64,000 nucleotides of DNA from Pseudomonas putida (GTDB taxonomy: Bacteria; Pseudomonadota; Gammaproteobacteria; Pseudomonadales; Pseudomonadaceae). The first letter of the stretch is position 1, and every line of letters starts with the position of its first letter. The DNA is taken from contig NZ_CP039371.1 in NCBI RefSeq assembly GCF_005080685.1, forward strand, positions 1,612,001 through 1,676,000. Reading direction: 5' to 3'. The notes under the pieces were generated by a model that searched no databases, had not been told where the DNA came from, and saw only the letters and a program-made list of their open reading frames with translations. Below are positions 1 to 64,000 of this stretch, in pieces. The translations under genes were made by a program, and so were the position numbers.

Positions 1-116
1 AAGCTGTGATCATGCTGATGACTGCGATTGTTGGTGTCGGGCTCGGCATGCTGGTCGCCCTCGGGCGAGATCTCTGGTTGCGGCGCCGCTCGGCGCAACC
101 GCCTAGCGCGGTTTGA
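1..116 (+). CDS. wzz: C-terminal end of Wzz-type O-antigen chain-length regulator (partial)
   Basis: Only the last 37 codons are inside the window, read in the third frame and ending at TGA 114-116. They encode a hydrophobic helix (VIMLMTAIVGVGLGMLVAL) followed by an Arg-rich cytoplasmic tail, the usual end of a Wzz/polysaccharide co-polymerase, which has a C-terminal membrane segment. Its position directly upstream of wbpA matches the P. aeruginosa O-antigen locus. The identity is inferred from the membrane end plus context; the periplasmic domain lies outside the window. Confidence 0.7.
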   Translation, partial: AVIMLMTAIVGVGLGMLVALGRDLWLRRRSAQPPSAV

Positions 117-391
117 GTGATATTGGTCTAATAGCGGCCGAAGTCGCTGCATCTGGGGAGAATCCCGGAAGGATTCCTTTCCCCTGTATACCTATGACTG
201 AGACGGCCTTTCGATCATCATCCAGTAAGGCCTTCTCTGCTGGCCTCATAGGGTGGTGCTTTTACGGTCAGTGTCATTATTACACTGCCGACGAATGGAT
301 TCACTCGACTGCCGAATGAATCGATGATGTTCGATAACCCGTTGTTCTGCTCATGAATACGGGCAAGTAAATTCAAGGTGAGTTGGAAAGC
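117..391. other. Intergenic gap between wzz and wbpA
   Basis: No convincing gene is present; the short open frames have no family features. A weak GGCCTT...AAGGCC inverted pair sits near 209-235. I see no JUMPstart-like element. The wbpA ribosome-binding sequence AAGGTGAG lies at 374-381. Confidence 0.5.
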
Positions 392-1702
392 ATGACAGAT
401 ATTAATAAAGTGGTAGAGAAGTTCAAAAGTCGGCAAGCCTTGATTGGTATTGTGGGGCTAGGCTACGTCGGCCTGCCGCTGATGCTTCGTTACAACTCGA
501 TCGGCTTCAATGTGTTGGGTATTGATATCGATCAAACCAAGGTTGATAAGCTGAACGCGGGTGAGAGCTACATTGAGCACATTTCGGCCACCAATATCGC
601 CAAGGCTCGGACAAGCGGATTTGAGGCCACCATCGACTTTGAACGCGCCGCAGAGTGCGACGCGTTGATTTTGTGCGTTCCTACGCCGCTCAACAAATAT
701 CGCGAACCAGATATGAGCTTCGTGATTAATACCACTGACGCGCTCAAACCGTACCTGAGAGCGGGGCAGGTAGTGTCCCTGGAAAGTACCACTTACCCAG
801 GGACCACCGAGGAAGAGTTGCTGCCGCGCGTGCAAGAAGGTGGCCTGGTGGTAGGTGAGAATATCTACCTGGTGTACTCGCCAGAGCGTGAAGACCCGGG
901 TAACCCGAATTTTGAAACCCGGACGATCCCTAAGGTTATTGGCGGGCATACTTCTAGCTGTCTTGAAGTGGGTATCGCCCTGTACGAACAGGCCATTGAT
1001 CAAGTAGTGCCGGTGAGCTCTACCAAAGCCGCTGAAATGACCAAGCTTCTGGAAAATATTCATCGTGCAGTGAATATCGGCTTGGTCAACGAAATGAAGA
1101 TCGTGGCGGATCGTATGGGTATCGACATTTTCGAGGTTGTCGATGCCGCGGCGACTAAGCCTTTCGGCTTCACGCCCTACTACCCAGGCCCGGGCTTGGG
1201 TGGCCACTGCATTCCAATCGACCCTTTCTACCTCACCTGGAAGGCGCGCGAATACGGGTTGCACACTCGCTTCATCGAGCTGTCGGGCGAAGTGAACCAG
1301 GCCATGCCCGAGTATGTATTGGGCAAGCTGATGGACGGACTGAATGATTCCGGCAAGGCACTGAAGGGTAGCCGTGTACTCGTTCTAGGTATTGCCTATA
1401 AGAAGAACGTGGACGACATGCGCGAGTCGCCGTCCGTGGAGATCATGGAGTTGATCGAGGCCAAAGGCGGCGTTGTGGCCTACAGCGACCCGCATGTACC
1501 GGTGTTTCCGAAGATGCGCGAACATCACTTTGAACTGAGCAGCGAACCCCTGACCGCTGAGAACCTGGCAAGCTTCGACGCTGTGGTGTTGGCCACTGAC
1601 CACGACAAATTCGACTATGCCCTGATCGAAGCCAAAGCCAAGCTGATCGTCGACAGCCGCGGCAAGTACCGCACGCCAACTGTGCATATCATCAAGGCCT
1701 GA
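392..1702 (+). CDS. wbpA: UDP-N-acetyl-D-glucosamine 6-dehydrogenase WbpA
   Basis: This NAD-dependent enzyme oxidises UDP-GlcNAc at C6 to UDP-GlcNAcA, the first step toward UDP-2,3-diacetamido-uronic acids for O-antigen. The protein begins with a Rossmann motif ([12 protein letters not shown], about residues 19-30). It carries the family active-site segment [14 protein letters not shown], with the catalytic Cys at residue 273. Length is 436 aa, as expected for WbpA. ATG 392 is preferred over an in-frame TTG at 383, because AAGGTGAG (374-381) is correctly spaced only for 392. It is the first gene of the wbp operon-like run. Confidence 0.95.
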
Positions 1703-1723
1703 TTGGCATCGCCAGCATATTGA

Positions 1724-2719
<996 letters not shown>

Positions 2720-2973
2720 CGCTGATTGAACGATTGGACCGGATCGCTTGAAACAGCGGTCCGTTCATTGTGTCTCTTGCCGCATTGGTGAAGTCGCGAT
2801 AAAAGGCTGCCAGAGTCTTTAGATGATCGGGCAAGCGGATTTGACCTCAGCATCCTGTCTCAGCGAATACTCAAGTCTAACCGGTCGGACGCCGACGAGA
2901 GCGGCCTTCATGCATGTTTACATGTGATACGGAACGGTTTCCAACAACCTCAGTCAAGTGTGAGTCTTAAACC

Positions 2974-3549
2974 ATGAATTTCTCTCAGCACCCGAGCGCT
3001 ATCATCGATGAGGGCGCGCAGATCGGTAACGGCTCCAGAGTCTGGCACTTTGTTCATGTGTGTGCCGGCGCCCGAATTGGGGAGGGCGTTTCTCTGGGAC
3101 AGAACGTTTTCGTAGGTAACAAGGTAGTGATCGGTGACCGCTGCAAGGTTCAGAACAATGTATCGGTCTACGACAACGTGACCTTGGAAGAAGGCGTGTT
3201 CTGTGGACCTAGCATGGTTTTTACCAACGTATATAATCCTCGTTCCTTGATCGAACGTAAGGATCAATACCGTGACACCCTGGTCAAGAAAGGCGCCACC
3301 CTCGGCGCTAACTGCACCATCGTTTGTGGCGTTACCATCGGTGAATATGCCTTCGTGGGGGCAGGCGCGGTTATCAACAAAGACGTCCCGGCATACGCGT
3401 TGATGGTGGGCGTCCCTGCCCGCCAGATCGGATGGATGAGCGAATTTGGTGAGCAGCTTGAGCTGGATGACAAGAACGAAGCCATTTGCTCGCATACTGG
3501 CGCGCGCTACGTTTTGAGCGGAGTTACCTTGAATAAGGTGGATATTTGA
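2974..3549 (+). CDS. wbpD: UDP-2-acetamido-3-amino-uronate N-acetyltransferase WbpD
   Basis: It transfers acetyl from acetyl-CoA to the 3-amino group of UDP-GlcNAc3NA, giving UDP-GlcNAc3NAcA. The 191-aa sequence is a left-handed beta-helix built of hexapeptide repeats (for example [17 protein letters not shown]) and ends in a family-typical tail after the [12 protein letters not shown] segment. It is cytoplasmic. The stop codon sits 2 nt before the wbpE ATG, so the two genes are probably translated together. Confidence 0.93.
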
Positions 3550-3551
3550 AC

Positions 3552-4637
3552 ATGATTGAGTTCATTGACCTGAAAAGCCAGCAAGCTCGGATCAAAGACA
3601 AGATCGATGCTGGTATCCAGCGCGTGCTAAGCCACGGCCAGTATATTCTTGGCCCGGAAGTGGCGGAGTTGGAGCAGAGCTTGGCTGGGTTTGTCGGAGC
3701 CAAATACTGCATCACCTGTGCAAACGGTACCGATGCATTGCAGATCGCGCTAATGGCATTGAATATTGGCCCTGCCGATGAGGTTATCACCCCTGGATTC
3801 ACCTACATTGCGACGGCTGAAACGGTTGTATTGTTGGGCGCGAAACCGGTGTATGTGGATGTTGATCCACGTACTTACAATCTCGACCCAGCATTGCTTG
3901 AAGCCGCGATTACCCCGCGTACCAAGGCTGTCATTCCGGTTTCCCTGTATGGGCAATGCGCTGATTTTGACGCAATCAATGCTATTGCGACGAAGCACGG
4001 TATTCCCGTCATCGAGGATGCAGCGCAGAGTTTTGGTGCGTCCTATAAAGGGAAGCGCTCTTGCAATCTATCGACAATCTCTTGCACCAGCTTCTTTCCA
4101 AGTAAACCTCTGGGTTGTTATGGCGATGGCGGTGCCATCTTCACTAACGACGAGCAATTGGCGACTGTGCTTCGGCAAACTGCACGCCATGGCCAGGATC
4201 GCCGCTATCATCACATTCGCGTGGGTGTGAATAGCCGGCTGGATACCCTGCAAGCGGCCATCCTACTGCCCAAGCTTGAAATTTTCGAGGAAGAGATTTC
4301 CCTGCGCCAGCAGGTTGCCGAGAACTATGATCGCCTTCTCGCCGAGGCAGGTATTGAAAAGATTCCGTATATCGAACCGCATAATGTCAGTGTTTACGCG
4401 CAGTACACAGTGCGTGTCGAGAACCGGGATGCAGTGCAGGCCAGGCTGAAGGAAGCCGGCGTGCCGACCGCCGTACACTATCCGATCCCACTGAACAAGC
4501 AGCCGGCCGTTGCTGACGCAACCGCCCATCTGCCAGTTGGTGATGAGGTTGCTGGCCAAGTGATGAGTCTGCCGATGCACCCCTATCTGACCCTGTTGGA
4601 CCAACAATTAATTGTCGCGGCGCTGAAGGCGTGCTGA
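3552..4637 (+). CDS. wbpE: UDP-3-oxo-uronate aminotransferase WbpE
   Basis: This PLP-dependent sugar aminotransferase of the DegT/DnrJ/EryC1 family converts the WbpB 3-keto product to the 3-amino sugar using glutamate. The PLP lysine is in FFPSKPLGCYGDGG (Lys185). The segments NGTDALQIAL and EDAAQSFGA are also family hallmarks. ATG 3552 is chosen over an overlapping TTG at 3546 because AAGGTGG at 3535-3541 is spaced for it, giving 361 aa. Its last codons overlap the GTG start of the flippase gene. Confidence 0.94.
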   Translation: MIEFIDLKSQQARIKDKIDAGIQRVLSHGQYILGPEVAELEQSLAGFVGAKYCITCANGTDALQIALMALNIGPADEVITPGFTYIATAETVVLLGAKPVYVDVDPRTYNLDPALLEAAITPRTKAVIPVSLYGQCADFDAINAIATKHGIPVIEDAAQSFGASYKGKRSCNLSTISCTSFFPSKPLGCYGDGGAIFTNDEQLATVLRQTARHGQDRRYHHIRVGVNSRLDTLQAAILLPKLEIFEEEISLRQQVAENYDRLLAEAGIEKIPYIEPHNVSVYAQYTVRVENRDAVQARLKEAGVPTAVHYPIPLNKQPAVADATAHLPVGDEVAGQVMSLPMHPYLTLLDQQLIVAALKAC

Positions 4638-5908
4638 GAGCATTGCGGGCCTTGAGAGGCGGGAAAAGTGATTTCCTGCGTAATGTGCTGACGCTGATGA
4701 CCGGCACCACACTTGCGCAGGCCATCCCGATTGCAGCAATGCCATTGCTGACTCGCTTGTACACGCCAGAAGATTTCGGTGTTCTGGCTTTGTACATGTC
4801 TCTAGCGGGGATGATCTCCGTCATTATCACTGCGAGGTATGAAGTCGCAGTGATGTTGCCTGAACGGGACGAAGATGCAGCCAGCCTGGTTACGCTATCG
4901 ATCAGCATAGCGGGCACTATCAGCCTTGCGCTGCTGGCAGTCGTCTTTTTTTTCAATGAGAGCATCCAAGCGCTGCTTAACAATAAAGCCATTGGGCCAT
5001 GGCTCTATCTCTTGCCGGTTACCGTTTTCGTTACTGGGGTGTGGCAGGCGTTGAACTACTGGAACAACCGGGCCAAGAAGTTCAAGCGCCTGGCTGTCAG
5101 CAGGGTTGCACAAGGTGGTGGCATGACCATTGCTCAATTTGTACTGAAGGGGTTGTCAGCTGGTGGACTGGTGGTCGGCTATCTCGTCGGGCAAATGAGC
5201 GGCCTTCTGGTCTTTTTGACCCGGACGTGGCGTGAAGATCGGACAGTGCTTTCAAAGGTCAGCGTCGCGACAATGCTTGATAACGCTCGTCGCTACAGCA
5301 AATTTCCCAAATACTCTACGATCGGTGCGTTGCTAGATAATGCCGCAGTGCAAATGCCAGTGCTCGTGCTCAGCAGGTTTTACGACACTCACATTGTTGG
5401 CATTTTCAGCCTTACATTCAGAGCGCTGAACTTACCAATGAGTTTGATCGCAACTGCGTTTTCACAAGTGCTGTTTCAGCGTTTTGTGGTGCTGCATCGC
5501 GAAAATCCCGATCGGTTGGCGCCCTTCGTCCTCAAGCTATTTTTTGGCCTGTTGGGACTGATGGTGCCGCTGGTAGCGTTCGTATGGGTCGTCGGTCCAG
5601 AGCTGTTTGCGCTTGTATTCGGAGAGACGTGGCGCCAAGCCGGTAATTATGCCACCGTGCTGATCTTCGCTGTTGCCATACGTTTTGCAGTGAGCCCGCT
5701 GAGTACTGTCCTAGCGATGGATCACAATATCAAGATTGGAACGTTGTGGCAGATGATCTATTTTGTGACCATCACGTCGACGCTGTATATTTTCAGAAAC
5801 GCTGGTATGGAAGTGTTCTTGCTCGCGTTTACTCTGCATGAGGTTGCCCTGTATAGCCTGTATTTAGGCTTTATTATCTTTGGCGCAAAAATACACAGGT
5901 TCGGATAA
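4631..5908 (+). CDS. wzx: O-antigen flippase, Wzx-like
   Basis: The 425-aa integral membrane protein has about 12 hydrophobic segments and the layout of the polysaccharide flippase (MATE/MOP) superfamily, starting with TTLAQAIPIAAMPLLTRLY. It probably moves undecaprenyl-linked O-units to the periplasmic face. It starts at GTG 4631, overlapping the end of wbpE, which suggests translational coupling. Flippases are poorly conserved, so the call relies on topology, the N-terminal motif and position in the cluster. Substrate specificity cannot be read. Confidence 0.85.
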   Translation: MLRALRALRGGKSDFLRNVLTLMTGTTLAQAIPIAAMPLLTRLYTPEDFGVLALYMSLAGMISVIITARYEVAVMLPERDEDAASLVTLSISIAGTISLALLAVVFFFNESIQALLNNKAIGPWLYLLPVTVFVTGVWQALNYWNNRAKKFKRLAVSRVAQGGGMTIAQFVLKGLSAGGLVVGYLVGQMSGLLVFLTRTWREDRTVLSKVSVATMLDNARRYSKFPKYSTIGALLDNAAVQMPVLVLSRFYDTHIVGIFSLTFRALNLPMSLIATAFSQVLFQRFVVLHRENPDRLAPFVLKLFFGLLGLMVPLVAFVWVVGPELFALVFGETWRQAGNYATVLIFAVAIRFAVSPLSTVLAMDHNIKIGTLWQMIYFVTITSTLYIFRNAGMEVFLLAFTLHEVALYSLYLGFIIFGAKIHRFG

Positions 5909-5913
5909 TAGTT

Positions 5914-7800
5914 ATGTGCGGAATTTTAGGTGGCGTATGGAAAAAGGCAGATAATTCGCTCGAGGAGCGGGTGAAAGCCGCGCTGCTCACTATCCAACAT
6001 CGTGGTCCAAACGATTCAGGATATGAAATAACTCCTCTTCATGATAGCCGCCTGGTGCTTGGTCATACGAGGTTGTCAATCATCGACCTGTCGAGTGCAG
6101 GGCATCAGCCGATGTATTCGCAGGATCGTAAATATTCTGTGGTTTTTAATGGTGAAATCTATAACTACAGAGAGTTGCGTAGGGAATTGGGCGCGCTGGG
6201 GTGCATCTTTAGATCTGATTCAGATACTGAGGTATTGCTGGCTGCTTGGCAGTATTGGAAAGAAGCAAGCTTGTCACGGTTTGTGGGCATGTTTGCATTT
6301 GTGCTATTTGATCATGAGTACGGTACTATTACCTGTGTTAGGGATGCTTTTGGGATTAAGCCATTCTTTTATAATTTTGAAGACGGCAACATTATTTTTG
6401 CATCTGAGATCCCAGCGATCAAGGCGCTGAAAAATAGTGAGGTAGAGCTGAATTGGCAGCGGGCATATGATTATCTAGTTCACGGCGACTACGATACTAA
6501 CGAACAAACATTTTTTAAAGATGTTTTGCATCTTCCGCCTGGGCATATTATACGTTACAGCATCGCAACAGGGCAATTGACTGAACCAGAACCTTGGTAT
6601 ACGCCTCGTATTGAAGAGCGTGCCGAGCTGAGCTTTGCGGACGCTGCCGATGAGCTGCGTGAACGTTTTCTGACCAGTATTCGTTTCCACCTCCGAAGTG
6701 ATGTTCCAATTGGTGCAGCTCTATCGGGTGGTCTTGATTCTTCTGCAGTGGTTTGTGCGATGCGCCATGTAGAGCCAGAAATGCCGATACACACATTTAG
6801 CTACATCGCCAAAGGGAGCTCTCTATCGGAAGAGTATTGGGCGGATCAGGTGAATCAGCATGTAGGCGCTCATGCAAACAAGGTCGTCGTATCGCCATTA
6901 GATTTGATTCGTGATCTTGATGATATGATAAGTGTTCAAGGTGAGCCTTTTGGCAGTACAAGCATTTATGCCCAATATCGAGTCTACCAGCTTGCCAGGG
7001 AGCGAGGAGTCACGGTAACTCTGGACGGTCAAGGTGCTGACGAAATGCTGGCAGGTTATAGCGGTTACCCTGGGCAGCGTATCCGCAGCCTTATTGAGAA
7101 TGGTGAATACAGCCGCGCCATACGATTCCTGAGAAATTGGTCAAAATGGCCTGGCCGCAGCATCAAGTGGGGTATAGGCTCGACTCTAGGTCAATTCACC
7201 TCGGGTAAACTCAACGACTCATTACGTAGATTGGATGGGCGAACCAACATACCTGAGTGGATGCATGAAGGTAGTTTGCGCGACGCTGGCGTTCGATGCG
7301 AGAACACGCGACGTCAATGCCCTGTGGACCTAAGGGGGCGTCGATTAACTGCAGAACTCTCAGCTTCATTGCATCAGCGAGGTCTGCAGCACCTGCTACG
7401 TCACGGCGACCGAAATTCTATGCGCTTTTCAATTGAAAGCCGGGTTCCCTTTCTGACAACAAAGCTTTCAGAGCTCCTTCTATCCGTCCCAGAGCATTAC
7501 CTGATCTCGGATCAAGGAGAAACGAAACATATTTTCCGCGCTGCCATGCGTGGGATCGTGCCAGAAGAAGTTCTTAATAGGCGTGACAAAGTTGGCTTTG
7601 AAACCCCAGAGCGCGACTTCATAATACAGAATTCAGATAAAATAAGGGGTTGGCTCAAAGACGGTGTACAGCTACCGTTTCTATCTAGCGATCGGGTGCT
7701 TCGCGAATTTGAGTTAATAGTTGAAGGTGGTAGAAAATTCACTCCTCAAGTATGGCGTTGGATTAATTTCTACCGCTGGCATCAGATTTTCTTGGGTTGA
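5914..7800 (+). CDS. asnB: Glutamine-hydrolysing asparagine-synthetase-like amidotransferase (WbpS-like)
   Basis: The N-terminal glutaminase domain begins MCGILGG with nucleophile Cys2, followed by HRGPNDSG. The C-terminal ATP-pyrophosphatase domain carries the PP-loop SGGLDSS at residues 271-277 and LDGQGADEMLAGY. The length, 628 aa, fits class B enzymes. Asparagine synthetase homologues inside O-antigen clusters (WbpS in P. aeruginosa) are thought to amidate sugar carboxylates instead of making asparagine. That role is likely here, because the neighbours make a uronic acid. The gene starts 5 nt after wzx. Confidence 0.88.
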   Translation: MCGILGGVWKKADNSLEERVKAALLTIQHRGPNDSGYEITPLHDSRLVLGHTRLSIIDLSSAGHQPMYSQDRKYSVVFNGEIYNYRELRRELGALGCIFRSDSDTEVLLAAWQYWKEASLSRFVGMFAFVLFDHEYGTITCVRDAFGIKPFFYNFEDGNIIFASEIPAIKALKNSEVELNWQRAYDYLVHGDYDTNEQTFFKDVLHLPPGHIIRYSIATGQLTEPEPWYTPRIEERAELSFADAADELRERFLTSIRFHLRSDVPIGAALSGGLDSSAVVCAMRHVEPEMPIHTFSYIAKGSSLSEEYWADQVNQHVGAHANKVVVSPLDLIRDLDDMISVQGEPFGSTSIYAQYRVYQLARERGVTVTLDGQGADEMLAGYSGYPGQRIRSLIENGEYSRAIRFLRNWSKWPGRSIKWGIGSTLGQFTSGKLNDSLRRLDGRTNIPEWMHEGSLRDAGVRCENTRRQCPVDLRGRRLTAELSASLHQRGLQHLLRHGDRNSMRFSIESRVPFLTTKLSELLLSVPEHYLISDQGETKHIFRAAMRGIVPEEVLNRRDKVGFETPERDFIIQNSDKIRGWLKDGVQLPFLSSDRVLREFELIVEGGRKFTPQVWRWINFYRWHQIFLG

Positions 7801-7869
7801 GCCTTCTAGAGTTATGTGGCTTTCGAGAGTTTAGCGCGAAATGAGCCTTGATTTTTGTGCGGAGGTATT

Positions 7870-9198
7870 ATGAAATCCACTGAGCTAAAAATCAGCTTGC
7901 ATAGATTTTTGTTTGTTTTTTTTGTTCTTCTGTTTAGAGCGCTGTTGGATGCCTCCTATATTACCGTGATAGCAGGGTCCTTCGCTTCTGAGGGGTTTGT
8001 ACTTGATATACAGTTGCTAAACTATGTCTCTTCCTGGTTGATCTATGTTTTATCCTTGTTTTTATTGTCGGATCGGGTAAGGCATGTTAGTCATTATTTT
8101 TTTGCGACGGCCGTGTTGTCGCTAGTGGCACCGCTGACATCGTTATATGGCCTAGATGCGAGTCGCCCTGTATTTCCGGTTCTTATTTCAATCGGGGCAT
8201 TAGTGTATGCATATTTGATTTGCTGTCAAAATTTTATTAATTTCAGGGGGCTGCCGGTGGTTCTGGGGGGGCGTGTATTGGCTGTCGCATTATCGCTCGT
8301 GTTTGTCGTATTCCTTGTCGTCTGGTTTTATTTCTCTGGAGCGAAATCTAATCTGGATTTTTCCGCAGTATACGAATATCGTGAGCAAAATGCTGAGCTG
8401 ACAGCGCAAGGTGTTTTTGCATACACAAATAATTGGACCTTTCAAGTATTTACGATTTATTTGATTTGTTTTGCGCTTTTAGCACGGCGATATTTAATTG
8501 TCGTTTTATTGCTTGCTGTTCAGGTTTATTTTTTTTCAATTGCTTCCCATAAGTCCATACTCTTTCTTCCGATCCTGGTTGTCAGTGTTTGGTTTTACCT
8601 TGGGCGCTCGGATTCCTTGCTTATCCTTCCAGTTGCGTGTGTTGGCGTCATGCTATTATCTTTGTTGAGTTATTCTTTTTTGGATGATTTGTGGTTGTCG
8701 TCATTGCTGTCTCGAAGAGTCTTTTATGTTCCCGCGGACCTCTGTTTTGTATATTTTGACTACTTCTCAACCCATGCTCAGGTATATTGGTCGAATTCTG
8801 TGCTTTCGTCCCTCTTTATCTATCCATACGGCGATATAGGTATTCCCTACGTGATTGGGGGATATTTGGGTAAGCCTGATATGGGGGCTAATAATGGCTT
8901 TGTATCAAGTGGTTATGCACATGCAGGTCTCTTCGGAGTTTTTTTCTATGCAACCCTCGTAGGGCTTCTGCTCAAGCTGGTCAATGATTTGTCAAGTGGC
9001 AGAATGCCGATTTGGGTAGCTGTTGCTATTTCACTTGTTCCATTGCGAAGTCTTCTACTTTCATCAGATCTATTTACAGTTATGTTGACTCATGGTTTCG
9101 GTATTGCGATTTTGATGATGTACCTTTCACGTAAGCGATCAGTAGTCCAAGATCCGGTCATTTATCAAGAGCTAAATATTTCCAAAGGTAACTCATGA
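7870..9198 (+). CDS. O-antigen polymerase, Wzy-like membrane protein
   Basis: A very hydrophobic 442-aa protein with roughly ten or more membrane segments and an extended loop in the second half, in the slot where Wzy is expected. It is AT-rich, and Wzy proteins share little sequence, so the call rests on topology and on no other candidate polymerase being present. ATG 7870 has a strong GGAGGT at 7861-7866; an upstream in-frame TTG is ignored. Its end overlaps the next gene by 4 nt. Confidence 0.7.
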   Translation: MKSTELKISLHRFLFVFFVLLFRALLDASYITVIAGSFASEGFVLDIQLLNYVSSWLIYVLSLFLLSDRVRHVSHYFFATAVLSLVAPLTSLYGLDASRPVFPVLISIGALVYAYLICCQNFINFRGLPVVLGGRVLAVALSLVFVVFLVVWFYFSGAKSNLDFSAVYEYREQNAELTAQGVFAYTNNWTFQVFTIYLICFALLARRYLIVVLLLAVQVYFFSIASHKSILFLPILVVSVWFYLGRSDSLLILPVACVGVMLLSLLSYSFLDDLWLSSLLSRRVFYVPADLCFVYFDYFSTHAQVYWSNSVLSSLFIYPYGDIGIPYVIGGYLGKPDMGANNGFVSSGYAHAGLFGVFFYATLVGLLLKLVNDLSSGRMPIWVAVAISLVPLRSLLLSSDLFTVMLTHGFGIAILMMYLSRKRSVVQDPVIYQELNISKGNS

Positions 9199-10298
9199 AG
9201 ATTGCTCACCTAACCTCTGCTCATCCTAGATATGATACTAGAATTTTTTTAAAGGAATGCAGAAGCCTCGCCCAAGCCGGACATGAAACGCACTTAGTAG
9301 TCGCTGATGGGAAGGGGAATGAAGTTCGAGATTTGGTAGGCATCCACGATGTTGGCGCTTCGGCGGGTAGACTCAACCGGATGATGGTAGCAACGCGAAA
9401 AGTCTACGATAAGGCGCTAGAACTGGATGCGCAGATTTATCATTTTCATGATCCGGAGCTATTGCCTGTCGGTTTGAGGCTCAAGCTTAAAGGGAAAAAA
9501 GTAATATTTGACGCCCATGAAGATCTTCCGAAGCAGTTGATGGGTAAGCCCTATTTGAATGGCTTGTCAAAATTTTTACTCTCTAACTTGTTCAAGGTTA
9601 TAGAAAGGGTCATTTGTAAGCGCTTCGATGTCATTATCACGGCGACACCATTTATTACCGAAAAGTTTAAGTCAATAAACCCTGCAAGCTATACTGTCAG
9701 CAATTTTCCCATGATCGGTGAGCTCGCGTGTGGTGAAATTGATTGGTCAAAAAAAGAAAAGGAGGTAAGCTACATTGGCGGTATAGCTGCGATTCGGGGC
9801 ATTTCACAAGTTGTATCCGCCATGTCCTATGTGAAAAGTGGCGTGCGCCTGCAATTGGGCGGTCGATTTTCAGAGAGTTTAGTTGAAAAATCGGCGAAGG
9901 CCGATGAAGGGTGGTCACACGTGGATGAGCTCGGCTTTGTGAGCAGAGAGGGAGTTCGCGATGCACTTTCCCGATCCGTGGGTGGGATAGTTACTTTCTT
10001 GTCCGCACCGAATCACATAGATGCGCAGCCTAATAAAATGTTTGAATACATGAGTGCCGGGGTTCCTGTCATTGCTTCTAATTTTCCTCTATGGCGCCAG
10101 ATCATCGAGGGTAATGGGTGCGGTCTGTGTGTGGACCCAATGGATCCCGAGAAAATCGCAGCGGCCATCGATTATTTGGTAGAACATCCTGCCGAAGCTG
10201 AAGCGATGGGGCGCCGTGGTCAGCGCTCAGTCCAGGAAAAATATAATTGGTCCATTGAGGAGAAAGTCCTCCTTGGGATATACGCGAAGCTGGTGTGA
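9195..10298 (+). CDS. Glycosyltransferase, GT4 family (GT-B fold)
   Basis: This 367-aa cytoplasmic transferase probably adds one sugar to the growing O-unit. It begins MKIAHLTSAHPRYDTRIF, a start seen in GT4 enzymes of Pseudomonas O-antigen clusters. It has FDAHEDLPKQL in the acceptor half and the donor-binding stretch FEYMSAGVPVIAS near residue 280. It overlaps the upstream polymerase gene by 4 nt and ends in an overlapping stop/start (GTGTGATG) with wbpI. Donor and linkage cannot be assigned. Confidence 0.88.
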   Translation: MKIAHLTSAHPRYDTRIFLKECRSLAQAGHETHLVVADGKGNEVRDLVGIHDVGASAGRLNRMMVATRKVYDKALELDAQIYHFHDPELLPVGLRLKLKGKKVIFDAHEDLPKQLMGKPYLNGLSKFLLSNLFKVIERVICKRFDVIITATPFITEKFKSINPASYTVSNFPMIGELACGEIDWSKKEKEVSYIGGIAAIRGISQVVSAMSYVKSGVRLQLGGRFSESLVEKSAKADEGWSHVDELGFVSREGVRDALSRSVGGIVTFLSAPNHIDAQPNKMFEYMSAGVPVIASNFPLWRQIIEGNGCGLCVDPMDPEKIAAAIDYLVEHPAEAEAMGRRGQRSVQEKYNWSIEEKVLLGIYAKLV

Positions 10299-11389
10299 TG
10301 GAGTTTTCTTTGAAAATACTTACTATTATCGGCGCACGGCCACAGTTTATCAAGGCAAGTGTGGTCTCGCGAGCGATCGGCCAAAAGCTGGAGCTGGATG
10401 AGATCATTGTTCATACCGGGCAACACTTCGACGCCAATATGTCGGACATTTTCTTTGAACAACTCGGTATACCAAAGCCGGACTACCAACTGGATATCCA
10501 TGGCGGCTCTCACGGGCAGATGACCGGTCGCATGCTCATCGAAATTGAGAGCGTGATGCTCAGGGAAGCCCCGGATCGTGTCATGGTCTATGGCGACACT
10601 AACTCCACGTTGGCTGGTGCTTTGGCGGCCGCCAAGCTGAATATTCCAGTTGCGCACATTGAGGCTGGGCTGCGCAGCTATAACATGCGCATGCCTGAAG
10701 AGGTCAATCGCATTCTGACCGATCAGGTCAGCGACGTCCTGTTTTGCCCTACAGAAGTTGCGATTGACAACCTCAAGAATGAAGGTTTCTCCGAGAAGTC
10801 TGTGAAAATCCTTAATGTCGGCGACGTCATGCAGGATAGTGCTATTTTCTTCGCTCAACGGGCCACTGCGCCAGCCGAATCAGTTCCGCCATCAGGATTT
10901 GTTCTAGCAACGCTGCACCGCGCCGAAAATACGGACGACCCAGTCCGTCTTGCCTCAATCGTGCAAGCTCTGAATGAAATCAATCGAAAGGTTGCTCCGG
11001 TTGTGCTTCCTTTGCACCCACGTACGCGAGGTGTTGTAGGGCGATTGGGGTTGAAGTTGGACGCCCACGTCATTGACCCTGTCGGTTATCTGGAAATGAT
11101 CTGGCTGTTGCAGCGCTGTGGTCTGGTGCTCACCGACAGCGGTGGTGTGCAGAAAGAGGCGTTTTTCTTCGGAAAGGCATGCGTAACCATGCGCGACCAG
11201 ACTGAATGGGTTGAATTGATTACTTGCGGCGCGAATGTTTTGGTAGGTGCCGATTCCGACCGAATTGTTGACGCGGTGAATCGCAACCACGGGCGCGCTA
11301 TTTTGGACCCAGATAACCTCTACGGTGGTGGGCAGGCGTCCAGTAAGATCGCCCAGTATTTGAGTACATTTCCACTGAAAGCCGCATGA
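10298..11389 (+). CDS. wbpI: UDP-2,3-diacetamido-glucuronate 2-epimerase WbpI
   Basis: It epimerises C2 of UDP-GlcNAc3NAcA to give UDP-ManNAc3NAcA, completing the pathway begun by WbpA. The fold is that of non-hydrolysing UDP-GlcNAc 2-epimerases: TIIGARPQFIK at the start, then MVYGDTNSTL, HIEAGLRS and the substrate loop DSGGVQKEA. ATG 10298 overlaps the preceding stop. A TTG at 10310 is an alternative start (359 aa), because GGAG at 10300-10303 is well spaced for it and the known enzyme begins MKILTIIG. Confidence 0.92.
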   Translation: MEFSLKILTIIGARPQFIKASVVSRAIGQKLELDEIIVHTGQHFDANMSDIFFEQLGIPKPDYQLDIHGGSHGQMTGRMLIEIESVMLREAPDRVMVYGDTNSTLAGALAAAKLNIPVAHIEAGLRSYNMRMPEEVNRILTDQVSDVLFCPTEVAIDNLKNEGFSEKSVKILNVGDVMQDSAIFFAQRATAPAESVPPSGFVLATLHRAENTDDPVRLASIVQALNEINRKVAPVVLPLHPRTRGVVGRLGLKLDAHVIDPVGYLEMIWLLQRCGLVLTDSGGVQKEAFFFGKACVTMRDQTEWVELITCGANVLVGADSDRIVDAVNRNHGRAILDPDNLYGGGQASSKIAQYLSTFPLKAA

Positions 11390-11396
11390 GGCATAC

Positions 11397-12608
11397 ATGA
11401 AAATAATGTATGTAAACCCATACGCGGGTGGGCCAGGGGTGGGTCGCTATTGGCGTGCCTATCACTTGGCCTGTGAATGGAAAAGAGAGGGACATGAAGT
11501 GACTGTCGTCTCGCCTGCCTATCATCATCTGATGGAGGGAGAGGCGATGGCGGTGGGGCGATCGGAGCACGGTGGGGTGGCTTACAGTTTTCTACCGGCC
11601 CTGAAGTACGCGGGTAATGGATTGAAGCGGCTGCTGGCGATGCTGTTTTTCGCCTTCACTTTGCTGGTGTTTCTGATCAAGCTACCGCGCGACATGCGCC
11701 CAGATCTGATCATCTACTCGTCAGCTCACCCATTTGCTTACCCAAGTGCGCTGCTTATGGCGAAGCTCTACAAGGCTCGCATCTATTTCGAGGTCAGAGA
11801 TCTGTGGCCGTTGAGTCTTGTCGAGGTTGCGGGTGTCAGCACACGTCACCCGATTGTCTGGTTATTAGCGAATATCGAGCGCCTCGCCTACCGGGCATCT
11901 GACAAGGTCATATCGCTACTGCCGGGAGCTTTTGAATATATGGGCAAGCGTGGTTTGTCTGAAAGCCGCTTCGTCTATGCACCGAATGGTTTTTCGCTTG
12001 CGCCCTCAGCCGTGCAGGCACATGCGCATCTCCTGCTGTCGGATTTGGAGTCGTTCAGACGCAATGGAGAGTTCATCTACTTTTATGCTGGAGCCTTGGG
12101 TGAGCCCAATGCGATGCATAAATTTGTGGATGCCCTCGAGTACTTGTCCTTTCCGGCAGGTCGCAACATTCGATTCGTCATCGTGGGCAAGGGCGAACAA
12201 GCCGAAGCACTCGAGCGTCGCTGTGCAGAACGGGCGTTCGACTACGTGAGCTTTTACGGTCAGGTCGACAAGAGCGTCATTGTTGAGGCCCTGAAGAGCG
12301 TTGATGCAGGCTTTTTCGTCATGCACGACCTGCCGATCTACAGGTTCGGCATCAGTTTGAACAAACTGTACGACTACATGGCGCTTGGAGTGCCTGTGGT
12401 AGGGGCTTATCGAGCGTTTAACGACCCATTGGCTGACGCAGGTTGTGGCATTTCGGTTGTTCCGGATCGGCCAGAGGAGCTGGCTGCTGCCTTCAGGTCA
12501 CTTGTTGTCCGCGATCCGGCTGCCCTGCAGGCCATGGGCGAACGAGGCCGAGCTTATTTGACGGCCAATTTCGAATACGCAGCCATTGCGAGGAAAATTC
12601 TCGCATGA
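11397..12608 (+). CDS. Glycosyltransferase, WbuB-like GT4 family
   Basis: A 403-aa GT-B transferase with the WbuB-type N-terminus (MYVNPYAGGPGVGRYWRAYH), an internal hydrophobic stretch near residues 75-95 that may attach it to the membrane, EVRDLWPLS, and the donor-site motif KLYDYMALGVPVVG. WbuB-type enzymes transfer amino sugars such as FucNAc in O-antigen assembly, which fits the downstream FucNAc-type genes. It lies 7 nt after wbpI. The acceptor is not known. Confidence 0.87.
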   Translation: MKIMYVNPYAGGPGVGRYWRAYHLACEWKREGHEVTVVSPAYHHLMEGEAMAVGRSEHGGVAYSFLPALKYAGNGLKRLLAMLFFAFTLLVFLIKLPRDMRPDLIIYSSAHPFAYPSALLMAKLYKARIYFEVRDLWPLSLVEVAGVSTRHPIVWLLANIERLAYRASDKVISLLPGAFEYMGKRGLSESRFVYAPNGFSLAPSAVQAHAHLLLSDLESFRRNGEFIYFYAGALGEPNAMHKFVDALEYLSFPAGRNIRFVIVGKGEQAEALERRCAERAFDYVSFYGQVDKSVIVEALKSVDAGFFVMHDLPIYRFGISLNKLYDYMALGVPVVGAYRAFNDPLADAGCGISVVPDRPEELAAAFRSLVVRDPAALQAMGERGRAYLTANFEYAAIARKILA

Positions 12609-12622
12609 CTCAAGGAGTCCGT

Positions 12623-13594
12623 ATGATTTTGGTCACAGGTGCGTCCGGCTTCATTGGAAGAGCATTGTGCTCGAAGTTGGCTAGTGAGCACTTGTTTGTG
12701 CGCGGAGCAGGCCGAAACCAAGTGGGCCCCGCAGAGTTGTCAGACTACGTAAGTTGCGATTTAGAGCGCGATGCCGAACTCGACGAGTTGTGTGAAGGGG
12801 TTCATACAGTCATTCATCTTGCGGGGCGCGCGCACGTCTTGAACGACACCTCGGCGGATCCTGCTGCTGCATTCCACAGTGCCAACGTTGAGGCCACGAT
12901 CAGGCTTGCCCAGGCAGCGATCCGGCAGGGTGTGAGCCGTTTCATCTTCCTCAGCTCGATAGGCGTGAACGCAGCGGAAACAGGCGAGGGTATCGCCGTG
13001 TCCGAGAGTAGCCCCTGCACGCCGACACAGCTTTATGGCGTGAGTAAGCTGACAGCTGAACGTGAGCTTGAGCAGCTGATCCAGGGAACCAGTATGGCGC
13101 TGGTTGTGATTCGACCGCCCCTCGTCTATGCCAGCGATGCGCCTGGCAATTTCCATCGGTTACTGAAGATAATTGGTAAGGGGCTGCCCCTTCCATTCGC
13201 AAGGGTGCGAAATCAGCGCAGCATGGTTTCCCGAGAGAATCTGGTGGATTTCATCCACGTTTGTGTTGAGCACTCGCTGGCAGCGAATCAGACATTCGTT
13301 ATCTCGGATGGCGTCGACGTTTCCACGCCCGAAATCGTGCGGTACCTTGCCAGCGGAATGGGCAAACCGCCGAGGCTTTTCGGGTTTCCAGTTTGGATGT
13401 TGGGCGCGGGCTTGATTGTGCTGGGAAGAAAAAGCATGTACAGCCAATTGTGTAAATCGTTGGTGATAGATTCGAGTAAAGCCCGGCAGTTGCTTGGCTG
13501 GACTCCACCAGCAGCGCCTGAAGATGCGCTGCGCGCGGCAGGACAACATTTTGGGGTGCAGGATCATGACGAGCTAGGAGCGAAAACACCTTGA
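12623..13594 (+). CDS. NAD-dependent sugar epimerase/dehydratase, WbpV/WbpK-like
   Basis: An extended SDR with an N-terminal Rossmann motif (VTGASGFIG), catalytic Ser in FLSSIGV and the YGVSK pair. It is 323 aa from ATG 12623, which has AAGGAGT immediately upstream. ATG 12605 overlaps the previous stop and is also possible. In P. aeruginosa the equivalent gene just before wbpL takes part in making the first sugar (QuiNAc/FucNAc family) from the WbpM 4-keto product. The same order here supports that role. Confidence 0.85.
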   Translation: MILVTGASGFIGRALCSKLASEHLFVRGAGRNQVGPAELSDYVSCDLERDAELDELCEGVHTVIHLAGRAHVLNDTSADPAAAFHSANVEATIRLAQAAIRQGVSRFIFLSSIGVNAAETGEGIAVSESSPCTPTQLYGVSKLTAERELEQLIQGTSMALVVIRPPLVYASDAPGNFHRLLKIIGKGLPLPFARVRNQRSMVSRENLVDFIHVCVEHSLAANQTFVISDGVDVSTPEIVRYLASGMGKPPRLFGFPVWMLGAGLIVLGRKSMYSQLCKSLVIDSSKARQLLGWTPPAAPEDALRAAGQHFGVQDHDELGAKTP

Positions 13595-14607
13595 GTAGCA
13601 TTCTTCTGTTTATCTGGGCTTTTTTCGCCGCACTTGTCATGACCGGATTGCTTCGTAGGTATGCGATCGCCCGTAGTATTATCGATATACCCAACGCGCG
13701 GAGTTCACACAGTATGCCAACTCCGCGTGGCGGCGGCGTCGCAATCGTTGTAGTGTTCATCGCTGGTTTGCTGGTTTGCATGCTGTGCGGCTTTGGCCGT
13801 TGGCAGGAATTGGTCGGAGTTGGCGGTGCCGGGCTGCTGATCGCGGTTATTGGCTTCATGGATGACCATGGCCATATTGCCGCCCGCTGGCGGCTGCTGG
13901 GGCACTTCGGTGGGGCCTTGTGGCTTTTGTACTGGCTCAGCGGCTTTCCTGTCCTTGAATTGTTTGGATTCAAGCTGGAAGCGACTCTGCTGCTCGTTGT
14001 CTTTGCCGTTTTTTATCTGGTATGGCTGCTTAACCTCTACAATTTCATGGATGGCATCGACGGGCTTGCGAGCGTCGAAGCGATTACCACGACTCTGGGT
14101 ATTTCGCTCATCTATTGGATGTGTGGCTTCGAGGATCTGATCATTCTCCCCTTGTTGCTGGCGCTTGCCGTCGGAGGGTTTCTTTACTGGAATTTTCCTC
14201 CCGCGAAAATTTTCATGGGGGACGCTGGAAGTGGCTTCCTGGGGATCACCCTCGGAGCGCTCTCGATTCAAGGCGCCTGGATGTCGCCAGCGATTTTCTG
14301 GTCTTGGTTAGTACTCATGGGTGTGTTCATCGTCGATGCCACCTACACACTTATTCGCCGGCTTACTCGCGGCGAAAAGCTGTACGAGGCTCATCGTAGT
14401 CATGCTTATCAGTTCGCCTCTCGCCGGTTCGGACGGCACCTGCCGGTAACAGTCGCAGTGCTGATTCTCAACGTGGTCTGGCTATTGCCGATTGCGATCG
14501 CCGTGGCGTTGGGGTGGCTGGCCGGTCCGGTCGGTGTGCTCATCGGCTACGCCCCGTTGGTTGGGCTCGCGGTCAACTTTAGGGCGGGTGAACTGGAGCA
14601 TTCTTGA
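13591..14607 (+). CDS. wbpL: Initiating sugar-1-phosphate transferase WbpL (WecA/MraY family)
   Basis: It moves the first sugar-1-phosphate of the O-unit onto undecaprenyl phosphate at the inner membrane. The 338-aa protein has about ten membrane helices and the family Asp-rich loops: DDHGH, NLYNFMDGIDG and GDAGSGFLG. The start is TTG 13591, overlapping the previous TGA, with AGGAG at 13577-13581. WbpL starts both A- and B-band LPS in P. aeruginosa, so this gene may serve more than one polymer. Confidence 0.93.
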   Translation: MSSILLFIWAFFAALVMTGLLRRYAIARSIIDIPNARSSHSMPTPRGGGVAIVVVFIAGLLVCMLCGFGRWQELVGVGGAGLLIAVIGFMDDHGHIAARWRLLGHFGGALWLLYWLSGFPVLELFGFKLEATLLLVVFAVFYLVWLLNLYNFMDGIDGLASVEAITTTLGISLIYWMCGFEDLIILPLLLALAVGGFLYWNFPPAKIFMGDAGSGFLGITLGALSIQGAWMSPAIFWSWLVLMGVFIVDATYTLIRRLTRGEKLYEAHRSHAYQFASRRFGRHLPVTVAVLILNVVWLLPIAIAVALGWLAGPVGVLIGYAPLVGLAVNFRAGELEHS

Positions 14608-14736
14608 TCCAGGTAATGGCCCAAGTGCCGGATACGGAAAATAATAAAGTCATGGTGAGTCGCACTCTGCGGTGCTTCTCATCACCAATGGCCTGGATGG
14701 CCATGGTCTCAAAGAGTGCGAGGGCCCACTGGAAAA

Positions 14737-16731
14737 ATGAATAGTTTGAGAACGCGCATGCTTGCACTGCCACGCCGGTACAAGCGAGCTCTGCAGGTCG
14801 CCGTGGATGTGCTGCTGGTGGTCGTTGCCCTGTGGCTGGCTTTTGCGGTGCGCCTGGGTATTGATGAAATGCCCAATCCGTTGGTCAGTCATCCGTGGCT
14901 GTTTGTTGCGGCGCCTGTGATCGCCGTCCCGATCTTTATCCGCTTCGGCATGTACCGCGCGGTCATGCGCTACTTCGGCAACGATGCGCTGATCACCATT
15001 ATCAAGGCTGTCAGTCTGTCTGCGCTGATTCTGGCCTTGATCGTCTACTGGTATGCCAACCATAAATACATCGTGCCGCGCTCCATTATCTTCAACTACT
15101 GGTGGCTCAGCCTGATCATGATCGGCGGATTGCGCCTTATCATGCGTCAGTACTTTCTGGGAGACTGGTTTGCGACCAAGCAGCATGTTCCGTTCACCAG
15201 CCGTGACAATGGGTTGCCGAAGGTAGCGATCTATGGTGCGGGCGCTGCTGGTAATCAGCTCGTTGCCGCCCTGCGAATGGGGCGAGTGATGCGGCCTGTG
15301 GCCTTCATCGATGACGATGAAGGTGTGGCTGATCGGGTCATTTCCGGCCTTCAGGTCTTCAGGGGGCAGGACATTCAGAAAATGATCGACGTGACGGGGG
15401 CTGAGGAGGTGTTGCTTGCTGTCCCGTCTGCAACTCGAGCGCGACGCAGGGAAATCCTGGGGGGCCTCGAAAGGTTTCCGCTTCACGTCCGAAGTGTTCC
15501 CGGCATCATGGACTTGGCGAGTGGGCGGGTTAAGGTTGACGATATTCAGGAGGTCGATATCGCAGATCTTCTGGGTCGGGATGCAGTCCCTGCACAACTA
15601 GATCTCATGGCCCATTGCATTACCGACCAGGTAGTCATGGTGACCGGCGCTGGCGGTTCAATCGGCTCGGAGCTATGCCGTCAGATCCTTTTGCTCAAGC
15701 CTAAAACCTTGCTGCTGTTCGAGCATAGTGAGTTCAACCTCTATAGCATTCACAGCGAGCTGGAACAGCGTATCCTGCGCCATTCGTTACCTGTTCGCCT
15801 GGTTCCGTTCCTCGGCTCCATACGTAATGAGAAGCACCTGTATGACACGATGTCGATGTGGCATGTCGATACGGTCTACCACGCGGCTGCGTATAAGCAT
15901 GTACCTATGGTCGAGCATAATATCGCCGAGGGTGTGCTCAATAACGTAATCGGTACACTTAATACTGCGCAGGCTGCGCTGCAGGCCAACGTCTCGAACT
16001 TTGTACTGATCTCAACTGACAAAGCAGTGCGCCCGACTAATGTAATGGGGAGCACCAAGCGGTTGGCGGAAATGGTGCTCCAGGCCTTAAGCAAAGAACT
16101 AGCCCCCGTTCTGTTTAGTGATTCCGCAAATGTGGCGCGCGTTAACAAGACTCGGTTCACCATGGTGAGGTTTGGGAATGTTCTTGGCTCTTCGGGCTCG
16201 GTGATTCCTCTCTTCTACAAGCAGATCAAGGCTGGCGGCCCGTTGACTGTTACGCATCCCAAAATTACGCGCTATTTCATGACCATCCCTGAAGCTGCGC
16301 AGCTCGTGATTCAGGCCGGATCGATGGGGCAGGGCGGTGATGTATTTGTTTTGGATATGGGGGAGCCGGTCAGAATCGCAACGCTGGCGGAGAAGATGAT
16401 TCATCTGTCAGGGCTGAGTATCCGCTCGGAAGAAAACCCTCATGGCGATATTGAAATTGAGTTTACGGGATTGCGTCCTGGTGAAAAGCTCTATGAGGAA
16501 CTTTTGATCGGTGACAATGTTTCGCCGACTTCGCATCCGATGATCATGACTGCTAATGAAGATTACCTCGCTTGGGAAACCTTGAAGGAAAAGTTATTGG
16601 CCTTGATGCAGGCCGTGGGGAGCGAAGACTTTGGTCTTGTGCGCAAGACGTTGCGAGAGTTGGTAAGCGGCTATACACCTCAGGATGAAATTGTAGACTG
16701 GGTGTACCAGCAACGCCGCCAAGATTTTTGA
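14737..16731 (+). CDS. wbpM: UDP-GlcNAc 4,6-dehydratase WbpM
   Basis: This membrane-bound dehydratase makes the UDP-4-keto-6-deoxy sugar used for QuiNAc/FucNAc. The 664-aa layout is typical: four N-terminal transmembrane helices (about residues 15-125), a first nucleotide-binding region near residue 160, then the catalytic SDR domain with GAGGSIGSELCRQ. As in other WbpM/FlaA1-type enzymes, a Met stands where most SDRs have the catalytic Tyr (MGSTKR). ATG 14737 is preferred over GTG 14716. It is the last gene of the + strand cluster. Confidence 0.95.
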   Translation: MNSLRTRMLALPRRYKRALQVAVDVLLVVVALWLAFAVRLGIDEMPNPLVSHPWLFVAAPVIAVPIFIRFGMYRAVMRYFGNDALITIIKAVSLSALILALIVYWYANHKYIVPRSIIFNYWWLSLIMIGGLRLIMRQYFLGDWFATKQHVPFTSRDNGLPKVAIYGAGAAGNQLVAALRMGRVMRPVAFIDDDEGVADRVISGLQVFRGQDIQKMIDVTGAEEVLLAVPSATRARRREILGGLERFPLHVRSVPGIMDLASGRVKVDDIQEVDIADLLGRDAVPAQLDLMAHCITDQVVMVTGAGGSIGSELCRQILLLKPKTLLLFEHSEFNLYSIHSELEQRILRHSLPVRLVPFLGSIRNEKHLYDTMSMWHVDTVYHAAAYKHVPMVEHNIAEGVLNNVIGTLNTAQAALQANVSNFVLISTDKAVRPTNVMGSTKRLAEMVLQALSKELAPVLFSDSANVARVNKTRFTMVRFGNVLGSSGSVIPLFYKQIKAGGPLTVTHPKITRYFMTIPEAAQLVIQAGSMGQGGDVFVLDMGEPVRIATLAEKMIHLSGLSIRSEENPHGDIEIEFTGLRPGEKLYEELLIGDNVSPTSHPMIMTANEDYLAWETLKEKLLALMQAVGSEDFGLVRKTLRELVSGYTPQDEIVDWVYQQRRQDF

Positions 16732-16782
16732 GTGTAGGGATTCAACTGGCTTTGATGGTTTGGTTTAACTTGTTTGAGAATA

Positions 16783-16810
16783 ATAAAGGGCTGCAGATGC
16801 AGCCCTTTAT
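16783..16810. terminator. Bidirectional rho-independent terminator after wbpM
   Basis: A near-perfect palindrome with 13-base arms (ATAAAGGGCTGCA and its complement) separated by GA, flanked by A/T-rich sequence on both sides. It lies between the convergent wbpM and C5-epimerase genes and can serve both. Confidence 0.85.
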
Positions 16811-17821
16811 TCATTTCTTCGTGACGCTGTCCTGCCAGTGAACAGCGAACTCCTTCAGAATTTTATCACCTGTTACAAAGTACAGGCAGTTCAACAAGGA
16901 AATATGGGTCGCGTGGTAGCGCAATGGACCATGCGGTATTTTTCTGTTGAATGTGATATGAGTTAGGTCGTAGGAAGAAAATCCGCCGAAGTCGTAATAA
17001 GGAAGGATTTCATCCAGCGTCCTGATACCCCGCTTAAATAAATCTTCAGCCTCTTTTGAGCCTGTTATCTGCCACCAGTCGTAAAGACCAAGTAGGGTGA
17101 ACATGTACCCGTTTAGGGTGTAAATGTTCTTATCGCCTACGTATTCCTCGAAGAAGATATAGCCGTCCAGGGACTTGTCCAGATCCTTCATGGAAGTGAA
17201 GGGGCCGCCATGGTCGATAGGCACCGTCAAGAAGTGCAGCGCCTTATTCCCTGCCTCCAGTAGGTCTGGGCGCTGGTCGACATGGTAAGCCCTGGCAAGC
17301 ACGCTGAGCGCCGTGCCTTGGGCCATTCCGCTCACCCAGCCTGGCGGATAAGTCTTGCCCAATGCGTAATGGTGGAACGGGAAGTTGTAGCGGAACGCGC
17401 CCTCGAAGCTCTGCATGCTTAAAAGCTTGTTGACGCCATTCCAGAATGTTTTTCCAGGCTTGCCCGGAAGGGTAGATCCGTACTCGGACAGTGCATAGTG
17501 AGAAATGGTGATGGGGTTGTACTGGTACTCACTACCGAAAAGAACCATCGGCATTCCGTTGGCGTCCAGCTTGATGCGTCCAGCGGTTTTGAAGTGAACC
17601 GTTTTGCTGTAGTTCAGGTAGTCACCGGTGGCTGTGTAGTTCTGCGAGCGTGACGAAGCGTCAAGCTTTACGCGAATGTATTCTTCTCGGAATTGTTCAC
17701 CCGCTGCCGCCTGCTCCGCATTGGGTTTGTATTCTGGCCACTTGGGTATGTATTGATAACCAACGTAGACGGCTAATGCGAGACCTGCAATTGAGGCTAC
17801 TGCTATAGATATTTTCTTCAT
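16811..17821 (-). CDS. Membrane-anchored D-glucuronyl C5-epimerase-like protein
   Basis: The 336-aa protein has a single N-terminal hydrophobic helix (about residues 5-24), so the rest is probably periplasmic. The remainder follows the C-terminal catalytic domain of heparosan glucuronyl C5-epimerases: NPITISHYAL, GWVSGMAQGTALSVLARAY, LNGYMFTLLGLYDWW and YHATHISLL near the end, including the conserved tyrosines in those motifs. Such enzymes flip C5 of a uronic acid within a finished polymer (GlcA to IdoA). Next to a cluster making diacetamido-mannuronate, a modifying role on O-antigen is plausible but inferred. It lies outside the usual wbpM-comEA order. Confidence 0.82.
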   Translation of the reverse strand: MKKISIAVASIAGLALAVYVGYQYIPKWPEYKPNAEQAAAGEQFREEYIRVKLDASSRSQNYTATGDYLNYSKTVHFKTAGRIKLDANGMPMVLFGSEYQYNPITISHYALSEYGSTLPGKPGKTFWNGVNKLLSMQSFEGAFRYNFPFHHYALGKTYPPGWVSGMAQGTALSVLARAYHVDQRPDLLEAGNKALHFLTVPIDHGGPFTSMKDLDKSLDGYIFFEEYVGDKNIYTLNGYMFTLLGLYDWWQITGSKEAEDLFKRGIRTLDEILPYYDFGGFSSYDLTHITFNRKIPHGPLRYHATHISLLNCLYFVTGDKILKEFAVHWQDSVTKK

Positions 17822-17892
17822 CGGCCCATTGATCTTTGGTTTATTTTGTATAAGTGCTTCGAATGTTTTCTGTTAATTATAACTAGGCTTTT

Positions 17893-18955
17893 CTAGTTGT
17901 TTTCATGTTGTACTGCTATGTTTTGGTTGGGGTTTTCATTGTGGCGCCAGGAATATCGTTCTTTCATTTTTAGTAGCGGCTTTTCAAATAGCACATAGCT
18001 CAGAGGAGCAACGATAAACGTTAGCCAAAGCCCGGTATACAACGGTGGGGGGAAGGCCGCCCCTGTCCGATATGGGCCGTTTCCAGTGAATACCCCTTGC
18101 CACACATAGAGGCCGTAGCTAATTATGCCGATAATTACTAATGGCTTAAATCCTAGAATCTTAACTAGCGTCGATCCCTGGTTGTATTTAATGTAAATCA
18201 GAATGCTGCACATGGATATTATCCATGGAAGCTCGTAGGTGGTAAATGCCGGAGAAAAAATCCAGTGACAATGCATATTAATGCAATGGATGACTTTGAA
18301 CTGTCAGAGAAGAATGAAGACAGGCCTGACATTCTAGAAGCAATTGCGGTAACACATCCGCAAAGAATCGGCAGCATTGCCGGGAAAGTCCAGCGGTTTG
18401 GATACCATGAATCAATGTTCTGGTAGAACACTGTTCCCATGTTAATGCATGCTATGATCATAACTTTTGCGATAATTGCTGAAAATCGCTTTCCCAGCAT
18501 GAATATAAATGGCCAAAATAAGTAAAAGTGCTCTTCTACTGACAGAGACCAGAAGTGAGAAATTGTTGAGTGATCGCAGGCTTTGCTGATGAAGTTAACT
18601 GTGTATGTGAGTGAAAAAATATACGAGCAGTTTGGTATACTTGCTTTGCCTATGTAATCCATGTACATCAGGAGGAATATAGATAGTACAGGGGGAAAAT
18701 CCTCATTGCCCTGCGTTTTATGAAGGCGACTATGTCTACTCGGCCGGTGGATTCTTTTTCTTGGATTAGGAGTGTGGTAATCAAGAAACCTGAGAGTACA
18801 AAGAAAATGCTAACCCCAATGTGCCCGTTCATTAATGATTTTATTTTTGCGCTTTCTATGCCTATATAAGGCCATAGTACCGAGTGAGATATTATTACGC
18901 ATATGACGGCAATGCCCCGCAGGCCGTCTAATCCTTTTATTCGATTTGTCATCAT
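17893..18955 (-). pseudogene. OafA-like acyltransferase (acyltransferase 3 family), two frameshifts
   Basis: Three consecutive reading frames join into one approx. 353-aa membrane acyltransferase. The first part (18955-18668) has IKGLDGLRGIAV and ...HIGVSIFFVLSGFLI ending RIFPLYYL. The middle (18668-18219) has HFWSLSVEEHFYLFWP. The last (18276-17893) ends in VLFEKPLLKMKER. Breaks lie near 18676-18690 and at a run of six A at 18255-18260. One added base at each would restore the frame. Enzymes of this family O-acetylate surface polysaccharide from the inner membrane. Real decay, slippage-based switching and sequence error are all possible. Confidence 0.85.
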
Positions 18956-19124
18956 GCTGCCTTGAAATAAAAACGACAAATTGTGAATCACACCACTCGG
19001 TGTGTCCACCCCTTTTGCGACCTGAGCGCCAATCCACAAGCAGCATCTGGTAGTCATCCACGAGACAACAAAAAACCTATCGCAAGCAGTTTTTGCATGG
19101 AGAAACTCAACGGTTAGAATTCCT

Positions 19125-19290
19125 GCATGCCGATGCTGGCGGCTCGAACGCGCTCGCCTTCCCGGAGATGCTGGCGTGGTCCGAAGGCACCTCGACCATC
19201 AAGGACAGCGACCACGGCTACAACGTACTGGTAGGCGAAGGTTTTCACCGACTACAGAATGCACTCACGTGCCGGTGCCGGTGCCGCTGC
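19125..19290 (+). pseudogene. Remnant of phage/pyocin endolysin
   Basis: The reading frame contains ALAFPEMLAWSEGTSTIKD followed by HGYNVLVGE, the start of lysozyme-like endolysins of Pseudomonas phages and pyocins, which normally continue with LFTDY. A one-base shift after VGEG gives VFTDYRMHSRAG in another frame, so the fragment is frameshifted and then lost. No start codon context or partner phage genes remain. Confidence 0.6.
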
Positions 19291-19339
19291 CTCGCTATCG
19301 GGGATCAGCTGCACAGCCGTGGGTCGGTACCAGTGCCTG

Positions 19340-19582
19340 GCCCGCACCTGGGACGCGATCATGAAAGCGCTCTGCCTCCAGACGCTTGAACCGGAGACAG
19401 AAAGCGTTGCGCTCCCAGTGGAGAATCCTCACCTGGTTACGAGTGCGGTTGAGAAACACGAATAGCACGGGGTTGAAGAGTTCCACTTTGATGGCCAACT
19501 CAACCAGAACAGCTAGGCCGTTGATAGATTTGCGGAAGTCGATGGGCTTGGGATACAAGTAGACCTTCTTGCACTTTAGCAT
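19340..19582 (-). mobile_element. IS66-family TnpB (Orf2) fragment
   Basis: The minus-strand frame reads VYLYPKPIDFRKSINGL, then FNPVLFVFLNRTRNQVRIL and FCLRFKRLEAERF, which is the body of the IS66 accessory protein TnpB. The C-terminal end is replaced by unrelated sequence and no complete IS66 genes or terminal repeats are nearby. It is a degraded insertion sequence. Confidence 0.8.
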
Positions 19583-19734
19583 CTGGGCGCATCATGGTGG
19601 TGAATGCCTGTGAGACATGTGGGCATTCGGCTCCAATTATCTGCAGGGTACGGGCAAGCGGGGTTTATGAAGCGGTTGCGCTGATCTTGGGCAGTCGAAA
19701 AGTTGGTTAGAGAAAATGCAGCCGCATGAGACAC

Positions 19735-19842
19735 CACATGCTCGGAAGGCTGTGGCGATCAATTGGAGTCAGCTGGAGCGTTATGTAAAGGTTGGGTATT
19801 GGCAACCAACAATCCGGCAGAGCGCGCGATAGAGCCTGCCCT
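19735..19842 (+). mobile_element. IS66-family transposase (TnpC) C-terminal fragment, frameshifted
   Basis: One + frame reads ARKAVAINWSQLERYVKVG and the next frame continues LATNNPAERAIEP. Together these match the end of the IS66 DDE transposase, where a DNNAAERA-type motif follows the YLE/V-G segment. A single-base shift separates the two pieces near 19792-19800. The rest of the transposase is gone. Confidence 0.6.
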
Positions 19843-19935
19843 TGTTGGGGAAACCGAAGAGTGCGGGGTCGAACATGGCGACTTTGATATCCAGCTCGAC
19901 CAGAGTGGTGAGGCCGTCGATGGATTTTCAAATGT
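19830..19935 (-). mobile_element. Second IS66 TnpB fragment
   Basis: The minus strand encodes KSIDGLTTLVELDIKVAMF then DPALFGFPNKGR, clearly related to the TnpB segment at 19340-19582 but diverged and interrupted by a stop just before KSIDG. It overlaps the TnpC fragment on the other strand by a few bases, so at least two IS66-type insertions decayed here. Confidence 0.65.
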
Positions 19936-20188
19936 CTACGGGTGAATCGACTGCATCACCAGTGTTTCATCAGCAATCCAGTGAACAGGAACAAATCTAT
20001 CTGGTTGACGGAGGAGCGTACGGTTCATTGTAGGAAAAATTACCCAACGGTTTCGCAATAATCTGAGACGTCTAATCCAGTAACTATTGCTCAGCCAACG
20101 ATACTGGTCGAATCGCCTGTGACCCGCTAGCTTGAAAAGGCAGCCAAGGAGCTGCTGCATTCAACCCCACCTCACAGGAGTGACCGTT

Positions 20189-20521
20189 ATGTGTAAATCC
20201 ATCCTCAAACACCTTCTGCTTCCTCTGTTCGCCGGCCTGTCGTTCAACCTCAGTGCAGCCACAACGACCGCGAGCTTGCCGAACGAACCGATGCCAGTCG
20301 TAACCCAAGCCCAAACCCCATCCAGCCTATTGAACCTGAACACCGCCGACGCCCTAACGCTACAACAGGAGCTAACCGGAATCGGCAAAGCCAAGGCAGA
20401 GGCCATCGTGGCTTACCGGGATGCCAACGGCCCATTCGCTTCGGTGGATGAGTTGCTTGAAATCAAGGGTATAGGTAACGCTTTACTTGAGCGCAATCGA
20501 GGCAAACTGGTAGTCGAGTAA
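20189..20521 (+). CDS. comEA: ComEA-family helix-hairpin-helix protein
   Basis: A small exported DNA-binding protein. From ATG 20189 (AGGAG at 20176-20180) it is 110 aa: a signal peptide (about residues 1-24, ending LSAA), a Thr/Pro-rich linker, then two helix-hairpin-helix motifs (ELTGIGKAKAEAIVAYR and LLEIKGIGNALLERN). ComEA proteins bind incoming DNA in the periplasm in competent bacteria. In Pseudomonas the gene sits after wbpM, as here, but with the acquired block between them. Confidence 0.9.
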   Translation: MCKSILKHLLLPLFAGLSFNLSAATTTASLPNEPMPVVTQAQTPSSLLNLNTADALTLQQELTGIGKAKAEAIVAYRDANGPFASVDELLEIKGIGNALLERNRGKLVVE

Positions 20522-20572
20522 GCCAACTGGCCGGGGCAGGGTATTACCTGCCCCAACGCCATAGCGCTGCAT

Positions 20573-20740
20573 CTACCGATCCTGCGCATCCTTGGCATCC
20601 GCCGCAGCATTCCGCTCATGCACCTTACGCAACTGCTCCTCAGTCAACGGCAACTTCTTCGCCGTATCCCGCAACATCATCAGCCCGCCCACGATGGAAC
20701 CAAGGGCTATGAGCAGTATCAGCCATGCATACCAGGGCAT
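20573..20740 (-). CDS. DUF2897 small membrane protein
   Basis: A 55-aa protein with one N-terminal transmembrane helix (WLILLIALGSIVGGLMML) and a charged, probably cytoplasmic tail rich in Lys, Glu and Ala. The start at 20740 is preceded by AGGAGA. This arrangement and its place between comEA and pyrF fit the DUF2897 family of pseudomonads. Function unknown. Confidence 0.8.
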   Translation of the reverse strand: MPWYAWLILLIALGSIVGGLMMLRDTAKKLPLTEEQLRKVHERNAAADAKDAQDR

Positions 20741-20920
20741 TGTCTTTCTCCTATGGCCTATCGGGCCTCGATTGTACAATTTTTGAGCAATCACCCGGCC
20801 CATTGGTTCAATTATAGAAGTGGCACCTCACCACACCAATTCCGATGACCCACGGCCCCCAATCCCCGCCCCACATCGTTTACAATGCGCGCCGTTCAAG
20901 ACTTGCCAAGAGACCCGCCC

Positions 20921-21622
20921 ATGCCCGCCTGCCAGACGCCCCTGATCGTCGCCCTCGATTTCCCAACCCGTGACGCTGCCCTGAAACTGGCTGACCAGCT
21001 CGACCCAGCCCTGTGCCGGGTAAAAGTCGGCAAGGAACTGTTCACCAGCAGCGCCTCGGGTATCGTCGAAACCCTGTGCGAGAAGGGTTTCGAAGTGTTC
21101 CTCGACCTCAAGTTTCACGACATTCCCAACACCACGGCCATGGCGGTAAAGGCTGCAGCCGAGATGGGTGTATGGATGGTCAACGTGCACTGCTCCGGTG
21201 GCCTGCGCATGATGTCGGCTTGCCGCGAAGTCCTGGCCAAGCGTACTGGGCCGCAACCGTTGCTGATTGGTGTGACCGTGCTGACCAGCATGGAGCGTGA
21301 AGACTTGGCCGGTATCGGCCTGGATGTCGATCCGCAGGAGCAGGTACTGCGTCTGGCTGCATTGGCTGAAAAGGCGGGTATGGATGGCTTGGTCTGCTCG
21401 GCCCTCGAAGCGCCTGCACTGAAGACTGCGCATCCTTCGCTGCAACTGGTGACGCCAGGTATTCGTCCAGCAGGCAGCGCCCAGGACGACCAGCGCCGGA
21501 TTCTGACTCCGCGTCAGGCGTTGGATGCGGGTTCTGATTATCTGGTGATTGGTCGTCCGATCAGTCAGGCGGCTGACCCGGCCCAAGCGTTGGCGGCAGT
21601 AGTTGCAGAGATTCGCGCTTAA
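20921..21622 (+). CDS. pyrF: Orotidine 5'-phosphate decarboxylase PyrF
   Basis: It decarboxylates OMP to UMP, the last step of pyrimidine synthesis. The active-site motif [10 protein letters not shown] carries the catalytic Asp-Lys-Asp set, and the phosphate-binding end contains VIGRPISQA. It is 233 aa from ATG 20921, close to P. putida PyrF in length. A TACAAT -10-like hexamer lies at 20881-20886, with no good -35. It is monocistronic, closed by the terminator at 21649. Confidence 0.97.
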
Positions 21623-21648
21623 TTGGCCTGTTGCCTATAGCGGAAGGA

Positions 21649-21678
21649 GGGCCGGCATTTTGAATGCCGGCCCTTTTT
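21649..21678 (+). terminator. Rho-independent terminator of pyrF
   Basis: GGGCCGGCATT and its exact complement are separated by a 3-base loop and followed by TTTTT. It lies 26 nt after the pyrF stop. Confidence 0.92.
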
Positions 21679-21690
21679 CGTGGTGTGTTC

Positions 21691-21715
21691 ATCGCCGGCA
21701 AGCCGGCTCCTACAT
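21691..21715. repeat. Single REP-like element (GCCGGCAAGCCGGC core)
   Basis: ATCGCCGGCAAGCCGGCTCC followed by TACAT, the palindromic core of one P. putida REP subtype. It has no inverted partner nearby and is the first REP met when moving from the O-antigen side. Confidence 0.7.
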
Positions 21716-21756
21716 CCGAAAATTTAGCCCTCTGATTGGCAACGGCTCGAAGCGGA

Positions 21757-22008
21757 TCATTCAGCGCAGTTGAAGCCGATCTCCATATCGTTGATCAGTG
21801 CCTTGGCCATGGCGCTGAGGATGCGCGCTGCACTGCCGGCGATCCGGTTGCTTTCCATTTCGGCCTCTTCGGCGAGGTGCTCGATGCAACCGAGCAGGGC
21901 AGAGAGTTCGGAGAAGGCATGGTCGAGGGGAATGCCTGGGCGGATGGCATATAGCCCTGAGAATGTCGTCTGGCCTGCGGTCGTGTGAGCACCGAGCGTG
22001 GTTTTCAT
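21757..22008 (-). CDS. DUF3077-family protein
   Basis: An 83-aa protein with a small N-terminal segment (TLGAHTTAGQTTFSGLYAI), then predicted helices (HAFSELSALLGCIEHLAEEA and the following RILSAMAKALINDMEIG). This is the usual layout of DUF3077 proteins, which are common and multi-copy in P. putida-group genomes. The ATG overlaps the upstream stop (ATGA), so translation is coupled to the DUF6124 gene. Function unknown; the leader upstream suggests post-transcriptional control. Confidence 0.8.
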   Translation of the reverse strand: MKTTLGAHTTAGQTTFSGLYAIRPGIPLDHAFSELSALLGCIEHLAEEAEMESNRIAGSAARILSAMAKALINDMEIGFNCAE

Positions 22009-22259
22009 CGCGCACGCTCCAGAGCCGTTAGGTGATCGAAGACCGCGGCCAGCAGGTCGGTAGACATTGCCATTTCGTCGAGGGCGAAGTTTGCCTGTTC
22101 CTCGGATTGCGCGTTCAAGTACTTGTCACTGGCTTTGGTGAAGCTTTCCATGAGCCTGGTTGCGCAGAATATGGCATCTTCGCGGGGAACGCGGTGGGGA
22201 AGTGTGTAAGTGGAGGAGGGGTGATCGGTTGGTGGGTCGGGGACGATTTTCTTTGTCAT
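22005..22259 (-). CDS. DUF6124-family protein
   Basis: An 84-aa soluble protein starting MTKKIVPDPP, with a Pro-rich head and helical body (DAIFCATRLMESFTKASDKY and later MSTDLLAAVFDHLTALERAR). It resembles DUF6124 proteins, regularly paired with DUF3077 in Pseudomonas. The Shine-Dalgarno AAGGA (minus strand, about 22266-22270) lies inside an inverted repeat of the leader. It is the first gene of the two-gene unit. Function unknown. Confidence 0.75.
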   Translation of the reverse strand: MTKKIVPDPPTDHPSSTYTLPHRVPREDAIFCATRLMESFTKASDKYLNAQSEEQANFALDEMAMSTDLLAAVFDHLTALERAR

Positions 22260-22261
22260 GG

Positions 22262-22437
22262 TGTGGGTCCTTATTCGCTGAAGTTTCCGACACCCAGACC
22301 TTTCTCACGGATTTAGGTGGCAGCCGCACACGGGGTGAGAAACCGAGCGAATAAGGAAACTCGGCCAGACCGAAGTCTGCCCGTGTACGGCCACCATCAC
22401 AGCGTCCACTTATTCGTCGTCAGGTTCTCACACCCGG
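22262..22437 (-). promoter_or_regulatory. Structured leader with three copies each of two complementary motifs
   Basis: On the minus strand, AGCGAATAAGG covers the Shine-Dalgarno (22269-22279). Its perfect 11-base complement CCTTATTCGCT lies upstream (22346-22356), and a further sense copy ACGAATAAG lies at 22409-22417. A second motif does the same: GTGAGAAA (22301-22308), its complement TTTCTCAC (22335-22342) and an upstream TGAGAACC (22423-22430). The central segment can pair either upstream or downstream, so two exclusive folds are possible, one hiding the ribosome site. This is inferred from sequence only; it is reminiscent of C4-type antisense control. Confidence 0.6.
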
Positions 22438-22598
22438 TCACCTCTAAATGGCGACCTAGGAACGTTATTCCTGGGGTACTGGCCCGACAACAGTGAAACT
22501 TCAGCGGTGCGCGTAGGATAGTTCCGAAGCAGCTTCGTTTTGAAGCAAGTGGTTTCAGGTTCGGAAAAGTCTTACGGGTAGGCCTGCGGTTTTTAGCG

Positions 22599-23462
22599 TT
22601 ATCCGTGAGTGTTCAGGCCCCCGCGCGTAAAAATCTCGCGTCGCTCCAAACGGCCAATATCCTCATGCTTGGCTATCTCATAGACCCAATCGAAATGGCT
22701 ACGCTCCACCTCAGGAAAGTACTTGGCAAGTGCGCATTCCACAGCAGCATCGTAATCAGCTTCAGTAATGTACCGATAGATCTCCCGACGATAGAAAAAG
22801 CCGCACTGGAACCCCAGTGTTTCATTCAGATAGTGGGTCGGCTCAGAAAAGCTGTTTTCAAGATCGATGGCTTGAGCCCTGCCTTTCTCGGGAAGCATCA
22901 CATTGGCGGCCCACAGATCCATATGGGTGATGCCCTGGCCGTGCAAGGCATACAGCAATTCGAAGGTGGATTCGATGACGTGATGCACGGTCTGAGGGTT
23001 TTCTCGCACCTTCGTCAGCCCGTCCACGTGATTGGCCAGTAACTCGGTGATGAGGAACACATCCTGGATCAGGCCGAGTTTCGAGCGCCGGTAGCCGAAG
23101 CCTTTGAGCTTGGGGACCGGTGCTCCGCGCAGGGCAGCCTCGCGGGTATTGATAAGCTCTTCAAGCGACCAGTCATACATCCCGTTACGCTTTGGGTTGC
23201 CACGTTGCACCCGCCATTTCTTTCTCAGCGAATCAAGCTTCTCGCGTTTGGTGAACAGCTTGCTCACAGCGCAATCCAGGGGAGCGCTGACACGTTTGGC
23301 CGTTGGCTTCTGCTCGATCAGATACTCGAAAGCCTCACGAGTGTGTGGCTCGATCGGAGATTGGAAATGCAGCGTGGTGTCGCGGTGCTGCAGGGTGTGC
23401 GGGTATTCGTCATGCCAGAACTGTGTACTACCTACCACCACGTATCGTCCCTGTAGTGTCAA
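22599..23462 (-). CDS. WaaP/InaA-like lipopolysaccharide kinase family protein
   Basis: A protein-kinase-like fold of 287 aa. The catalytic loop is THMDLWAANVML (His-x-Asp and Asn) and the metal-binding segment is AIDLENS, both typical of the WaaP/Kdo kinase and InaA group that phosphorylates LPS core sugars. The start is uncertain: TTG 23462 gives 287 aa, while GTG 23441 has AGGGA just upstream. It heads away from the GT25 gene and lies with other envelope glycan genes. The target sugar is not known. Confidence 0.75.
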   Translation of the reverse strand: MTLQGRYVVVGSTQFWHDEYPHTLQHRDTTLHFQSPIEPHTREAFEYLIEQKPTAKRVSAPLDCAVSKLFTKREKLDSLRKKWRVQRGNPKRNGMYDWSLEELINTREAALRGAPVPKLKGFGYRRSKLGLIQDVFLITELLANHVDGLTKVRENPQTVHHVIESTFELLYALHGQGITHMDLWAANVMLPEKGRAQAIDLENSFSEPTHYLNETLGFQCGFFYRREIYRYITEADYDAAVECALAKYFPEVERSHFDWVYEIAKHEDIGRLERREIFTRGGLNTHG

Positions 23463-23835
23463 ATGGCCATTTAAGCAAGGCGGATGGTACGGCTTTTCAC
23501 ATATTTTTCACAAGCGGTCAAAGGTGGGCCGGTTGGGTTGCAGCACGTATCTGCTGGGTTGCCAGGTCTATTCAGCACGGCTTGGCGAGAAACGACGCGC
23601 TTGCTGTGCACCATCGCGTCTTTCCCGCTTCGGAGTTCGATGTCACGCGACGTTACACATGGACGGGCTCGATGCCGGTGACGGAGCGGTGCAGTGATGG
23701 CAAAATGCACCTCATTTTGGGCTCCCTTGGGGATGAAGGCGGGCCTGATTTAGGAGTTAGCAGTGAATGTCACAGGCAAGCGCCGCTAGTCGAGTAGCTT
23801 ACGATTAAGCCTATTTCTGCAGTTGCTATTGTTGG
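23463..23835. other. 373-nt gap between kinase-like and GT25 genes
   Basis: The divergent starts place both promoters here. I find no RNA gene, REP element or credible coding frame. AT-rich TTTTCACATATTTTTCAC at about 23492-23509 could belong to the kinase promoter. Nothing else is recognised. Confidence 0.4.
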
Positions 23836-24510
23836 ATGGTAGTAAGAGAGAAGATTTTGTCTAAAGTAAGATTTGAGGTTGATTCGGTTCACTGCATTTC
23901 ACTTGCTAGCAGAGAAGACCGCCGCAAGTTATTTACCGACAATGTTGCCGCACTGATTGAGAATGATGTGTTCTTTCACATTGTGGATAAGAACAGTGAT
24001 CCAAAGCGTGGATGCTACGAGTCTCATCAGCAGCTCGCCCAGTTCGCATTAGACAATGGCTTGAGCAGTATCTTGATTTTTGAAGATGACGTGATGCCCT
24101 ATGAGATAAAGGCGCTACGCGTTCGTTGGATCAATCGGTTCTTGCGCACGCGCAAGTTCGAAGCGCTGCACTTGGGGTATTCGATGGGCCGGACCTGGTT
24201 GACGTGGTTCCCGTTCATCGCGCGCGGAAGAGTAGTCGCACTGCATGCTTACGTGCTTTCCCGTGAGGGCTGCAAGATTCTGGCTGAGACACCTTATGAC
24301 GGCACCCCGGTGGACGTCATGTTCAAGCATAGGATCAAGCAGCATTGCGTCTTCCCCATGATGTTTCGGCAATACGCCGGTTCCGTCACGAGTAGTGATC
24401 TTGAGCAAGTGGTGTGCAATGAAGATGCATGGTGGGAGCGTAACTGGCAAAAACATATACGCTCTCCGCTGAAAAACTTCTGGCGTACGATTTTTCGCTT
24501 GGGTTTCTGA
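23836..24510 (+). CDS. Glycosyltransferase family 25 (LPS biosynthesis type)
   Basis: A 224-aa cytoplasmic transferase with GT25 features: an early VHCISLASREDRR block, the acidic donor/metal motif IFEDDV, and the later LHAYVLSREGCKIL and DGTPVDVMF segments. GT25 enzymes add galactose-type sugars to LPS core or O-chains. ATG 23836 lacks a good ribosome site; TTG 23857, with GAGAG upstream, would give 217 aa. It stands alone on this strand between the kinase-like and pyruvyl transferase genes. Confidence 0.85.
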   Translation: MVVREKILSKVRFEVDSVHCISLASREDRRKLFTDNVAALIENDVFFHIVDKNSDPKRGCYESHQQLAQFALDNGLSSILIFEDDVMPYEIKALRVRWINRFLRTRKFEALHLGYSMGRTWLTWFPFIARGRVVALHAYVLSREGCKILAETPYDGTPVDVMFKHRIKQHCVFPMMFRQYAGSVTSSDLEQVVCNEDAWWERNWQKHIRSPLKNFWRTIFRLGF

Positions 24511-24556
24511 GGCGTGATGCCTGTTTAGCTAGGAGAGATAAAAGGCGCTTTGACCG

Positions 24557-24577
24557 CGGTGATGATCCATATCACCG
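24557..24577. terminator. Possible bidirectional terminator
   Basis: CGGTGAT and ATCACCG form a 7-base-pair hairpin with a 7-base loop, followed by a T-rich stretch on the + strand. It lies between the convergent GT25 and pyruvyl transferase genes. The stem is modest. Confidence 0.4.
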
Positions 24578-24605
24578 GCTTACTTCTTTAGAACCTGCGT
24601 AGGTC

Positions 24606-25406
24606 TTAGAGGGCCGGGAAGGCTTTGACCAAAGCCTGTTTCATGTCATCGAGACCTGGCCGCTCATATTGCTGCAGTGCTTCCTCGATCGACTTCGACG
24701 GATTGAGGAGCAGTTCCTCGGTGGTCAGAGGGGCCGGATCCTGAAGCCCAAAGCTACTGTAGTAATCCTGGAACTTGTACTCCCAGCCAGCGCAGCGGCC
24801 CGTGGTCACCCATTGGTTTGGTACACCGTACGAATCCGCAACGATCAACCCGTGCAAGCTGGTCGACAGCACGAAGTCGCAGGAGGCAATTTCGCTCAAG
24901 ACTTCCTTGACCGGGGAGAACACGTCGATCACCTTCGCGCCTGGAATCTGACTGAGTAGTTCACTCACAACTGTGCTGTCCCGATGACGAATATGGGGAA
25001 TGACGCCAACACGTATGCGCTTGGTTTGCGGTTTGTTCACCAGTGAAGAAGCCAGCAGTCCTGGGTCGCCCAGTACAGGCTTGGCTTTCGCGCCCTTGAT
25101 CTGATCCAGGCACTTCTGGCCGCGGACGGCATGGAAGTAGTGACGGCTAGAGAACTCGTCTTTTGGGTCGCCGGAACCAGTGCCCCAGATATGCAGCTTG
25201 CGCGGTAAGCCCCAGCTTTTTGCCTTCTTCTCGCGGTTCAGAACGCTGCCGATGGCAATCATGTCGGCACGGCGGATGGAGGCGTGCTGGACCTTCCGGC
25301 CCGAGACGAATTCGACAACGTCTGCGGACAGGTAATCACCGAAGTTTTGTTGGGCAGCATTATCGCGGCCGCTGCCACGGCACCAGAAAAGTCTGATTGG
25401 CTTCAT
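24606..25406 (-). CDS. Polysaccharide pyruvyl transferase family protein
   Basis: A 266-aa protein with the family N-terminus (QNFGDYLSADVVEFVSG), a central GDPGLLAS and the conserved LSTSLHGLIVADSYGVP block near residue 180. Members transfer pyruvate from PEP to sugar hydroxyls, adding acidic ketals to surface glycans; some are glycosyltransferase-like. AAGGAAA upstream of the ATG is well placed. Its neighbours point to LPS or exopolysaccharide decoration; the acceptor is unknown. Confidence 0.85.
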   Translation of the reverse strand: MKPIRLFWCRGSGRDNAAQQNFGDYLSADVVEFVSGRKVQHASIRRADMIAIGSVLNREKKAKSWGLPRKLHIWGTGSGDPKDEFSSRHYFHAVRGQKCLDQIKGAKAKPVLGDPGLLASSLVNKPQTKRIRVGVIPHIRHRDSTVVSELLSQIPGAKVIDVFSPVKEVLSEIASCDFVLSTSLHGLIVADSYGVPNQWVTTGRCAGWEYKFQDYYSSFGLQDPAPLTTEELLLNPSKSIEEALQQYERPGLDDMKQALVKAFPAL

Positions 25407-25696
25407 TGTTGTGATTTCCTTCAGAGGGGCGGCGCACTAGGCGCTTCGTTGCGGTGGAATCTCGTACGGCGGCTCGGCTTCCGCATTGAGAGCGGGGAGC
25501 GAATTCAGTTGATGTCAATGAGCCGTTAGCAGGGGCTAGGGCGTGCATCTTACTGATTATTGGGAGGAAAGTAAGTAGCCGCAGGTCACTTGTCGGTGAG
25601 GATACTACTTTGGCAATATTTCAGAGATTGGAACTTGAGCTGGTGGATTAGTGCGCTAGGCAATTTGCGCTGTCTGGCACGGGCTGTACGCCCGTG

Positions 25697-25722
25697 TTCG
25701 CGGGTGAACCCGCTCCTACAGG
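25697..25722. repeat. Single REP element, GCGGGTGAACCCGC core
   Basis: TTCGCGGGTGAACCCGCTCC followed by TACAGG; a P. putida REP with no inverted mate next to it. Confidence 0.75.
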
Positions 25723-25785
25723 ATTCGGCGGCGTGTTTTCCGCATGATGATCCTGCAGGGGCGAGGTTTTCGGGGCTTTAGATCT

Positions 25786-25830
25786 GGGGCTGCTGCGCAG
25801 CCCTTCGCGGCGCAAGGCCGCTCCCACACG
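25786..25830. repeat. Single REP element, GCGGCGCAAGGCCGC core
   Basis: A GGGGCTGC..GCAGCCC stem runs into TTCGCGGCGCAAGGCCGCTC followed by CCACACGG, a second REP subtype adjoining the reductase stop codon. Confidence 0.7.
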
Positions 25831-25831
25831 G

Positions 25832-26833
25832 TTAGACCTTCAGCACCAACTTGCCAAAATTCTCCCCACTAAACAGCTTCAACAACGTCTCCGGGAACGT
25901 TTCAAGCCCCTCCACCACATCCTCCCGGCTCTTCACCTGCCCACTCGCCAACCACCCAGCCATCTCCTGCGCCGCCTTCCCATACTCCTTGGCATGGTCC
26001 ATCACCACAAACCCTTCCATCCTTGCCCGATTCACCAGCAACGCCAGATAGTTAGCCGGCCCTTTCACCGCTTCCTTGTTGTTGTACTGACTGATCGCCC
26101 CGCAAATCACGATCCGCGCCTTGAAGTTAATCCGCGTCAGCACCGCATCCAGGATCTCGCCGCCCACGTTGTCGAAATACACGTCCACCCCCTTGGGGCA
26201 TTCACGCTTCAACCCGGCCAGCACATCCTCGGCCTTGTAATCGATCACCCCATCGAAGCCCAGCTCCTCCTTGAGGTACTGGCACTTCTCGGCGCCGCCA
26301 GCAATGCCCACCACATGGCAGCCCTTGATCTTGGCGATCTGCCCGACAATGCTGCCCACGGCACCGGCTGCACCGGAAATCACCACAGTTTCACCGGCCT
26401 TGGGCTGGCCGACTTCCAGCAGCGCGAAGTACGCGGTCATGCCGGTCATGCCCAGGGCCGATAGGTAGCGGGGCAGGGGGGCGAGCTTGGGATCGATCTT
26501 GTACAGGCCCTGGGGGGCGCCGGTGAAGTAGTCCTGCACGCCCAGCGGGCCGTTCACGTGGTCGCCTGGCTTGAAGTCCGGGTGCTTGGAGGCGACGACT
26601 TCGCCTACGCCCAGTGCGCGCATTACCTCGCCCAGGCCTACCGGCGGGATGTAGGACTTGCCTTCGTTCATCCAGCCGCGCATGGCCGGGTCCAGCGACA
26701 GGTACAGGTTGCGAACCTGGACCTGGCCTTCGGCAGGCTCGGCGACGGGGACGTTTTCGAAGGTGAAGTCGTCGCGGCGCACGGCACCGACGGGGCGTTT
26801 GCTGAGCAGGAAGCGGCGGTTGGTCTGGGTCAT
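25832..26833 (-). CDS. NADP-dependent oxidoreductase (CurA / prostaglandin-reductase-like MDR)
   Basis: A zinc-free medium-chain reductase of 333 aa that probably reduces alpha,beta-unsaturated carbonyls with NADPH. It has the group motif LSLDPAMRGWMNEG near residue 50, the cofactor motif VISGAAGAVGS near 155, and AGGAEKCQYLKEELGFDGVI further on. It starts at ATG 26833 and appears monocistronic. The physiological substrate is not known. Confidence 0.9.
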   Translation of the reverse strand: MTQTNRRFLLSKRPVGAVRRDDFTFENVPVAEPAEGQVQVRNLYLSLDPAMRGWMNEGKSYIPPVGLGEVMRALGVGEVVASKHPDFKPGDHVNGPLGVQDYFTGAPQGLYKIDPKLAPLPRYLSALGMTGMTAYFALLEVGQPKAGETVVISGAAGAVGSIVGQIAKIKGCHVVGIAGGAEKCQYLKEELGFDGVIDYKAEDVLAGLKRECPKGVDVYFDNVGGEILDAVLTRINFKARIVICGAISQYNNKEAVKGPANYLALLVNRARMEGFVVMDHAKEYGKAAQEMAGWLASGQVKSREDVVEGLETFPETLLKLFSGENFGKLVLKV

Positions 26834-26976
26834 GGGGCGTCCTCGAGAAGGGCTGACAAGGGAAACATCGACAATCTACCTTGTTGATGCTCGTCGGTGC
26901 CTAATATCACCGACAAGCATGCTAGCCCAACTGTGGACCTGATGATGCTCGAGCGCTTGCGGTATTCAGATAGACC

Positions 26977-27180
26977 TCATACAGGCCTCACATTTTCCGC
27001 CTGAGGACCTTTCGGGCCTTGGGTTACTTCGTATTCGACCGCTTGGTTCTCCACCAACGCCTTGTAACCTGTTCCCATGATCGCTGAAAAATGCACGAAC
27101 ACATCGGCACTTCCATCGTCTGGCGAAATGAATCCAAAGCCTTTCTCAGCGTTGAACCACTTCACTTTACCTTGAGCCAT
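26977..27180 (-). CDS. Cold-shock protein, CspA family
   Basis: A 67-aa single OB-fold protein with both RNA-binding motifs: KGFGFIS (RNP1) and VFVHFS (RNP2), beginning [12 protein letters not shown]. It binds single-stranded RNA/DNA and prevents secondary structure. ATG 27180 is chosen over upstream in-frame codons because the canonical family start is MxxGxVKWFN. Which paralogue (CspA, CspD, CapB) it is cannot be decided here. Confidence 0.95.
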
Positions 27181-27351
27181 CGTTTTCACCCTTGGATCAA
27201 TAAGCGCCTTGATACGTACCACCCAAAGCCCCCGGCGCTGGCGAGGGATCTGCAGACCAAGTCTGATCAATCGCGCTGCAGGACGAAACTGGCAGTTTTA
27301 CCAGGTAGCCGATGTACGTCTTGAGGTTTGCAGCGCAAAGCCGCTGCCCCC

Positions 27352-28542
27352 TCACCCCCGCCGCGGATTCAAAATCATCAACGTCAAAACCCCCGCAACA
27401 ATCCCCCAGAACGCCGACCCAATCGAAAACAAGGTCAACCCCGAAGCCGTCACCATGAAGGTGATCAACGCCGCCTCCCGTTCCCGTGCCTCGCTCATGG
27501 CCACGCTCAACCCGTTCATGATCGAGCCGAACAACGCCAATGCCGCGATCGACAGCACCAATTCCTTCGGCAGCGCGGCGAACAAAGCGGCCAAGGTAGC
27601 GCCGAACGTGCCGGCAATGCCGTAGAAAATCCCACACCACACCGCCGCCGTATAACGTTTGGCCGGGTCTTCATGGGCGTGCGGGCCGGTGCAGATCGCC
27701 GCGCTGATCGCCGCCAGGTTGACCCCATGCGCGCCGAACGGCGCCAGCAGCAGCGACGCAAGGCCGGTGGTGGAGATCAATGGCGAGGCCGGCACCTGGT
27801 AACCATCGGCCCGCAGCACCGCCACCCCCGGCATGTTCTGCGAGGTCATCGCCACCACGAACAGCGGAATGCCGATGCTGATGGTCGCCGCCAGCGAGAA
27901 GCTCGGCGTCGTCCATACAGGTTTCGCCACTTCCAGGTGGAAATGGCTGAAATCGAGCAGGCCCAAGGCTCCCGACAGCGCCGTGCCCACCAGCAGCGCT
28001 GCCAGCACGCAGTAGCGCGGCGACAGGCGCTTGACCAGCAGGTAGCTGAAGAACATGCCCAGTACCAGCAGCGTGCGATGCTGGGCGGCGACGAAGATCT
28101 CGCTGCCGATCTTGAACAGGATGCCAGCCAGCAACGCCGAGGCCAGCGAGGCCGGGATGCGCTTGACCAGGCGCTCGAAACTGCCGGTCACGCCGCAGAT
28201 CAGCACCAGCACCGCACAGGTGATGTACGCACCGATCGCCTCGCCATAGCTGACGCCGCCCAGGCTGGTGATCAGCAGCGCCGCGCCGGGGGTCGACCAG
28301 GCGACGGTCACGGGGGTGCGGTAGCGCAGCGACAGGCCGATGCTGCACACCGCCATGCCGATCGACAGCGCCCAGATCCACGATGAGATCTGCGCGCTGG
28401 TCAGGCCTGCAGCCTGGCCGGCCTGGAACATCAGCACCAGTGAGCTGGTGTAACCGGTGAGCATGGCGATGAAGCCGGCAACCACCGCCGACGGGGAGCT
28501 GTCTGCCAGGGGCCGCAGGCGAGCGGAGGTGGCATCGGTCAT
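27352..28542 (-). CDS. benE: Benzoate/H+ symporter, BenE family
   Basis: A 396-aa inner membrane protein with about 12 helices and the BenE pattern: GFIAMLTGYTSSLVLMFQAG at the start, then RTPVTVAWSTPGAALL and FGAHGVNLAAISAAICTG. BenE proteins import benzoate or related aromatic acids. No ben catabolic genes are adjacent, so the substrate is inferred from family only; Pseudomonas often has several BenE paralogues. Confidence 0.9.
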   Translation of the reverse strand: MTDATSARLRPLADSSPSAVVAGFIAMLTGYTSSLVLMFQAGQAAGLTSAQISSWIWALSIGMAVCSIGLSLRYRTPVTVAWSTPGAALLITSLGGVSYGEAIGAYITCAVLVLICGVTGSFERLVKRIPASLASALLAGILFKIGSEIFVAAQHRTLLVLGMFFSYLLVKRLSPRYCVLAALLVGTALSGALGLLDFSHFHLEVAKPVWTTPSFSLAATISIGIPLFVVAMTSQNMPGVAVLRADGYQVPASPLISTTGLASLLLAPFGAHGVNLAAISAAICTGPHAHEDPAKRYTAAVWCGIFYGIAGTFGATLAALFAALPKELVLSIAALALFGSIMNGLSVAMSEAREREAALITFMVTASGLTLFSIGSAFWGIVAGVLTLMILNPRRG

Positions 28543-28685
28543 GAAGAAAATCCTTGTAGAGGTGTAAGCAGTTTTTTCAGCCTAACGCGGCGGCGCGGGA
28601 TTTTTGCCATACAGCAGGTATTGCTTTTGGCCGTACAGTTGCCACTATTGGGCGAATACCATGCAACTGCGCGAGGGGAGGGGCG

Positions 28686-29288
28686 ATGTACAAGGTTTAT
28701 GGGGATTACCAGTCGGGCAACTGCTACAAGGTCAAGCTGATGCTCGCTTTGCTGGGCCAGCCCTACCAGTGGCAGCCGGTGGACATACTCAAGGGCGAGA
28801 CCGAAACGCCGGAATTCCTGGCCATGAACCCCAATGGCAAGGTGCCGGTGCTGCAGCTCGAGGATGGCTCGTACCTGTGGGAGTCCAACGCCATTCTCAA
28901 CTACCTGGCCGATGGCAGCGAGTTCCTGCCCAACGAACCGCGCCTGCGTACGCAGGTGTTGCAGTGGCAGTTCTTCGAGCAGTACAGCCACGAGCCGTAC
29001 ATTGCCGTGGCGCGGTTCATCCAGTTCTACCTGGGGTTGCCGGATGAGCGCGTCGAGGAGTACCGCAAGCTGCACAAGGGCGGGTACAAGGCGCTGAAGG
29101 TGATGGAGCGGCAGCTGCAGATGACGCCGTACCTGGTGGGGGACCAGTATTCGATTGCCGATGTGGCGTTGTATGCCTACACCCATGTGGCGCATCAGGG
29201 TGGGTTCGATCTGGCGGATTACCCGGCGGTGCAGGCTTGGTTGGCCAGGGTGGCCAGCCATCCTCGGCATGTGCCGATGGTGGATTGA
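28686..29288 (+). CDS. Glutathione S-transferase family protein
   Basis: A 200-aa GST with an N-terminal thioredoxin-like domain (SGNCYKVKLMLALLG, then NPNGKVPVLQ and the glutathione-binding LWESNAILNYLA) and a helical C-terminal domain. It conjugates or reduces electrophiles with glutathione. GGAGGGG precedes ATG 28686. It is divergent from benE and followed by a REP pair. Confidence 0.93.
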   Translation: MYKVYGDYQSGNCYKVKLMLALLGQPYQWQPVDILKGETETPEFLAMNPNGKVPVLQLEDGSYLWESNAILNYLADGSEFLPNEPRLRTQVLQWQFFEQYSHEPYIAVARFIQFYLGLPDERVEEYRKLHKGGYKALKVMERQLQMTPYLVGDQYSIADVALYAYTHVAHQGGFDLADYPAVQAWLARVASHPRHVPMVD

Positions 29289-29294
29289 GGCATT

Positions 29295-29379
29295 GCTGGC
29301 CCCTTCGCGGGTAAACCCGCTCCTACAGGGACGACGCTAGATCTTGTAGGAGCGGGTTTACCCGCGAAAGGGCCAGCCC
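29295..29379. repeat. Inverted REP pair (GCGGGTAAACCCGC core)
   Basis: GGCCCCTTCGCGGGTAAACC... is mirrored after a short spacer by ...GGTTTACCCGCGAAAGGGCC. The pair can form one long hairpin between the convergent GST and glutaredoxin-like genes. Confidence 0.88.
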
Positions 29380-29395
29380 AGGCGCCAGCTTGCTA

Positions 29396-29767
29396 TCAGG
29401 CCGCCGCAAACCGCTTGTCCAGATACGCAATGATGTCCTTGGACTCATACATCCAGGTCACCTGGCCTTCCTCTTCGATCCGCAAGCAAGGCACCTTCAC
29501 CCGCCCACCACCTTCCAGCAGGGCCTGGCGGTGCACCGGGTCGTTCTTGGCATCCCGCAGCCCGACCGGCACGTTCAGCCGGTGCAGGGTTCGGCGGGTC
29601 TTCACGCAGAACGGGCAGGCATGGAACTGGTACAGCGCCAGGCCCTTGGCCGCCTGGTCGACACGCGCCTGGGCCGCGGCATCACGCTTGCGCTTGGCCG
29701 GGCGGCTGATCCAGTCGCCGAACACGATGAGTTGGCCGAGGCCAACCCGCAGGGCTTTGACGATCAT
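29396..29767 (-). CDS. Glutaredoxin-like protein with CPFC active site
   Basis: A 123-aa protein with a basic N-terminal extension of about 45 residues, then a thioredoxin/glutaredoxin fold: LYQFHACPFCVKTRRTL (redox CxxC), RVKVPCLRI (cis-Pro) and WMYESKDIIAYLD. Likely a thiol-disulfide reductase or GST-N-like protein. It lies just downstream of folE on the same strand, beyond a terminator, so it is probably transcribed separately. Confidence 0.88.
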   Translation of the reverse strand: MIVKALRVGLGQLIVFGDWISRPAKRKRDAAAQARVDQAAKGLALYQFHACPFCVKTRRTLHRLNVPVGLRDAKNDPVHRQALLEGGGRVKVPCLRIEEEGQVTWMYESKDIIAYLDKRFAAA

Positions 29768-29785
29768 GGCAACATACTCCTGAAA

Positions 29786-29814
29786 TGAAAAAGCCGACCC
29801 CAGGGGGCCGGCTT
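29786..29814 (-). terminator. Rho-independent terminator of folE
   Basis: On the minus strand AAGCCGGCCCCC pairs with GGGGTCGGCTT and is followed directly by TTTTT. It lies 16 nt after the folE stop. Confidence 0.85.
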
Positions 29815-29829
29815 GGGATCACGCGCCGA

Positions 29830-30375
29830 TCACTTGATCAGGCCGAGGAATTCCATGCGCGTGGCAGCGTTGTCACGGAATTCGCCGAGCATCACCGAAG
29901 TGAGCATGGTCGAATTCTGCTTCTCGACACCGCGCATCATCATGCACATGTGCTTGGCTTCGATGACCACCGCCACGCCAGCGGCGCCGGTGACCTGCTG
30001 CACGGCCTCGGCGATCTGGCGGCTGAGGTTTTCCTGGATCTGCAGGCGGCGGGCGAACATGTCGACGATCCGCGCGACCTTGGACAGGCCCAGCACCTTG
30101 CCCTTGGGCAGGTAGGCCACGTGGGCCTTGCCGATGAACGGCAGCATGTGGTGCTCGCACATCGAGTAGAGCTCGATGTCCCGGACCAGCACCATCTCGC
30201 TGTTATCGGAGGTGAACAGCGCGCCGTTGGTGACTTCTTCCAGCGTCTGCTCGTAACCGCGGCAAAGGTACTTCATTGCCTTTGCAGCCCGCTTGGGCGT
30301 GTCGAGCAGGCCCTCACGGGAGACGTCCTCGCCAATCTGGCTAAGGATCTCGGTGTAGTTCTGTTCCAGGGACAT
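29830..30375 (-). CDS. folE: GTP cyclohydrolase I FolE
   Basis: It converts GTP to 7,8-dihydroneopterin triphosphate, the first step of folate and pterin synthesis. The 181-aa protein has the zinc-binding [18 protein letters not shown], then [17 protein letters not shown] and [18 protein letters not shown] 30375 gives [11 protein letters not shown] and the normal length; the longer upstream frame is not used. Pseudomonas often carries two folE paralogues. Confidence 0.95.
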
Positions 30376-30445
30376 TGATCTACCTGTGGGAAAAATCGCA
30401 AATAAGGAAGGGTACGGCGGCAACGGCGGCGCTGCAAGCGCGGCG

Positions 30446-31006
30446 TTACTCGTCGCGGCCTTCCATCATGGTTCGCTTGAGCATCACATAGACCGCGCCG
30501 GTGCCGCCGTGGCGGGCCTGGCACGAGGTAAACCCTAGCACTTGCGGGTGTTGGCGCAGCCAGGTGTTGACGTGGCTCTTGATCATCGGCCGCTTGCCGT
30601 CCAGGCGTGCGGCCTTGCCGTGGGTCACGCGCACGCAGCGTACTTCGAGCTTGGTCGCCTCGGCAATGAACGCCCACAAGGTCTCCCGGGCCTTTTCCAC
30701 GCTCATGCCGTGCAGGTCGAGGCTGCCCTCGAACGGAATCTGCCCGAGCTTGAGCTTGCGCAACTGGGTTTCCTGCACGCCGTCACGGCGCCACATCAAC
30801 TCATCCTCGGCGCCCACGTCGATCACGAACTGGTCGGACAGGCCGTCGATCACCAGCGTCTGGTCGCTGCGCACCGTCGCTGCCTGGCGCAGGCCGGCGA
30901 GCTGCTTGCGGTCGGCCTTGGCCTTGCCGACATCGGCGCGGTCGTGCTTGATCGGCTTGACGCCGCGCACTTCGGCGTGGAATAGGGAAAAGTCGTCGTC
31001 TTGCAT
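30446..31006 (-). CDS. Smr/MutS2-C domain nuclease-like protein
   Basis: A 186-aa protein: a charged N-terminal half and a C-terminal Smr domain with [26 protein letters not shown] and [10 protein letters not shown]. Stand-alone Smr proteins are DNA or RNA endonucleases thought to act on branched or stalled structures. ATG 31006 (MQDDDFSLF) is the family start; the longer frame runs back into a REP. It lies 70 nt before folE on the same strand. Confidence 0.9.
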
Positions 31007-31050
31007 GATGCCTCCGCTAGGGCGGAGTAGTTTACGCGAATGGCCTTGTG

Positions 31051-31166
31051 GCGTCAGTACCGGCCTATTCGCGGGCAAGCCCGCTCCTACAGGGGCACCG
31101 CCGAGTTCGAAACCTATGCCGTACCTGTGGGAGCGGGCTTGCCCGCGAATAGGCCGGCACTGACGC
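31051..31166. repeat. Inverted REP pair with extended arms (GCGGGCAAGCCCGC core)
   Basis: GCGTCAGTACCGGCCTATTC followed by the REP core is mirrored by the core then GAATAGGCCGGCACTGACGC. The arms extend beyond the standard REP by about 16 bases, so the pair forms an unusually long stem. Confidence 0.88.
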
Positions 31167-31174
31167 AGCAAAAA

Positions 31175-31495
31175 TCAATCATGCTTCTTCATCAAATGCG
31201 GCGACAGGTTCAGCTCGCGCCCACGGCGCAGGCGGATGCGGCTCCGGCGCCAGAAGCGCACGCCCAGGTACAGCAACAGCAAGCCTACCGCGGCCACGAT
31301 CGCGGCCATCGGTCGGTTGGCATTGAGGTCGGCCAGGGCTTCGTAGTTGCCCAGCAGGCCGGACACGCCGGCCATGGCCAGCAGTACGCCCAGTGTTGCC
31401 AGCAGGGCGGACAGGCCGGCGGCCAGGCGGGCGCCCCAGTTGCGCGGTTCGCGCGGGCGCAGGCGCTTGGCGTCGAAACTGCCTTTGATCTTCAT
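31175..31495 (-). CDS. Small two-helix membrane protein, function unknown
   Basis: From ATG 31495 (GAGGAAA 7 nt upstream) a 106-aa protein with a basic N-terminus (KIKGSFDAKRLRPREPRNWG), two hydrophobic helices (about residues 25-45 and 62-80) and a basic C-terminal tail. No recognised family. It is separated from the hydrolase gene upstream by about 70 nt on the same strand. Confidence 0.75.
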   Translation of the reverse strand: MKIKGSFDAKRLRPREPRNWGARLAAGLSALLATLGVLLAMAGVSGLLGNYEALADLNANRPMAAIVAAVGLLLLYLGVRFWRRSRIRLRRGRELNLSPHLMKKHD

Positions 31496-31566
31496 TCCGA
31501 TTTCCTCTCTGGACATCAGGAATATGACCTGCCGCCGGCCCTTGGGTTCCGCCCTGGCCTGTGTGC

Positions 31567-32157
31567 TCAGATCAGGCTGGCGGTAGGGGCGACGCAGGCG
31601 AAGTTGTCGGCCATCACGGCCATTTCACACTGGTGGATCTGTGCGGCAGGGATCACCGTGTCCTTGAGTGCCAGGTCGCGGGTTGCCGAGGCGTCTTCCA
31701 CCAGGGTACAGCGATAACCATAGTCCTTGGCGCGGCGCACGGTGGTGCTGACACTGGAGTGGCTCATGAAGCCACAGACGATCAGGTCCAGGTGGCCGAG
31801 CGCCTGCAGGGTTTCGTGCAGTTGGGTGTTCTTGAAGGCGTTGGGCATGCGCTTTTCGATGACATGCTCGCCATCGCGCGGCTCCAGGCCGGGAATGAAC
31901 TGGCCTGCCGGGCCCTGCGGATCGAAGCGCCCGCCTACCGTGCCGAGGTGGCGGACATGGATGATCGGGCGGCCCGCCTTGCGGGCGGCTTCGAGCAACC
32001 GGGCGATGTTGGCCACGGCCTCGTCCATGCCCGACAGTTGCAGAGGACCGCTCAGGTACTCTTTCTGCGCATCGATGATGATCAGGCTGGCTTGGCTCAG
32101 CTTGGCCGGCGGATAGTCGCGGCCAGTGAGGCGGAACATCGTGGTTGGAACGGACAT
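31567..32157 (-). CDS. Isochorismatase-family protein with Ser in place of catalytic Cys
   Basis: A 196-aa alpha/beta hydrolase of the cysteine-hydrolase family. It keeps the catalytic Asp (IIIDAQKEYL) and the Lys segment (VIEKRMPNAF). At the nucleophile position the usual H-x-C-V is HSSV (GFMSHSSVSTTVRRA), so Cys appears replaced by Ser. AAGGAGC precedes ATG 32157. Some members (isochorismatases such as PhzD) also lack the Cys, so the chemistry could differ from amide hydrolysis. Substrate unknown. Confidence 0.85.
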   Translation of the reverse strand: MSVPTTMFRLTGRDYPPAKLSQASLIIIDAQKEYLSGPLQLSGMDEAVANIARLLEAARKAGRPIIHVRHLGTVGGRFDPQGPAGQFIPGLEPRDGEHVIEKRMPNAFKNTQLHETLQALGHLDLIVCGFMSHSSVSTTVRRAKDYGYRCTLVEDASATRDLALKDTVIPAAQIHQCEMAVMADNFACVAPTASLI

Positions 32158-32313
32158 CAAGGGCTCCTTGGAAGGGCTTTTGTAGCGCTATTGTCCCCTG
32201 CCTTGGCGCCAATGGGAATGGTTGACATCGAAACCGCCGTCATTACTGGCCTGTGGCTACCCGGCGAGGAATGCCGAGGAACATTTGTGGTGGTTGGGCT
32301 GTTAGACTTTTGT

Positions 32314-32341
32314 ACGGTCTGAATCAGACGGTCTGAATTAA
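32314..32341. repeat. Tandem 14-base direct repeat upstream of prmB
   Basis: ACGGTCTGAATCAG is followed immediately by ACGGTCTGAATTAA, two near-identical units ending 14 nt before the prmB start and just before its ribosome site AGGAG. It may be a regulator site or slippage product. Confidence 0.6.
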
Positions 32342-32355
32342 GTTAGGAGTACCCC

Positions 32356-33264
32356 GTGATCACATCCCGTCTGCGCACGCTGCGCGACCATATCCGCTGG
32401 GCGGTCAGCCGCTTCCATGAGCACGAGCTGTTCTTCGGCCATGGCGCCGACAATGCCTGGGACGAAGCCCGCCTGCTGGTGCTGGGCGCGGTGCACCTGC
32501 CGTGGGAGGTGGCCGACAGCTACCTGGACTGCGCGCTCGAGGACGACGAGCGGGTACGCTTGCAGCACCTGCTCAAGCGCCGTATCGAAGAACGCGTGCC
32601 CACCGCCTACTTGCTCGGTGAGGCGTGGTTCTGCGGCATGTCGTTCGTGGTCGACGAGCGCGTGCTGGTGCCGCGCTCGCCCATCGGCGAGCTGATCGAG
32701 AAGCGCTTCGAGCCGTGGCTGGCGAACGAGCCGGCGCGGATTCTCGACCTGTGCACGGGCTCGGGCTGCATCGGCATCGTCGCTGCGGATGTGTTCCCCG
32801 AGGCCGAGGTGGTGCTGGCCGACCTGTCGTTCGAGGCCCTCGAAGTGGCCAACCAGAACATCGAGCGCCATGGCCTGGAAGAGCGCGTGTACACCGTCCA
32901 GGGCGATGGTTTTGCCGGCCTGCCCGGGCAGCGTTTCGACCTGATCCTGTCGAATCCGCCGTATGTCGATGCCGAGGACTTCGGTGACATGCCGGCCGAG
33001 TACCACCACGAGCCCGAACTGGGCCTGGCCTGTGGCAACGATGGCCTGGACCTGGTGCGGCGGATGCTCGCCGAGGCGGCCGACCACTTGACCGAGAAGG
33101 GCTTGATGATCGTCGAGGTGGGCAACAGCCAGGTGCACGTCGAGGCGCTGTACCCCGAGGTGGACTTTGCCTGGCTGGAGTTCGAGCGCGGCGGGCATGG
33201 GGTGTTCATGCTGACCGCCGAGCAGTGCCGCCAGCACCAGGAGTTGTTCAAGGCACGGGTCTGA
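32356..33264 (+). CDS. prmB: Ribosomal protein L3 (uL3) glutamine N5-methyltransferase PrmB
   Basis: This SAM-dependent enzyme methylates a glutamine of 50S protein L3. The 302-aa sequence has the N-terminal helical domain typical of HemK-like enzymes, the SAM motif [13 protein letters not shown] and the signature NPPYVDAED. The start is GTG 32356, with AGGAG at 32345-32349. Distinguished from PrmC by the [20 protein letters not shown] start and length. Confidence 0.93.
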
Positions 33265-33276
33265 TTGCGGCTGTCA

Positions 33277-33370
33277 GGGCCCTATCGCCGGCAAGCCGGC
33301 TCCTACCGGGGATCGCCATCGTTGCAAATGGCGCCGTTGTAGGAGCCGGCTCGCCGGCGATGAGGCCCTA
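33277..33370. repeat. Inverted REP pair (GCCGGCAAGCCGGC core)
   Basis: GGGCCCTATCGCCGGCAAGC and its mirrored copy ending CGCCGGCGATGAGGCCC enclose a spacer containing a further GCCATCGTTGCAAATGGC hairpin. It separates convergent prmB and the next gene. Confidence 0.88.
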
Positions 33371-33376
33371 GCAGGC

Positions 33377-34164
33377 CTACCGCAACGCCACCCAGACGAA
33401 CAATCCGACCTGGAACAAGACGAACGCGATCAGGCAGGTGATGGTAAACCGCAGGCCGGTATCCTCCCGCTGATACTTGGCCACCCGTTCGTCCCGCTCG
33501 CGCAGTTGCCCCTCTTTTTCCATCAGTTGCTGGTCCGCTTGCTGCAGCATGTTCGCCGCATCGAGCATGTCCACCCGCTGCACCTTCTCGCTGTTCCAGC
33601 CGCCCTTGAGCTGGCCTACCGTGGCCTCGACCGTGCGCCCCTTGAGGTGCTGCGGGTCGGCGTACTCCACCTCGATGCCGGTCGCCCGCAGGAACTGATC
33701 GCGGCGCAGGCGCGAGTCTTCGTTCAGCGCGTCCTTGCTCGGCAGTGCCATGCCTTCGACCTGGTAATGCGGCCAGCGGCGCTGCAGCCATTGCACGGCT
33801 TGCGCCAGCATGAAGCGGCCCAGGCCGCGGTTGAGCGGCTCCAGCTGCAGGCCGTTGTCGCTGCCGATACGGACCAGGTGCTCCTGATGATCGACGCGCA
33901 CGTCCAGCTGGTTCTGCTCCTTGCGGGTTTTCTGCCCTGGCAAGCGGACTTCCATACGCAGCAAGCTATGGGATTTGTCGTTGCGCTCGGCATAGCCGAA
34001 CTGCACGAAGCGCAGCGGGCGGGCGCCGCTGTTGCGGTCGGTGGGCAGGGGGCCAGGCGCAGTAGCTGGAAGTGTTCGGCGGTCAGGTCGTCCCAGGGCA
34101 GCGGGGCGCTGTCCGGGGTTTGCGGCTCTTCGGCCGGCTCTACGACGGCGGGGGCTTCGGTCAT
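33377..34164 (-). pseudogene. Conserved hypothetical with C-terminal membrane helix, one frameshift
   Basis: The N-terminus (MTEAPAVVEPAEEPQTPDSA, then WDDLTAEHFQLLRLAP) is in one frame and the rest (PTDRNSGARPLRFVQFGYA onward, about 225 aa) in another. The join is at a run of five G (34048-34052). One more base gives a continuous protein of about 262 aa reading ...LLRLAPLPTDRNS. The C-terminal part has a coiled-coil-like charged stretch and one transmembrane helix (FTITCLIAFVLFQVGLFVWV). Sequence error is the likeliest cause. Function unknown. Confidence 0.8.
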
Positions 34165-34210
34165 CAGGGCGTTTCCTCAGATACGGGCGGGCGCCGACAG
34201 GGGCTGCGGT

Positions 34211-34302
34211 GCAGCCCATTCGCGGGGCAAGCCCACTCCCACAGGACAGGTAGTGCATTGCGCCTGTGGGAGCGGGCTTGCCCCGCGAATGGGCCGCAAG
34301 CG
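34211..34302. repeat. Inverted REP pair (GCGGGGCAAGCCC core)
   Basis: GCAGCCCATTCGCGGGGCAA..., mirrored by ...TTGCCCCGCGAATGGGCCGC, with outer arms matching imperfectly. Confidence 0.85.
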
Positions 34303-34356
34303 GCCCCAATCACCGCCGATACCTGCCTTATCGGCAGCCTTGACTGAAGTTTGAGC

Positions 34357-35319
34357 TCAAGTTGCCGGTAGGCCGTGAATGAACCCGACCACCCGCTCAC
34401 CCAATTCCCGCGCCAGCGGCAGCTCCGGATTGAGGTAGCTGTCGCGCTGCTGGCTCATGTCCTTGGGGCTGATACGCAGCATGTGGTTCATGCCATCGAT
34501 CAATACCAACTGCGCATCGGGCTTGGCGGCCTTCAAGCGTTCGGCATCGGCCACGTCCACCTGCACGTCGTTGCGCCCCTGCACGATCAGCGCTGGCATG
34601 GGCAGGCGGGCGAAGGCCTGCGCCGGGTTCTGCCGGAACAACGAGATCAGGTAGGGCTGCACGCTGGGGCGGAACACCTGGCGCAGCGGTGCCGGCACAT
34701 CCAGGCTGGTCTGTCCGGCTTGCAGGCGGTCGAGCAGGGCGCTGCCCTTGGCCAGTTGCGCCGGTGGCAGGCGTCCGGCCAGTTGCTTGCGCACCACCTC
34801 GGCCATCGGCCGGCCGCTGCCAGCCAGGGTGATCACCGCGCTGGCACCGGCTTGTTCGGCCGCAAGGCTGGCGATCAACGCGCCTTCGCTGTGGCCGATC
34901 AGGATCAGCGGGCCAAAGCGTGGGTCGGCCTTGAGCTTGCGGCTCCAGGCCACCACGTCGGCGACATAGCGCTCCACGCTCAGGTCGCGCTCATCGGGTG
35001 TGGCCGGCTGGCTGGCCGCCACGCCGCGTTTGTCGTAGCGCACGCTGGCGATGTGCGCGTCGGCCAGCAACAGGGCCAGGCGTTTGAGATTGTCGACCCG
35101 CCCGGCGCCTGGGTTGTTGCCATCGCGGTCGGTGGGGCCGGACCCGGCGATGATCAGCACCACCGGTGGCGGCGTCGCCTGTTGCGGCAACAGCAGGCTG
35201 CCATGCAGCACGCCCTGGCCGGTATCCAGGTCGATGGGGCGGTGCAGCACGGTGGGGGAGGCGGCCTGGGCCAGGCCGGTGCAAAGCAGGAGGAAGAAGG
35301 CGACGAGGCGCGACATCAT
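34357..35319 (-). CDS. Exported alpha/beta hydrolase (S33-like)
   Basis: A 320-aa protein with a signal peptide (residues about 1-20, ending AQAA) and an alpha/beta-hydrolase fold: VVLIIAGSGPTDRDGNNPG (oxyanion region), RYDKRGV, nucleophile elbow ILIGHSEGAL, then IVQGRNDVQVDV and GMNHML with the likely catalytic Asp and His. Probably a periplasmic esterase or peptidase. Two adjacent ATG codons (35319 and 35316) could start it. Substrate unknown. Confidence 0.88.
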   Translation of the reverse strand: MMSRLVAFFLLLCTGLAQAASPTVLHRPIDLDTGQGVLHGSLLLPQQATPPPVVLIIAGSGPTDRDGNNPGAGRVDNLKRLALLLADAHIASVRYDKRGVAASQPATPDERDLSVERYVADVVAWSRKLKADPRFGPLILIGHSEGALIASLAAEQAGASAVITLAGSGRPMAEVVRKQLAGRLPPAQLAKGSALLDRLQAGQTSLDVPAPLRQVFRPSVQPYLISLFRQNPAQAFARLPMPALIVQGRNDVQVDVADAERLKAAKPDAQLVLIDGMNHMLRISPKDMSQQRDSYLNPELPLARELGERVVGFIHGLPAT

Positions 35320-35400
35320 CGGGGACTACATGGGGAGATGAGCGTTTGACAGGGGGATTGGGGGAAGGTTCTTAGGATTGACTGGAGATGTAAGGGGGTG

Positions 35401-35675
35401 GCGGATATCGAGCGCCGCCCGTTCGCTTGGGATTTGCAGTGCCGCACAAATCGAGCGCCGCCCGCGCGGCGCATCGCGACGCAAGGCCGCTCCCACATTT
35501 GTTTCGGGCCAATTATGTCTGGTAGGCCATGGTTGTCAGCCTGGTGGGCCGGCGCGATATTTGTGGTGCCCCCAAAGGCGGACAACCATGGCCTGACAGA
35601 CAGTGGTACGTTGCAACAAATGTGGGAGCGGCCTTGCGTCGCGATGCGCCGCGCGGGCGGCGCTCGATATCCGCA
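35401..35675. repeat. Nested long palindrome of REP type upstream of aroC
   Basis: Arms 35451-35503 and 35615-35667 are perfect 53-base inverted copies. Inside them 35516-35537 and 35581-35602 form a second 22-base inverted pair with two mismatches, and a third weaker stem fills the centre. An outer copy of the first 20 bases (35401-35421) also matches the right side (35655-35675). It could form a cruciform or long RNA hairpin; it lies just upstream of the aroC promoter region. Confidence 0.85.
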
Positions 35676-35679
35676 GCGC

Positions 35680-35708
35680 TGCAAATCCCCCGCCTTGCAG
35701 CGTATACT
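35680..35708 (+). promoter_or_regulatory. Candidate aroC promoter
   Basis: TATACT at 35703-35708 is a good -10; TGCAAA at 35680-35685 is a weak -35 with 17-bp spacing. It starts 5 nt after the long palindrome and 31 nt before the aroC ATG. Confidence 0.45.
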
Positions 35709-35738
35709 GCCGCTTTCGTTCAGACTCGCGGAGCGTCC

Positions 35739-36830
35739 ATGTCCGGCAATACCTACGGCAAGCTGTTCACTGTCACCACCGCTGGCGAAAGCCATGGCCC
35801 GGCGTTGGTCGCCATTGTCGATGGGTGCCCGCCGGGCCTCGAGCTGTCCCTGGCCGACCTGCAGCATGACCTCGACCGCCGCAAGCCGGGTACCAGCCGC
35901 CACACCACCCAGCGCCAGGAGCCCGACGAGGTCGAGATCCTCTCCGGGGTATTCGAAGGCCGAACCACGGGCTGCTCGATCGGCCTGCTGATCCGCAACA
36001 CCGACCAGAAGTCCAAGGACTACTCCGCGATCAAGGACCTGTTCCGCCCGGCCCATGCCGACTACACCTACCACCACAAGTACGGCATCCGCGACTACCG
36101 CGGCGGCGGTCGCAGCTCGGCCCGCGAAACCGCCATGCGCGTGGCCGCTGGCGCCATCGCCAAGAAGTACCTGGCCACCCAGGGCATCCGCGTGCGCGGC
36201 TACATGAGCCAGCTCGGCCCGATCGAAATCCCCTTCAAGACCTGGGATTCGGTCGAGCAGAACGCTTTCTTCAGCCCCGACCCGGACAAGGTACCGGAGC
36301 TCGAGGCCTACATGGACCAACTGCGTCGTGACCAGGATTCGGTAGGGGCGAAGATCACCGTGGTTGCCGAAGGCGTGATGCCGGGCCTCGGCGAGCCGAT
36401 CTTCGACCGCCTCGACGCCGAGCTCGCCCATGCGCTGATGAGCATCAACGCGGTCAAGGGCGTGGAAATCGGCGCCGGCTTCGCCAGCGTCGCCCAGCGC
36501 GGCACCGAGCACCGTGACGAGCTGACCCCGGAAGGTTTCCTCAGCAACAACGCCGGCGGCATCCTCGGCGGTATCTCATCGGGCCAGCCGATCGTCGCCC
36601 ACCTGGCGCTCAAGCCGACCTCCAGCATCACCACCCCGGGTCGTTCGATCGATGTCGACGGCAACCCGGTGGATGTCATCACCAAGGGCCGTCACGACCC
36701 TTGCGTGGGCATCCGTGCCACGCCGATCGCCGAGGCGATGATGGCCATCGCGCTGATGGACCACCTGCTGCGCCACCGTGCGCAGAATGCCGATGTGAAG
36801 GTGTCGACCCCGGTGCTGGGGCAGCTCTGA
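35739..36830 (+). CDS. aroC: Chorismate synthase AroC
   Basis: It makes chorismate from EPSP with reduced FMN, the last step of the shikimate pathway. The 363-aa protein has the family signatures [36 protein letters not shown] and [19 protein letters not shown] 35739 ([10 protein letters not shown]) is the standard start. It is flanked by the long palindrome upstream and a REP pair downstream. Confidence 0.98.
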
Positions 36831-36856
36831 TTCGTCTGATGCCCATGTTTGCTTAT

Positions 36857-36936
36857 GCCGGCCTATTCGCGGGTAAACCCGCTCCTACAGGATCTCCACT
36901 GCCCCTGTAGGAGCGGGTTTACCCGCGAAGAGGCCA
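36857..36936. repeat. Inverted REP pair (GCGGGTAAACCCGC core)
   Basis: GCCGGCCTATTCGCGGGTAA... mirrored by ...TTTACCCGCGAAGAGGCC with a short spacer, between aroC and the MFS gene. Confidence 0.88.
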
Positions 36937-36959
36937 ACATCCCTACCGGCCCAATTCCC

Positions 36960-38114
36960 ATGCCCCCGATCCCCTACTGGCGCCTGTCCAGCTTCTACCT
37001 CTTCTACTTCGCCCTGCTCGGTTCCACCGCGCCGTTCCTGGCCCTGTACTTCGACCACCTGGGCTTCTCTCCGGCGCGCATCGGCGAGCTGGTGGCCATC
37101 CCCATGCTGATGCGCTGCATCGCCCCCAACCTGTGGGGCTGGCTGGGCGATCGCAGTGGCCAGCGGCTGTTGATCGTGCGCCTGGGCGCGCTGTCGACCC
37201 TGGCCTCGTTCTCGCTGATCTTCCTTGGCAAGAGCTACGCCTGGCTGGCGCTGGTGATGGCCTTGCACGCGTTCTTCTGGCATGCCGTGCTGCCACAGTT
37301 TGAAGTCATCACCCTGGCCCACCTGCACGGCCAGACCTCGCGCTACAGCCAGGTACGCCTGTGGGGCTCGATCGGTTTCATCCTCACCGTGGTCGGCCTG
37401 GGCCGTCTGTTCGAATGGCTGAGCCTGGACATCTACCCGGTGGCCATTCTGGTGATCATGGCCGGTATCGTCGCCGCCAGCCTGTGGGTGCCCAACGCCC
37501 AGCCCCCGGAGCAGGGTGAGCGCACCCCGGCCGGTGGCTTCCTGCGCCAGCTGCTGGCGCCCGGGGTGCTCGCCTTCTACGCCTGCGTGGCGCTGATGCA
37601 GCTCAGCCACGGCCCGTACTACACCTTCCTCACCCTGCACCTCGAGCACCTGGGCTACAGCCGGGGCGAAATCGGCTTGTTGTGGGCGCTGGGCGTGGTG
37701 GCCGAAGTGCTCATGTTCATGCTGATGAGCCGCGTGTTCGCGCGCTTTTCGGTACAGCGGGTGCTGTTGCTGAGCTTCTTGCTGGCCGCGCTGCGCTGGC
37801 TGCTGCTCGGCAACCTGGCGGACGAGCCGGCTGTACTGGTGTTCGCCCAGGTCCTGCACGCCGCCACCTTTGGCTGCTTCCACGCCGCCTCCATCGCCTT
37901 CGTCCAGGCAAGTTTCGGCGCCCGCCAGCAAGGCCAGGGCCAGGCGTTGTACGCGGCGTTGTCGGGTACCGGCGGCGCATTGGGCGCGCTGTATTCGGGC
38001 TACAGCTGGAACCTGCTGGGCCCGGCCTTCACCTTTGGTATGGCCAGCGCCGCAGCCTTGGCTGCAGCCGTTATCATTGCCTTCCGTTCGCCATCGACCA
38101 GGACAAGCCCCTGA
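36960..38114 (+). CDS. MFS transporter, phenylpropionate-permease-like (PPP family)
   Basis: A 384-aa 12-helix transporter of the MFS_1-like group related to HcaT: it starts YWRLSSFYLFYFALLGSTAP, with GLGRLFEWLS mid-protein and an ALSGTGGALG segment late. The substrate could be an aromatic acid but is not determined. ATG 36960 is used; the frame upstream runs through the REP. Its stop overlaps the next start (TGATG), so the two genes are probably translationally coupled. Confidence 0.85.
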   Translation: MPPIPYWRLSSFYLFYFALLGSTAPFLALYFDHLGFSPARIGELVAIPMLMRCIAPNLWGWLGDRSGQRLLIVRLGALSTLASFSLIFLGKSYAWLALVMALHAFFWHAVLPQFEVITLAHLHGQTSRYSQVRLWGSIGFILTVVGLGRLFEWLSLDIYPVAILVIMAGIVAASLWVPNAQPPEQGERTPAGGFLRQLLAPGVLAFYACVALMQLSHGPYYTFLTLHLEHLGYSRGEIGLLWALGVVAEVLMFMLMSRVFARFSVQRVLLLSFLLAALRWLLLGNLADEPAVLVFAQVLHAATFGCFHAASIAFVQASFGARQQGQGQALYAALSGTGGALGALYSGYSWNLLGPAFTFGMASAAALAAAVIIAFRSPSTRTSP

Positions 38115-38650
38115 TGAGCATCCTCTGCGTTTTCCACCCTGCAAGCCCAGCCTCGCCGCACAAGGTGCTGACCCATCACGACGACATCGCCGCGACCCTG
38201 GCCGAGCATGGCGTCGGCTTTGCCCATGGCCCGCTGGAGCTGCGCGTGCGGCCGGGCGGCAGTGCCGAAGATGCCCTGGCCGCCTGCCGTGAATACCTGG
38301 ATCAGTTGATGACGGCGCACGGTAGCCGCGCGTTCCAGCTGGTCAACCGTGACGCAGCGGACCCGGCGCAGGTAGATCTGCGCAACGAGCATGAGCATGG
38401 CGCCGAGGAAGTGTTCGCGGTGGTCGGCGGGCGGGCCCAGGTCGGGCTGCGCTTGGGCGAGCAGGTGTTCGCGGTGCTCTGCGAGAAGGGCGATCGGCTG
38501 GTGGTCCCGGCTGGGACGCGGCGCTGGGTGGAGCTGGGGGATAATCCGTTTTGCCTGGCGTTGCGGGTGTTTGCCGATGAGCAGGGGGCGCAGGCGGTGT
38601 TTACCGGGGATACGAGCGCAAGGGAATTTCTGGGGATCGACGAGCTCTAA
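38114..38650 (+). CDS. Acireductone-dioxygenase-like cupin with altered metal site
   Basis: A 178-aa cupin with ARD family layout. The first metal motif EHEHGAEEVF keeps two His and the Glu. At the second motif, where ARD enzymes have a His just before Trp (as in PHWFD), this protein reads GTRRWVE, so the fourth ligand appears to be Arg. ARD acts in methionine salvage, but no salvage genes are adjacent. It overlaps the MFS stop by one base. Activity may be lost or changed. Confidence 0.75.
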   Translation: MSILCVFHPASPASPHKVLTHHDDIAATLAEHGVGFAHGPLELRVRPGGSAEDALAACREYLDQLMTAHGSRAFQLVNRDAADPAQVDLRNEHEHGAEEVFAVVGGRAQVGLRLGEQVFAVLCEKGDRLVVPAGTRRWVELGDNPFCLALRVFADEQGAQAVFTGDTSAREFLGIDEL

Positions 38651-38653
38651 CGC

Positions 38654-38745
38654 CTGTGCCGGCCCTTTCGCGGCGCAAGCCCGCTCCTACAGGATCTGCG
38701 CAAATCCTGTAGGAGCGGGCTTGTCCCGCGAAAGCGCCGGTGCAG
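38654..38745. repeat. Inverted REP pair
   Basis: GGCCCTTTCGCGGCGCAAGC... and ...GCTTGTCCCGCGAAAGCGCC around a TCCTGTAGGAGCG spacer, between convergent genes. Confidence 0.85.
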
Positions 38746-38751
38746 ACAACC

Positions 38752-39024
38752 TCAACGGTAAGTAGGCAGCGCAAACCGCTGCTGGCTCTGCAGCATCGAG
38801 ATCACTGGCAGCTCACTGGCCTGCTCAGCCAGGTCACGGCGAATCGCGCTGATCGCCCAGGACAGTTGCTCGGCACTGTGCAGTTGCCCATAAGTCAGTA
38901 CGCGGCGGGTCACCTTGCCATCGGCGGCGCGCAGGGTCAGCAGCACACCACCATCGGGGCGGGGCTGGGTGGCTACCTGATAGGCGGAGAACACCGAGAC
39001 GAATTTTTCCTGGATGAGGTCCAT
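38752..39024 (-). CDS. DUF3509-family protein
   Basis: A 90-aa soluble protein, MDLIQEKFVSVFSAYQVATQ at the start, with a beta-rich middle (GGVLLTLRAADGKVTRRVL) and a helical second half. This matches the Pseudomonas DUF3509 family in size and layout. The start at 39024 has CAGGAG upstream. Function unknown. Confidence 0.8.
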   Translation of the reverse strand: MDLIQEKFVSVFSAYQVATQPRPDGGVLLTLRAADGKVTRRVLTYGQLHSAEQLSWAISAIRRDLAEQASELPVISMLQSQQRFALPTYR

Positions 39025-39282
39025 ATCAACTCCTGACTGAATGTGTTTGCAGACGTGAGTTGATATTTGCAGCGACCGTGCCAGAACCAGGTAATCGATA
39101 AAAGCCTTTAAAATCAGTATCTTGCGATATTTTTTCAGAATGCCTTTCGTGCAGCCTGCAAGGTCGTGCATTTTTGCACAGTGCAATTTGCACGAAGCTA
39201 TCGCCCCGATAGATTCTGAACCTTTGACCCGTCGCGCTTGCCTGACGAACACTTGGGCAATCTTTCAGGCCAGGAGGTTCAG

Positions 39283-39807
39283 ATGTCCGCACAACAAACG
39301 CCCACCCAGATGAGCCAGGACGAAGCGGCGGCGTTCGCCGAGCAGGTATTCGAGCGTGCCCGCCAGGGCGATGCCGAGATGCTCGAGCGTCTGCTGGCCA
39401 GCGGTCTGCCGGCTAACCTGCGCAACCACAAGGGCGACACCCTGCTGATGCTCGCCAGCTACCACGGCCACCACGCTGCGGTGCGGGTGCTGCTGGCCCA
39501 TGGCGCCGACCCGCTGATTGCCAACGACAATGGCCAACTGCCGATTGCCGGGGCGGCGTTCAAGGGCGACCTGACAATGATCAAGCTGCTGCTCGAGCAC
39601 GGCGTGCCGGTGGATGCCGCTGCGCAGGACGGGCGTACCGCGTTGATGCTGGCGGCAATGTTCAACCGGGGCGAGATCCTCGAGTACCTGCTGGCCCAGG
39701 GTGCCAACCCGGCGCACCAGGATGCCCGCGGCGCCACTGCGCTGATGGCAGCCCAGACCATGGGCGCGGTGGAGGCGGCGGCACGTCTGCAAGCGCTGGC
39801 CGGCTAA
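39283..39807 (+). CDS. Ankyrin-repeat protein
   Basis: A 174-aa protein with an N-terminal helix and about four ankyrin repeats: GDTLLMLASYHGHHAAVRVL, GQLPIAGAAFKGDLTMIKLL, GRTALMLAAMFNRGEILEYL and GATALMAAQTMGAVEAAARL. It has no signal peptide, so it is probably cytoplasmic and binds a protein partner. CAGGAGG is well placed before ATG 39283. Such single proteins are common in Pseudomonas; partner unknown. Confidence 0.9.
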   Translation: MSAQQTPTQMSQDEAAAFAEQVFERARQGDAEMLERLLASGLPANLRNHKGDTLLMLASYHGHHAAVRVLLAHGADPLIANDNGQLPIAGAAFKGDLTMIKLLLEHGVPVDAAAQDGRTALMLAAMFNRGEILEYLLAQGANPAHQDARGATALMAAQTMGAVEAAARLQALAG

Positions 39808-39866
39808 CCGTCCGGGGGCGTTTGCGGCTATCCTTGGCGACTTTTCACCCGTCGCAGGCCCCCTTC

Positions 39867-40397
39867 ATGAAAAACCAGTTGCTCGAATTCATCAGCCTCA
39901 TCGGCGCCGGCTGCATGCGCGAGCAAGACATCGAGCGCATCGCCGACGAGGCCGCCCAGGCCTACGCCGACCCTGCCGCTTTCCTGGCCGCCAATCCGGA
40001 CATCAACTACGACGACAGCTTCCCGATCCCGCTGGGGGAGTGGGTCGTGCTCGGCAGCCTGCCGGACACCGTGGTGTTCCAGGCCGACAGCTATCAGGAC
40101 CTGTTCCAGCAGATCAGCGACTCGTTCGACCAGAGCGTGCCGTTCACCCTCAAGCCCAAGCAGCTTGCCCGCACCGAAGCTCTGACTGCGCTCAACCGCA
40201 TCCAGGTGCAGATGGGCGCGCTGAACAAGGAAGCGGGGGGCTATGTGCTGCTCAATTTCAGCCAGTTGCTCGATGATGAGCTGCAGATGGTGATGGTTGG
40301 CCAGCAGGACCTGGCGCGGGTGCTGGAGCTGGGGGCCGAGGTGGGGATCAAGGTGGAGCCGGCGCTGGAGGCGTTGAAGGTCGCGGTGCACGTCTGA
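39867..40397 (+). CDS. Conserved hypothetical protein
   Basis: A 176-aa acidic soluble protein (MKNQLLEFISLIGAGCMREQ at the start; LPDTVVFQADSYQDLFQQIS in the middle). No catalytic motif or membrane segment is evident. It lies 59 nt after the ankyrin gene on the same strand and may be co-transcribed. A REP pair follows. I do not recognise its family. Confidence 0.75.
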   Translation: MKNQLLEFISLIGAGCMREQDIERIADEAAQAYADPAAFLAANPDINYDDSFPIPLGEWVVLGSLPDTVVFQADSYQDLFQQISDSFDQSVPFTLKPKQLARTEALTALNRIQVQMGALNKEAGGYVLLNFSQLLDDELQMVMVGQQDLARVLELGAEVGIKVEPALEALKVAVHV

Positions 40398-40404
40398 TAT
40401 CTAC

Positions 40405-40504
40405 GCTGGCCTCTTCGCGGGACAAGCCCGCTCCCACAGGGACCGCACCGAATTCGAAATTGGGGTAATCCTGTAGGAGCGGGCTTGCCCGCGAAGAGGC
40501 CAGC
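40405..40504. repeat. Inverted REP pair
   Basis: GCTGGCCTCTTCGCGGGACA... mirrored by ...GCCCGCGAAGAGGCCAGC, between convergent genes. Confidence 0.88.
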
Positions 40505-40521
40505 CCAGGCGATGCAGACCC

Positions 40522-41472
40522 TCAGCCCAACGCAGTATCCAGAAACATCATCACCGCAAACCCACCCATCAACCCCAGGGTAGCCGACGTCTGGTGCCCG
40601 TTGCGGTGGGTTTCCGGAATCACCTCGTGCGACACCACGAAAATCATCGCCCCCGCCGCAAGCCCCATGCTCACCGGATAGGCGAGGGCGAAGCCGGTCG
40701 AAATCCCCAGCCCGATCACCGCACCCAGCGGCTCCATCAAGCCCGAACCGACCGCCACCAACGCCGCCTTCAAGTTGGACAGCCCCGTCGCTCGCAGGGC
40801 CATGGCCACTGCCAGGCCTTCTGGAATGTCCTGGATGGCGATGGCGCTGGTCAGCGGCAGGCCAATGTTCATGTCGCCATTGGTGAAGCTCACGCCGATG
40901 GCCATGCCTTCAGGCAGATTGTGCAAGGTGATCGCCAGCACGAACAACCATACCCGGCTGATCCGGTCCGAATGCGGCCCGCAGGCACCGACGGTTTCGT
41001 GCTCGTGCGGGGTGAAGCGGTCCAGGCCCAGCATCAGCAGCACGCCAAGGCCCATGCCCAGGACCACGGTGAAGGCCGCAGCCGGCCCGTTGCCAGTGAT
41101 TTCCCGGGCTGCGTCGAGCCCTGGCAGAATCAGCGAGAACGAGCTGGCGGCGAGCATCATCCCCGCAGCGAAGCCGAGCATCACGTCCTGGCTGCGTGCG
41201 CTGACGTCGCGCAGCACCACCGCCAACAGCGCGCCCAGGGCCGTGGCGGCAAAGCCGGAAAGCCCGCCGAGCGCCGCCAGGTGCAGGTTGTGCGAATGCT
41301 CGCCATTCAACGCATTCCACACGCTGATCGCCAGCAGAGCCAGCACCACCAGCAGCGTCACGCCCAGGCCGGCACTGACCCAGGGTGAATCCAAGGCCTG
41401 TTGGCGCCAGGCCTGCAGCAGGTTGCCGGACGGGTTGCCGGGCTGGGCGGATTGGGTATTGGCTGGGGGCAT
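40522..41472 (-). CDS. ZIP-family divalent metal transporter
   Basis: A 316-aa inner membrane protein with about eight helices and the ZIP metal-site motifs ITLHNLPEGMAIG and AIQDIPEGLAVAMAL, plus VVSHEVIPETHR near the end. It probably imports zinc or similar ions. ATG 41472 with AGAGG upstream is preferred to GTG 41478. No zinc-regulator site was recognised upstream. Confidence 0.88.
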   Translation of the reverse strand: MPPANTQSAQPGNPSGNLLQAWRQQALDSPWVSAGLGVTLLVVLALLAISVWNALNGEHSHNLHLAALGGLSGFAATALGALLAVVLRDVSARSQDVMLGFAAGMMLAASSFSLILPGLDAAREITGNGPAAAFTVVLGMGLGVLLMLGLDRFTPHEHETVGACGPHSDRISRVWLFVLAITLHNLPEGMAIGVSFTNGDMNIGLPLTSAIAIQDIPEGLAVAMALRATGLSNLKAALVAVGSGLMEPLGAVIGLGISTGFALAYPVSMGLAAGAMIFVVSHEVIPETHRNGHQTSATLGLMGGFAVMMFLDTALG

Positions 41473-41595
41473 GGGCACCTCTTCACTGGTCTTTGTAGCA
41501 GTCTATTCACTGACCGACCGAAACGGCCAAGGATTCCCTTCTATTGCCCCGATAGGGCTATGCTGTGCAGCAACCACTTGCAAGGGAGCAGGCCC

Positions 41596-41787
41596 ATGGG
41601 GTCCACATTCAACGGTTTGGTCGGGCTGATCATCCTGGCCCTGGATATCTGGGCCATCCTCAATGTGATCAAGAGCCCCCGCGAGATTGGCGTCAAGGTC
41701 CTGTGGATCCTGCTGATCGCCTTGTTGCCGGTGATCGGCCTGGTGATCTGGGCCATTGCCGGGCCGCGGGGCGATGTGCGGATCTGA
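41596..41787 (+). CDS. Small two-helix PLDc_N-domain membrane protein
   Basis: A 63-aa protein with two membrane helices (STFNGLVGLIILALDIWAI and VLWILLIALLPVIGLVIWAI) joined by NVIKSPREIGVK, the phospholipase-D-nuclease N-terminal-type membrane module found alone in many bacteria. AAGGGAG lies upstream of the ATG. Function unknown. Confidence 0.8.
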   Translation: MGSTFNGLVGLIILALDIWAILNVIKSPREIGVKVLWILLIALLPVIGLVIWAIAGPRGDVRI

Positions 41788-41952
41788 ACCGGCAGGCACT
41801 GGTCGGCAGTGAGAGGTGCGGTCCAGACAAAGTCCGAAACAGCCCAGTGACAAAATTTTCACATTGTTTTAAACAGAATCCCCGCCGCACAATGCTGCGT
41901 TGGTCTTAACCCGCACCTCTTCGCAAACCGCAATCCTAGGATCCCTCCATTC

Positions 41953-44010
41953 ATGGCTAACACGGATGCCCTGAAGCAACAGGGCGCGCGAGCCTTCTAC
42001 GCGCCTACCCTGAAGTCCCACCTGGCCTATACGCTGCTCAGCGGGCTGGTGATCATGCTCATGCTCAGCCTCGTGCGTCTGGCACTGCTGGTCTACAACA
42101 GCGACATGATCGGTGACACCCCCTATTCGACCGTCGCCGAGGGTTTCCTCAATGGCCTGCGTTTCGACCTGCGGGTGGTGGTGTACCTGAGCATCCCGCT
42201 GCTGCTGGCCATCCTGAGCCCCTGGGCCATGGCCCGTCGAGGTTTCTTCCGCTTCTGGCTGACCCTGTCCGCCAGCATCGTGATGTTCCTCGGCCTGATG
42301 GAGATGGACTTCTACCGCGAGTTCCACCAGCGCCTGAACGGCCTGGTCTTCCAGTACATCAAGGAAGACCCCAAGACCGTGCTGAGCATGCTCTGGTACG
42401 GCTTCCCGGTAGTGCGCTACCTGCTGGCGTGGCTGTTCGGTACCTGGCTGCTGAGCCTGTTGTTCAAGGGCATCGACCGCCTGACCCGCAGCGACCGTGT
42501 GGTCGCGCCGACCGCCTGGTACAACCGCCTGGCGGTGTTCATGGTGATCTTGCTGGTGGCCGTGGTGGCGGCGCGCGGTACCCTGCGCCAGGGCCCGCCG
42601 ATGCGCTGGGGCGACGCCTTCACCACCGACTCGAACTTCGTCAACCAGCTGGGCCTGAACGGCACCCTGACCTTGATCGACGCCGCCAAGAGCCGCTTCG
42701 GCGAAGACCGCGCCAACATCTGGAAGCCGGTACTCGACCAGGAAGTGGCCCAGCAGAGCGTGCGTGACCTGCTGTTGACCCCGCACGACACGCTGGTCGA
42801 TGCCGACGAAGCCGCCGTGCGCCGCGACTTCCTGCCGCCGGCCGACCGCACCCTGCCGGTCAAGAACGTCGTGGTGATCCTCATGGAGAGCTTCGCCGGT
42901 CACTCGGTCGGTGCCCTGGGCAGCCCGAACAACATCACCCCGTACTTCGACAAGCTGGCCAAGGAGGGGCTGTTGTTCGACCGCTTCTTCTCCAACGGTA
43001 CCCATACCCACCAGGGCATGTTCGCCACCATGGCCTGCTTCCCCAACCTGCCAGGTTTCGAATACCTGATGCAGACGCCAGAAGGTGGCCACAAGCTCTC
43101 CGGCCTGCCGGCCCTGCTCAGCGCTCGTGACTACGACGACGTCTACGTCTACAACGGCGACTTCGCCTGGGACAACCAGTCCGGATTCTTCGGCAACCAG
43201 GGCATGACCACCTTCATCGGCCGCAACGACTTCGTCGACCCGGTGTTCTCCGACCCGACCTGGGGCGTGTCCGACCAGGACATGTTCGACCGCGGCGCCG
43301 AGGAGCTGGCCAAGCACGACGGCAAGAAGCCGATCTACGCGCTGCTGCAGACCCTGTCCAACCACACCCCGTATGCGTTGCCCAAGGACCTGCCGGTCGA
43401 GAAGGTCACAGGCCAAGGCCGCCTGGACGAGCACCTGACCGCCATGCGCTACTCCGACTGGGCGTTGGGCCAGTTCTTCGAGAAGGCGCGCAAGGAGCCG
43501 TACTTCAAGGACACCCTGTTCGTGATCGTTGGCGACCACGGCTTCGGCAACCACGACCAGGTCACCGAACTCGACCTGGGCCGTTTCAACGTACCGCTGC
43601 TGCTGATCGCCCCAGGCATCCAGGAAAAGTTCGGTGCCGTCGACCACACCGTGGGCACCCAGGTCGACATCGTGCCGACCATCATGGGTCGCCTCGGTGG
43701 CCAGACCCGCCATCAGTGCTGGGGCCGCGACCTGCTCAACCTGCCCGCAGGCGATCAGGGCGTAGGCATGATCAAGCCGTCCGGTAGCGAGCAGATCGTT
43801 GGCCTGGTGCAGGGTGATCGCATCCTCATCGAGTCCAAGGACATGAGCCCGCGTCTGTACCGCTACCAGCTGGGCAGCCAGTTCAAGGCCGAGCTGATCG
43901 AAAGCCCGGACCAGCCCGAAATGCTGAAAAAGCTCGAAGCGTTCATCCAGACCGCCACCAAGAGCCTGCTGGACAACACCGCCGGTGTGGTCCACGGTAC
44001 GCCGAAGTAG
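41953..44010 (+). CDS. LTA-synthase-family sulfatase-fold membrane protein
   Basis: A 685-aa protein: about five N-terminal helices (to about residue 215), then a periplasmic sulfatase-fold domain. NVVVILMESFAGHS holds the metal-binding acidic site. NGTHTHQGMFATMACF holds the presumed Thr nucleophile (Thr350 or 352). VGDHGFGNH supplies the C-terminal metal ligands. In Gram-negatives such proteins usually transfer phosphoglycerol or phosphoethanolamine to periplasmic or envelope glycans. The true substrate is unknown. Confidence 0.88.
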   Translation: MANTDALKQQGARAFYAPTLKSHLAYTLLSGLVIMLMLSLVRLALLVYNSDMIGDTPYSTVAEGFLNGLRFDLRVVVYLSIPLLLAILSPWAMARRGFFRFWLTLSASIVMFLGLMEMDFYREFHQRLNGLVFQYIKEDPKTVLSMLWYGFPVVRYLLAWLFGTWLLSLLFKGIDRLTRSDRVVAPTAWYNRLAVFMVILLVAVVAARGTLRQGPPMRWGDAFTTDSNFVNQLGLNGTLTLIDAAKSRFGEDRANIWKPVLDQEVAQQSVRDLLLTPHDTLVDADEAAVRRDFLPPADRTLPVKNVVVILMESFAGHSVGALGSPNNITPYFDKLAKEGLLFDRFFSNGTHTHQGMFATMACFPNLPGFEYLMQTPEGGHKLSGLPALLSARDYDDVYVYNGDFAWDNQSGFFGNQGMTTFIGRNDFVDPVFSDPTWGVSDQDMFDRGAEELAKHDGKKPIYALLQTLSNHTPYALPKDLPVEKVTGQGRLDEHLTAMRYSDWALGQFFEKARKEPYFKDTLFVIVGDHGFGNHDQVTELDLGRFNVPLLLIAPGIQEKFGAVDHTVGTQVDIVPTIMGRLGGQTRHQCWGRDLLNLPAGDQGVGMIKPSGSEQIVGLVQGDRILIESKDMSPRLYRYQLGSQFKAELIESPDQPEMLKKLEAFIQTATKSLLDNTAGVVHGTPK

Positions 44011-44017
44011 GGCAGAC

Positions 44018-44038
44018 GGGGGCCGCCTGGCGGCCCCC
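44018..44038 (+). terminator. Possible GC-rich terminator
   Basis: GGGGGCCGCC and GGCGGCCCCC nearly abut, forming a strong stem 7 nt after the stop, but without a T run. Confidence 0.4.
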
Positions 44039-44127
44039 CACGCCACGACTGAACGAACGCCATTGCTTCAAGGTCAAGGTATACAGGCATCACACACTGG
44101 TGTTTCTTGACTGAGAGGGCTCGTTCA

Positions 44128-44364
44128 ATGAAAGCGTGGGAAGTCATCTTTGCCGACCAGAAAGGCGAACCGACGTCGCTGCTGTTGCGGGCCGATGAGC
44201 GCCCCAGCGAAGAAGATGCGGCGCGGGCCATTCGTTCGCACCTGTTCCCGGTCATGGATGAGTTGGACCTCAACGATTTCCAGGACCGCAGCACATCCCC
44301 CACGGCGCGCTGGCTCAAGGAACAGAGCGGCGTGACCATCACCCGTATCCAGGAAGCATCCTGA
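44128..44364 (+). CDS. Small conserved hypothetical protein
   Basis: A 78-aa soluble acidic protein (MKAWEVIFADQKGEPTSLLL; later SPTARWLKEQSGVTITRI). ATG 44128 is preferred to GTG/ATG further up because the family-like start MKAWEV follows it. No motif recognised. It is 117 nt after the LTA-synthase-like gene. Confidence 0.65.
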   Translation: MKAWEVIFADQKGEPTSLLLRADERPSEEDAARAIRSHLFPVMDELDLNDFQDRSTSPTARWLKEQSGVTITRIQEAS

Positions 44365-44550
44365 GCGACGTAGTGGCGTAGTGGCGTAGCGCCCTCGCAG
44401 GCACTACGCTGGTTGAAGGTAATGGTCTACTTTGCGGGCCGTACCGTTCCGATTCGCGTCTTGCATCAGCTCGATCAACTCCACCTGCTGGCCTCGCCGG
44501 GGGTGCGCAGTGCACGGAAAGTCTATCCATCGCTTGTAGGAGGACGATTC

Positions 44551-44883
44551 ATGAGCAGCCAGAACGACGATATCAGCAGCAATGTCCTGCGCCAGATGAA
44601 AGCTGGCGGTTTCGACTTCACCCGCATCCATCCCATCGAGTTCTACGCCGTATTCCCCGACGAAGCCGGGGCGCGGCGGGCGGCGAGGCAGTTTCGCGGC
44701 GAGTCGCTCAATGCCCAGGTACGCGAGCTCGATGACGGCGCTTGGCACCTCGAACTGAGCAAGGTCATGTATGCCACCTACGGTGGTATCGGGGATTTCG
44801 AGGAAACCTTCGAACAGGTCGTATCGCCCTATGGCGGTGAGGTCGAAGGGTGGGGCGTCAAGCATGAGCGGCCGATTGCCTGA
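44551..44883 (+). CDS. RraB-family ribonuclease E inhibitor
   Basis: A 110-aa acidic protein with the RraB pattern: an N-terminal helix (SSNVLRQMKAGGFDF), FYAVFPDEAGARRAARQF, then a WHLELSKVMYATYGGI segment and GGEVEGWGVK at the end. RraB binds RNase E and modulates mRNA decay. TAGGAGGA is placed ideally before ATG 44551. Length and motifs fit; the exact role in Pseudomonas is inferred. Confidence 0.82.
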   Translation: MSSQNDDISSNVLRQMKAGGFDFTRIHPIEFYAVFPDEAGARRAARQFRGESLNAQVRELDDGAWHLELSKVMYATYGGIGDFEETFEQVVSPYGGEVEGWGVKHERPIA

Positions 44884-44890
44884 ACCTTCT

Positions 44891-44995
44891 GCGGTGGCTT
44901 CTTCGCGGGGCAAGCCCGCTCCCACAGGTACTCACCCCATTCAAGGACTGTGAGGGCCCTGTGGGAGCGGGCTTGCCCCGCGAAGAGGCCGCCGC
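44891..44995. repeat. Inverted REP pair (GCGGGGCAAGCCCGC core)
   Basis: GCGGTGGCTTCTTCGCGGGG... mirrored by ...CCCCGCGAAGAGGCCGCCGC, spacer about 35 nt. Confidence 0.88.
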
Positions 44996-45000
44996 AAACT

Positions 45001-45801
45001 TCAGGGCCTACGCTTGGCCATATGCCCCAGATAGGCCAGCAACGCATCCAGCTCCTGATCGCTCAACACACCTTCGGCAAACCCCGGCATCCTCGCCTGT
45101 GGCCACTGGCGCAAACTTTGCGGATCACGAATGTACTGGCGCAGATACCCCGGCTGGAAATACTCGGTCGGGTTGTGCGGCACGTTCAAGTCCGGCCCGA
45201 ACTGCGCGTCCCCCGCACCATTGAGCCGGTGGCACACCAGGCAATTTTGCTGGAACAGGGCAAAGCCCTGGCGCACCGCATCGTTGGCCGGCAGGGCAGG
45301 GTCCGGTAGCAGTGCGGGAAAGCGTTGCTCCACAGGCGCCAGGCGGCGAATCGTGGCGATCTGGAAGGGCCATTGCTCGGGCCTGATGGCGCCCGCCTGC
45401 GGGTTGCTCCATACCAGGTAGAACGGCCCGGCGCCGGGCTTGCCAGGCGCCAGCGCAGGCCAGGGGTGGGCGGGGTCTTCGACAGCCAGCCACGCCTGCG
45501 CGGGGCCTTTTTGCAGCAGTGGCCCGGCCGGCATCTCGGCAGCAAAGCCATCCAGTGCCACGGCCTGCAGATGGTCGCCGGCGTTCACGCCATCGAGCAA
45601 CGCTGCCAGCGGCACGGCTCGATACTGCATCGGCCGTTTGTACGACACGTCCTGATCGACGTTGATGTCCTTGGCCTGGGCATGGACCAACAGCGCTTCA
45701 CTGCTCCAGGTGCGCGACGTATCGCCCAGTTCCAGGTGCAATTGCGCGGCATGCAGAGGTAGGCTCAGCAGCAGGGCCAGGAGGGCTAGGCAGTGGCGCA
45801 T
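45001..45801 (-). CDS. Exported c-type cytochrome with N-terminal oxidoreductase-like domain
   Basis: A 266-aa protein: a signal peptide (1-18), an N-terminal domain of about 150 residues with a molybdopterin/sulfite-oxidase-like feel (YRAVPLAALLDGVNAGDHLQ, FYLVWSNPQAGAIRPEQWP), then a cytochrome c domain with heme motif CLVCH and a Met-ligand candidate in ARMPGFAEG. It is periplasmic, probably an electron carrier. The two-domain arrangement is real in sequence; the function of the first domain is unclear. Confidence 0.8.
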   Translation of the reverse strand: MRHCLALLALLLSLPLHAAQLHLELGDTSRTWSSEALLVHAQAKDINVDQDVSYKRPMQYRAVPLAALLDGVNAGDHLQAVALDGFAAEMPAGPLLQKGPAQAWLAVEDPAHPWPALAPGKPGAGPFYLVWSNPQAGAIRPEQWPFQIATIRRLAPVEQRFPALLPDPALPANDAVRQGFALFQQNCLVCHRLNGAGDAQFGPDLNVPHNPTEYFQPGYLRQYIRDPQSLRQWPQARMPGFAEGVLSDQELDALLAYLGHMAKRRP

Positions 45802-45866
45802 GGCAAGACTCCAACCATAGAGGTCGGCAGGTTACCTGCGCACTGCGAACAAGGCCACAGCGTCGA

Positions 45867-45962
45867 TCATCCGAACAGGCGTGTGAGGTTCGGCAGGATC
45901 AGCAGCAGCGTGGTGGCGAACAGAATGAGCCCAGCTTGGCGAACTTTCGATTGTCTGAACAT
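45867..45962 (-). CDS. 31-aa single-helix membrane protein
   Basis: An ORF too short for usual calling: ATG 45962, stop TGA at 45867. It starts MFRQSKVRQ, continues with a hydrophobic AGLILFATTLLLILP helix, and ends NLTRLFG. A basic N-terminus and single helix are typical of real small membrane proteins, and AAGAAGG lies about 9 nt upstream. It could be co-transcribed with the cytochrome gene. No function known. Confidence 0.5.
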   Translation of the reverse strand: MFRQSKVRQAGLILFATTLLLILPNLTRLFG

Positions 45963-46329
45963 GGCGGACCGCCTTCTTGTTGTTATTCCTGAATACCCGG
46001 GGGCTTCCTTGTCGTGCTTCGGGTCGATCGCGGTGGCGTAACGCTAACGCCTGGGCCGCTTGCCTCTTGTAAGTGGATATACAACCAACAGTAGGGTGAA
46101 CATCATCCCTGTTTCAGAACCCTTTGTACTAAGCAGCAACTGCCCTAATATTTCGTGGCTATGAGGCCAATGGCCATCTAGCTGTCATGCTCCGGCTAGA
46201 CAGTTGCAGCCATGCTTGCGTCACCCCGACAAAATGTGACCGTTCGTCAGTGCGGCCTACTTGCTTGTACGTGTCTTTCGCGTCAGTCTCTACAACAGTT
46301 TTCCACACATGTCGTCCAGGACTATCCCT
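45963..46329. other. 367-nt non-coding gap before the amidotransferase gene
   Basis: No coding frame, REP or RNA is recognised. It must contain the promoters of the small protein (minus) and amidotransferase (plus). GCTGTCATGCTCCGGC and CTAGACAGTTGC near 46171-46205 are imperfect dyads of unknown meaning. Confidence 0.4.
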
Positions 46330-47067
46330 ATGTCGTTACGCATCTGCATCCTTGAAACCGATGTCCTGCGACCGGAACTGACCGCGCAGTATCAGGGCTA
46401 CGGAAGGATGTTCGAGCAGCTGTTTTCGCGTCAGCCGATCGCAGCGCAGTTTTTCGTCTACAACGTGATGAACGGGGACTACCCCCCGGACGATGAATCC
46501 TACGATGCTTACCTTGTGACGGGCAGCAAGGCCGATTCGTTCGGTAGCGATCCCTGGATCCAGACCCTCAAGGCCTACCTGCTCAAGCTCTACGAGCGCG
46601 GCGAGAAGTTGCTGGGCGTGTGTTTCGGCCACCAGCTGCTGGCGCTGACCCTCGGCGGCAAGGCCGAGCGCGCCGAGCAGGGCTGGGGTGTGGGCATCCA
46701 CCGCTACTCACTGGCCGCCCATGCGCCGTGGATGGACCCGGAAGTGTCCGAGCTGACCCTGCTCATCAGCCACCAGGATCAGGTCACCGAGCTGCCGGAA
46801 GGCGCCACGGTCATCGCCTCCAGCGATTTCTGCCCGAACGCCGCGTACCACATCCGCGACCAGGTGCTGTGCTTCCAGGGCCACCCGGAGTTCGTCCACG
46901 ACTATTCCCGGGCACTGCTCGATGCGCGTCAGCAGTACCTGGGCGACGAGGTGTACCACAAGGCCATCGCCAGCCTGGCCACCGAGCACCAGGGCGACCT
47001 GGTCGGCGAGTGGATGCTGCGCTTCATCCAGCACCCGATCAGCAAGGCCAACGACAGCGCCGCTTAA
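46330..47067 (+). CDS. Class I glutamine amidotransferase-like protein
   Basis: A 245-aa single-domain GATase with the Cys nucleophile in GVCFGHQLLALTLGG and the His/Glu pair in CFQGHPEFVHDY. Stand-alone members of this type in pseudomonads resemble GMP-synthase glutaminase or gamma-glutamyl hydrolases acting on gamma-glutamyl amines. ATG 46330 yields MSLRICILETD, preferred over an upstream TTG. Partner and substrate unknown. Confidence 0.85.
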   Translation: MSLRICILETDVLRPELTAQYQGYGRMFEQLFSRQPIAAQFFVYNVMNGDYPPDDESYDAYLVTGSKADSFGSDPWIQTLKAYLLKLYERGEKLLGVCFGHQLLALTLGGKAERAEQGWGVGIHRYSLAAHAPWMDPEVSELTLLISHQDQVTELPEGATVIASSDFCPNAAYHIRDQVLCFQGHPEFVHDYSRALLDARQQYLGDEVYHKAIASLATEHQGDLVGEWMLRFIQHPISKANDSAA

Positions 47068-47069
47068 TG

Positions 47070-47170
47070 GCCGGGGGCTGCTTCGCAGCCCACCCATCGC
47101 GGCGACAGGGATCGCGCGATCATCTGTAGGAGCGGCCTTGTGCCGCGATGGGCCGCAAAGCGGCCCCGGC
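47070..47170. repeat. REP-type inverted pair (GCGGCxxAAGGCCGC subtype)
   Basis: GCCGGGGGCTGCTTCGCAGC...CCATCGCGGC and AGCGGCCTTGTGCCGCGATG...GCCCCGGC. The left half looks partly eroded compared with other pairs. Confidence 0.75.
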
Positions 47171-47173
47171 GAT

Positions 47174-48145
47174 CTACAGCCAACCCGACCGCTTGAAGCT
47201 CGCATACAGCCCCGCGCACCCCAGGCCAATGACCCCCAGCACGGTGAAATACCCATAGTGCCAGCCCAGCTCGGGCATGTTCTGGAAGTTCATCCCATAG
47301 ATCCCGGCAATCGCCGTGGGGAAGGCCAGGATCGCGGCCCAGGCTGCGAACTTGCGCTGCACGATGCTCTGCCGTGATGCCTCCAGCAGCATGCCGATCT
47401 CGATGGTCTGGCTGGCGATGTCGCGGATGCTCGCCAGGTCTTCCATCTGCCGCGTGACGTGGATCTGCACATCGCGAAAATACGGGCGCATGTTCTTGTC
47501 GATGAACGGAAAGCTCAGGCGCTGCAGTTCTTCGCTCACCTCGACCATCGGCGCCACGTAGCGGCGCAGGCGCAGGATGTCGCGTCGCAGGCTGTGCAGG
47601 CGCTGGATGTCTTCTTCCTGGAGGGAGTTGCTGAGCACGCTCTGCTCCAGCTCCTCGATCTCGCCATGAATGGCTTCGCTGACCGGCTGGTAGTTCTCGG
47701 TGACGAAGTCGAGCAGGGCGTAGAGCACGAAGTCCTCGCCGTGCTCGAGCAGCAATGGCCGCGCCTCGCAGCGCTGGCGCACCAGGGCGTAGGACTTGGA
47801 GTGGCCGTTGCGGCAGGTGATGATGTAGCCGTTGCCGGCGAAGATATGGGTTTCGATGAATTCCAGCCGACCTTCGTGGCGCACCGGTGAATAGGTGACG
47901 ATGAACAGTGCGTCGCCGAAGGTTTCCAGCTTGGGTCGGCTGTGCTTTTCCAGGGCGTCCTCGATGGCCAGTTCGTGGAGGTGGAACTGGCATTGCAGAT
48001 TGGCCAGTTCCTCGGCGTTGGGTTCTTCCAGGCCGATCCATACGAAGTGCCCGGGCTTGCTCGCCCACTCGCTGCCTTCATCGATGCTGATGTTGGTGAC
48101 TTTCCTGCCGGCGCTGTACACCGCCGCTGCGACGACTCGACCCAT
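47174..48145 (-). CDS. corA: CorA-family magnesium/cobalt transporter
   Basis: A 323-aa CorA: a large N-terminal cytoplasmic domain, a long helix, then two C-terminal membrane segments bracketing the signature YGMNFQNMPEL and the ending KRSGWL. CorA channels import Mg2+ as pentamers. The call is firm at family level; some members (ZntB-like) export zinc, but the GMN with MPEL favours CorA. Confidence 0.93.
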   Translation of the reverse strand: MGRVVAAAVYSAGRKVTNISIDEGSEWASKPGHFVWIGLEEPNAEELANLQCQFHLHELAIEDALEKHSRPKLETFGDALFIVTYSPVRHEGRLEFIETHIFAGNGYIITCRNGHSKSYALVRQRCEARPLLLEHGEDFVLYALLDFVTENYQPVSEAIHGEIEELEQSVLSNSLQEEDIQRLHSLRRDILRLRRYVAPMVEVSEELQRLSFPFIDKNMRPYFRDVQIHVTRQMEDLASIRDIASQTIEIGMLLEASRQSIVQRKFAAWAAILAFPTAIAGIYGMNFQNMPELGWHYGYFTVLGVIGLGCAGLYASFKRSGWL

Positions 48146-48208
48146 GGTTGTCCGCTTATTCGGTTGAACACGCCCTACAGCTTGGTCGGTTCGCGGCGCG
48201 AGGGCAAC

Positions 48209-48931
48209 TCAGCGCGGGTTGGCCAGCTCGCTTTCCATGCGTTCGATGCTCTGTTGCATCTGCGCGCGGCATTGTTCGATCAGCGCCGGGATGTCTTGCT
48301 GGGTCATGCCAGCCGTGCTGATCGGTGGCAACGAGCGCACGATCACCGTGCGCCGGCGCCAGCTGTTCAGGCTCAGGCGCCGGGCATAGCGGCTGACGCA
48401 CACCGGCACGATCGGCACGCCGGCGGCGATGGCCATGTGAAACGCGCCTTTCTTGAATGCCAGCAGTTGCACGCTGCGGTTGCGCGTGCCTTCCGGAAAG
48501 ATCCAGATCGAGGTGTCGTCGCGCAGGATTCGCGTGGTCAGCTGCAGCGCCTTGCGGGCCTGGTAGGCGTTGCTGCGATCCACCAGCACGTTGCCGCCGA
48601 GCCAGAACAGCTGGCCGAACAGCGGGATCCAGCCCAGGCTCTTCTTGCCGATGGCGACGGTGCGTTGGGGTACCACGTGACCGAGCACGAACAGGTCGAA
48701 ATTGGACTGGTGGTTGGCGATGATCACGCAGCCGGGCGGCTGGTCCCACAACGGGCCGACCTCGGCCTTGACCCGCAGGCGCATGAGCCAGGTTGCCGGC
48801 AGGCTGTAGAGGCGGGCGAAGAGGCGGCTGTTGTCAGGGTTGAAAGGGCGGCACAGACCGATCAGCAGGCCGACGACGCCCACCAGCAGAAAATGTACGG
48901 CCAGCAGGAACATGCGAAGCGAATAAAGCAT
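48209..48931 (-). CDS. plsC: 1-acyl-sn-glycerol-3-phosphate acyltransferase (PlsC family)
   Basis: It acylates lysophosphatidic acid to phosphatidic acid at the inner membrane. The 240-aa protein has an N-terminal hydrophobic region (FLLAVHFLLVGVVGLLIGL) and PlsC motifs NHQSNFD (catalytic His/Asp), SIWIFPEGTRNRS and GVPIVPVCV. ATG 48931 preferred to GTG 48943. It is on the same strand as corA with a short gap. Pseudomonas has several plsC paralogues. Confidence 0.9.
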   Translation of the reverse strand: MLYSLRMFLLAVHFLLVGVVGLLIGLCRPFNPDNSRLFARLYSLPATWLMRLRVKAEVGPLWDQPPGCVIIANHQSNFDLFVLGHVVPQRTVAIGKKSLGWIPLFGQLFWLGGNVLVDRSNAYQARKALQLTTRILRDDTSIWIFPEGTRNRSVQLLAFKKGAFHMAIAAGVPIVPVCVSRYARRLSLNSWRRRTVIVRSLPPISTAGMTQQDIPALIEQCRAQMQQSIERMESELANPR

Positions 48932-49021
48932 GATACGACTCACACCAGACAGTCGCGGTGCAGTGTACGACTGTGCACTGTCTGGGGCAAACCTTGCGTC
49001 CGGGGCAGTACAGAGCGGCCT

Positions 49022-49135
49022 TGTGGGAGCGGCCTTGCGCCGCGATGGGCTGCGCAGCAGCCCCGGCTATCTACCGTGTTGCCGAGATATTGGGGCCGCT
49101 GCGCGCCCCATCGCGGCGCTAGGCCGCTCCTACAC
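49022..49135. repeat. Inverted REP pair (GCGGCCTTGCGCCGC subtype)
   Basis: TGTGGGAGCGGCCTTGCGCC...ATGGGC, and GCCCCATCGCGGCGCTAGGC...CTCCTACA, facing outward; both halves also carry small GC stems (CTGCGCAGCAG). Confidence 0.85.
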
Positions 49136-49176
49136 GGGGATCGTGGCAAGTCCAGGGGAATCGCGGTGGCCAGGTT

Positions 49177-49866
49177 TCAGCCCGTGTATTCCTGGTCCCG
49201 AATGATCGCGTCGTCCAGCTCGTCGAGCAATGCCTTGCGCACCTTCAGCTTGGTGTTCTTGTGCGCCAGCATGTTCAGTTTCTTCAGCTCGCGCGCGGCG
49301 GCCAGGGCGGTTTCATGCAGTTGCTCGGCTGGCACCACGCGGTCGAGGAAGCCGGCTTGCACCGCCGCCTGTGGGTCGAACACCTCGGCATTGTTCACCG
49401 AACGCTGGAAGGCCGCGCGGCCCAGACGATCACGCGCCAGGGCGATGCCGGCGTAATGCATGGTCATGCCGATCTGCACTTCGTTCAGGCAGATCTTGTA
49501 CGGCCCCTCGACGCCGATGCGGTAGTCCGCCGACAAGAGCAGGAAGGCCCCCTTGGCCACGGCATTGCCCGGGCAGGCGACCACCACCGGGAACGGGTGC
49601 GACAGCAGGCGGCGCGCCAGGGTGGAGCCGGCGGTCACCAGCCCGACCGCTTCCTTGGGGCCGCTGGTCATTACCTTGAGGTCGTAGCCGCCGGAGAGAA
49701 TGCCGGGCTGGCCGGTGATGATCACCACCGCACGTTCCTGCACGGCGCGGTCGAGCGCGGCATTGAAGGCGATGATCAGGTCTGGCGAGATGGCGTTGAC
49801 CTTGCCGTTGTTCAGGGTCAGGGTGGCGATGCCATCTTCGGCGTGGTAGGTAATCAGCTCGCTCAT
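49177..49866 (-). CDS. Crotonase/enoyl-CoA hydratase family protein
   Basis: A 229-aa crotonase-fold protein: ATLTLNNGKVNAISPDL at the start, then GILSGGYDLKVM (oxyanion region), AKGAFLLLSADYRIG and a C-terminal helix region. Members hydrate or isomerise acyl-CoAs. The glutamate pair of true hydratases is not obvious, so the reaction is unsettled. AAAGGA precedes the ATG. Confidence 0.88.
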   Translation of the reverse strand: MSELITYHAEDGIATLTLNNGKVNAISPDLIIAFNAALDRAVQERAVVIITGQPGILSGGYDLKVMTSGPKEAVGLVTAGSTLARRLLSHPFPVVVACPGNAVAKGAFLLLSADYRIGVEGPYKICLNEVQIGMTMHYAGIALARDRLGRAAFQRSVNNAEVFDPQAAVQAGFLDRVVPAEQLHETALAAARELKKLNMLAHKNTKLKVRKALLDELDDAIIRDQEYTG

Positions 49867-50097
49867 GACAGAGTCCTTTGGGTGGCGACGTTGCGTGGTC
49901 CCGACGTTACCCAGCGCTGCGAGCCAGGTAAAGCGGCAAGGTTGACTGGCCAGTCAGCGTTTGGGCTGCATGCCTTGACGCGTCGGGGCAGGGCATTTGC
50001 CGTTGGTAAAAGCGCAGGCTTGATTGGCAGCTTTGCCCTGATAACCCCATGTTTTTGTAGGGTTGGCTTAAACACATGAAATTTCTGAAAAAAATGC

Positions 50098-50126
50098 TTG
50101 CCAAGTGAAAGGTGTTCCACTAAATT
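50098..50126 (+). promoter_or_regulatory. Sigma-70 promoter of tRNA-Ser
   Basis: TTGCCA (50098-50103), 17-bp spacer, TAAATT (50121-50126), followed by a GC-rich discriminator (AGCGCGCC), as usual for stringently controlled tRNA promoters. It ends 38 nt upstream of the tRNA. Confidence 0.75.
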
Positions 50127-50164
50127 AGCGCGCCTCGACAGGCTGAACAGCTTGAAGAGAAAAC

Positions 50165-50254
50165 GGTGAAGTGTCCGAGTGGTCGAAGGAGCACGCCTGG
50201 AAAGTGTGTATACGAGAAATCGTATCAAGGGTTCAAATCCCTTCTTCACCGCCA
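50165..50254 (+). tRNA. tRNA-Ser (anticodon GGA)
   Basis: A 90-nt class II tRNA with encoded CCA. The acceptor GGTGAAG pairs with CTTCACC; the anticodon arm CACGC/GTGTG encloses loop CTGGAAA with GGA at 50199-50201; there is a long variable arm (TATACGA..TCGTATC) and a T arm AAGGGTTCAAATCCCTT. It reads UCC/UCU. A terminator follows 8 nt later. Confidence 0.97.
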
Positions 50255-50261
50255 CATTCCG

Positions 50262-50296
50262 AAAAGCCCCCGTGCTCAAAAGCGCGGGGGCTTTTT
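50262..50296 (+). terminator. Rho-independent terminator of tRNA-Ser
   Basis: AAAAGCCCCCG and CGGGGGCTTTT form the stem, ending in TTTTT. Confidence 0.92.
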
Positions 50297-50316
50297 GCTT
50301 TTGTGGGGCTTGTGCA

Positions 50317-50396
50317 GGCCCTATCGCCGGCAAGCCGGCTCCTACGGGTTATGCCGAGCTCGCTGTAGGAGCCGGCTTGCCGGCGATAGGGCCGCG
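50317..50396. repeat. Inverted REP pair (GCCGGCAAGCCGGC core)
   Basis: GGCCCTATCGCCGGCAAGCC... and its exact mirror ...GGCTTGCCGGCGATAGGGCC with a spacer of about 25 nt. Confidence 0.9.
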
Positions 50397-50415
50397 AAGC
50401 GGCCCGACCTGCCCC

Positions 50416-52551
50416 TCAGAACTCCACCGAAGCCGACAACCGCGCCGTCCGCGGCGCCCCCTGGAACAGGTAGTTGTCCCCCAGGTAATCGCCCACGTCG
50501 CGCCAGTAGCGCTTGTCGAACAGGTTGTCCACGGTCAGCCGCAGCGTCGTGTCATACCCAGCGATCCGCGTCCGGTAGCGGCTGCCGACATCGAACACGG
50601 TATACCCGCCCACCTCGACGTTACCCGCCTGGCTCGCGTACTTGCTGGCGCTGTAGCGGGCCCCGGCAAGCAAGGCCAGGCCCGGCACCGGCAGGCTGTA
50701 GTCGGCTTGTACCGCCGCCCGCAGGCGCGGCACGTTGATCGCCTGATGCCCTTCGTAGTCCTCGGTGCCGCTGTTCTTCACCCGCGCGCGAATCGCCGCG
50801 GCGCTGGCCTGCACCTGCAGTTTCGAGGTCAGCCAGCCGCTGGCGCCCAGCTCCAGACCGATGTTCTTCTGCTGGCCCTGCTGCACATAGACGAAGTCAC
50901 TGCCTTGCGGCTTGGCGTACTGGTACGCCTGGCGGATCTGGAACAGCGCGGCACTGAAGCTCATGCCCTGCCAATCGCGCTTGATGCCCAGCTCCAACTG
51001 GTGCGACAACGTCGGGGCGAGGATTTCACTGGCGTTGGTGGCGTACCACGGCGCCGTGCCGCCGGCCGACAGGCCCTTGGCATAGCTGGCGTAGAGCGTG
51101 GTGTCCGGGCGTGGCGTGTAGATCAGCGCGGCATTGGGCAGCAGTTGGTACTGCTGGGTATGGCGCCCGGCGTTGCCGTCCTCGTCCCAGGTGCGTTCGT
51201 CCAGGCGTACTTCGCGGGCACCGACCAGGGCCTGCCATTGGTCGTTGAAGGTGATGCGGTCGCTGGCGAACAGCCCGTACTGTCGGCTGTCCAGGCGTCG
51301 CTCGCTGCTGCCGATGGGGTTGCTGGAAGGTTCCAGGTTCGGCGCGCCGGTGTAGAGGTTGCCGCTGCCTATCAGCTCGTTGTAATAAGGCCGCTGATCC
51401 AGGGTGCGGCGCTGGGCACTGGTGCCGAGGGTCAATGCGTGTGCAACGCCCATGGCATCGAAGCGGCCATCGAGGGTGGCCTGGACCTCGTCGGTTCGGC
51501 GGGTGTCGTCAGGGCTGCGGAAATCGTAGATGTCGTAGTCACCTTCCGGGCTGAAATGCGACTGCCAGCCGCTTTCGCTGCCCCAGGCAAACGAGCTGTA
51601 GTCGTCGATCACCACCTGGCTGCGCGAGGCGCTCAGCGTGCCGCTCCAGGTGTCGTTGAAGCGGTACAGGAAGCGCCCGCCAAGGTTCAGCGAATCGTTC
51701 TGCACCGGTTTTGCCCAGTGCTGGTAGGCCAGGCGGTCGTCTGGGTCGATGCCATGCGGTACTTCGCTGCCGCCCAGCAATTGGTAGCCCGGCACCGAGC
51801 GTTGTTCGCGGTGCTGGTACTCGGCGTCCAGCTGCAGGGTGGCGTCGGGGTTGATCTGCCAGTCGAAGGCCAACGAGGCGAAATCACGCTTGCCATCGGC
51901 ATGGTCGACGTAGGAACGGATGTCTTCGTGGGCGAGGTTGACCCGCAGGCCGAACTGTCGCTCGCTGCCGAACCAGCCGCCGAGGTCGGTGGCCAGGTAG
52001 CGCTCGCCTTGTTCGTTGGTCGATACCGTCACACTGCGCACGTCGGCAGCGCGCTTAGTCACGTAGTCGATCAGCCCGCCGGGTTCCGACACGCCGTTCT
52101 GCAAGCCTGACAGCCCCTTGAGCAACTCGACCTGCTGCTTGTTCTCCAGTGCCACGTTCTGCTCGCCGACGATGGTCCGGCCATTGATCCGGTAGCTGCT
52201 GGCGGCGTTCAACTCGAAGCCGCGTACGTTGAAGTTTTCGTAGTAGCCGATCGGGGCGTAGCTTTCGCCGACCGAGGCATCGCTCTGCAAGACCTCGCTG
52301 AGCAGGCGGACCTGGCGGTCCTTGAGCAGTTGCTCGCCGAACACGCTGATCGAAGCCGGTGTGTCGAGCAGTGGCGCTGGCTGAAAGCCACCCACTGATG
52401 CCTGCTGCACTTGGTAGCCATCGTCGACGGCGCTGCCTTGGACCTCGATGGGCGCCAACTGCACGCTGTCTTCGGCCAAACCATGGGGGCTGTGCAGGGC
52501 CAGGCCCAGGCTGAGCAGGCTCAGGGGCAGGCGGGGGCGATGCAGGGGCAT
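50416..52551 (-). CDS. TonB-dependent siderophore receptor
   Basis: A 711-aa outer membrane receptor: signal peptide (about 1-26, ending HGLA), directly followed by the plug (PASISVFGEQLLKDRQVRLL, VRGFELNAASSYRINGR, QVELLKGLSGLQNGVSEPGG) and a 22-strand barrel ending in DNLFDKRYW and a terminal aromatic SVEF. No N-terminal signalling domain, so it is not a FecA-type transducer. It has no visible Fur box in the REP-filled gap upstream. The ligand is probably a ferric siderophore, but specificity cannot be read. Confidence 0.92.
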   Translation of the reverse strand: MPLHRPRLPLSLLSLGLALHSPHGLAEDSVQLAPIEVQGSAVDDGYQVQQASVGGFQPAPLLDTPASISVFGEQLLKDRQVRLLSEVLQSDASVGESYAPIGYYENFNVRGFELNAASSYRINGRTIVGEQNVALENKQQVELLKGLSGLQNGVSEPGGLIDYVTKRAADVRSVTVSTNEQGERYLATDLGGWFGSERQFGLRVNLAHEDIRSYVDHADGKRDFASLAFDWQINPDATLQLDAEYQHREQRSVPGYQLLGGSEVPHGIDPDDRLAYQHWAKPVQNDSLNLGGRFLYRFNDTWSGTLSASRSQVVIDDYSSFAWGSESGWQSHFSPEGDYDIYDFRSPDDTRRTDEVQATLDGRFDAMGVAHALTLGTSAQRRTLDQRPYYNELIGSGNLYTGAPNLEPSSNPIGSSERRLDSRQYGLFASDRITFNDQWQALVGAREVRLDERTWDEDGNAGRHTQQYQLLPNAALIYTPRPDTTLYASYAKGLSAGGTAPWYATNASEILAPTLSHQLELGIKRDWQGMSFSAALFQIRQAYQYAKPQGSDFVYVQQGQQKNIGLELGASGWLTSKLQVQASAAAIRARVKNSGTEDYEGHQAINVPRLRAAVQADYSLPVPGLALLAGARYSASKYASQAGNVEVGGYTVFDVGSRYRTRIAGYDTTLRLTVDNLFDKRYWRDVGDYLGDNYLFQGAPRTARLSASVEF

Positions 52552-52578
52552 GCGGTGGAGCTCCTAGGCGGGATATCG

Positions 52579-52680
52579 CGCCGGCCCCTTCGCGGGTAAA
52601 CCCGCTCCTACAGGCATACCCGCGCCCTGAAGAGCGGTGGTGATTCTGTAGGAGCGGGTTTACCCGCGAAGAGGCCGGCG
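52579..52680. repeat. Inverted REP pair (GCGGGTAAACCCGC core)
   Basis: GCCGGCCCCTTCGCGGGTAA... mirrored by ...TTTACCCGCGAAGAGGCCGGC, in the short gap between two same-strand genes. Confidence 0.88.
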
Positions 52681-52724
52681 CAGACAAAAGGCGCCCATCT
52701 TATCAGGCGCCCCCACAAAGGCTC

Positions 52725-53099
52725 CTACAGCCCAGGCCGCTGCCGCTGCCGCCAGGTGTCGTCGATCTTCGACCAGGTCTTGCCATCGGTGCTGGCCATC
52801 AGCTTGCGCCCATCCTTGAACGTTGCCAAAAAGGTCGCTTCCTCCTTCTGCCCACCCAGCCACAAACCCGCCAGCAACCCCAGTGGCCCTGCCACCAGTG
52901 CCCCGGCCATGCCCCAGCCCAGGGCCGTGCCCAGGCTGCGGTTGGTCTCCAGGCTGGCCAGGCGCAGATCGCTGACCCGGGCCAGGGAAATGCGCTCGCC
53001 CGGCGAGGGGCTGCGCAGGGTCTTGAGGGTCAGTGATCCGTTGCGAAACTCACCTTCACCCTGCAAGAAATCGCCAGATTGCACTGTGAGCCTGGTCAT
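52725..53099 (-). CDS. Hypothetical protein with glycine-zipper membrane segment
   Basis: A 124-aa protein: an N-terminal beta-rich region (LTVQSGDFLQGEGEFRNGSL), a Gly/Ala-rich hydrophobic stretch (ALGWGMAGALVAGPLGLLAG) and a C-terminal beta region (ATFLATFKDGRKLMASTDGK). It may sit in the inner membrane. No recognised family. It lies upstream of the TonB receptor gene on the same strand, across a REP pair. Confidence 0.75.
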   Translation of the reverse strand: MTRLTVQSGDFLQGEGEFRNGSLTLKTLRSPSPGERISLARVSDLRLASLETNRSLGTALGWGMAGALVAGPLGLLAGLWLGGQKEEATFLATFKDGRKLMASTDGKTWSKIDDTWRQRQRPGL

Positions 53100-53169
53100 C
53101 GTTCGTCCCCTCGGAGAGCGGCTGTCGGCTAGCGCCTACTGAGCTCCGCGAGGCCAGGCAAGTCAACCG

Positions 53170-54360
53170 TCATACGACAGAGTGCAGCGCCCGTTTGCGC
53201 TTGGCTTCAGCCAGGCACCATACCAGCAGTGCGAGGGTGCCGATCGTCAGGCCGGCCACGACGATGCCCGTCCAGCCCTGGTGCTGGAACAGCTGCGTGC
53301 CCAGCAGCGAGCCCAGCGCGCCACCGATGAAGTAGCAGGTGATGTAGCCTGCGTTCATGCGTGTACGTGCCTGCGGGCGCAGGGCGATCACCGCGTTCTG
53401 GTTGCTCACGTGCACCAACTGCACCGCCAGGTCCAGCAACAGCACCCCGACCAGCAGCGCGGCCAGTGAATGTTCGGCGAACCCCAGCGGCACCCACGAC
53501 AGCAGCAGCGCCCCCAGGCCCACGGTAGTACCCAGCGGGCCCTTGCCGCGGTCGGCCAGGCGCCCGGCCCAGTTGGCCGAGAGTGCGCCCGCCGCGCCAG
53601 CCAGGCCGAACAGGCCGATCACCGCGTCGGAATACTGGTAGGGCTCGCGGGCCAGGAGAAACGCCAGCGGCGTCCAGAACAGCCCGAACAGGCTGAATGC
53701 CAACAGACCAAGCAGCGAGCGCAGACGCAACAGTGGTTCTTCACAGAACAGGCGGAATACCGAGCCGATCAGCGCCGGGTACTTCATGCCGGCGTGGTTG
53801 TGATGGCTTGGCAGGCTGCGGTAGAGCGCGATGGCACTGAGGCCCATGAGGACTGCCGCCAGCACGTAGATGCTGCGCCAGCCACCGAGTTCGGCCATGA
53901 AACCGGCGGCGGTGCGCGCCAGCAGGATGCCCAGCAGCAGGCCGCTCATCAGCGTGCCCACGGCGCGTCCACGCTGGTGGGGTTCGCTCAGGGTCGCGGC
54001 CAGTGGTACCAGAATCTGCGCCACCACCGAGAACAGCCCGGTCAGCGCTGTGCCGAGGATCAGCCAGGGCAGGCTCGGCGCGCAGGCGCTGATCACCAGG
54101 CCCAGGGCGGAAAGGGTGGTCATGATCACGATCAGCCGGCGCTGTTCGAACAGATCGCCCAAGGGCGCCAAGAGCAACAGGCCGGCGCCGTAACTCAGTT
54201 GCGCGGCGATGACGATGCTGCCGGCGCTGGCGGTACTCAGGCCGAATTGCTCGGCGATGCTGTGCAGAAGGGGTTGGGCGTAGTAGTTGCTGGCCACGGC
54301 CAGGCCGGTGGCCACGGCCATCAGCAGGATCAGCCCGCGGCTGAGGGTAGGGGAACTCAT
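53170..54360 (-). CDS. MFS transporter (drug-efflux-like)
   Basis: A 396-aa, 12-helix major facilitator with a LFEQRRLIVIMTTLSALG loop equivalent to motif A, LSEPHQRGRAVGTLMSG between the first helices and RTRMNAGYITCYFIGGALGS late. The layout is of DHA1-type exporters. It is followed (downstream) by the glycine-zipper gene and preceded by an SDR gene 47 nt away on the same strand, suggesting a two-gene unit. Substrate unknown. Confidence 0.88.
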   Translation of the reverse strand: MSSPTLSRGLILLMAVATGLAVASNYYAQPLLHSIAEQFGLSTASAGSIVIAAQLSYGAGLLLLAPLGDLFEQRRLIVIMTTLSALGLVISACAPSLPWLILGTALTGLFSVVAQILVPLAATLSEPHQRGRAVGTLMSGLLLGILLARTAAGFMAELGGWRSIYVLAAVLMGLSAIALYRSLPSHHNHAGMKYPALIGSVFRLFCEEPLLRLRSLLGLLAFSLFGLFWTPLAFLLAREPYQYSDAVIGLFGLAGAAGALSANWAGRLADRGKGPLGTTVGLGALLLSWVPLGFAEHSLAALLVGVLLLDLAVQLVHVSNQNAVIALRPQARTRMNAGYITCYFIGGALGSLLGTQLFQHQGWTGIVVAGLTIGTLALLVWCLAEAKRKRALHSVV

Positions 54361-54407
54361 GTGTCTCTCGTGATCAGAAGGAATTTGGGGCGCGAGGCCC
54401 CAGTTTA

Positions 54408-55157
54408 TCAGGCTGCGAAGCCACCATCGGCAGTCAGGCTGGCGCCGGTGATGTAGCCGGCCTCCGGCCCTGCGAGGTAGGCGACGAAACTGGCGATTTC
54501 ATCCGCTTGCCCATACCGCCCGATGGCCATCAGCGGGATCAGGCTGTCGGCGAATTCGCCGCTGGCTGGGTTCATGTCGGTGTCCACCGGGCCAGGTTGC
54601 ACATTGTTCACGGTGATGCCCTGTGGGCCCAGGTCGCGGGCCATGCCGCGGGTCAGGCCGACCAGGGCCGACTTGCTCATGGCATAGGGCGCGCCGCCGG
54701 CGAACGGCATGCGCTCGGCATTGGTGCTGCCGATGTTGATGATGCGCCCACCCTGGCCCAGGTAGCGCGCGGCGGCCTGGCTGGCGACGAACACGCTGCG
54801 TACGTTGATGGCCAGCATGCGGTCGAATTCGGCCAGGTCGAACTCGGCGACCGGTGCCACGGCCAGCACGCCGGCATTGTTGACGAGGATGTCGAGGCGT
54901 CCGAAAGCCTTCACGGTGTCGTCCACCGCCAATTGGATCGCGGCGGCGTCGGCACTGTCGGCGCGCAGGGCCAGGGCTTGGCCGCCAGCGGCCTTGACCT
55001 CTTCGACCAGGGCCTCGGCCGGGCCTGCAGAGCTGATGTAGGTGAAGGCGACCTGAGCCCCTTCGCGGGCCAGGCGCCGGACAATGGCCGCGCCGATACC
55101 GCGTGAGCCACCTTGGACGAAGGCGACTTTGCCTTCGAGGGTAAGTTGCTTGGACAT
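54408..55157 (-). CDS. SDR-family oxidoreductase
   Basis: A 249-aa classical short-chain dehydrogenase: the nucleotide motif VQGGSRGIGAAIV, NNAGVL, catalytic INIGST (Ser) and YAMSKSAL (Tyr/Lys), and GPVDTDMNP downstream. It resembles 3-oxoacyl-ACP reductase-like enzymes, but no fatty acid genes are adjacent, so the substrate is open. AGGAGATCAGC precedes the ATG. Confidence 0.92.
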   Translation of the reverse strand: MSKQLTLEGKVAFVQGGSRGIGAAIVRRLAREGAQVAFTYISSAGPAEALVEEVKAAGGQALALRADSADAAAIQLAVDDTVKAFGRLDILVNNAGVLAVAPVAEFDLAEFDRMLAINVRSVFVASQAAARYLGQGGRIINIGSTNAERMPFAGGAPYAMSKSALVGLTRGMARDLGPQGITVNNVQPGPVDTDMNPASGEFADSLIPLMAIGRYGQADEIASFVAYLAGPEAGYITGASLTADGGFAA

Positions 55158-55333
55158 GCTGATCTCCTGCTGGAAGCAAGGCCGGATGCCTTGGATGCGC
55201 AGTATCGACCGCTGATTGCCTGCTGAATAGAGCAGTTTGCCGAGCGGGGGGTGGCGGGAGGCTAGCGGGGTGCGCTGACACTGCTCCGCGATGGTCCGTC
55301 ACCCCGCCACCACCGCCGTGCCAACACAATTCA

Positions 55334-55446
55334 CGGTAGGAGCGGCCTTGCGCCGCGATGGGCCGCAACGCGGCCCCAGGATCCGGGACGCGACGAAGAT
55401 CCGGGGCCGCTTCGCGCCCCATCGCGGCACGAGGCCGCTCCTACAT
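55334..55446. repeat. Inverted REP pair (GCGGCCTTGCGCCGC subtype)
   Basis: GTAGGAGCGGCCTTGCGCCG...ATGGGCCGC and GGGGCCGCTTCGCG...GGCACGAGGCCGCTCCTAC, facing out around a GATCCGGGACGCGACGAAGA spacer region. Confidence 0.88.
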
Positions 55447-55460
55447 GGACAGCGCGAGTC

Positions 55461-55493
55461 CTGTAGGAGCGGGTTTACCCGCGAAGAGGCCCG
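55461..55493. repeat. Single REP element (GCGGGTTTACCCGC core)
   Basis: CCTGTAGGAGCGGGTTTACC followed by CGCGAAGAGGCCC; a lone REP of a different subtype adjoining the pair before it, giving three units in one gap. Confidence 0.85.
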
Positions 55494-55494
55494 T

Positions 55495-55968
55495 TCAGGC
55501 TACATCAATGACATAGAACACCTGCGTCCCCAGCCCCACCTCATCATCGACCTTCTTGCCCAGCAACTGCTGCCCCAAGGGTGAACGCGGCGTAATCACC
55601 GTCACCAGCCCATCCCCTTCGCCAATCTTCAGCCCCGCCGCCTCGGGCCCGAGGAACAGCAGGCGCTGCTCGCCCTGTTCATCTTCGAGGGTCACCAGGT
55701 TGCTGACCTGCACACCCCGCGCCGGGTCGTAATCACGCAACAGCAGTTGCTGGTAGGTGAGCAGCGCCTGGCGGATCTCGGCCGTGCGCCGGGCCTGGCC
55801 GGTCGCCAGGTAGGACGCCTCCAGGCCAAGGGTGTCGTACTTGTTCTCGGCGATGTTCTCTTCGGCGGTCGCTGCCTCGTAGGCCGTCTGGGCTGCCCGG
55901 CGCAACACCTCCATGTCGACTTCCAAGGCGGTGACGATGCGCGCGAGCAGGGTGATCTTGTCCATCAT
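55495..55968 (-). CDS. GreA/GreB C-terminal-domain transcription factor-like protein
   Basis: A 157-aa protein: a coiled-coil-like N-terminal half (AAQTAYEAATAEENIAENKY) and a GreA/B C-terminal FKBP-like domain (VSNLVTLEDEQGEQRLLFLG, VTVITPRSPLGQQLLGKKVD, DEVGLGTQ). Related proteins bind the RNA polymerase secondary channel. The start overlaps the stop of the previous gene (ATGATG). It keeps an acidic loop-like segment, but the coil tip differs from GreA, so cleavage activity is uncertain. Confidence 0.82.
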   Translation of the reverse strand: MMDKITLLARIVTALEVDMEVLRRAAQTAYEAATAEENIAENKYDTLGLEASYLATGQARRTAEIRQALLTYQQLLLRDYDPARGVQVSNLVTLEDEQGEQRLLFLGPEAAGLKIGEGDGLVTVITPRSPLGQQLLGKKVDDEVGLGTQVFYVIDVA

Positions 55969-56360
55969 CGGTAGCAGAACTCCAACACGTTGGCCTGGCT
56001 CTTGTCGGTCGGCGCGGTGCGGTTTTGCTGCAGCCAGAACTGGCACTTGGGGCTGTTCAGGTTGCGTGGGTTGCCTTGGGCGGCGTCGGCGGCCTGTTGC
56101 AGCGCCTGCTGGTGCAGGATGTCCTGGTAGCGTTCGAACATCTGCGCCTGGGCGTCGGCTGCAGGCGCTGCCGGTGGTGCCGGGCGGGCCAGGGCGGGCG
56201 CTAGCACGGCGGCTACCGGCTGCGCCTGTTCCGGCCACAGGCGCAGGGCCAGCCAGGTGCTCACTGCCACCGCTACGGCGCCCAGCCACAGGCCAAGGGC
56301 CACGCAGAGAATCAACTGCATGGGCTTGAGGGTAATCTTCAGTTCACGCGGGCGCGGCAT
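55965..56360 (-). CDS. Hypothetical single-helix membrane protein
   Basis: A 131-aa protein with one N-terminal transmembrane helix (LILCVALGLWLGAVAVAVST), an Ala/Pro linker and a C-terminal domain with two Cys (SPKCQFW.., VLEFCYR) that could form a disulfide in the periplasm. It overlaps the GreA-like gene by 4 nt and shares its operon. AGGAGG precedes the ATG. Function unknown. Confidence 0.8.
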   Translation of the reverse strand: MPRPRELKITLKPMQLILCVALGLWLGAVAVAVSTWLALRLWPEQAQPVAAVLAPALARPAPPAAPAADAQAQMFERYQDILHQQALQQAADAAQGNPRNLNSPKCQFWLQQNRTAPTDKSQANVLEFCYR

Positions 56361-56492
56361 GGCGGCCTCCTGGCAAGGCGAGTCGAGCGCTATTGTCGCA
56401 CGCCCCCTGGCGGTTTTTTCAGAGGCGGTGCTTTAACCCACGATAAATTATGCGCAGAATTCGCGGTTTACCCGAGGGCAAGGGCAGGGCAC

Positions 56493-57626
56493 ATGAAAAC
56501 CACCTGGGACATCTTCTGCACGGTCGTCGACAACTATGGCGACATCGGCGTCACCTGGCGCCTGGCCCGGCAACTGGCAGCCGAACATGACCTGGCGGTG
56601 CGCCTGTGGGTGGACGACCTGGCCGCCTTCGTGCCGCTGTGCCCCGCTGCCGATGCCAGCGCTGCCCAGCAATGGCAGCAAGGTGTCGAGGTGCGTGCCT
56701 GGCCGGCCGACTGGCAGCCAGCCGAGCCTGCCGATGTGGTCATCGGCGCCTTCGGTTGCCAACTGCCTGCAGCCTACATCGAGGCCATGGGTCAGCGGTC
56801 GACGCCTGCCCTGTGGCTCAATCTCGAGTACCTGAGTGCCGAGGATTGGGTCGAGGGCTGCCATGGCTTGCCATCGCCTCAGCCGGGCGGCCTGCGCAAG
56901 GTGTTCTTCTTCCCCGGCTTCACGGACAAGACCGGTGGCCTGTTGCGCGAAGGCACCTTGCTGGCGCGCCGGGCCGCGTTCGCAGCCGATCCCGGCCAGC
57001 GCGCCGCGTTTCTGGCCGGGCTGGGCGTGCACCCCGAGGCCGACGCTCGGCTGATCTCGTTGTTCGCCTACGAAAACGCCCAGCTGGGTGGCTGGCTCCA
57101 GGCCCTCGCCAGCGACACCCGCCCCAGCCATCTACTGGTGCCGCAAGGGCGAATCCTCGGTGACCTGTGCACCTGGCTCGGCGAGGATGCGCTGGCGGTG
57201 GGGGCGCTGCGCCAGCGCGGGTCGTTGACGGTGCAGATCCTGCCCTTCGTCAGCCAGGACGATTACGATCGGTTGCTCTGGTGCTGCGATTTCAATGCCG
57301 TGCGTGGCGAGGATTCGTTCGTTCGCGCGCAGTGGGCGGGGCGCCCGTTGCTGTGGCACATCTACGTCCAGGAAGAGAACGCCCACTGGGAAAAACTCGA
57401 AGCCTTCCTAGCGCTTTATCGCCAAGGTTTATCGGAAGATGCCGGGGAGGCACTGGTGGCGTTGTGGCGGGCCTGGAACATGCATCGCGACATGAATCAG
57501 GCCTGGCGCGCCGTGCTGGCGCACTGGGATGAACTACAGGTGCATGGCCGCCAATGGTGCGCCAATCAGGCCGCTCAGCCGGACCTTGCCATGAAGCTGG
57601 TACAGTTTTACCGAAATTGGCTATGA
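56493..57626 (+). CDS. earP: EF-P arginine rhamnosyltransferase EarP
   Basis: It transfers rhamnose from dTDP-L-rhamnose to Arg32 of EF-P, needed to rescue ribosomes stalled at poly-proline. The 377-aa GT-B protein carries residues reported as essential in P. putida EarP at the same positions: Asp13 and Asp17 in VVDNYGDIGVTW, and Glu273 in RGEDSFVRAQWAGRP. The gene stands 48 nt upstream of efp, the usual pairing. Confidence 0.97.
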   Translation: MKTTWDIFCTVVDNYGDIGVTWRLARQLAAEHDLAVRLWVDDLAAFVPLCPAADASAAQQWQQGVEVRAWPADWQPAEPADVVIGAFGCQLPAAYIEAMGQRSTPALWLNLEYLSAEDWVEGCHGLPSPQPGGLRKVFFFPGFTDKTGGLLREGTLLARRAAFAADPGQRAAFLAGLGVHPEADARLISLFAYENAQLGGWLQALASDTRPSHLLVPQGRILGDLCTWLGEDALAVGALRQRGSLTVQILPFVSQDDYDRLLWCCDFNAVRGEDSFVRAQWAGRPLLWHIYVQEENAHWEKLEAFLALYRQGLSEDAGEALVALWRAWNMHRDMNQAWRAVLAHWDELQVHGRQWCANQAAQPDLAMKLVQFYRNWL

Positions 57627-57674
57627 TACGCGGCCTCGATTTTTATAAATCCATCCAGATTCGGATACTTCGTA

Positions 57675-58244
57675 ATGAAAACTGGTAAAGAACTGAAACC
57701 CGGTACCGTACTGCGTATCGACAACGACCCGTGGCTGGTACAGAAAGCTGAGTTCACCAAGTCGGGCCGTAACAGCGCGATCATGAAGACCAAGCTGAAG
57801 AACCTGCTGACCGGCTACAAGACCGAAACCGTCTACGGTGCCGACGACAAGCTGGACGACGTGATCCTGGATCGCAAAGAAGCGACCCTGTCGTTCATCA
57901 ACGGTGACGAGTACACCTTCATGGACACCACCGACTACACCATGTACGAGCTGAACGCCGAAGACATCGAGGCCGTTCTGCCATACATCGAAGAAGGCAT
58001 GGAAGACGTCTGTGAAGCCGTGTTCTTCGAAGGCCGCCTGGTATCGGTAGAACTGCCGACCACCATCAGCCGTCAGGTCGTCTACACCGAGAACGCTGCT
58101 CGCGGCGACACCTCGGGCAAGGTGATGAAGCCTGCCAAGCTGAAGAACGGTACCGAGATCTCGGTTGCCGACTTCATCCAGATCGACGAGTGGATCGACA
58201 TCGACACTCGCGACAACAGCTTCAAGGGCCGTTCCAAGAAGTAA
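57675..58244 (+). CDS. efp: Elongation factor P
   Basis: EF-P binds between P and E sites and speeds peptide bond formation at proline stretches. The 189-aa three-domain protein has the modification loop [10 protein letters not shown] with Arg at position 32, the residue rhamnosylated by EarP (Lys in most other bacteria). It is followed by a strong terminator. Confidence 0.98.
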
Positions 58245-58265
58245 TTCTTCTTGCGACGAGCATGA

Positions 58266-58292
58266 AAAACCCGGCCTTGGCCGGGTTTTTTT
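58266..58292 (+). terminator. Rho-independent terminator of efp
   Basis: AACCCGGCC-TT-GGCCGGGTT followed by a run of T, 21 nt after the stop; also positioned between convergent efp and ohr. Confidence 0.95.
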
Positions 58293-58303
58293 GTGCCTGC
58301 GGT

Positions 58304-58732
58304 TTACACCGTCACGTGCAACCGCACATCCACGTTGCCACGGGTGGCATTGGAATAAGGGCAGACCTGGTGCGCTTTTTCCACCAGCCCTTCGGCATCG
58401 GCCTGGGCCAGGCCCGGCAGGTTGATGTGCAGGTCGATGTCCAGGCCGAAACCACCGGGGATCTGGCCGATGCCGACCTTGGCAGTGATAGAGGCGTCGG
58501 CCGGCAGGGCCTTTTTCGCCTGGCCGGCGACGAACTTCAGTGCCCCGATGAAGCAGGCCGAGTAGCCGGCGGCGAACAACTGCTCGGGGTTGGTGCCTTC
58601 ACCACCCGCGCCGCCCAGCTCCTTGGGCGTGTTCAGTTTGACTTCCAGCTTGCCGTCGCTGGAGCGGGACTTGCCGTCGCGACCGCCGGTGGAGGTGGCT
58701 TCTGCGATGTACAGCGGAGTGACCTTTTGCAT
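58304..58732 (-). CDS. ohr: Organic hydroperoxide resistance protein Ohr
   Basis: This thiol peroxidase reduces organic hydroperoxides to alcohols. The 142-aa OsmC-fold protein has both redox cysteines in their family context: YSACFIGAL and HQVCPYSNATRGN, plus the NPEQLFAAGY motif. It lies downstream of ohrR on the same strand, with its own promoter and operator between them. Confidence 0.96.
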   Translation of the reverse strand: MQKVTPLYIAEATSTGGRDGKSRSSDGKLEVKLNTPKELGGAGGEGTNPEQLFAAGYSACFIGALKFVAGQAKKALPADASITAKVGIGQIPGGFGLDIDLHINLPGLAQADAEGLVEKAHQVCPYSNATRGNVDVRLHVTV

Positions 58733-58798
58733 CTTGAGCCTCGCTAGTGTGCTGTGCGCCCGGCGTAGTCCGGGTCGTCTCAGGTGGGTGCGGGATTT

Positions 58799-58827
58799 AA
58801 ATTAGCGCGCAATTAGTTTGCGCGCAA
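58799..58827 (-). promoter_or_regulatory. ohr promoter with overlapping OhrR-type operator
   Basis: On the minus strand TTGCGC (58822-58827), 17 bp, TAATTT (58799-58804) form a good sigma-70 promoter. TTGCGCGCAA (58818-58827) is a perfect palindrome covering the -35, and GCGCGCAA recurs at 58805-58812 on the + strand, 15 bp away. OhrR binding is inferred. Confidence 0.65.
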
Positions 58828-58875
58828 GATAAATTATCTGCCGTTCATCCGAGCGGCCATTTCACAGCGTAGTCG

Positions 58876-59331
58876 TCAGAGCTTTTTTTGCAGGTTGTCG
58901 CGTAGTTCGAGCAATTCGGCTTGCAGCTGACGCAGGCGTTCGCCGGTCTGTCCGCTGGCTTCGAGGATGCACTGCGGTACACGCTTGGCGTCTTGGCGCA
59001 GGGCCTGGCCCTTGTCGGTCAGTTGCACCAGCACTACGCGCTCGTCTTCGCGGCTGCGGGTGCGCTTGAGCAGGCCTTCGCTTTCCAGGCGCTTGAGCAG
59101 CGGGGTCAGCGAGCCCGGGTCGGTGAGCAGGCGCTGGCTGATTTCCCCGACGGTGAGGCCATCCTGTTCCCACAGCACCAGCATCGCCAGGTATTGCGGG
59201 TAGGTCAGGCCCAGGGCCTGCAACAGCGGTTTGTAGACCTTGGTCATGAGCAACGAGGTCGAGTGCAGGGCGAAGCAGACCTGGTTGTTCAACAGCAGCT
59301 CGTCACAGGGGGCTTGTATGTCGGCGTTCAT
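58876..59331 (-). CDS. ohrR: Peroxide-sensing MarR-family repressor OhrR
   Basis: A 151-aa MarR-type winged-helix repressor with the OhrR N-terminus: NNQVCFALHS holds the redox Cys19. A second Cys (RVPQCILEAS) makes it a 2-Cys type. The wing contains TRSREDERVVLVQLT. Oxidation releases DNA and induces ohr, directly downstream. Confidence 0.94.
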   Translation of the reverse strand: MNADIQAPCDELLLNNQVCFALHSTSLLMTKVYKPLLQALGLTYPQYLAMLVLWEQDGLTVGEISQRLLTDPGSLTPLLKRLESEGLLKRTRSREDERVVLVQLTDKGQALRQDAKRVPQCILEASGQTGERLRQLQAELLELRDNLQKKL

Positions 59332-59388
59332 GCAGGTCCTTGAATTCGATCAGATGAGAATCTAGCACGCTGATGGTTGGCGCGCTCA

Positions 59389-60342
59389 CTACCAACGTAA
59401 TTCGCTGCGCAGCGCCAAGTCCCAAGGTGGGATCGGGCTGAACCGGCTCTTGAGGAATTCGAGCAACAAACGGCTGCGAGAGTTCGTTTCATGTTCCAGG
59501 CGCAGTGCATAGATGCCGCTGGTTTCTGCTTCGGGTAGGCCATCCAGGCAAAAAAGCGGGACCAGTTCGCCGCGCAGCAGGTACTCGCTGACCAGCCAGG
59601 TGGGCAGGTGAGCGATGCCCAGGCCTCTAATCGCGCCGAACAGCAGCGTCTCGGCATTGTTGGCGGTCATGCGCATGCGCGTCGGCTTGTACACGCGGGC
59701 CTGGCCGCCCACGTTGAAGCGCCAGGCGAAGGGTGGCGCCAGGCCGGCCCAGTCGAGGCCATCATGGCCCGCCAGCTCGCTGGGGCAGGTGGGCATGCCC
59801 CGGCTGGCCAGGTAGGCGGGGCTGGCGCAGGCGATGCGCACCATGTACGCCAGTGGCGTGGCCACCAGGCGGGTGTCGGCCAGAGGGCCGGCACGTAGCA
59901 CCAGGTCGACTTCGCCAAGATGGCTGCCGCGCAGGTCGACGAAGCTGTCGATCAGGCGCAGTTGCACGTCCAGGCCTGGGTAGGCCACCAGGAAGTCGGC
60001 GATCGCCGGAGCCAGGTGGCGGCGGCCGAAGGGGGCGGGGGCGTCGACGCGGATCAAGCCTTCCGGCGCGTTGCTCAGCGACACCGCCTCGGCGCGGGCC
60101 AGGCGCAACTCTTCGATGATGCGCCTGGCGCGTTCGGCGAAGGCGTTGCCGGCCGGCGTGGCCCGCACGGCGTGGGTGCTGCGGGTGAACAGACGGCTGC
60201 CCACGGCCTGTTCCAGGCTGTCGATGCGCCGGGCGACTGCCGACGGCGTCAGTGGATGGCGGCGGGCAGCGGCGGAGAAGCTGCCGGTTTCGAGCACGTC
60301 GAGGAACAGGCTCAGTTGGTCGGTCAGGGTGTCGGGGCTCAT
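59389..60342 (-). CDS. LysR-family transcriptional regulator
   Basis: A 317-aa regulator: an N-terminal helix-turn-helix (DQLSLFLDVLETGSFSAAAR, then PSAVARRIDSLEQAVGSRLF) and a periplasmic-binding-protein-like effector domain (VRIACASPAYLASRG). It is divergent from the TauE-like exporter gene, with 113 nt between starts, so it may control that gene. Effector unknown. Confidence 0.92.
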   Translation of the reverse strand: MSPDTLTDQLSLFLDVLETGSFSAAARRHPLTPSAVARRIDSLEQAVGSRLFTRSTHAVRATPAGNAFAERARRIIEELRLARAEAVSLSNAPEGLIRVDAPAPFGRRHLAPAIADFLVAYPGLDVQLRLIDSFVDLRGSHLGEVDLVLRAGPLADTRLVATPLAYMVRIACASPAYLASRGMPTCPSELAGHDGLDWAGLAPPFAWRFNVGGQARVYKPTRMRMTANNAETLLFGAIRGLGIAHLPTWLVSEYLLRGELVPLFCLDGLPEAETSGIYALRLEHETNSRSRLLLEFLKSRFSPIPPWDLALRSELRW

Positions 60343-60455
60343 GGGTACCGTGCTTATGCATGAAACGCAAAGCCATTGTGCGCTGCTGTGCGTTTCCCTG
60401 CCAGGCCGCAGTCGTTAGCATGCTCGCATTGATAACGCAGGTGGATGAGGCCCTG

Positions 60456-61205
60456 ATGATCGAGTGGTTGATGTATATCGTGCTGGGCGCCGGCCTGGGG
60501 ACCATGGGTGGTTTGTTCGGCATTGGCGGCGGGTTGATCGCCATTCCGGCGCTGGGGGTATTGTTCGGCCTGGACCAGCAACTGGCGCAGGGTACCGCGC
60601 TGGTGATGGTCGTGCCTAACGTGCTGCTGGCGCTGTGGCGCTACCACCAGCGCATCCGCATCGAGTTGCGCCATGCGTTGCCGCTGTCGCTGTGTAGCTT
60701 CCTGTTCGCCTGGCTGGGGTCGATTTTCGCGGTGGGGCTCGATGCCCACTCGATGCGCCTGGGGTTCGTTGGCTTCCTGGTGGCGCTGGCGGTGTGGAAC
60801 GTGGCGCGGATGTTCCTCAAGGTTGCCCCGGCCAGCAACGAGCTGCGCTATGCCTGGCCATGGCTGGGCGTGCTGGGCAGTTTCGCCGGGGCCATGGGCG
60901 GTTTGTTCGGCGTGGGCGGGGCAGTGGTGGCCACGCCGATCCTGACCAGCGTGTTCGGCACTACCCAGGTGGTGGCGCAGGGCTTGTCGCTGGCGCTGGC
61001 GGCGCCCAGTACCACGGTGACGCTGGTGACCTATGGGCTGCACCACAGTGTCGACTGGAGTATCGGGATACCGTTGGCCATCGGTGGGTTGCTGAGCATC
61101 AGTTGGGGGGTGAAGCTGGCTCATGCGCTGCCGGAGAAGGTGTTGCGGGGGATGTTCTGCGTGTTCTTGGTGGTGTGCGCGGTGATGTTGGCTTACGAGC
61201 TTTGA
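60456..61205 (+). CDS. TauE/SafE-family anion exporter
   Basis: A 249-aa membrane protein with about eight helices in two halves, each starting with a family glycine motif: GTMGGLFGIGGGLIAIP and GAMGGLFGVGGAVVATP. Members export sulfite, sulfoacetate or other organic anions. ATG 60456 has GATGAGG at a good distance; ATG 60420 is further upstream. Substrate unknown; the divergent LysR gene is the likely regulator. Confidence 0.9.
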   Translation: MIEWLMYIVLGAGLGTMGGLFGIGGGLIAIPALGVLFGLDQQLAQGTALVMVVPNVLLALWRYHQRIRIELRHALPLSLCSFLFAWLGSIFAVGLDAHSMRLGFVGFLVALAVWNVARMFLKVAPASNELRYAWPWLGVLGSFAGAMGGLFGVGGAVVATPILTSVFGTTQVVAQGLSLALAAPSTTVTLVTYGLHHSVDWSIGIPLAIGGLLSISWGVKLAHALPEKVLRGMFCVFLVVCAVMLAYEL

Positions 61206-61275
61206 GGGGGCAGGGGGCCGCTTTGCGGCCCAATCGCGACGCAAGGCCGCTCCCACAGGCCGCTCCCACAGGTTG
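61206..61275. repeat. REP half with tandem duplication of its outer end
   Basis: GGCCGCTTTGCGGCCCAATC and GCGACGCAAGGCCGCTC resemble one REP half. Its end GGCCGCTCCCACA is repeated in tandem, so the copy looks recently duplicated. There is no inverted mate. Confidence 0.7.
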
Positions 61276-61308
61276 TTCCACAATGGTCGCGGGGGCTTGC
61301 GGGGTGGA

Positions 61309-62160
61309 TCACTGGAACCCTTCGACGATGTACTCGGCCATGCAGTCGGTGATCGGCGACTGGCTTTGCGTATTGCGCAGCAGCATCACATTGGCCAACG
61401 GCAATTGGGGCAACCCCTCGCTTTCCCCGAGGATGCGCACGTTGCCGCCGATCAGGCTCTGCAGCTGCGCGGTCACCGCCAACCCGGCCGTGACCACGGC
61501 GAAGATCGCCGCCAGGCTGGGGCTGGTGTAGGCGATGCGGTAATCGATGCCCTGGGCTTCCAGGGCATTGCAGGTCCAGGCCCTGCAGAAACAATCGGTA
61601 TTGAACAGCGCCAGCGGCATGGGCCGTTGCTCGTGCGGGCAGAAGCCTTCGGCGGCCGCCCAGACCAGGCGCTCCTGGCGCAGTAGCTGGCCCACCTCGT
61701 TGCCCGGCTCGCGGGTGACGATGGTCAGGTCCAGGTCCTGGCGCAGCATCAGCTGCTTCGACGAGTCGCAATGCACCTCCACCTGCACCAGCGGGTAGGC
61801 CTGGGCGAAGCTCGACAGGATGGTCGGCAGGAAGCGCATGGCGTAGTCGTCCGGCGTACCGATGCGCACCAGGCCGACCATGTGCGGCATGCGCAGGGTG
61901 TTGAACACCTCGCCATGCAGCTTGAGGATGCGCCGGGCATAGCCCAGCAGCACTTGCCCCTCGGCGGTCAGGCGTACCTGGCGGCCATCGCGCAAAAACA
62001 GCTGGCGCTGCAGGATGTCCTCCTCCAGGCGCTTCATCTGCATGCTCACCGCCGACTGGGTGCGGTTCACCACTTCTCCGGCACGGGTGAAGCCGCCTTG
62101 CTCGGCGATGGCGACGAAGGTACGCAGCACGTCCGCGTCGAGGCTCTGGTACTGGGACAT
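61309..62160 (-). CDS. LysR-family transcriptional regulator
   Basis: A 283-aa regulator: DVLRTFVAIAEQGGFTRAGE and NRTQSAVSMQMKRLEEDI form the helix-turn-helix; the effector domain includes GTPDDYAMRFLPTILSSFAQ. ATG 62160 (MSQYQSLDADVLR) is chosen over a longer upstream frame. It is divergent from the DUF1127 gene with 97 nt between. Effector unknown. Confidence 0.92.
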   Translation of the reverse strand: MSQYQSLDADVLRTFVAIAEQGGFTRAGEVVNRTQSAVSMQMKRLEEDILQRQLFLRDGRQVRLTAEGQVLLGYARRILKLHGEVFNTLRMPHMVGLVRIGTPDDYAMRFLPTILSSFAQAYPLVQVEVHCDSSKQLMLRQDLDLTIVTREPGNEVGQLLRQERLVWAAAEGFCPHEQRPMPLALFNTDCFCRAWTCNALEAQGIDYRIAYTSPSLAAIFAVVTAGLAVTAQLQSLIGGNVRILGESEGLPQLPLANVMLLRNTQSQSPITDCMAEYIVEGFQ

Positions 62161-62257
62161 TGCATCAATCTCCGAGATGGATCGCATCAGAAACATTCGT
62201 TGGATTGATCTTAAGCCCACGCCGAAACTGAAGCCATCAAACACGGAGGGCTTCACG

Positions 62258-62476
62258 ATGAAAGGTCATGTCAGCAGCATCCAGCAACCTGCATTCTCTT
62301 TCACCCACCTGTGGCAAGGGGCGTACCGGCGTGTGGCGCGCTGGCACCAGTTGTATCGCCAGCGCCGCGAGTTGGCCAGCCTCAGTGATGCGACACTGCA
62401 GGACCTGGGCTTGAGCCGTGCCGACATCATGCAGGAGGCCGATCGGCCGTTCTGGGATGATCCTCTGCGCAAATGA
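62258..62476 (+). CDS. DUF1127 (YjiS-like) small protein
   Basis: A 72-aa basic protein ending in the DUF1127 motif: YRQRRELASLSDATLQDLGL followed by SRADI. Such small proteins are common in proteobacteria and some modulate stress or phosphate/carbon responses through RNA binding. It may be controlled by the divergent LysR gene. Confidence 0.88.
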   Translation: MKGHVSSIQQPAFSFTHLWQGAYRRVARWHQLYRQRRELASLSDATLQDLGLSRADIMQEADRPFWDDPLRK

Positions 62477-62505
62477 AGGGAAGCCCGGGTGCAAGTGCCG
62501 GCCCT

Positions 62506-62616
62506 TTCGTGGCGGTTCGGCGCCCCGACAAGCCCGCGCCCACAGGATCAGCGCCGACCTTGGAATCGGCGCTGATCCTGTGGGAGCGGGCTTGTCGGGG
62601 CATCGAACCGCCGCGA
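62506..62616. repeat. Long imperfect inverted repeat before the DAHP synthase gene
   Basis: Two arms of about 52 bases (62506-62557 and 62566-62616) pair with four mismatches around an 8-nt loop. The arms contain a REP-like GCCCCGACAAGCCCGC core. It lies between the convergent DUF1127 and DAHP synthase genes and could terminate both. Confidence 0.85.
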
Positions 62617-62621
62617 ACGAT

Positions 62622-63998
<1,377 letters not shown>

Positions 63999-64000
63999 GC

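Follow-up and report, generated by a model that had tools for sequence, protein, structure and literature searches.

The minus strand of the window, the whole 64,000-nt stretch of Pseudomonas putida DNA analysed here, carries a leader ahead of two small open reading frames in which two motifs each occur three times, the central copy being the complement of the outer two. A first-pass annotation proposed that this central copy could pair with either partner, and that folds hiding and freeing the Shine-Dalgarno sequence would exclude each other, as in an RNA switch or a processed antisense RNA of the phage C4 type. We asked which of these the leader encodes, and what it is likely to control.

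C4 antisense RNA in the leader

We followed the suggestion to compare the leader with the Rfam C4 model. The segment at 22401-22313 (minus strand) matches the C4 antisense RNA family (RF01695), with its P1, P2 and P3 stems, at 71.5 bits against a cut-off of 45 and over model positions 1-87 of 87. Riboswitch families in Rfam gave no match in 22200-22600 at E up to 1. The leader segment is a C4 antisense RNA, a member of a family already named. Its stems alone are predicted to fold at -47.5 kcal/mol. In an alignment of the C4 stems fitted to the model, 96.5% of cells are paired, compared with at most 40.1% in slid controls, and both sides have changed in 22 of the 26 pairs (72 distinct rows), which is covariation within the C4 stems. 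The Rfam match, this stem covariation and the way in which loop and target change together from locus to locus (described below) directly support the suggested processed antisense RNA of C4 type.

The motif triples correspond to the a1b1, a'b' and a2b2 elements of the phage P1/P7 C4 system, and each was located on the minus strand where it had been placed, in the order a1-b1-b'-a'-a2-b2 along the RNA. Upstream of C4, a1 (GTGTGAGAACC, 22423-22433) contains the copy first noticed (TGAGAACC, 22430-22423) and b1 (CGAATAAG, 22416-22409) is an 8-nt match to the b2 sense. Within C4, the b' segment (CCTTATTCGCT, 22356-22346) forms the P3 loop in the predicted fold and is the perfect complement of b2, while the a' segment (GGTTTCTCAC, 22344-22335), which includes the previously noted TTTCTCAC (22342-22335), is complementary to both a1 and a2. 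Downstream lie a2 (GTGAGAAA, 22308-22301) and b2 (AGCGAATAAGG, 22279-22269), the latter overlapping the Shine-Dalgarno AAGGA at 22272-22268. The distance from b2 to b' is 77 nt, as described for the perfect complement upstream of the ribosome-binding motif, and the b'/b2 duplex is calculated at -18.2 kcal/mol. The further same-sense copy upstream is present at 22416-22409 only in part, as the 8 nt of b1. Given the order of the elements, the reported nesting of the second motif inside the first holds on the downstream side only (a inside b), and upstream b lies inside a. A candidate a1b1-like element, with hairpins displaying a1, lies at 22468-22417, where Rfam c4-a1b1 (RF03163) scores 22.6 bits (E 0.0014 for 401 bases), below its cut-off of 46.7. 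Exact complements separated by 60 nt or more in the 244-nt leader reach a length of 12 nt, as they also did in 1 of 1000 dinucleotide-preserving shuffles. The impression that no described RNA has this layout does not stand, since C4 and a1b1 are both Rfam families and the CI RNA of phage P4, with its seqA and seqC sites, is described in the available text of PMC4825925.

The minimum-energy fold of the whole leader retains a 17-pair C4 stem, with b' looped and a' unpaired. Because this predicted fold leaves C4 intact and both a' and b' free, a two-state cis riboswitch in the leader is unlikely, and the mutually exclusive folds give way to a single stable unit. We set the two-state riboswitch aside as the main reading, since C4 keeps its fold and matches a known antisense family. 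As C4 persists in the whole-leader fold, the a'b' pairing is probably better read as a loop-target contact, made in trans or between parts of a transcript.

Downstream genes and C4 copies in the genome and genus

The leader precedes ORF1 (22259-22005, minus strand; 84 aa, starting MTKKIVPDPP), whose N-terminus is conserved in 29 aligned homologues, and ORF2 (22008-21757, minus strand; 83 aa), whose ATG overlaps the ORF1 stop codon as ATGA. The pair had been annotated as DUF6124-DUF3077. ORF2 is indeed a DUF3077 protein (PF11275, 43.1 bits, cut-off 21). For ORF1, comparison with Pfam at 1e-3 returned nothing. ORF1 does not match DUF6124 (PF19619), a family that 2 of its 29 homologues match at 0.01 (best 0.0015) and that matches only two other places in the window's genome. 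The name DUF6124 was dropped for ORF1 for want of Pfam support. In profile comparisons the main part of ORF1 resembles DUF3077 (hhalign probability 84%) and the N-terminal part resembles DUF6124 proteins (92.7%, 43 columns), with no support for a relation between DUF6124 and DUF3077 (0.7%, from only 7 sequences chosen by eye). ORF1 would thus be at most a distant DUF6124 relative. A solved-structure search returned no convincing relative (best E 0.34). In the literature searched, which took in few subscription titles, DUF6124 was not found mentioned and a single paper mentions DUF3077. Its available text reports a furfural-tolerant evolved line of P. putida KT2440 in which an inserted base repairs a DUF3077 pseudogene (PMC9630843), a possible lead to function.

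The window's genome holds 30 C4 matches over the cut-off, with 150 of 2179 first-look candidates scored. DUF3077 likewise gives 30 matches (E up to 0.01), of which one is under the Pfam cut-off. Among these DUF3077 matches, 29 follow a same-strand C4 within 1 kb and all 30 do so within 2.2 kb; when placement was randomised 2000 times, the 1-kb count averaged 0.07 and never exceeded 2. Counted from the RNA, 25 of the 30 C4 copies have a DUF3077 match within 1 kb and five are without one nearby. At one locus (L017, genome 1943607-1943703) the target region downstream of C4 has been replaced, and no target start was found there.

We surveyed 40 Pseudomonas genomes, the window's own included. C4 was found in 36 of them at E up to 0.001, with 0-42 copies per genome, and these counts may be low because at most 82 candidates were scored in each. 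DUF3077 was found in 30 of the 40 genomes and DUF6124 in 32. The totals are 678 C4, 170 DUF3077 and 453 DUF6124, and the C4 count follows the sum of the two protein families with a Spearman coefficient of 0.91. For loci picked by DUF3077 alone (80 from named genomes, the best 80 of 298), we searched with a model derived from the 30 C4 RNAs in the window's genome. Of the 70 loci that had at least 500 nt of upstream DNA, 66 carry a same-strand C4 there; the other four (L082, L083, L102 and L104) have no C4 even at E up to 5. Thirty DUF6124 loci were also fetched. C4 lies upstream on the same strand in 15 of 17, and 6 of the remaining 13 hold a C4 somewhere in the locus, counting either orientation.

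In the window the unit adjoins pyrF, and C4 was found within the 1.5-kb flanks of 0 of 18 other Pseudomonas pyrF loci. In four relatives pyrF is followed within ~100 bp by the oxidoreductase gene found at 25832-26833 of the window, so that ~4.2 kb, including the C4 unit, is extra here. Other genes in this block (21623-25837), between pyrF and the oxidoreductase gene, encode a WaaP-like kinase (22599-23462), a family-25 glycosyltransferase (23836-24510) and a product (ORF 24606-25406) that by eye resembles polysaccharide pyruvyl transferase. REP-like repeats, likewise seen by eye, lie near both of its ends.

Pairing specificity and divergence of the loop addresses

Comparison of the C4 RNAs within the window's genome reveals three a' classes (14, 8 and 5 members), which cover 27 of the 29 C4 RNAs with an identified target, and 29 distinct b' loops among the same 29. 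We calculated pairing energies as gapless or simple duplexes with the cost of structure left out; on this basis own b'/b2 pairs average -15.5 kcal/mol versus -8.4 kcal/mol for other targets. When a and b energies are summed, own target is ranked first by 22 of the 29 C4 RNAs and seven prefer the target of another locus, while b alone places own target first in only 16 of 29. The window C4 pairs best with its own target (-28.5 summed, next -23.2). Over 90 loci (14 of 104 were left out because no start was recognised) the own b'/b2 energy is -15.2 versus -8.2 kcal/mol for others (permutation mean -8.29, sd 0.26), and b1 likewise favours its own b' over those of other loci (-13.2 vs -9.7). A second genome, G019, has 42 distinct b' loops in 42 C4 RNAs and an own pairing of -13.8 versus -7.7 (41 of the 42 loci), and only 5 of its 42 a' segments fall into the three classes of the window's genome. 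We propose that a' serves as an address shared by a class, and the b' loop as one private to each locus.

Loci with related genes indicate how these addresses may change. Where homologous ORF1 loci differ in b', pairing within a locus is stronger than pairing across loci for 140 of 145 pairs, a count in which pairs overlap and are not independent events. Two loci 7 kb apart in the window's genome (L006 and L012) are 99-100% identical from the start codon onward and alike in 125 of 142 in the distal upstream DNA, with identities of 39/60 in a1b1, 71/91 in C4 and 24/46 in a2b2. Their alignment shows by eye a REP-like repeat between ORF1 and DUF3077 in both. In the G019 tandem copies L212 and L213, two differences in b' are both matched in b2, and b1 has shifted in the same direction. 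For 20 pairs of G019 loci whose genes are at least 88% identical, identity averages 0.92 in coding sequence, 0.43 in a1b1, 0.74 in C4 and 0.60 in a2b2. The distal upstream DNA of these pairs averages 0.64 and is divergent in many, so part of the leader divergence reflects the usual decay of homology beyond the coding sequences. Near-identical genes with different, internally matched addresses suggest selection for separately controlled, self-silencing cassettes.

Phage relatives, alternative readings and proposed mechanism

In the P1/P7 system, according to the accessible text of PMC5320573, RNase P cuts C4 from a longer transcript, the b' loop covers the ribosome-binding site and specificity comes from a'. 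The leader described here resembles P1/P7 C4 (RF01695) in its stems, in an a'b' complementary to an upstream a1b1 and to an a2b2 over the ribosome-binding site, and in a short first gene followed by a second (P1 details from the accessible parts of PMC5320573 and PMC8201110). Unlike P1/P7, the units are chromosomal and many-copy, their targets are ORF1, DUF3077 and DUF6124 instead of icd and ant, and no prophage repressor system was identified beside the window unit. The phage immI operon of P1/P7 was rejected as an identity for the locus, where ORF1 and DUF3077 lie downstream and the DUF3077 protein has no match in the phage collection. IsrK belongs to the same Rfam neighbourhood as C4. This small RNA arises from the antirepressor operon leader of the Gifsy-1 prophage and controls a small upstream ORF but, unlike the RNAs here, it activates expression (of anrP) and comes from a single prophage locus (available text of PMC4825925). 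From the same source, the CI RNA of satellite phage P4 is a processed antisense RNA that pairs with seqA upstream and seqC downstream and stops transcription; complementary sites on both sides of the antisense RNA are shared with our leader, and the P4 RNA acts through transcription termination in a replication operon (PMC4825925). Acinetobacter baumannii has chromosomal C4-like RNAs whose processing has been shown, and its Group 1 sRNAs are similarly many on one chromosome with a variable a' region; the accessible part of that report names no adjacent target gene, whereas here each has its own adjacent target and a private b' (PMC5320573).

Beyond the genus, we searched 232 genomes across the class with strict filters and only 18 candidates scored per genome; C4 turned up in 19 of them, counting the window's own. 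Six downstream proteins were chosen by eye from 18 of these class-wide C4 loci, and five score over cut-off for a domain of phage antirepression or replication (AntA, Bro-N, Phage_pRha, VapE-like and NrS-1 polymerase). With phage-type genes downstream elsewhere in the class, the chromosomal, DUF-linked form of C4 differs from the phage or satellite form. By eye, a hairpin with a T run between a1b1 and C4 is present in many of these phage or satellite C4 loci; in the window's genome the leaders of L001 and L002 have one and the other 28 do not. The window DUF3077 protein has no tblastn match in the phage collection, and the L022 copy has one plasmid match. DUF3077 relatives were found on 17 viral contigs, six of which have C4, and since they mostly lie near a contig end these relatives may be host flanks. 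A phage origin of DUF3077 itself is unsupported.

Could the C4 RNAs chiefly guard against incoming C4-controlled phages or satellites, with the downstream genes secondary? This is one of two options proposed for A. baumannii in the accessible text of PMC5320573, and a' classes found here also occur in phage-type C4 (L162 and L173). However, the 15 viral contigs that match the a2-b2 address pattern of the window have no C4 in the DNA examined, and we took these matches as chance; together with private, matched targets directly downstream of C4, this makes the guard reading improbable. We give still less weight to a cis RNA switch, in which the leader would flip between a hidden and a freed Shine-Dalgarno on a ligand, temperature or ribosome position. 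Although a1b1 and a2b2 compete for one a'b' and C4 could bind its own leader in cis, the 17-pair stem is kept with b' looped and a' unpaired, the conserved part matches a known antisense RNA and no aptamer, and a shared ligand would not need a b' private to each locus; we consider such a switch very improbable. That the units are remnants of prophages or satellites, immunity regions in decay that no longer serve a function, as C4 ahead of phage genes across the class (AntA, Rha, Bro-N, VapE-like and NrS-1 polymerase domains) and the lost target of L017 might suggest, is scarcely credible given compensatory change that keeps pairing in 90 loci and a second genome, and a window DUF3077 protein unmatched in the phage collection.

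We prefer, and hold to be very probably correct, a reading in which the cassette silences itself through an antisense RNA of C4 type. The sequence directly shows the C4 fold, the complementary segments, the linkage to the genes and the cognate pairing with its co-variation. A candidate promoter, TTGTCG (22490-22485) and TAACGT (22467-22462) with a 17-nt spacer, lies at 22490-22462 on the minus strand, and its pattern recurs in other leaders: 78 of 104 C4 leaders contain TTGnnn-N16-18-TAnnnT, in most cases 80-99 nt ahead of C4, compared with 4.5% of shuffles. The first-pass annotation had recognised that transcription starting downstream of 22346 would leave the complement out of the mRNA. The candidate promoter makes such a start unlikely, although a strict sigma-70 scan found no site in the leader region.

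We propose that a single transcript begins near 22455 and spans a1b1, C4, a2b2, ORF1 and DUF3077, and that a short, stable C4 RNA is released from it, probably through RNase P cleavage like that in P1. C4 would bind a2b2 of new transcripts through a' and b' and so hide the ORF1 Shine-Dalgarno; because the genes overlap by ATGA, the block on ORF1 would silence DUF3077 too, and both would be shut off. Pairing of C4 with a1b1 may also end transcription early, as in phage P4. We infer processing, repression and termination, as well as a state that relieves repression, and the layout shared with P1/P7 and P4 makes repression by C4 the likely mode. With a' as class address and b' as private address, the ~30 cassettes of a genome would be silenced mostly one by one.

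More tentatively, as an idea that we find attractive but would not yet favour, Pseudomonas chromosomes may store up to ~42 small-protein cassettes under C4 silencing, a bank comparable to a set of heteroimmunity or incompatibility groups in which a cassette silences only itself and newcomers of the same address. After duplication or gene conversion the address block (b1, b' and b2) would be replaced or driven apart, and the copies would regain independent control. If so, a cassette arriving with an address new to the cell would stay on until enough of its own C4 had accumulated, giving a single pulse of the small proteins on entry.

The C4 family is known, and what seems new is its many-copy, privately addressed chromosomal setting, of which we found no account in the literature searched, a set with few subscription papers. 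Within that same literature, the C4 linkage provides the first regulatory context for DUF3077 and DUF6124. Dozens of separately addressed C4 RNAs per cell would amount to a natural, near-orthogonal set of antisense regulators, and the cassettes allow the evolution of RNA-control specificity after duplication to be tested. Thus C4, known mainly as a phage immunity RNA, appears in Pseudomonas to be a genus-wide chromosomal control system.
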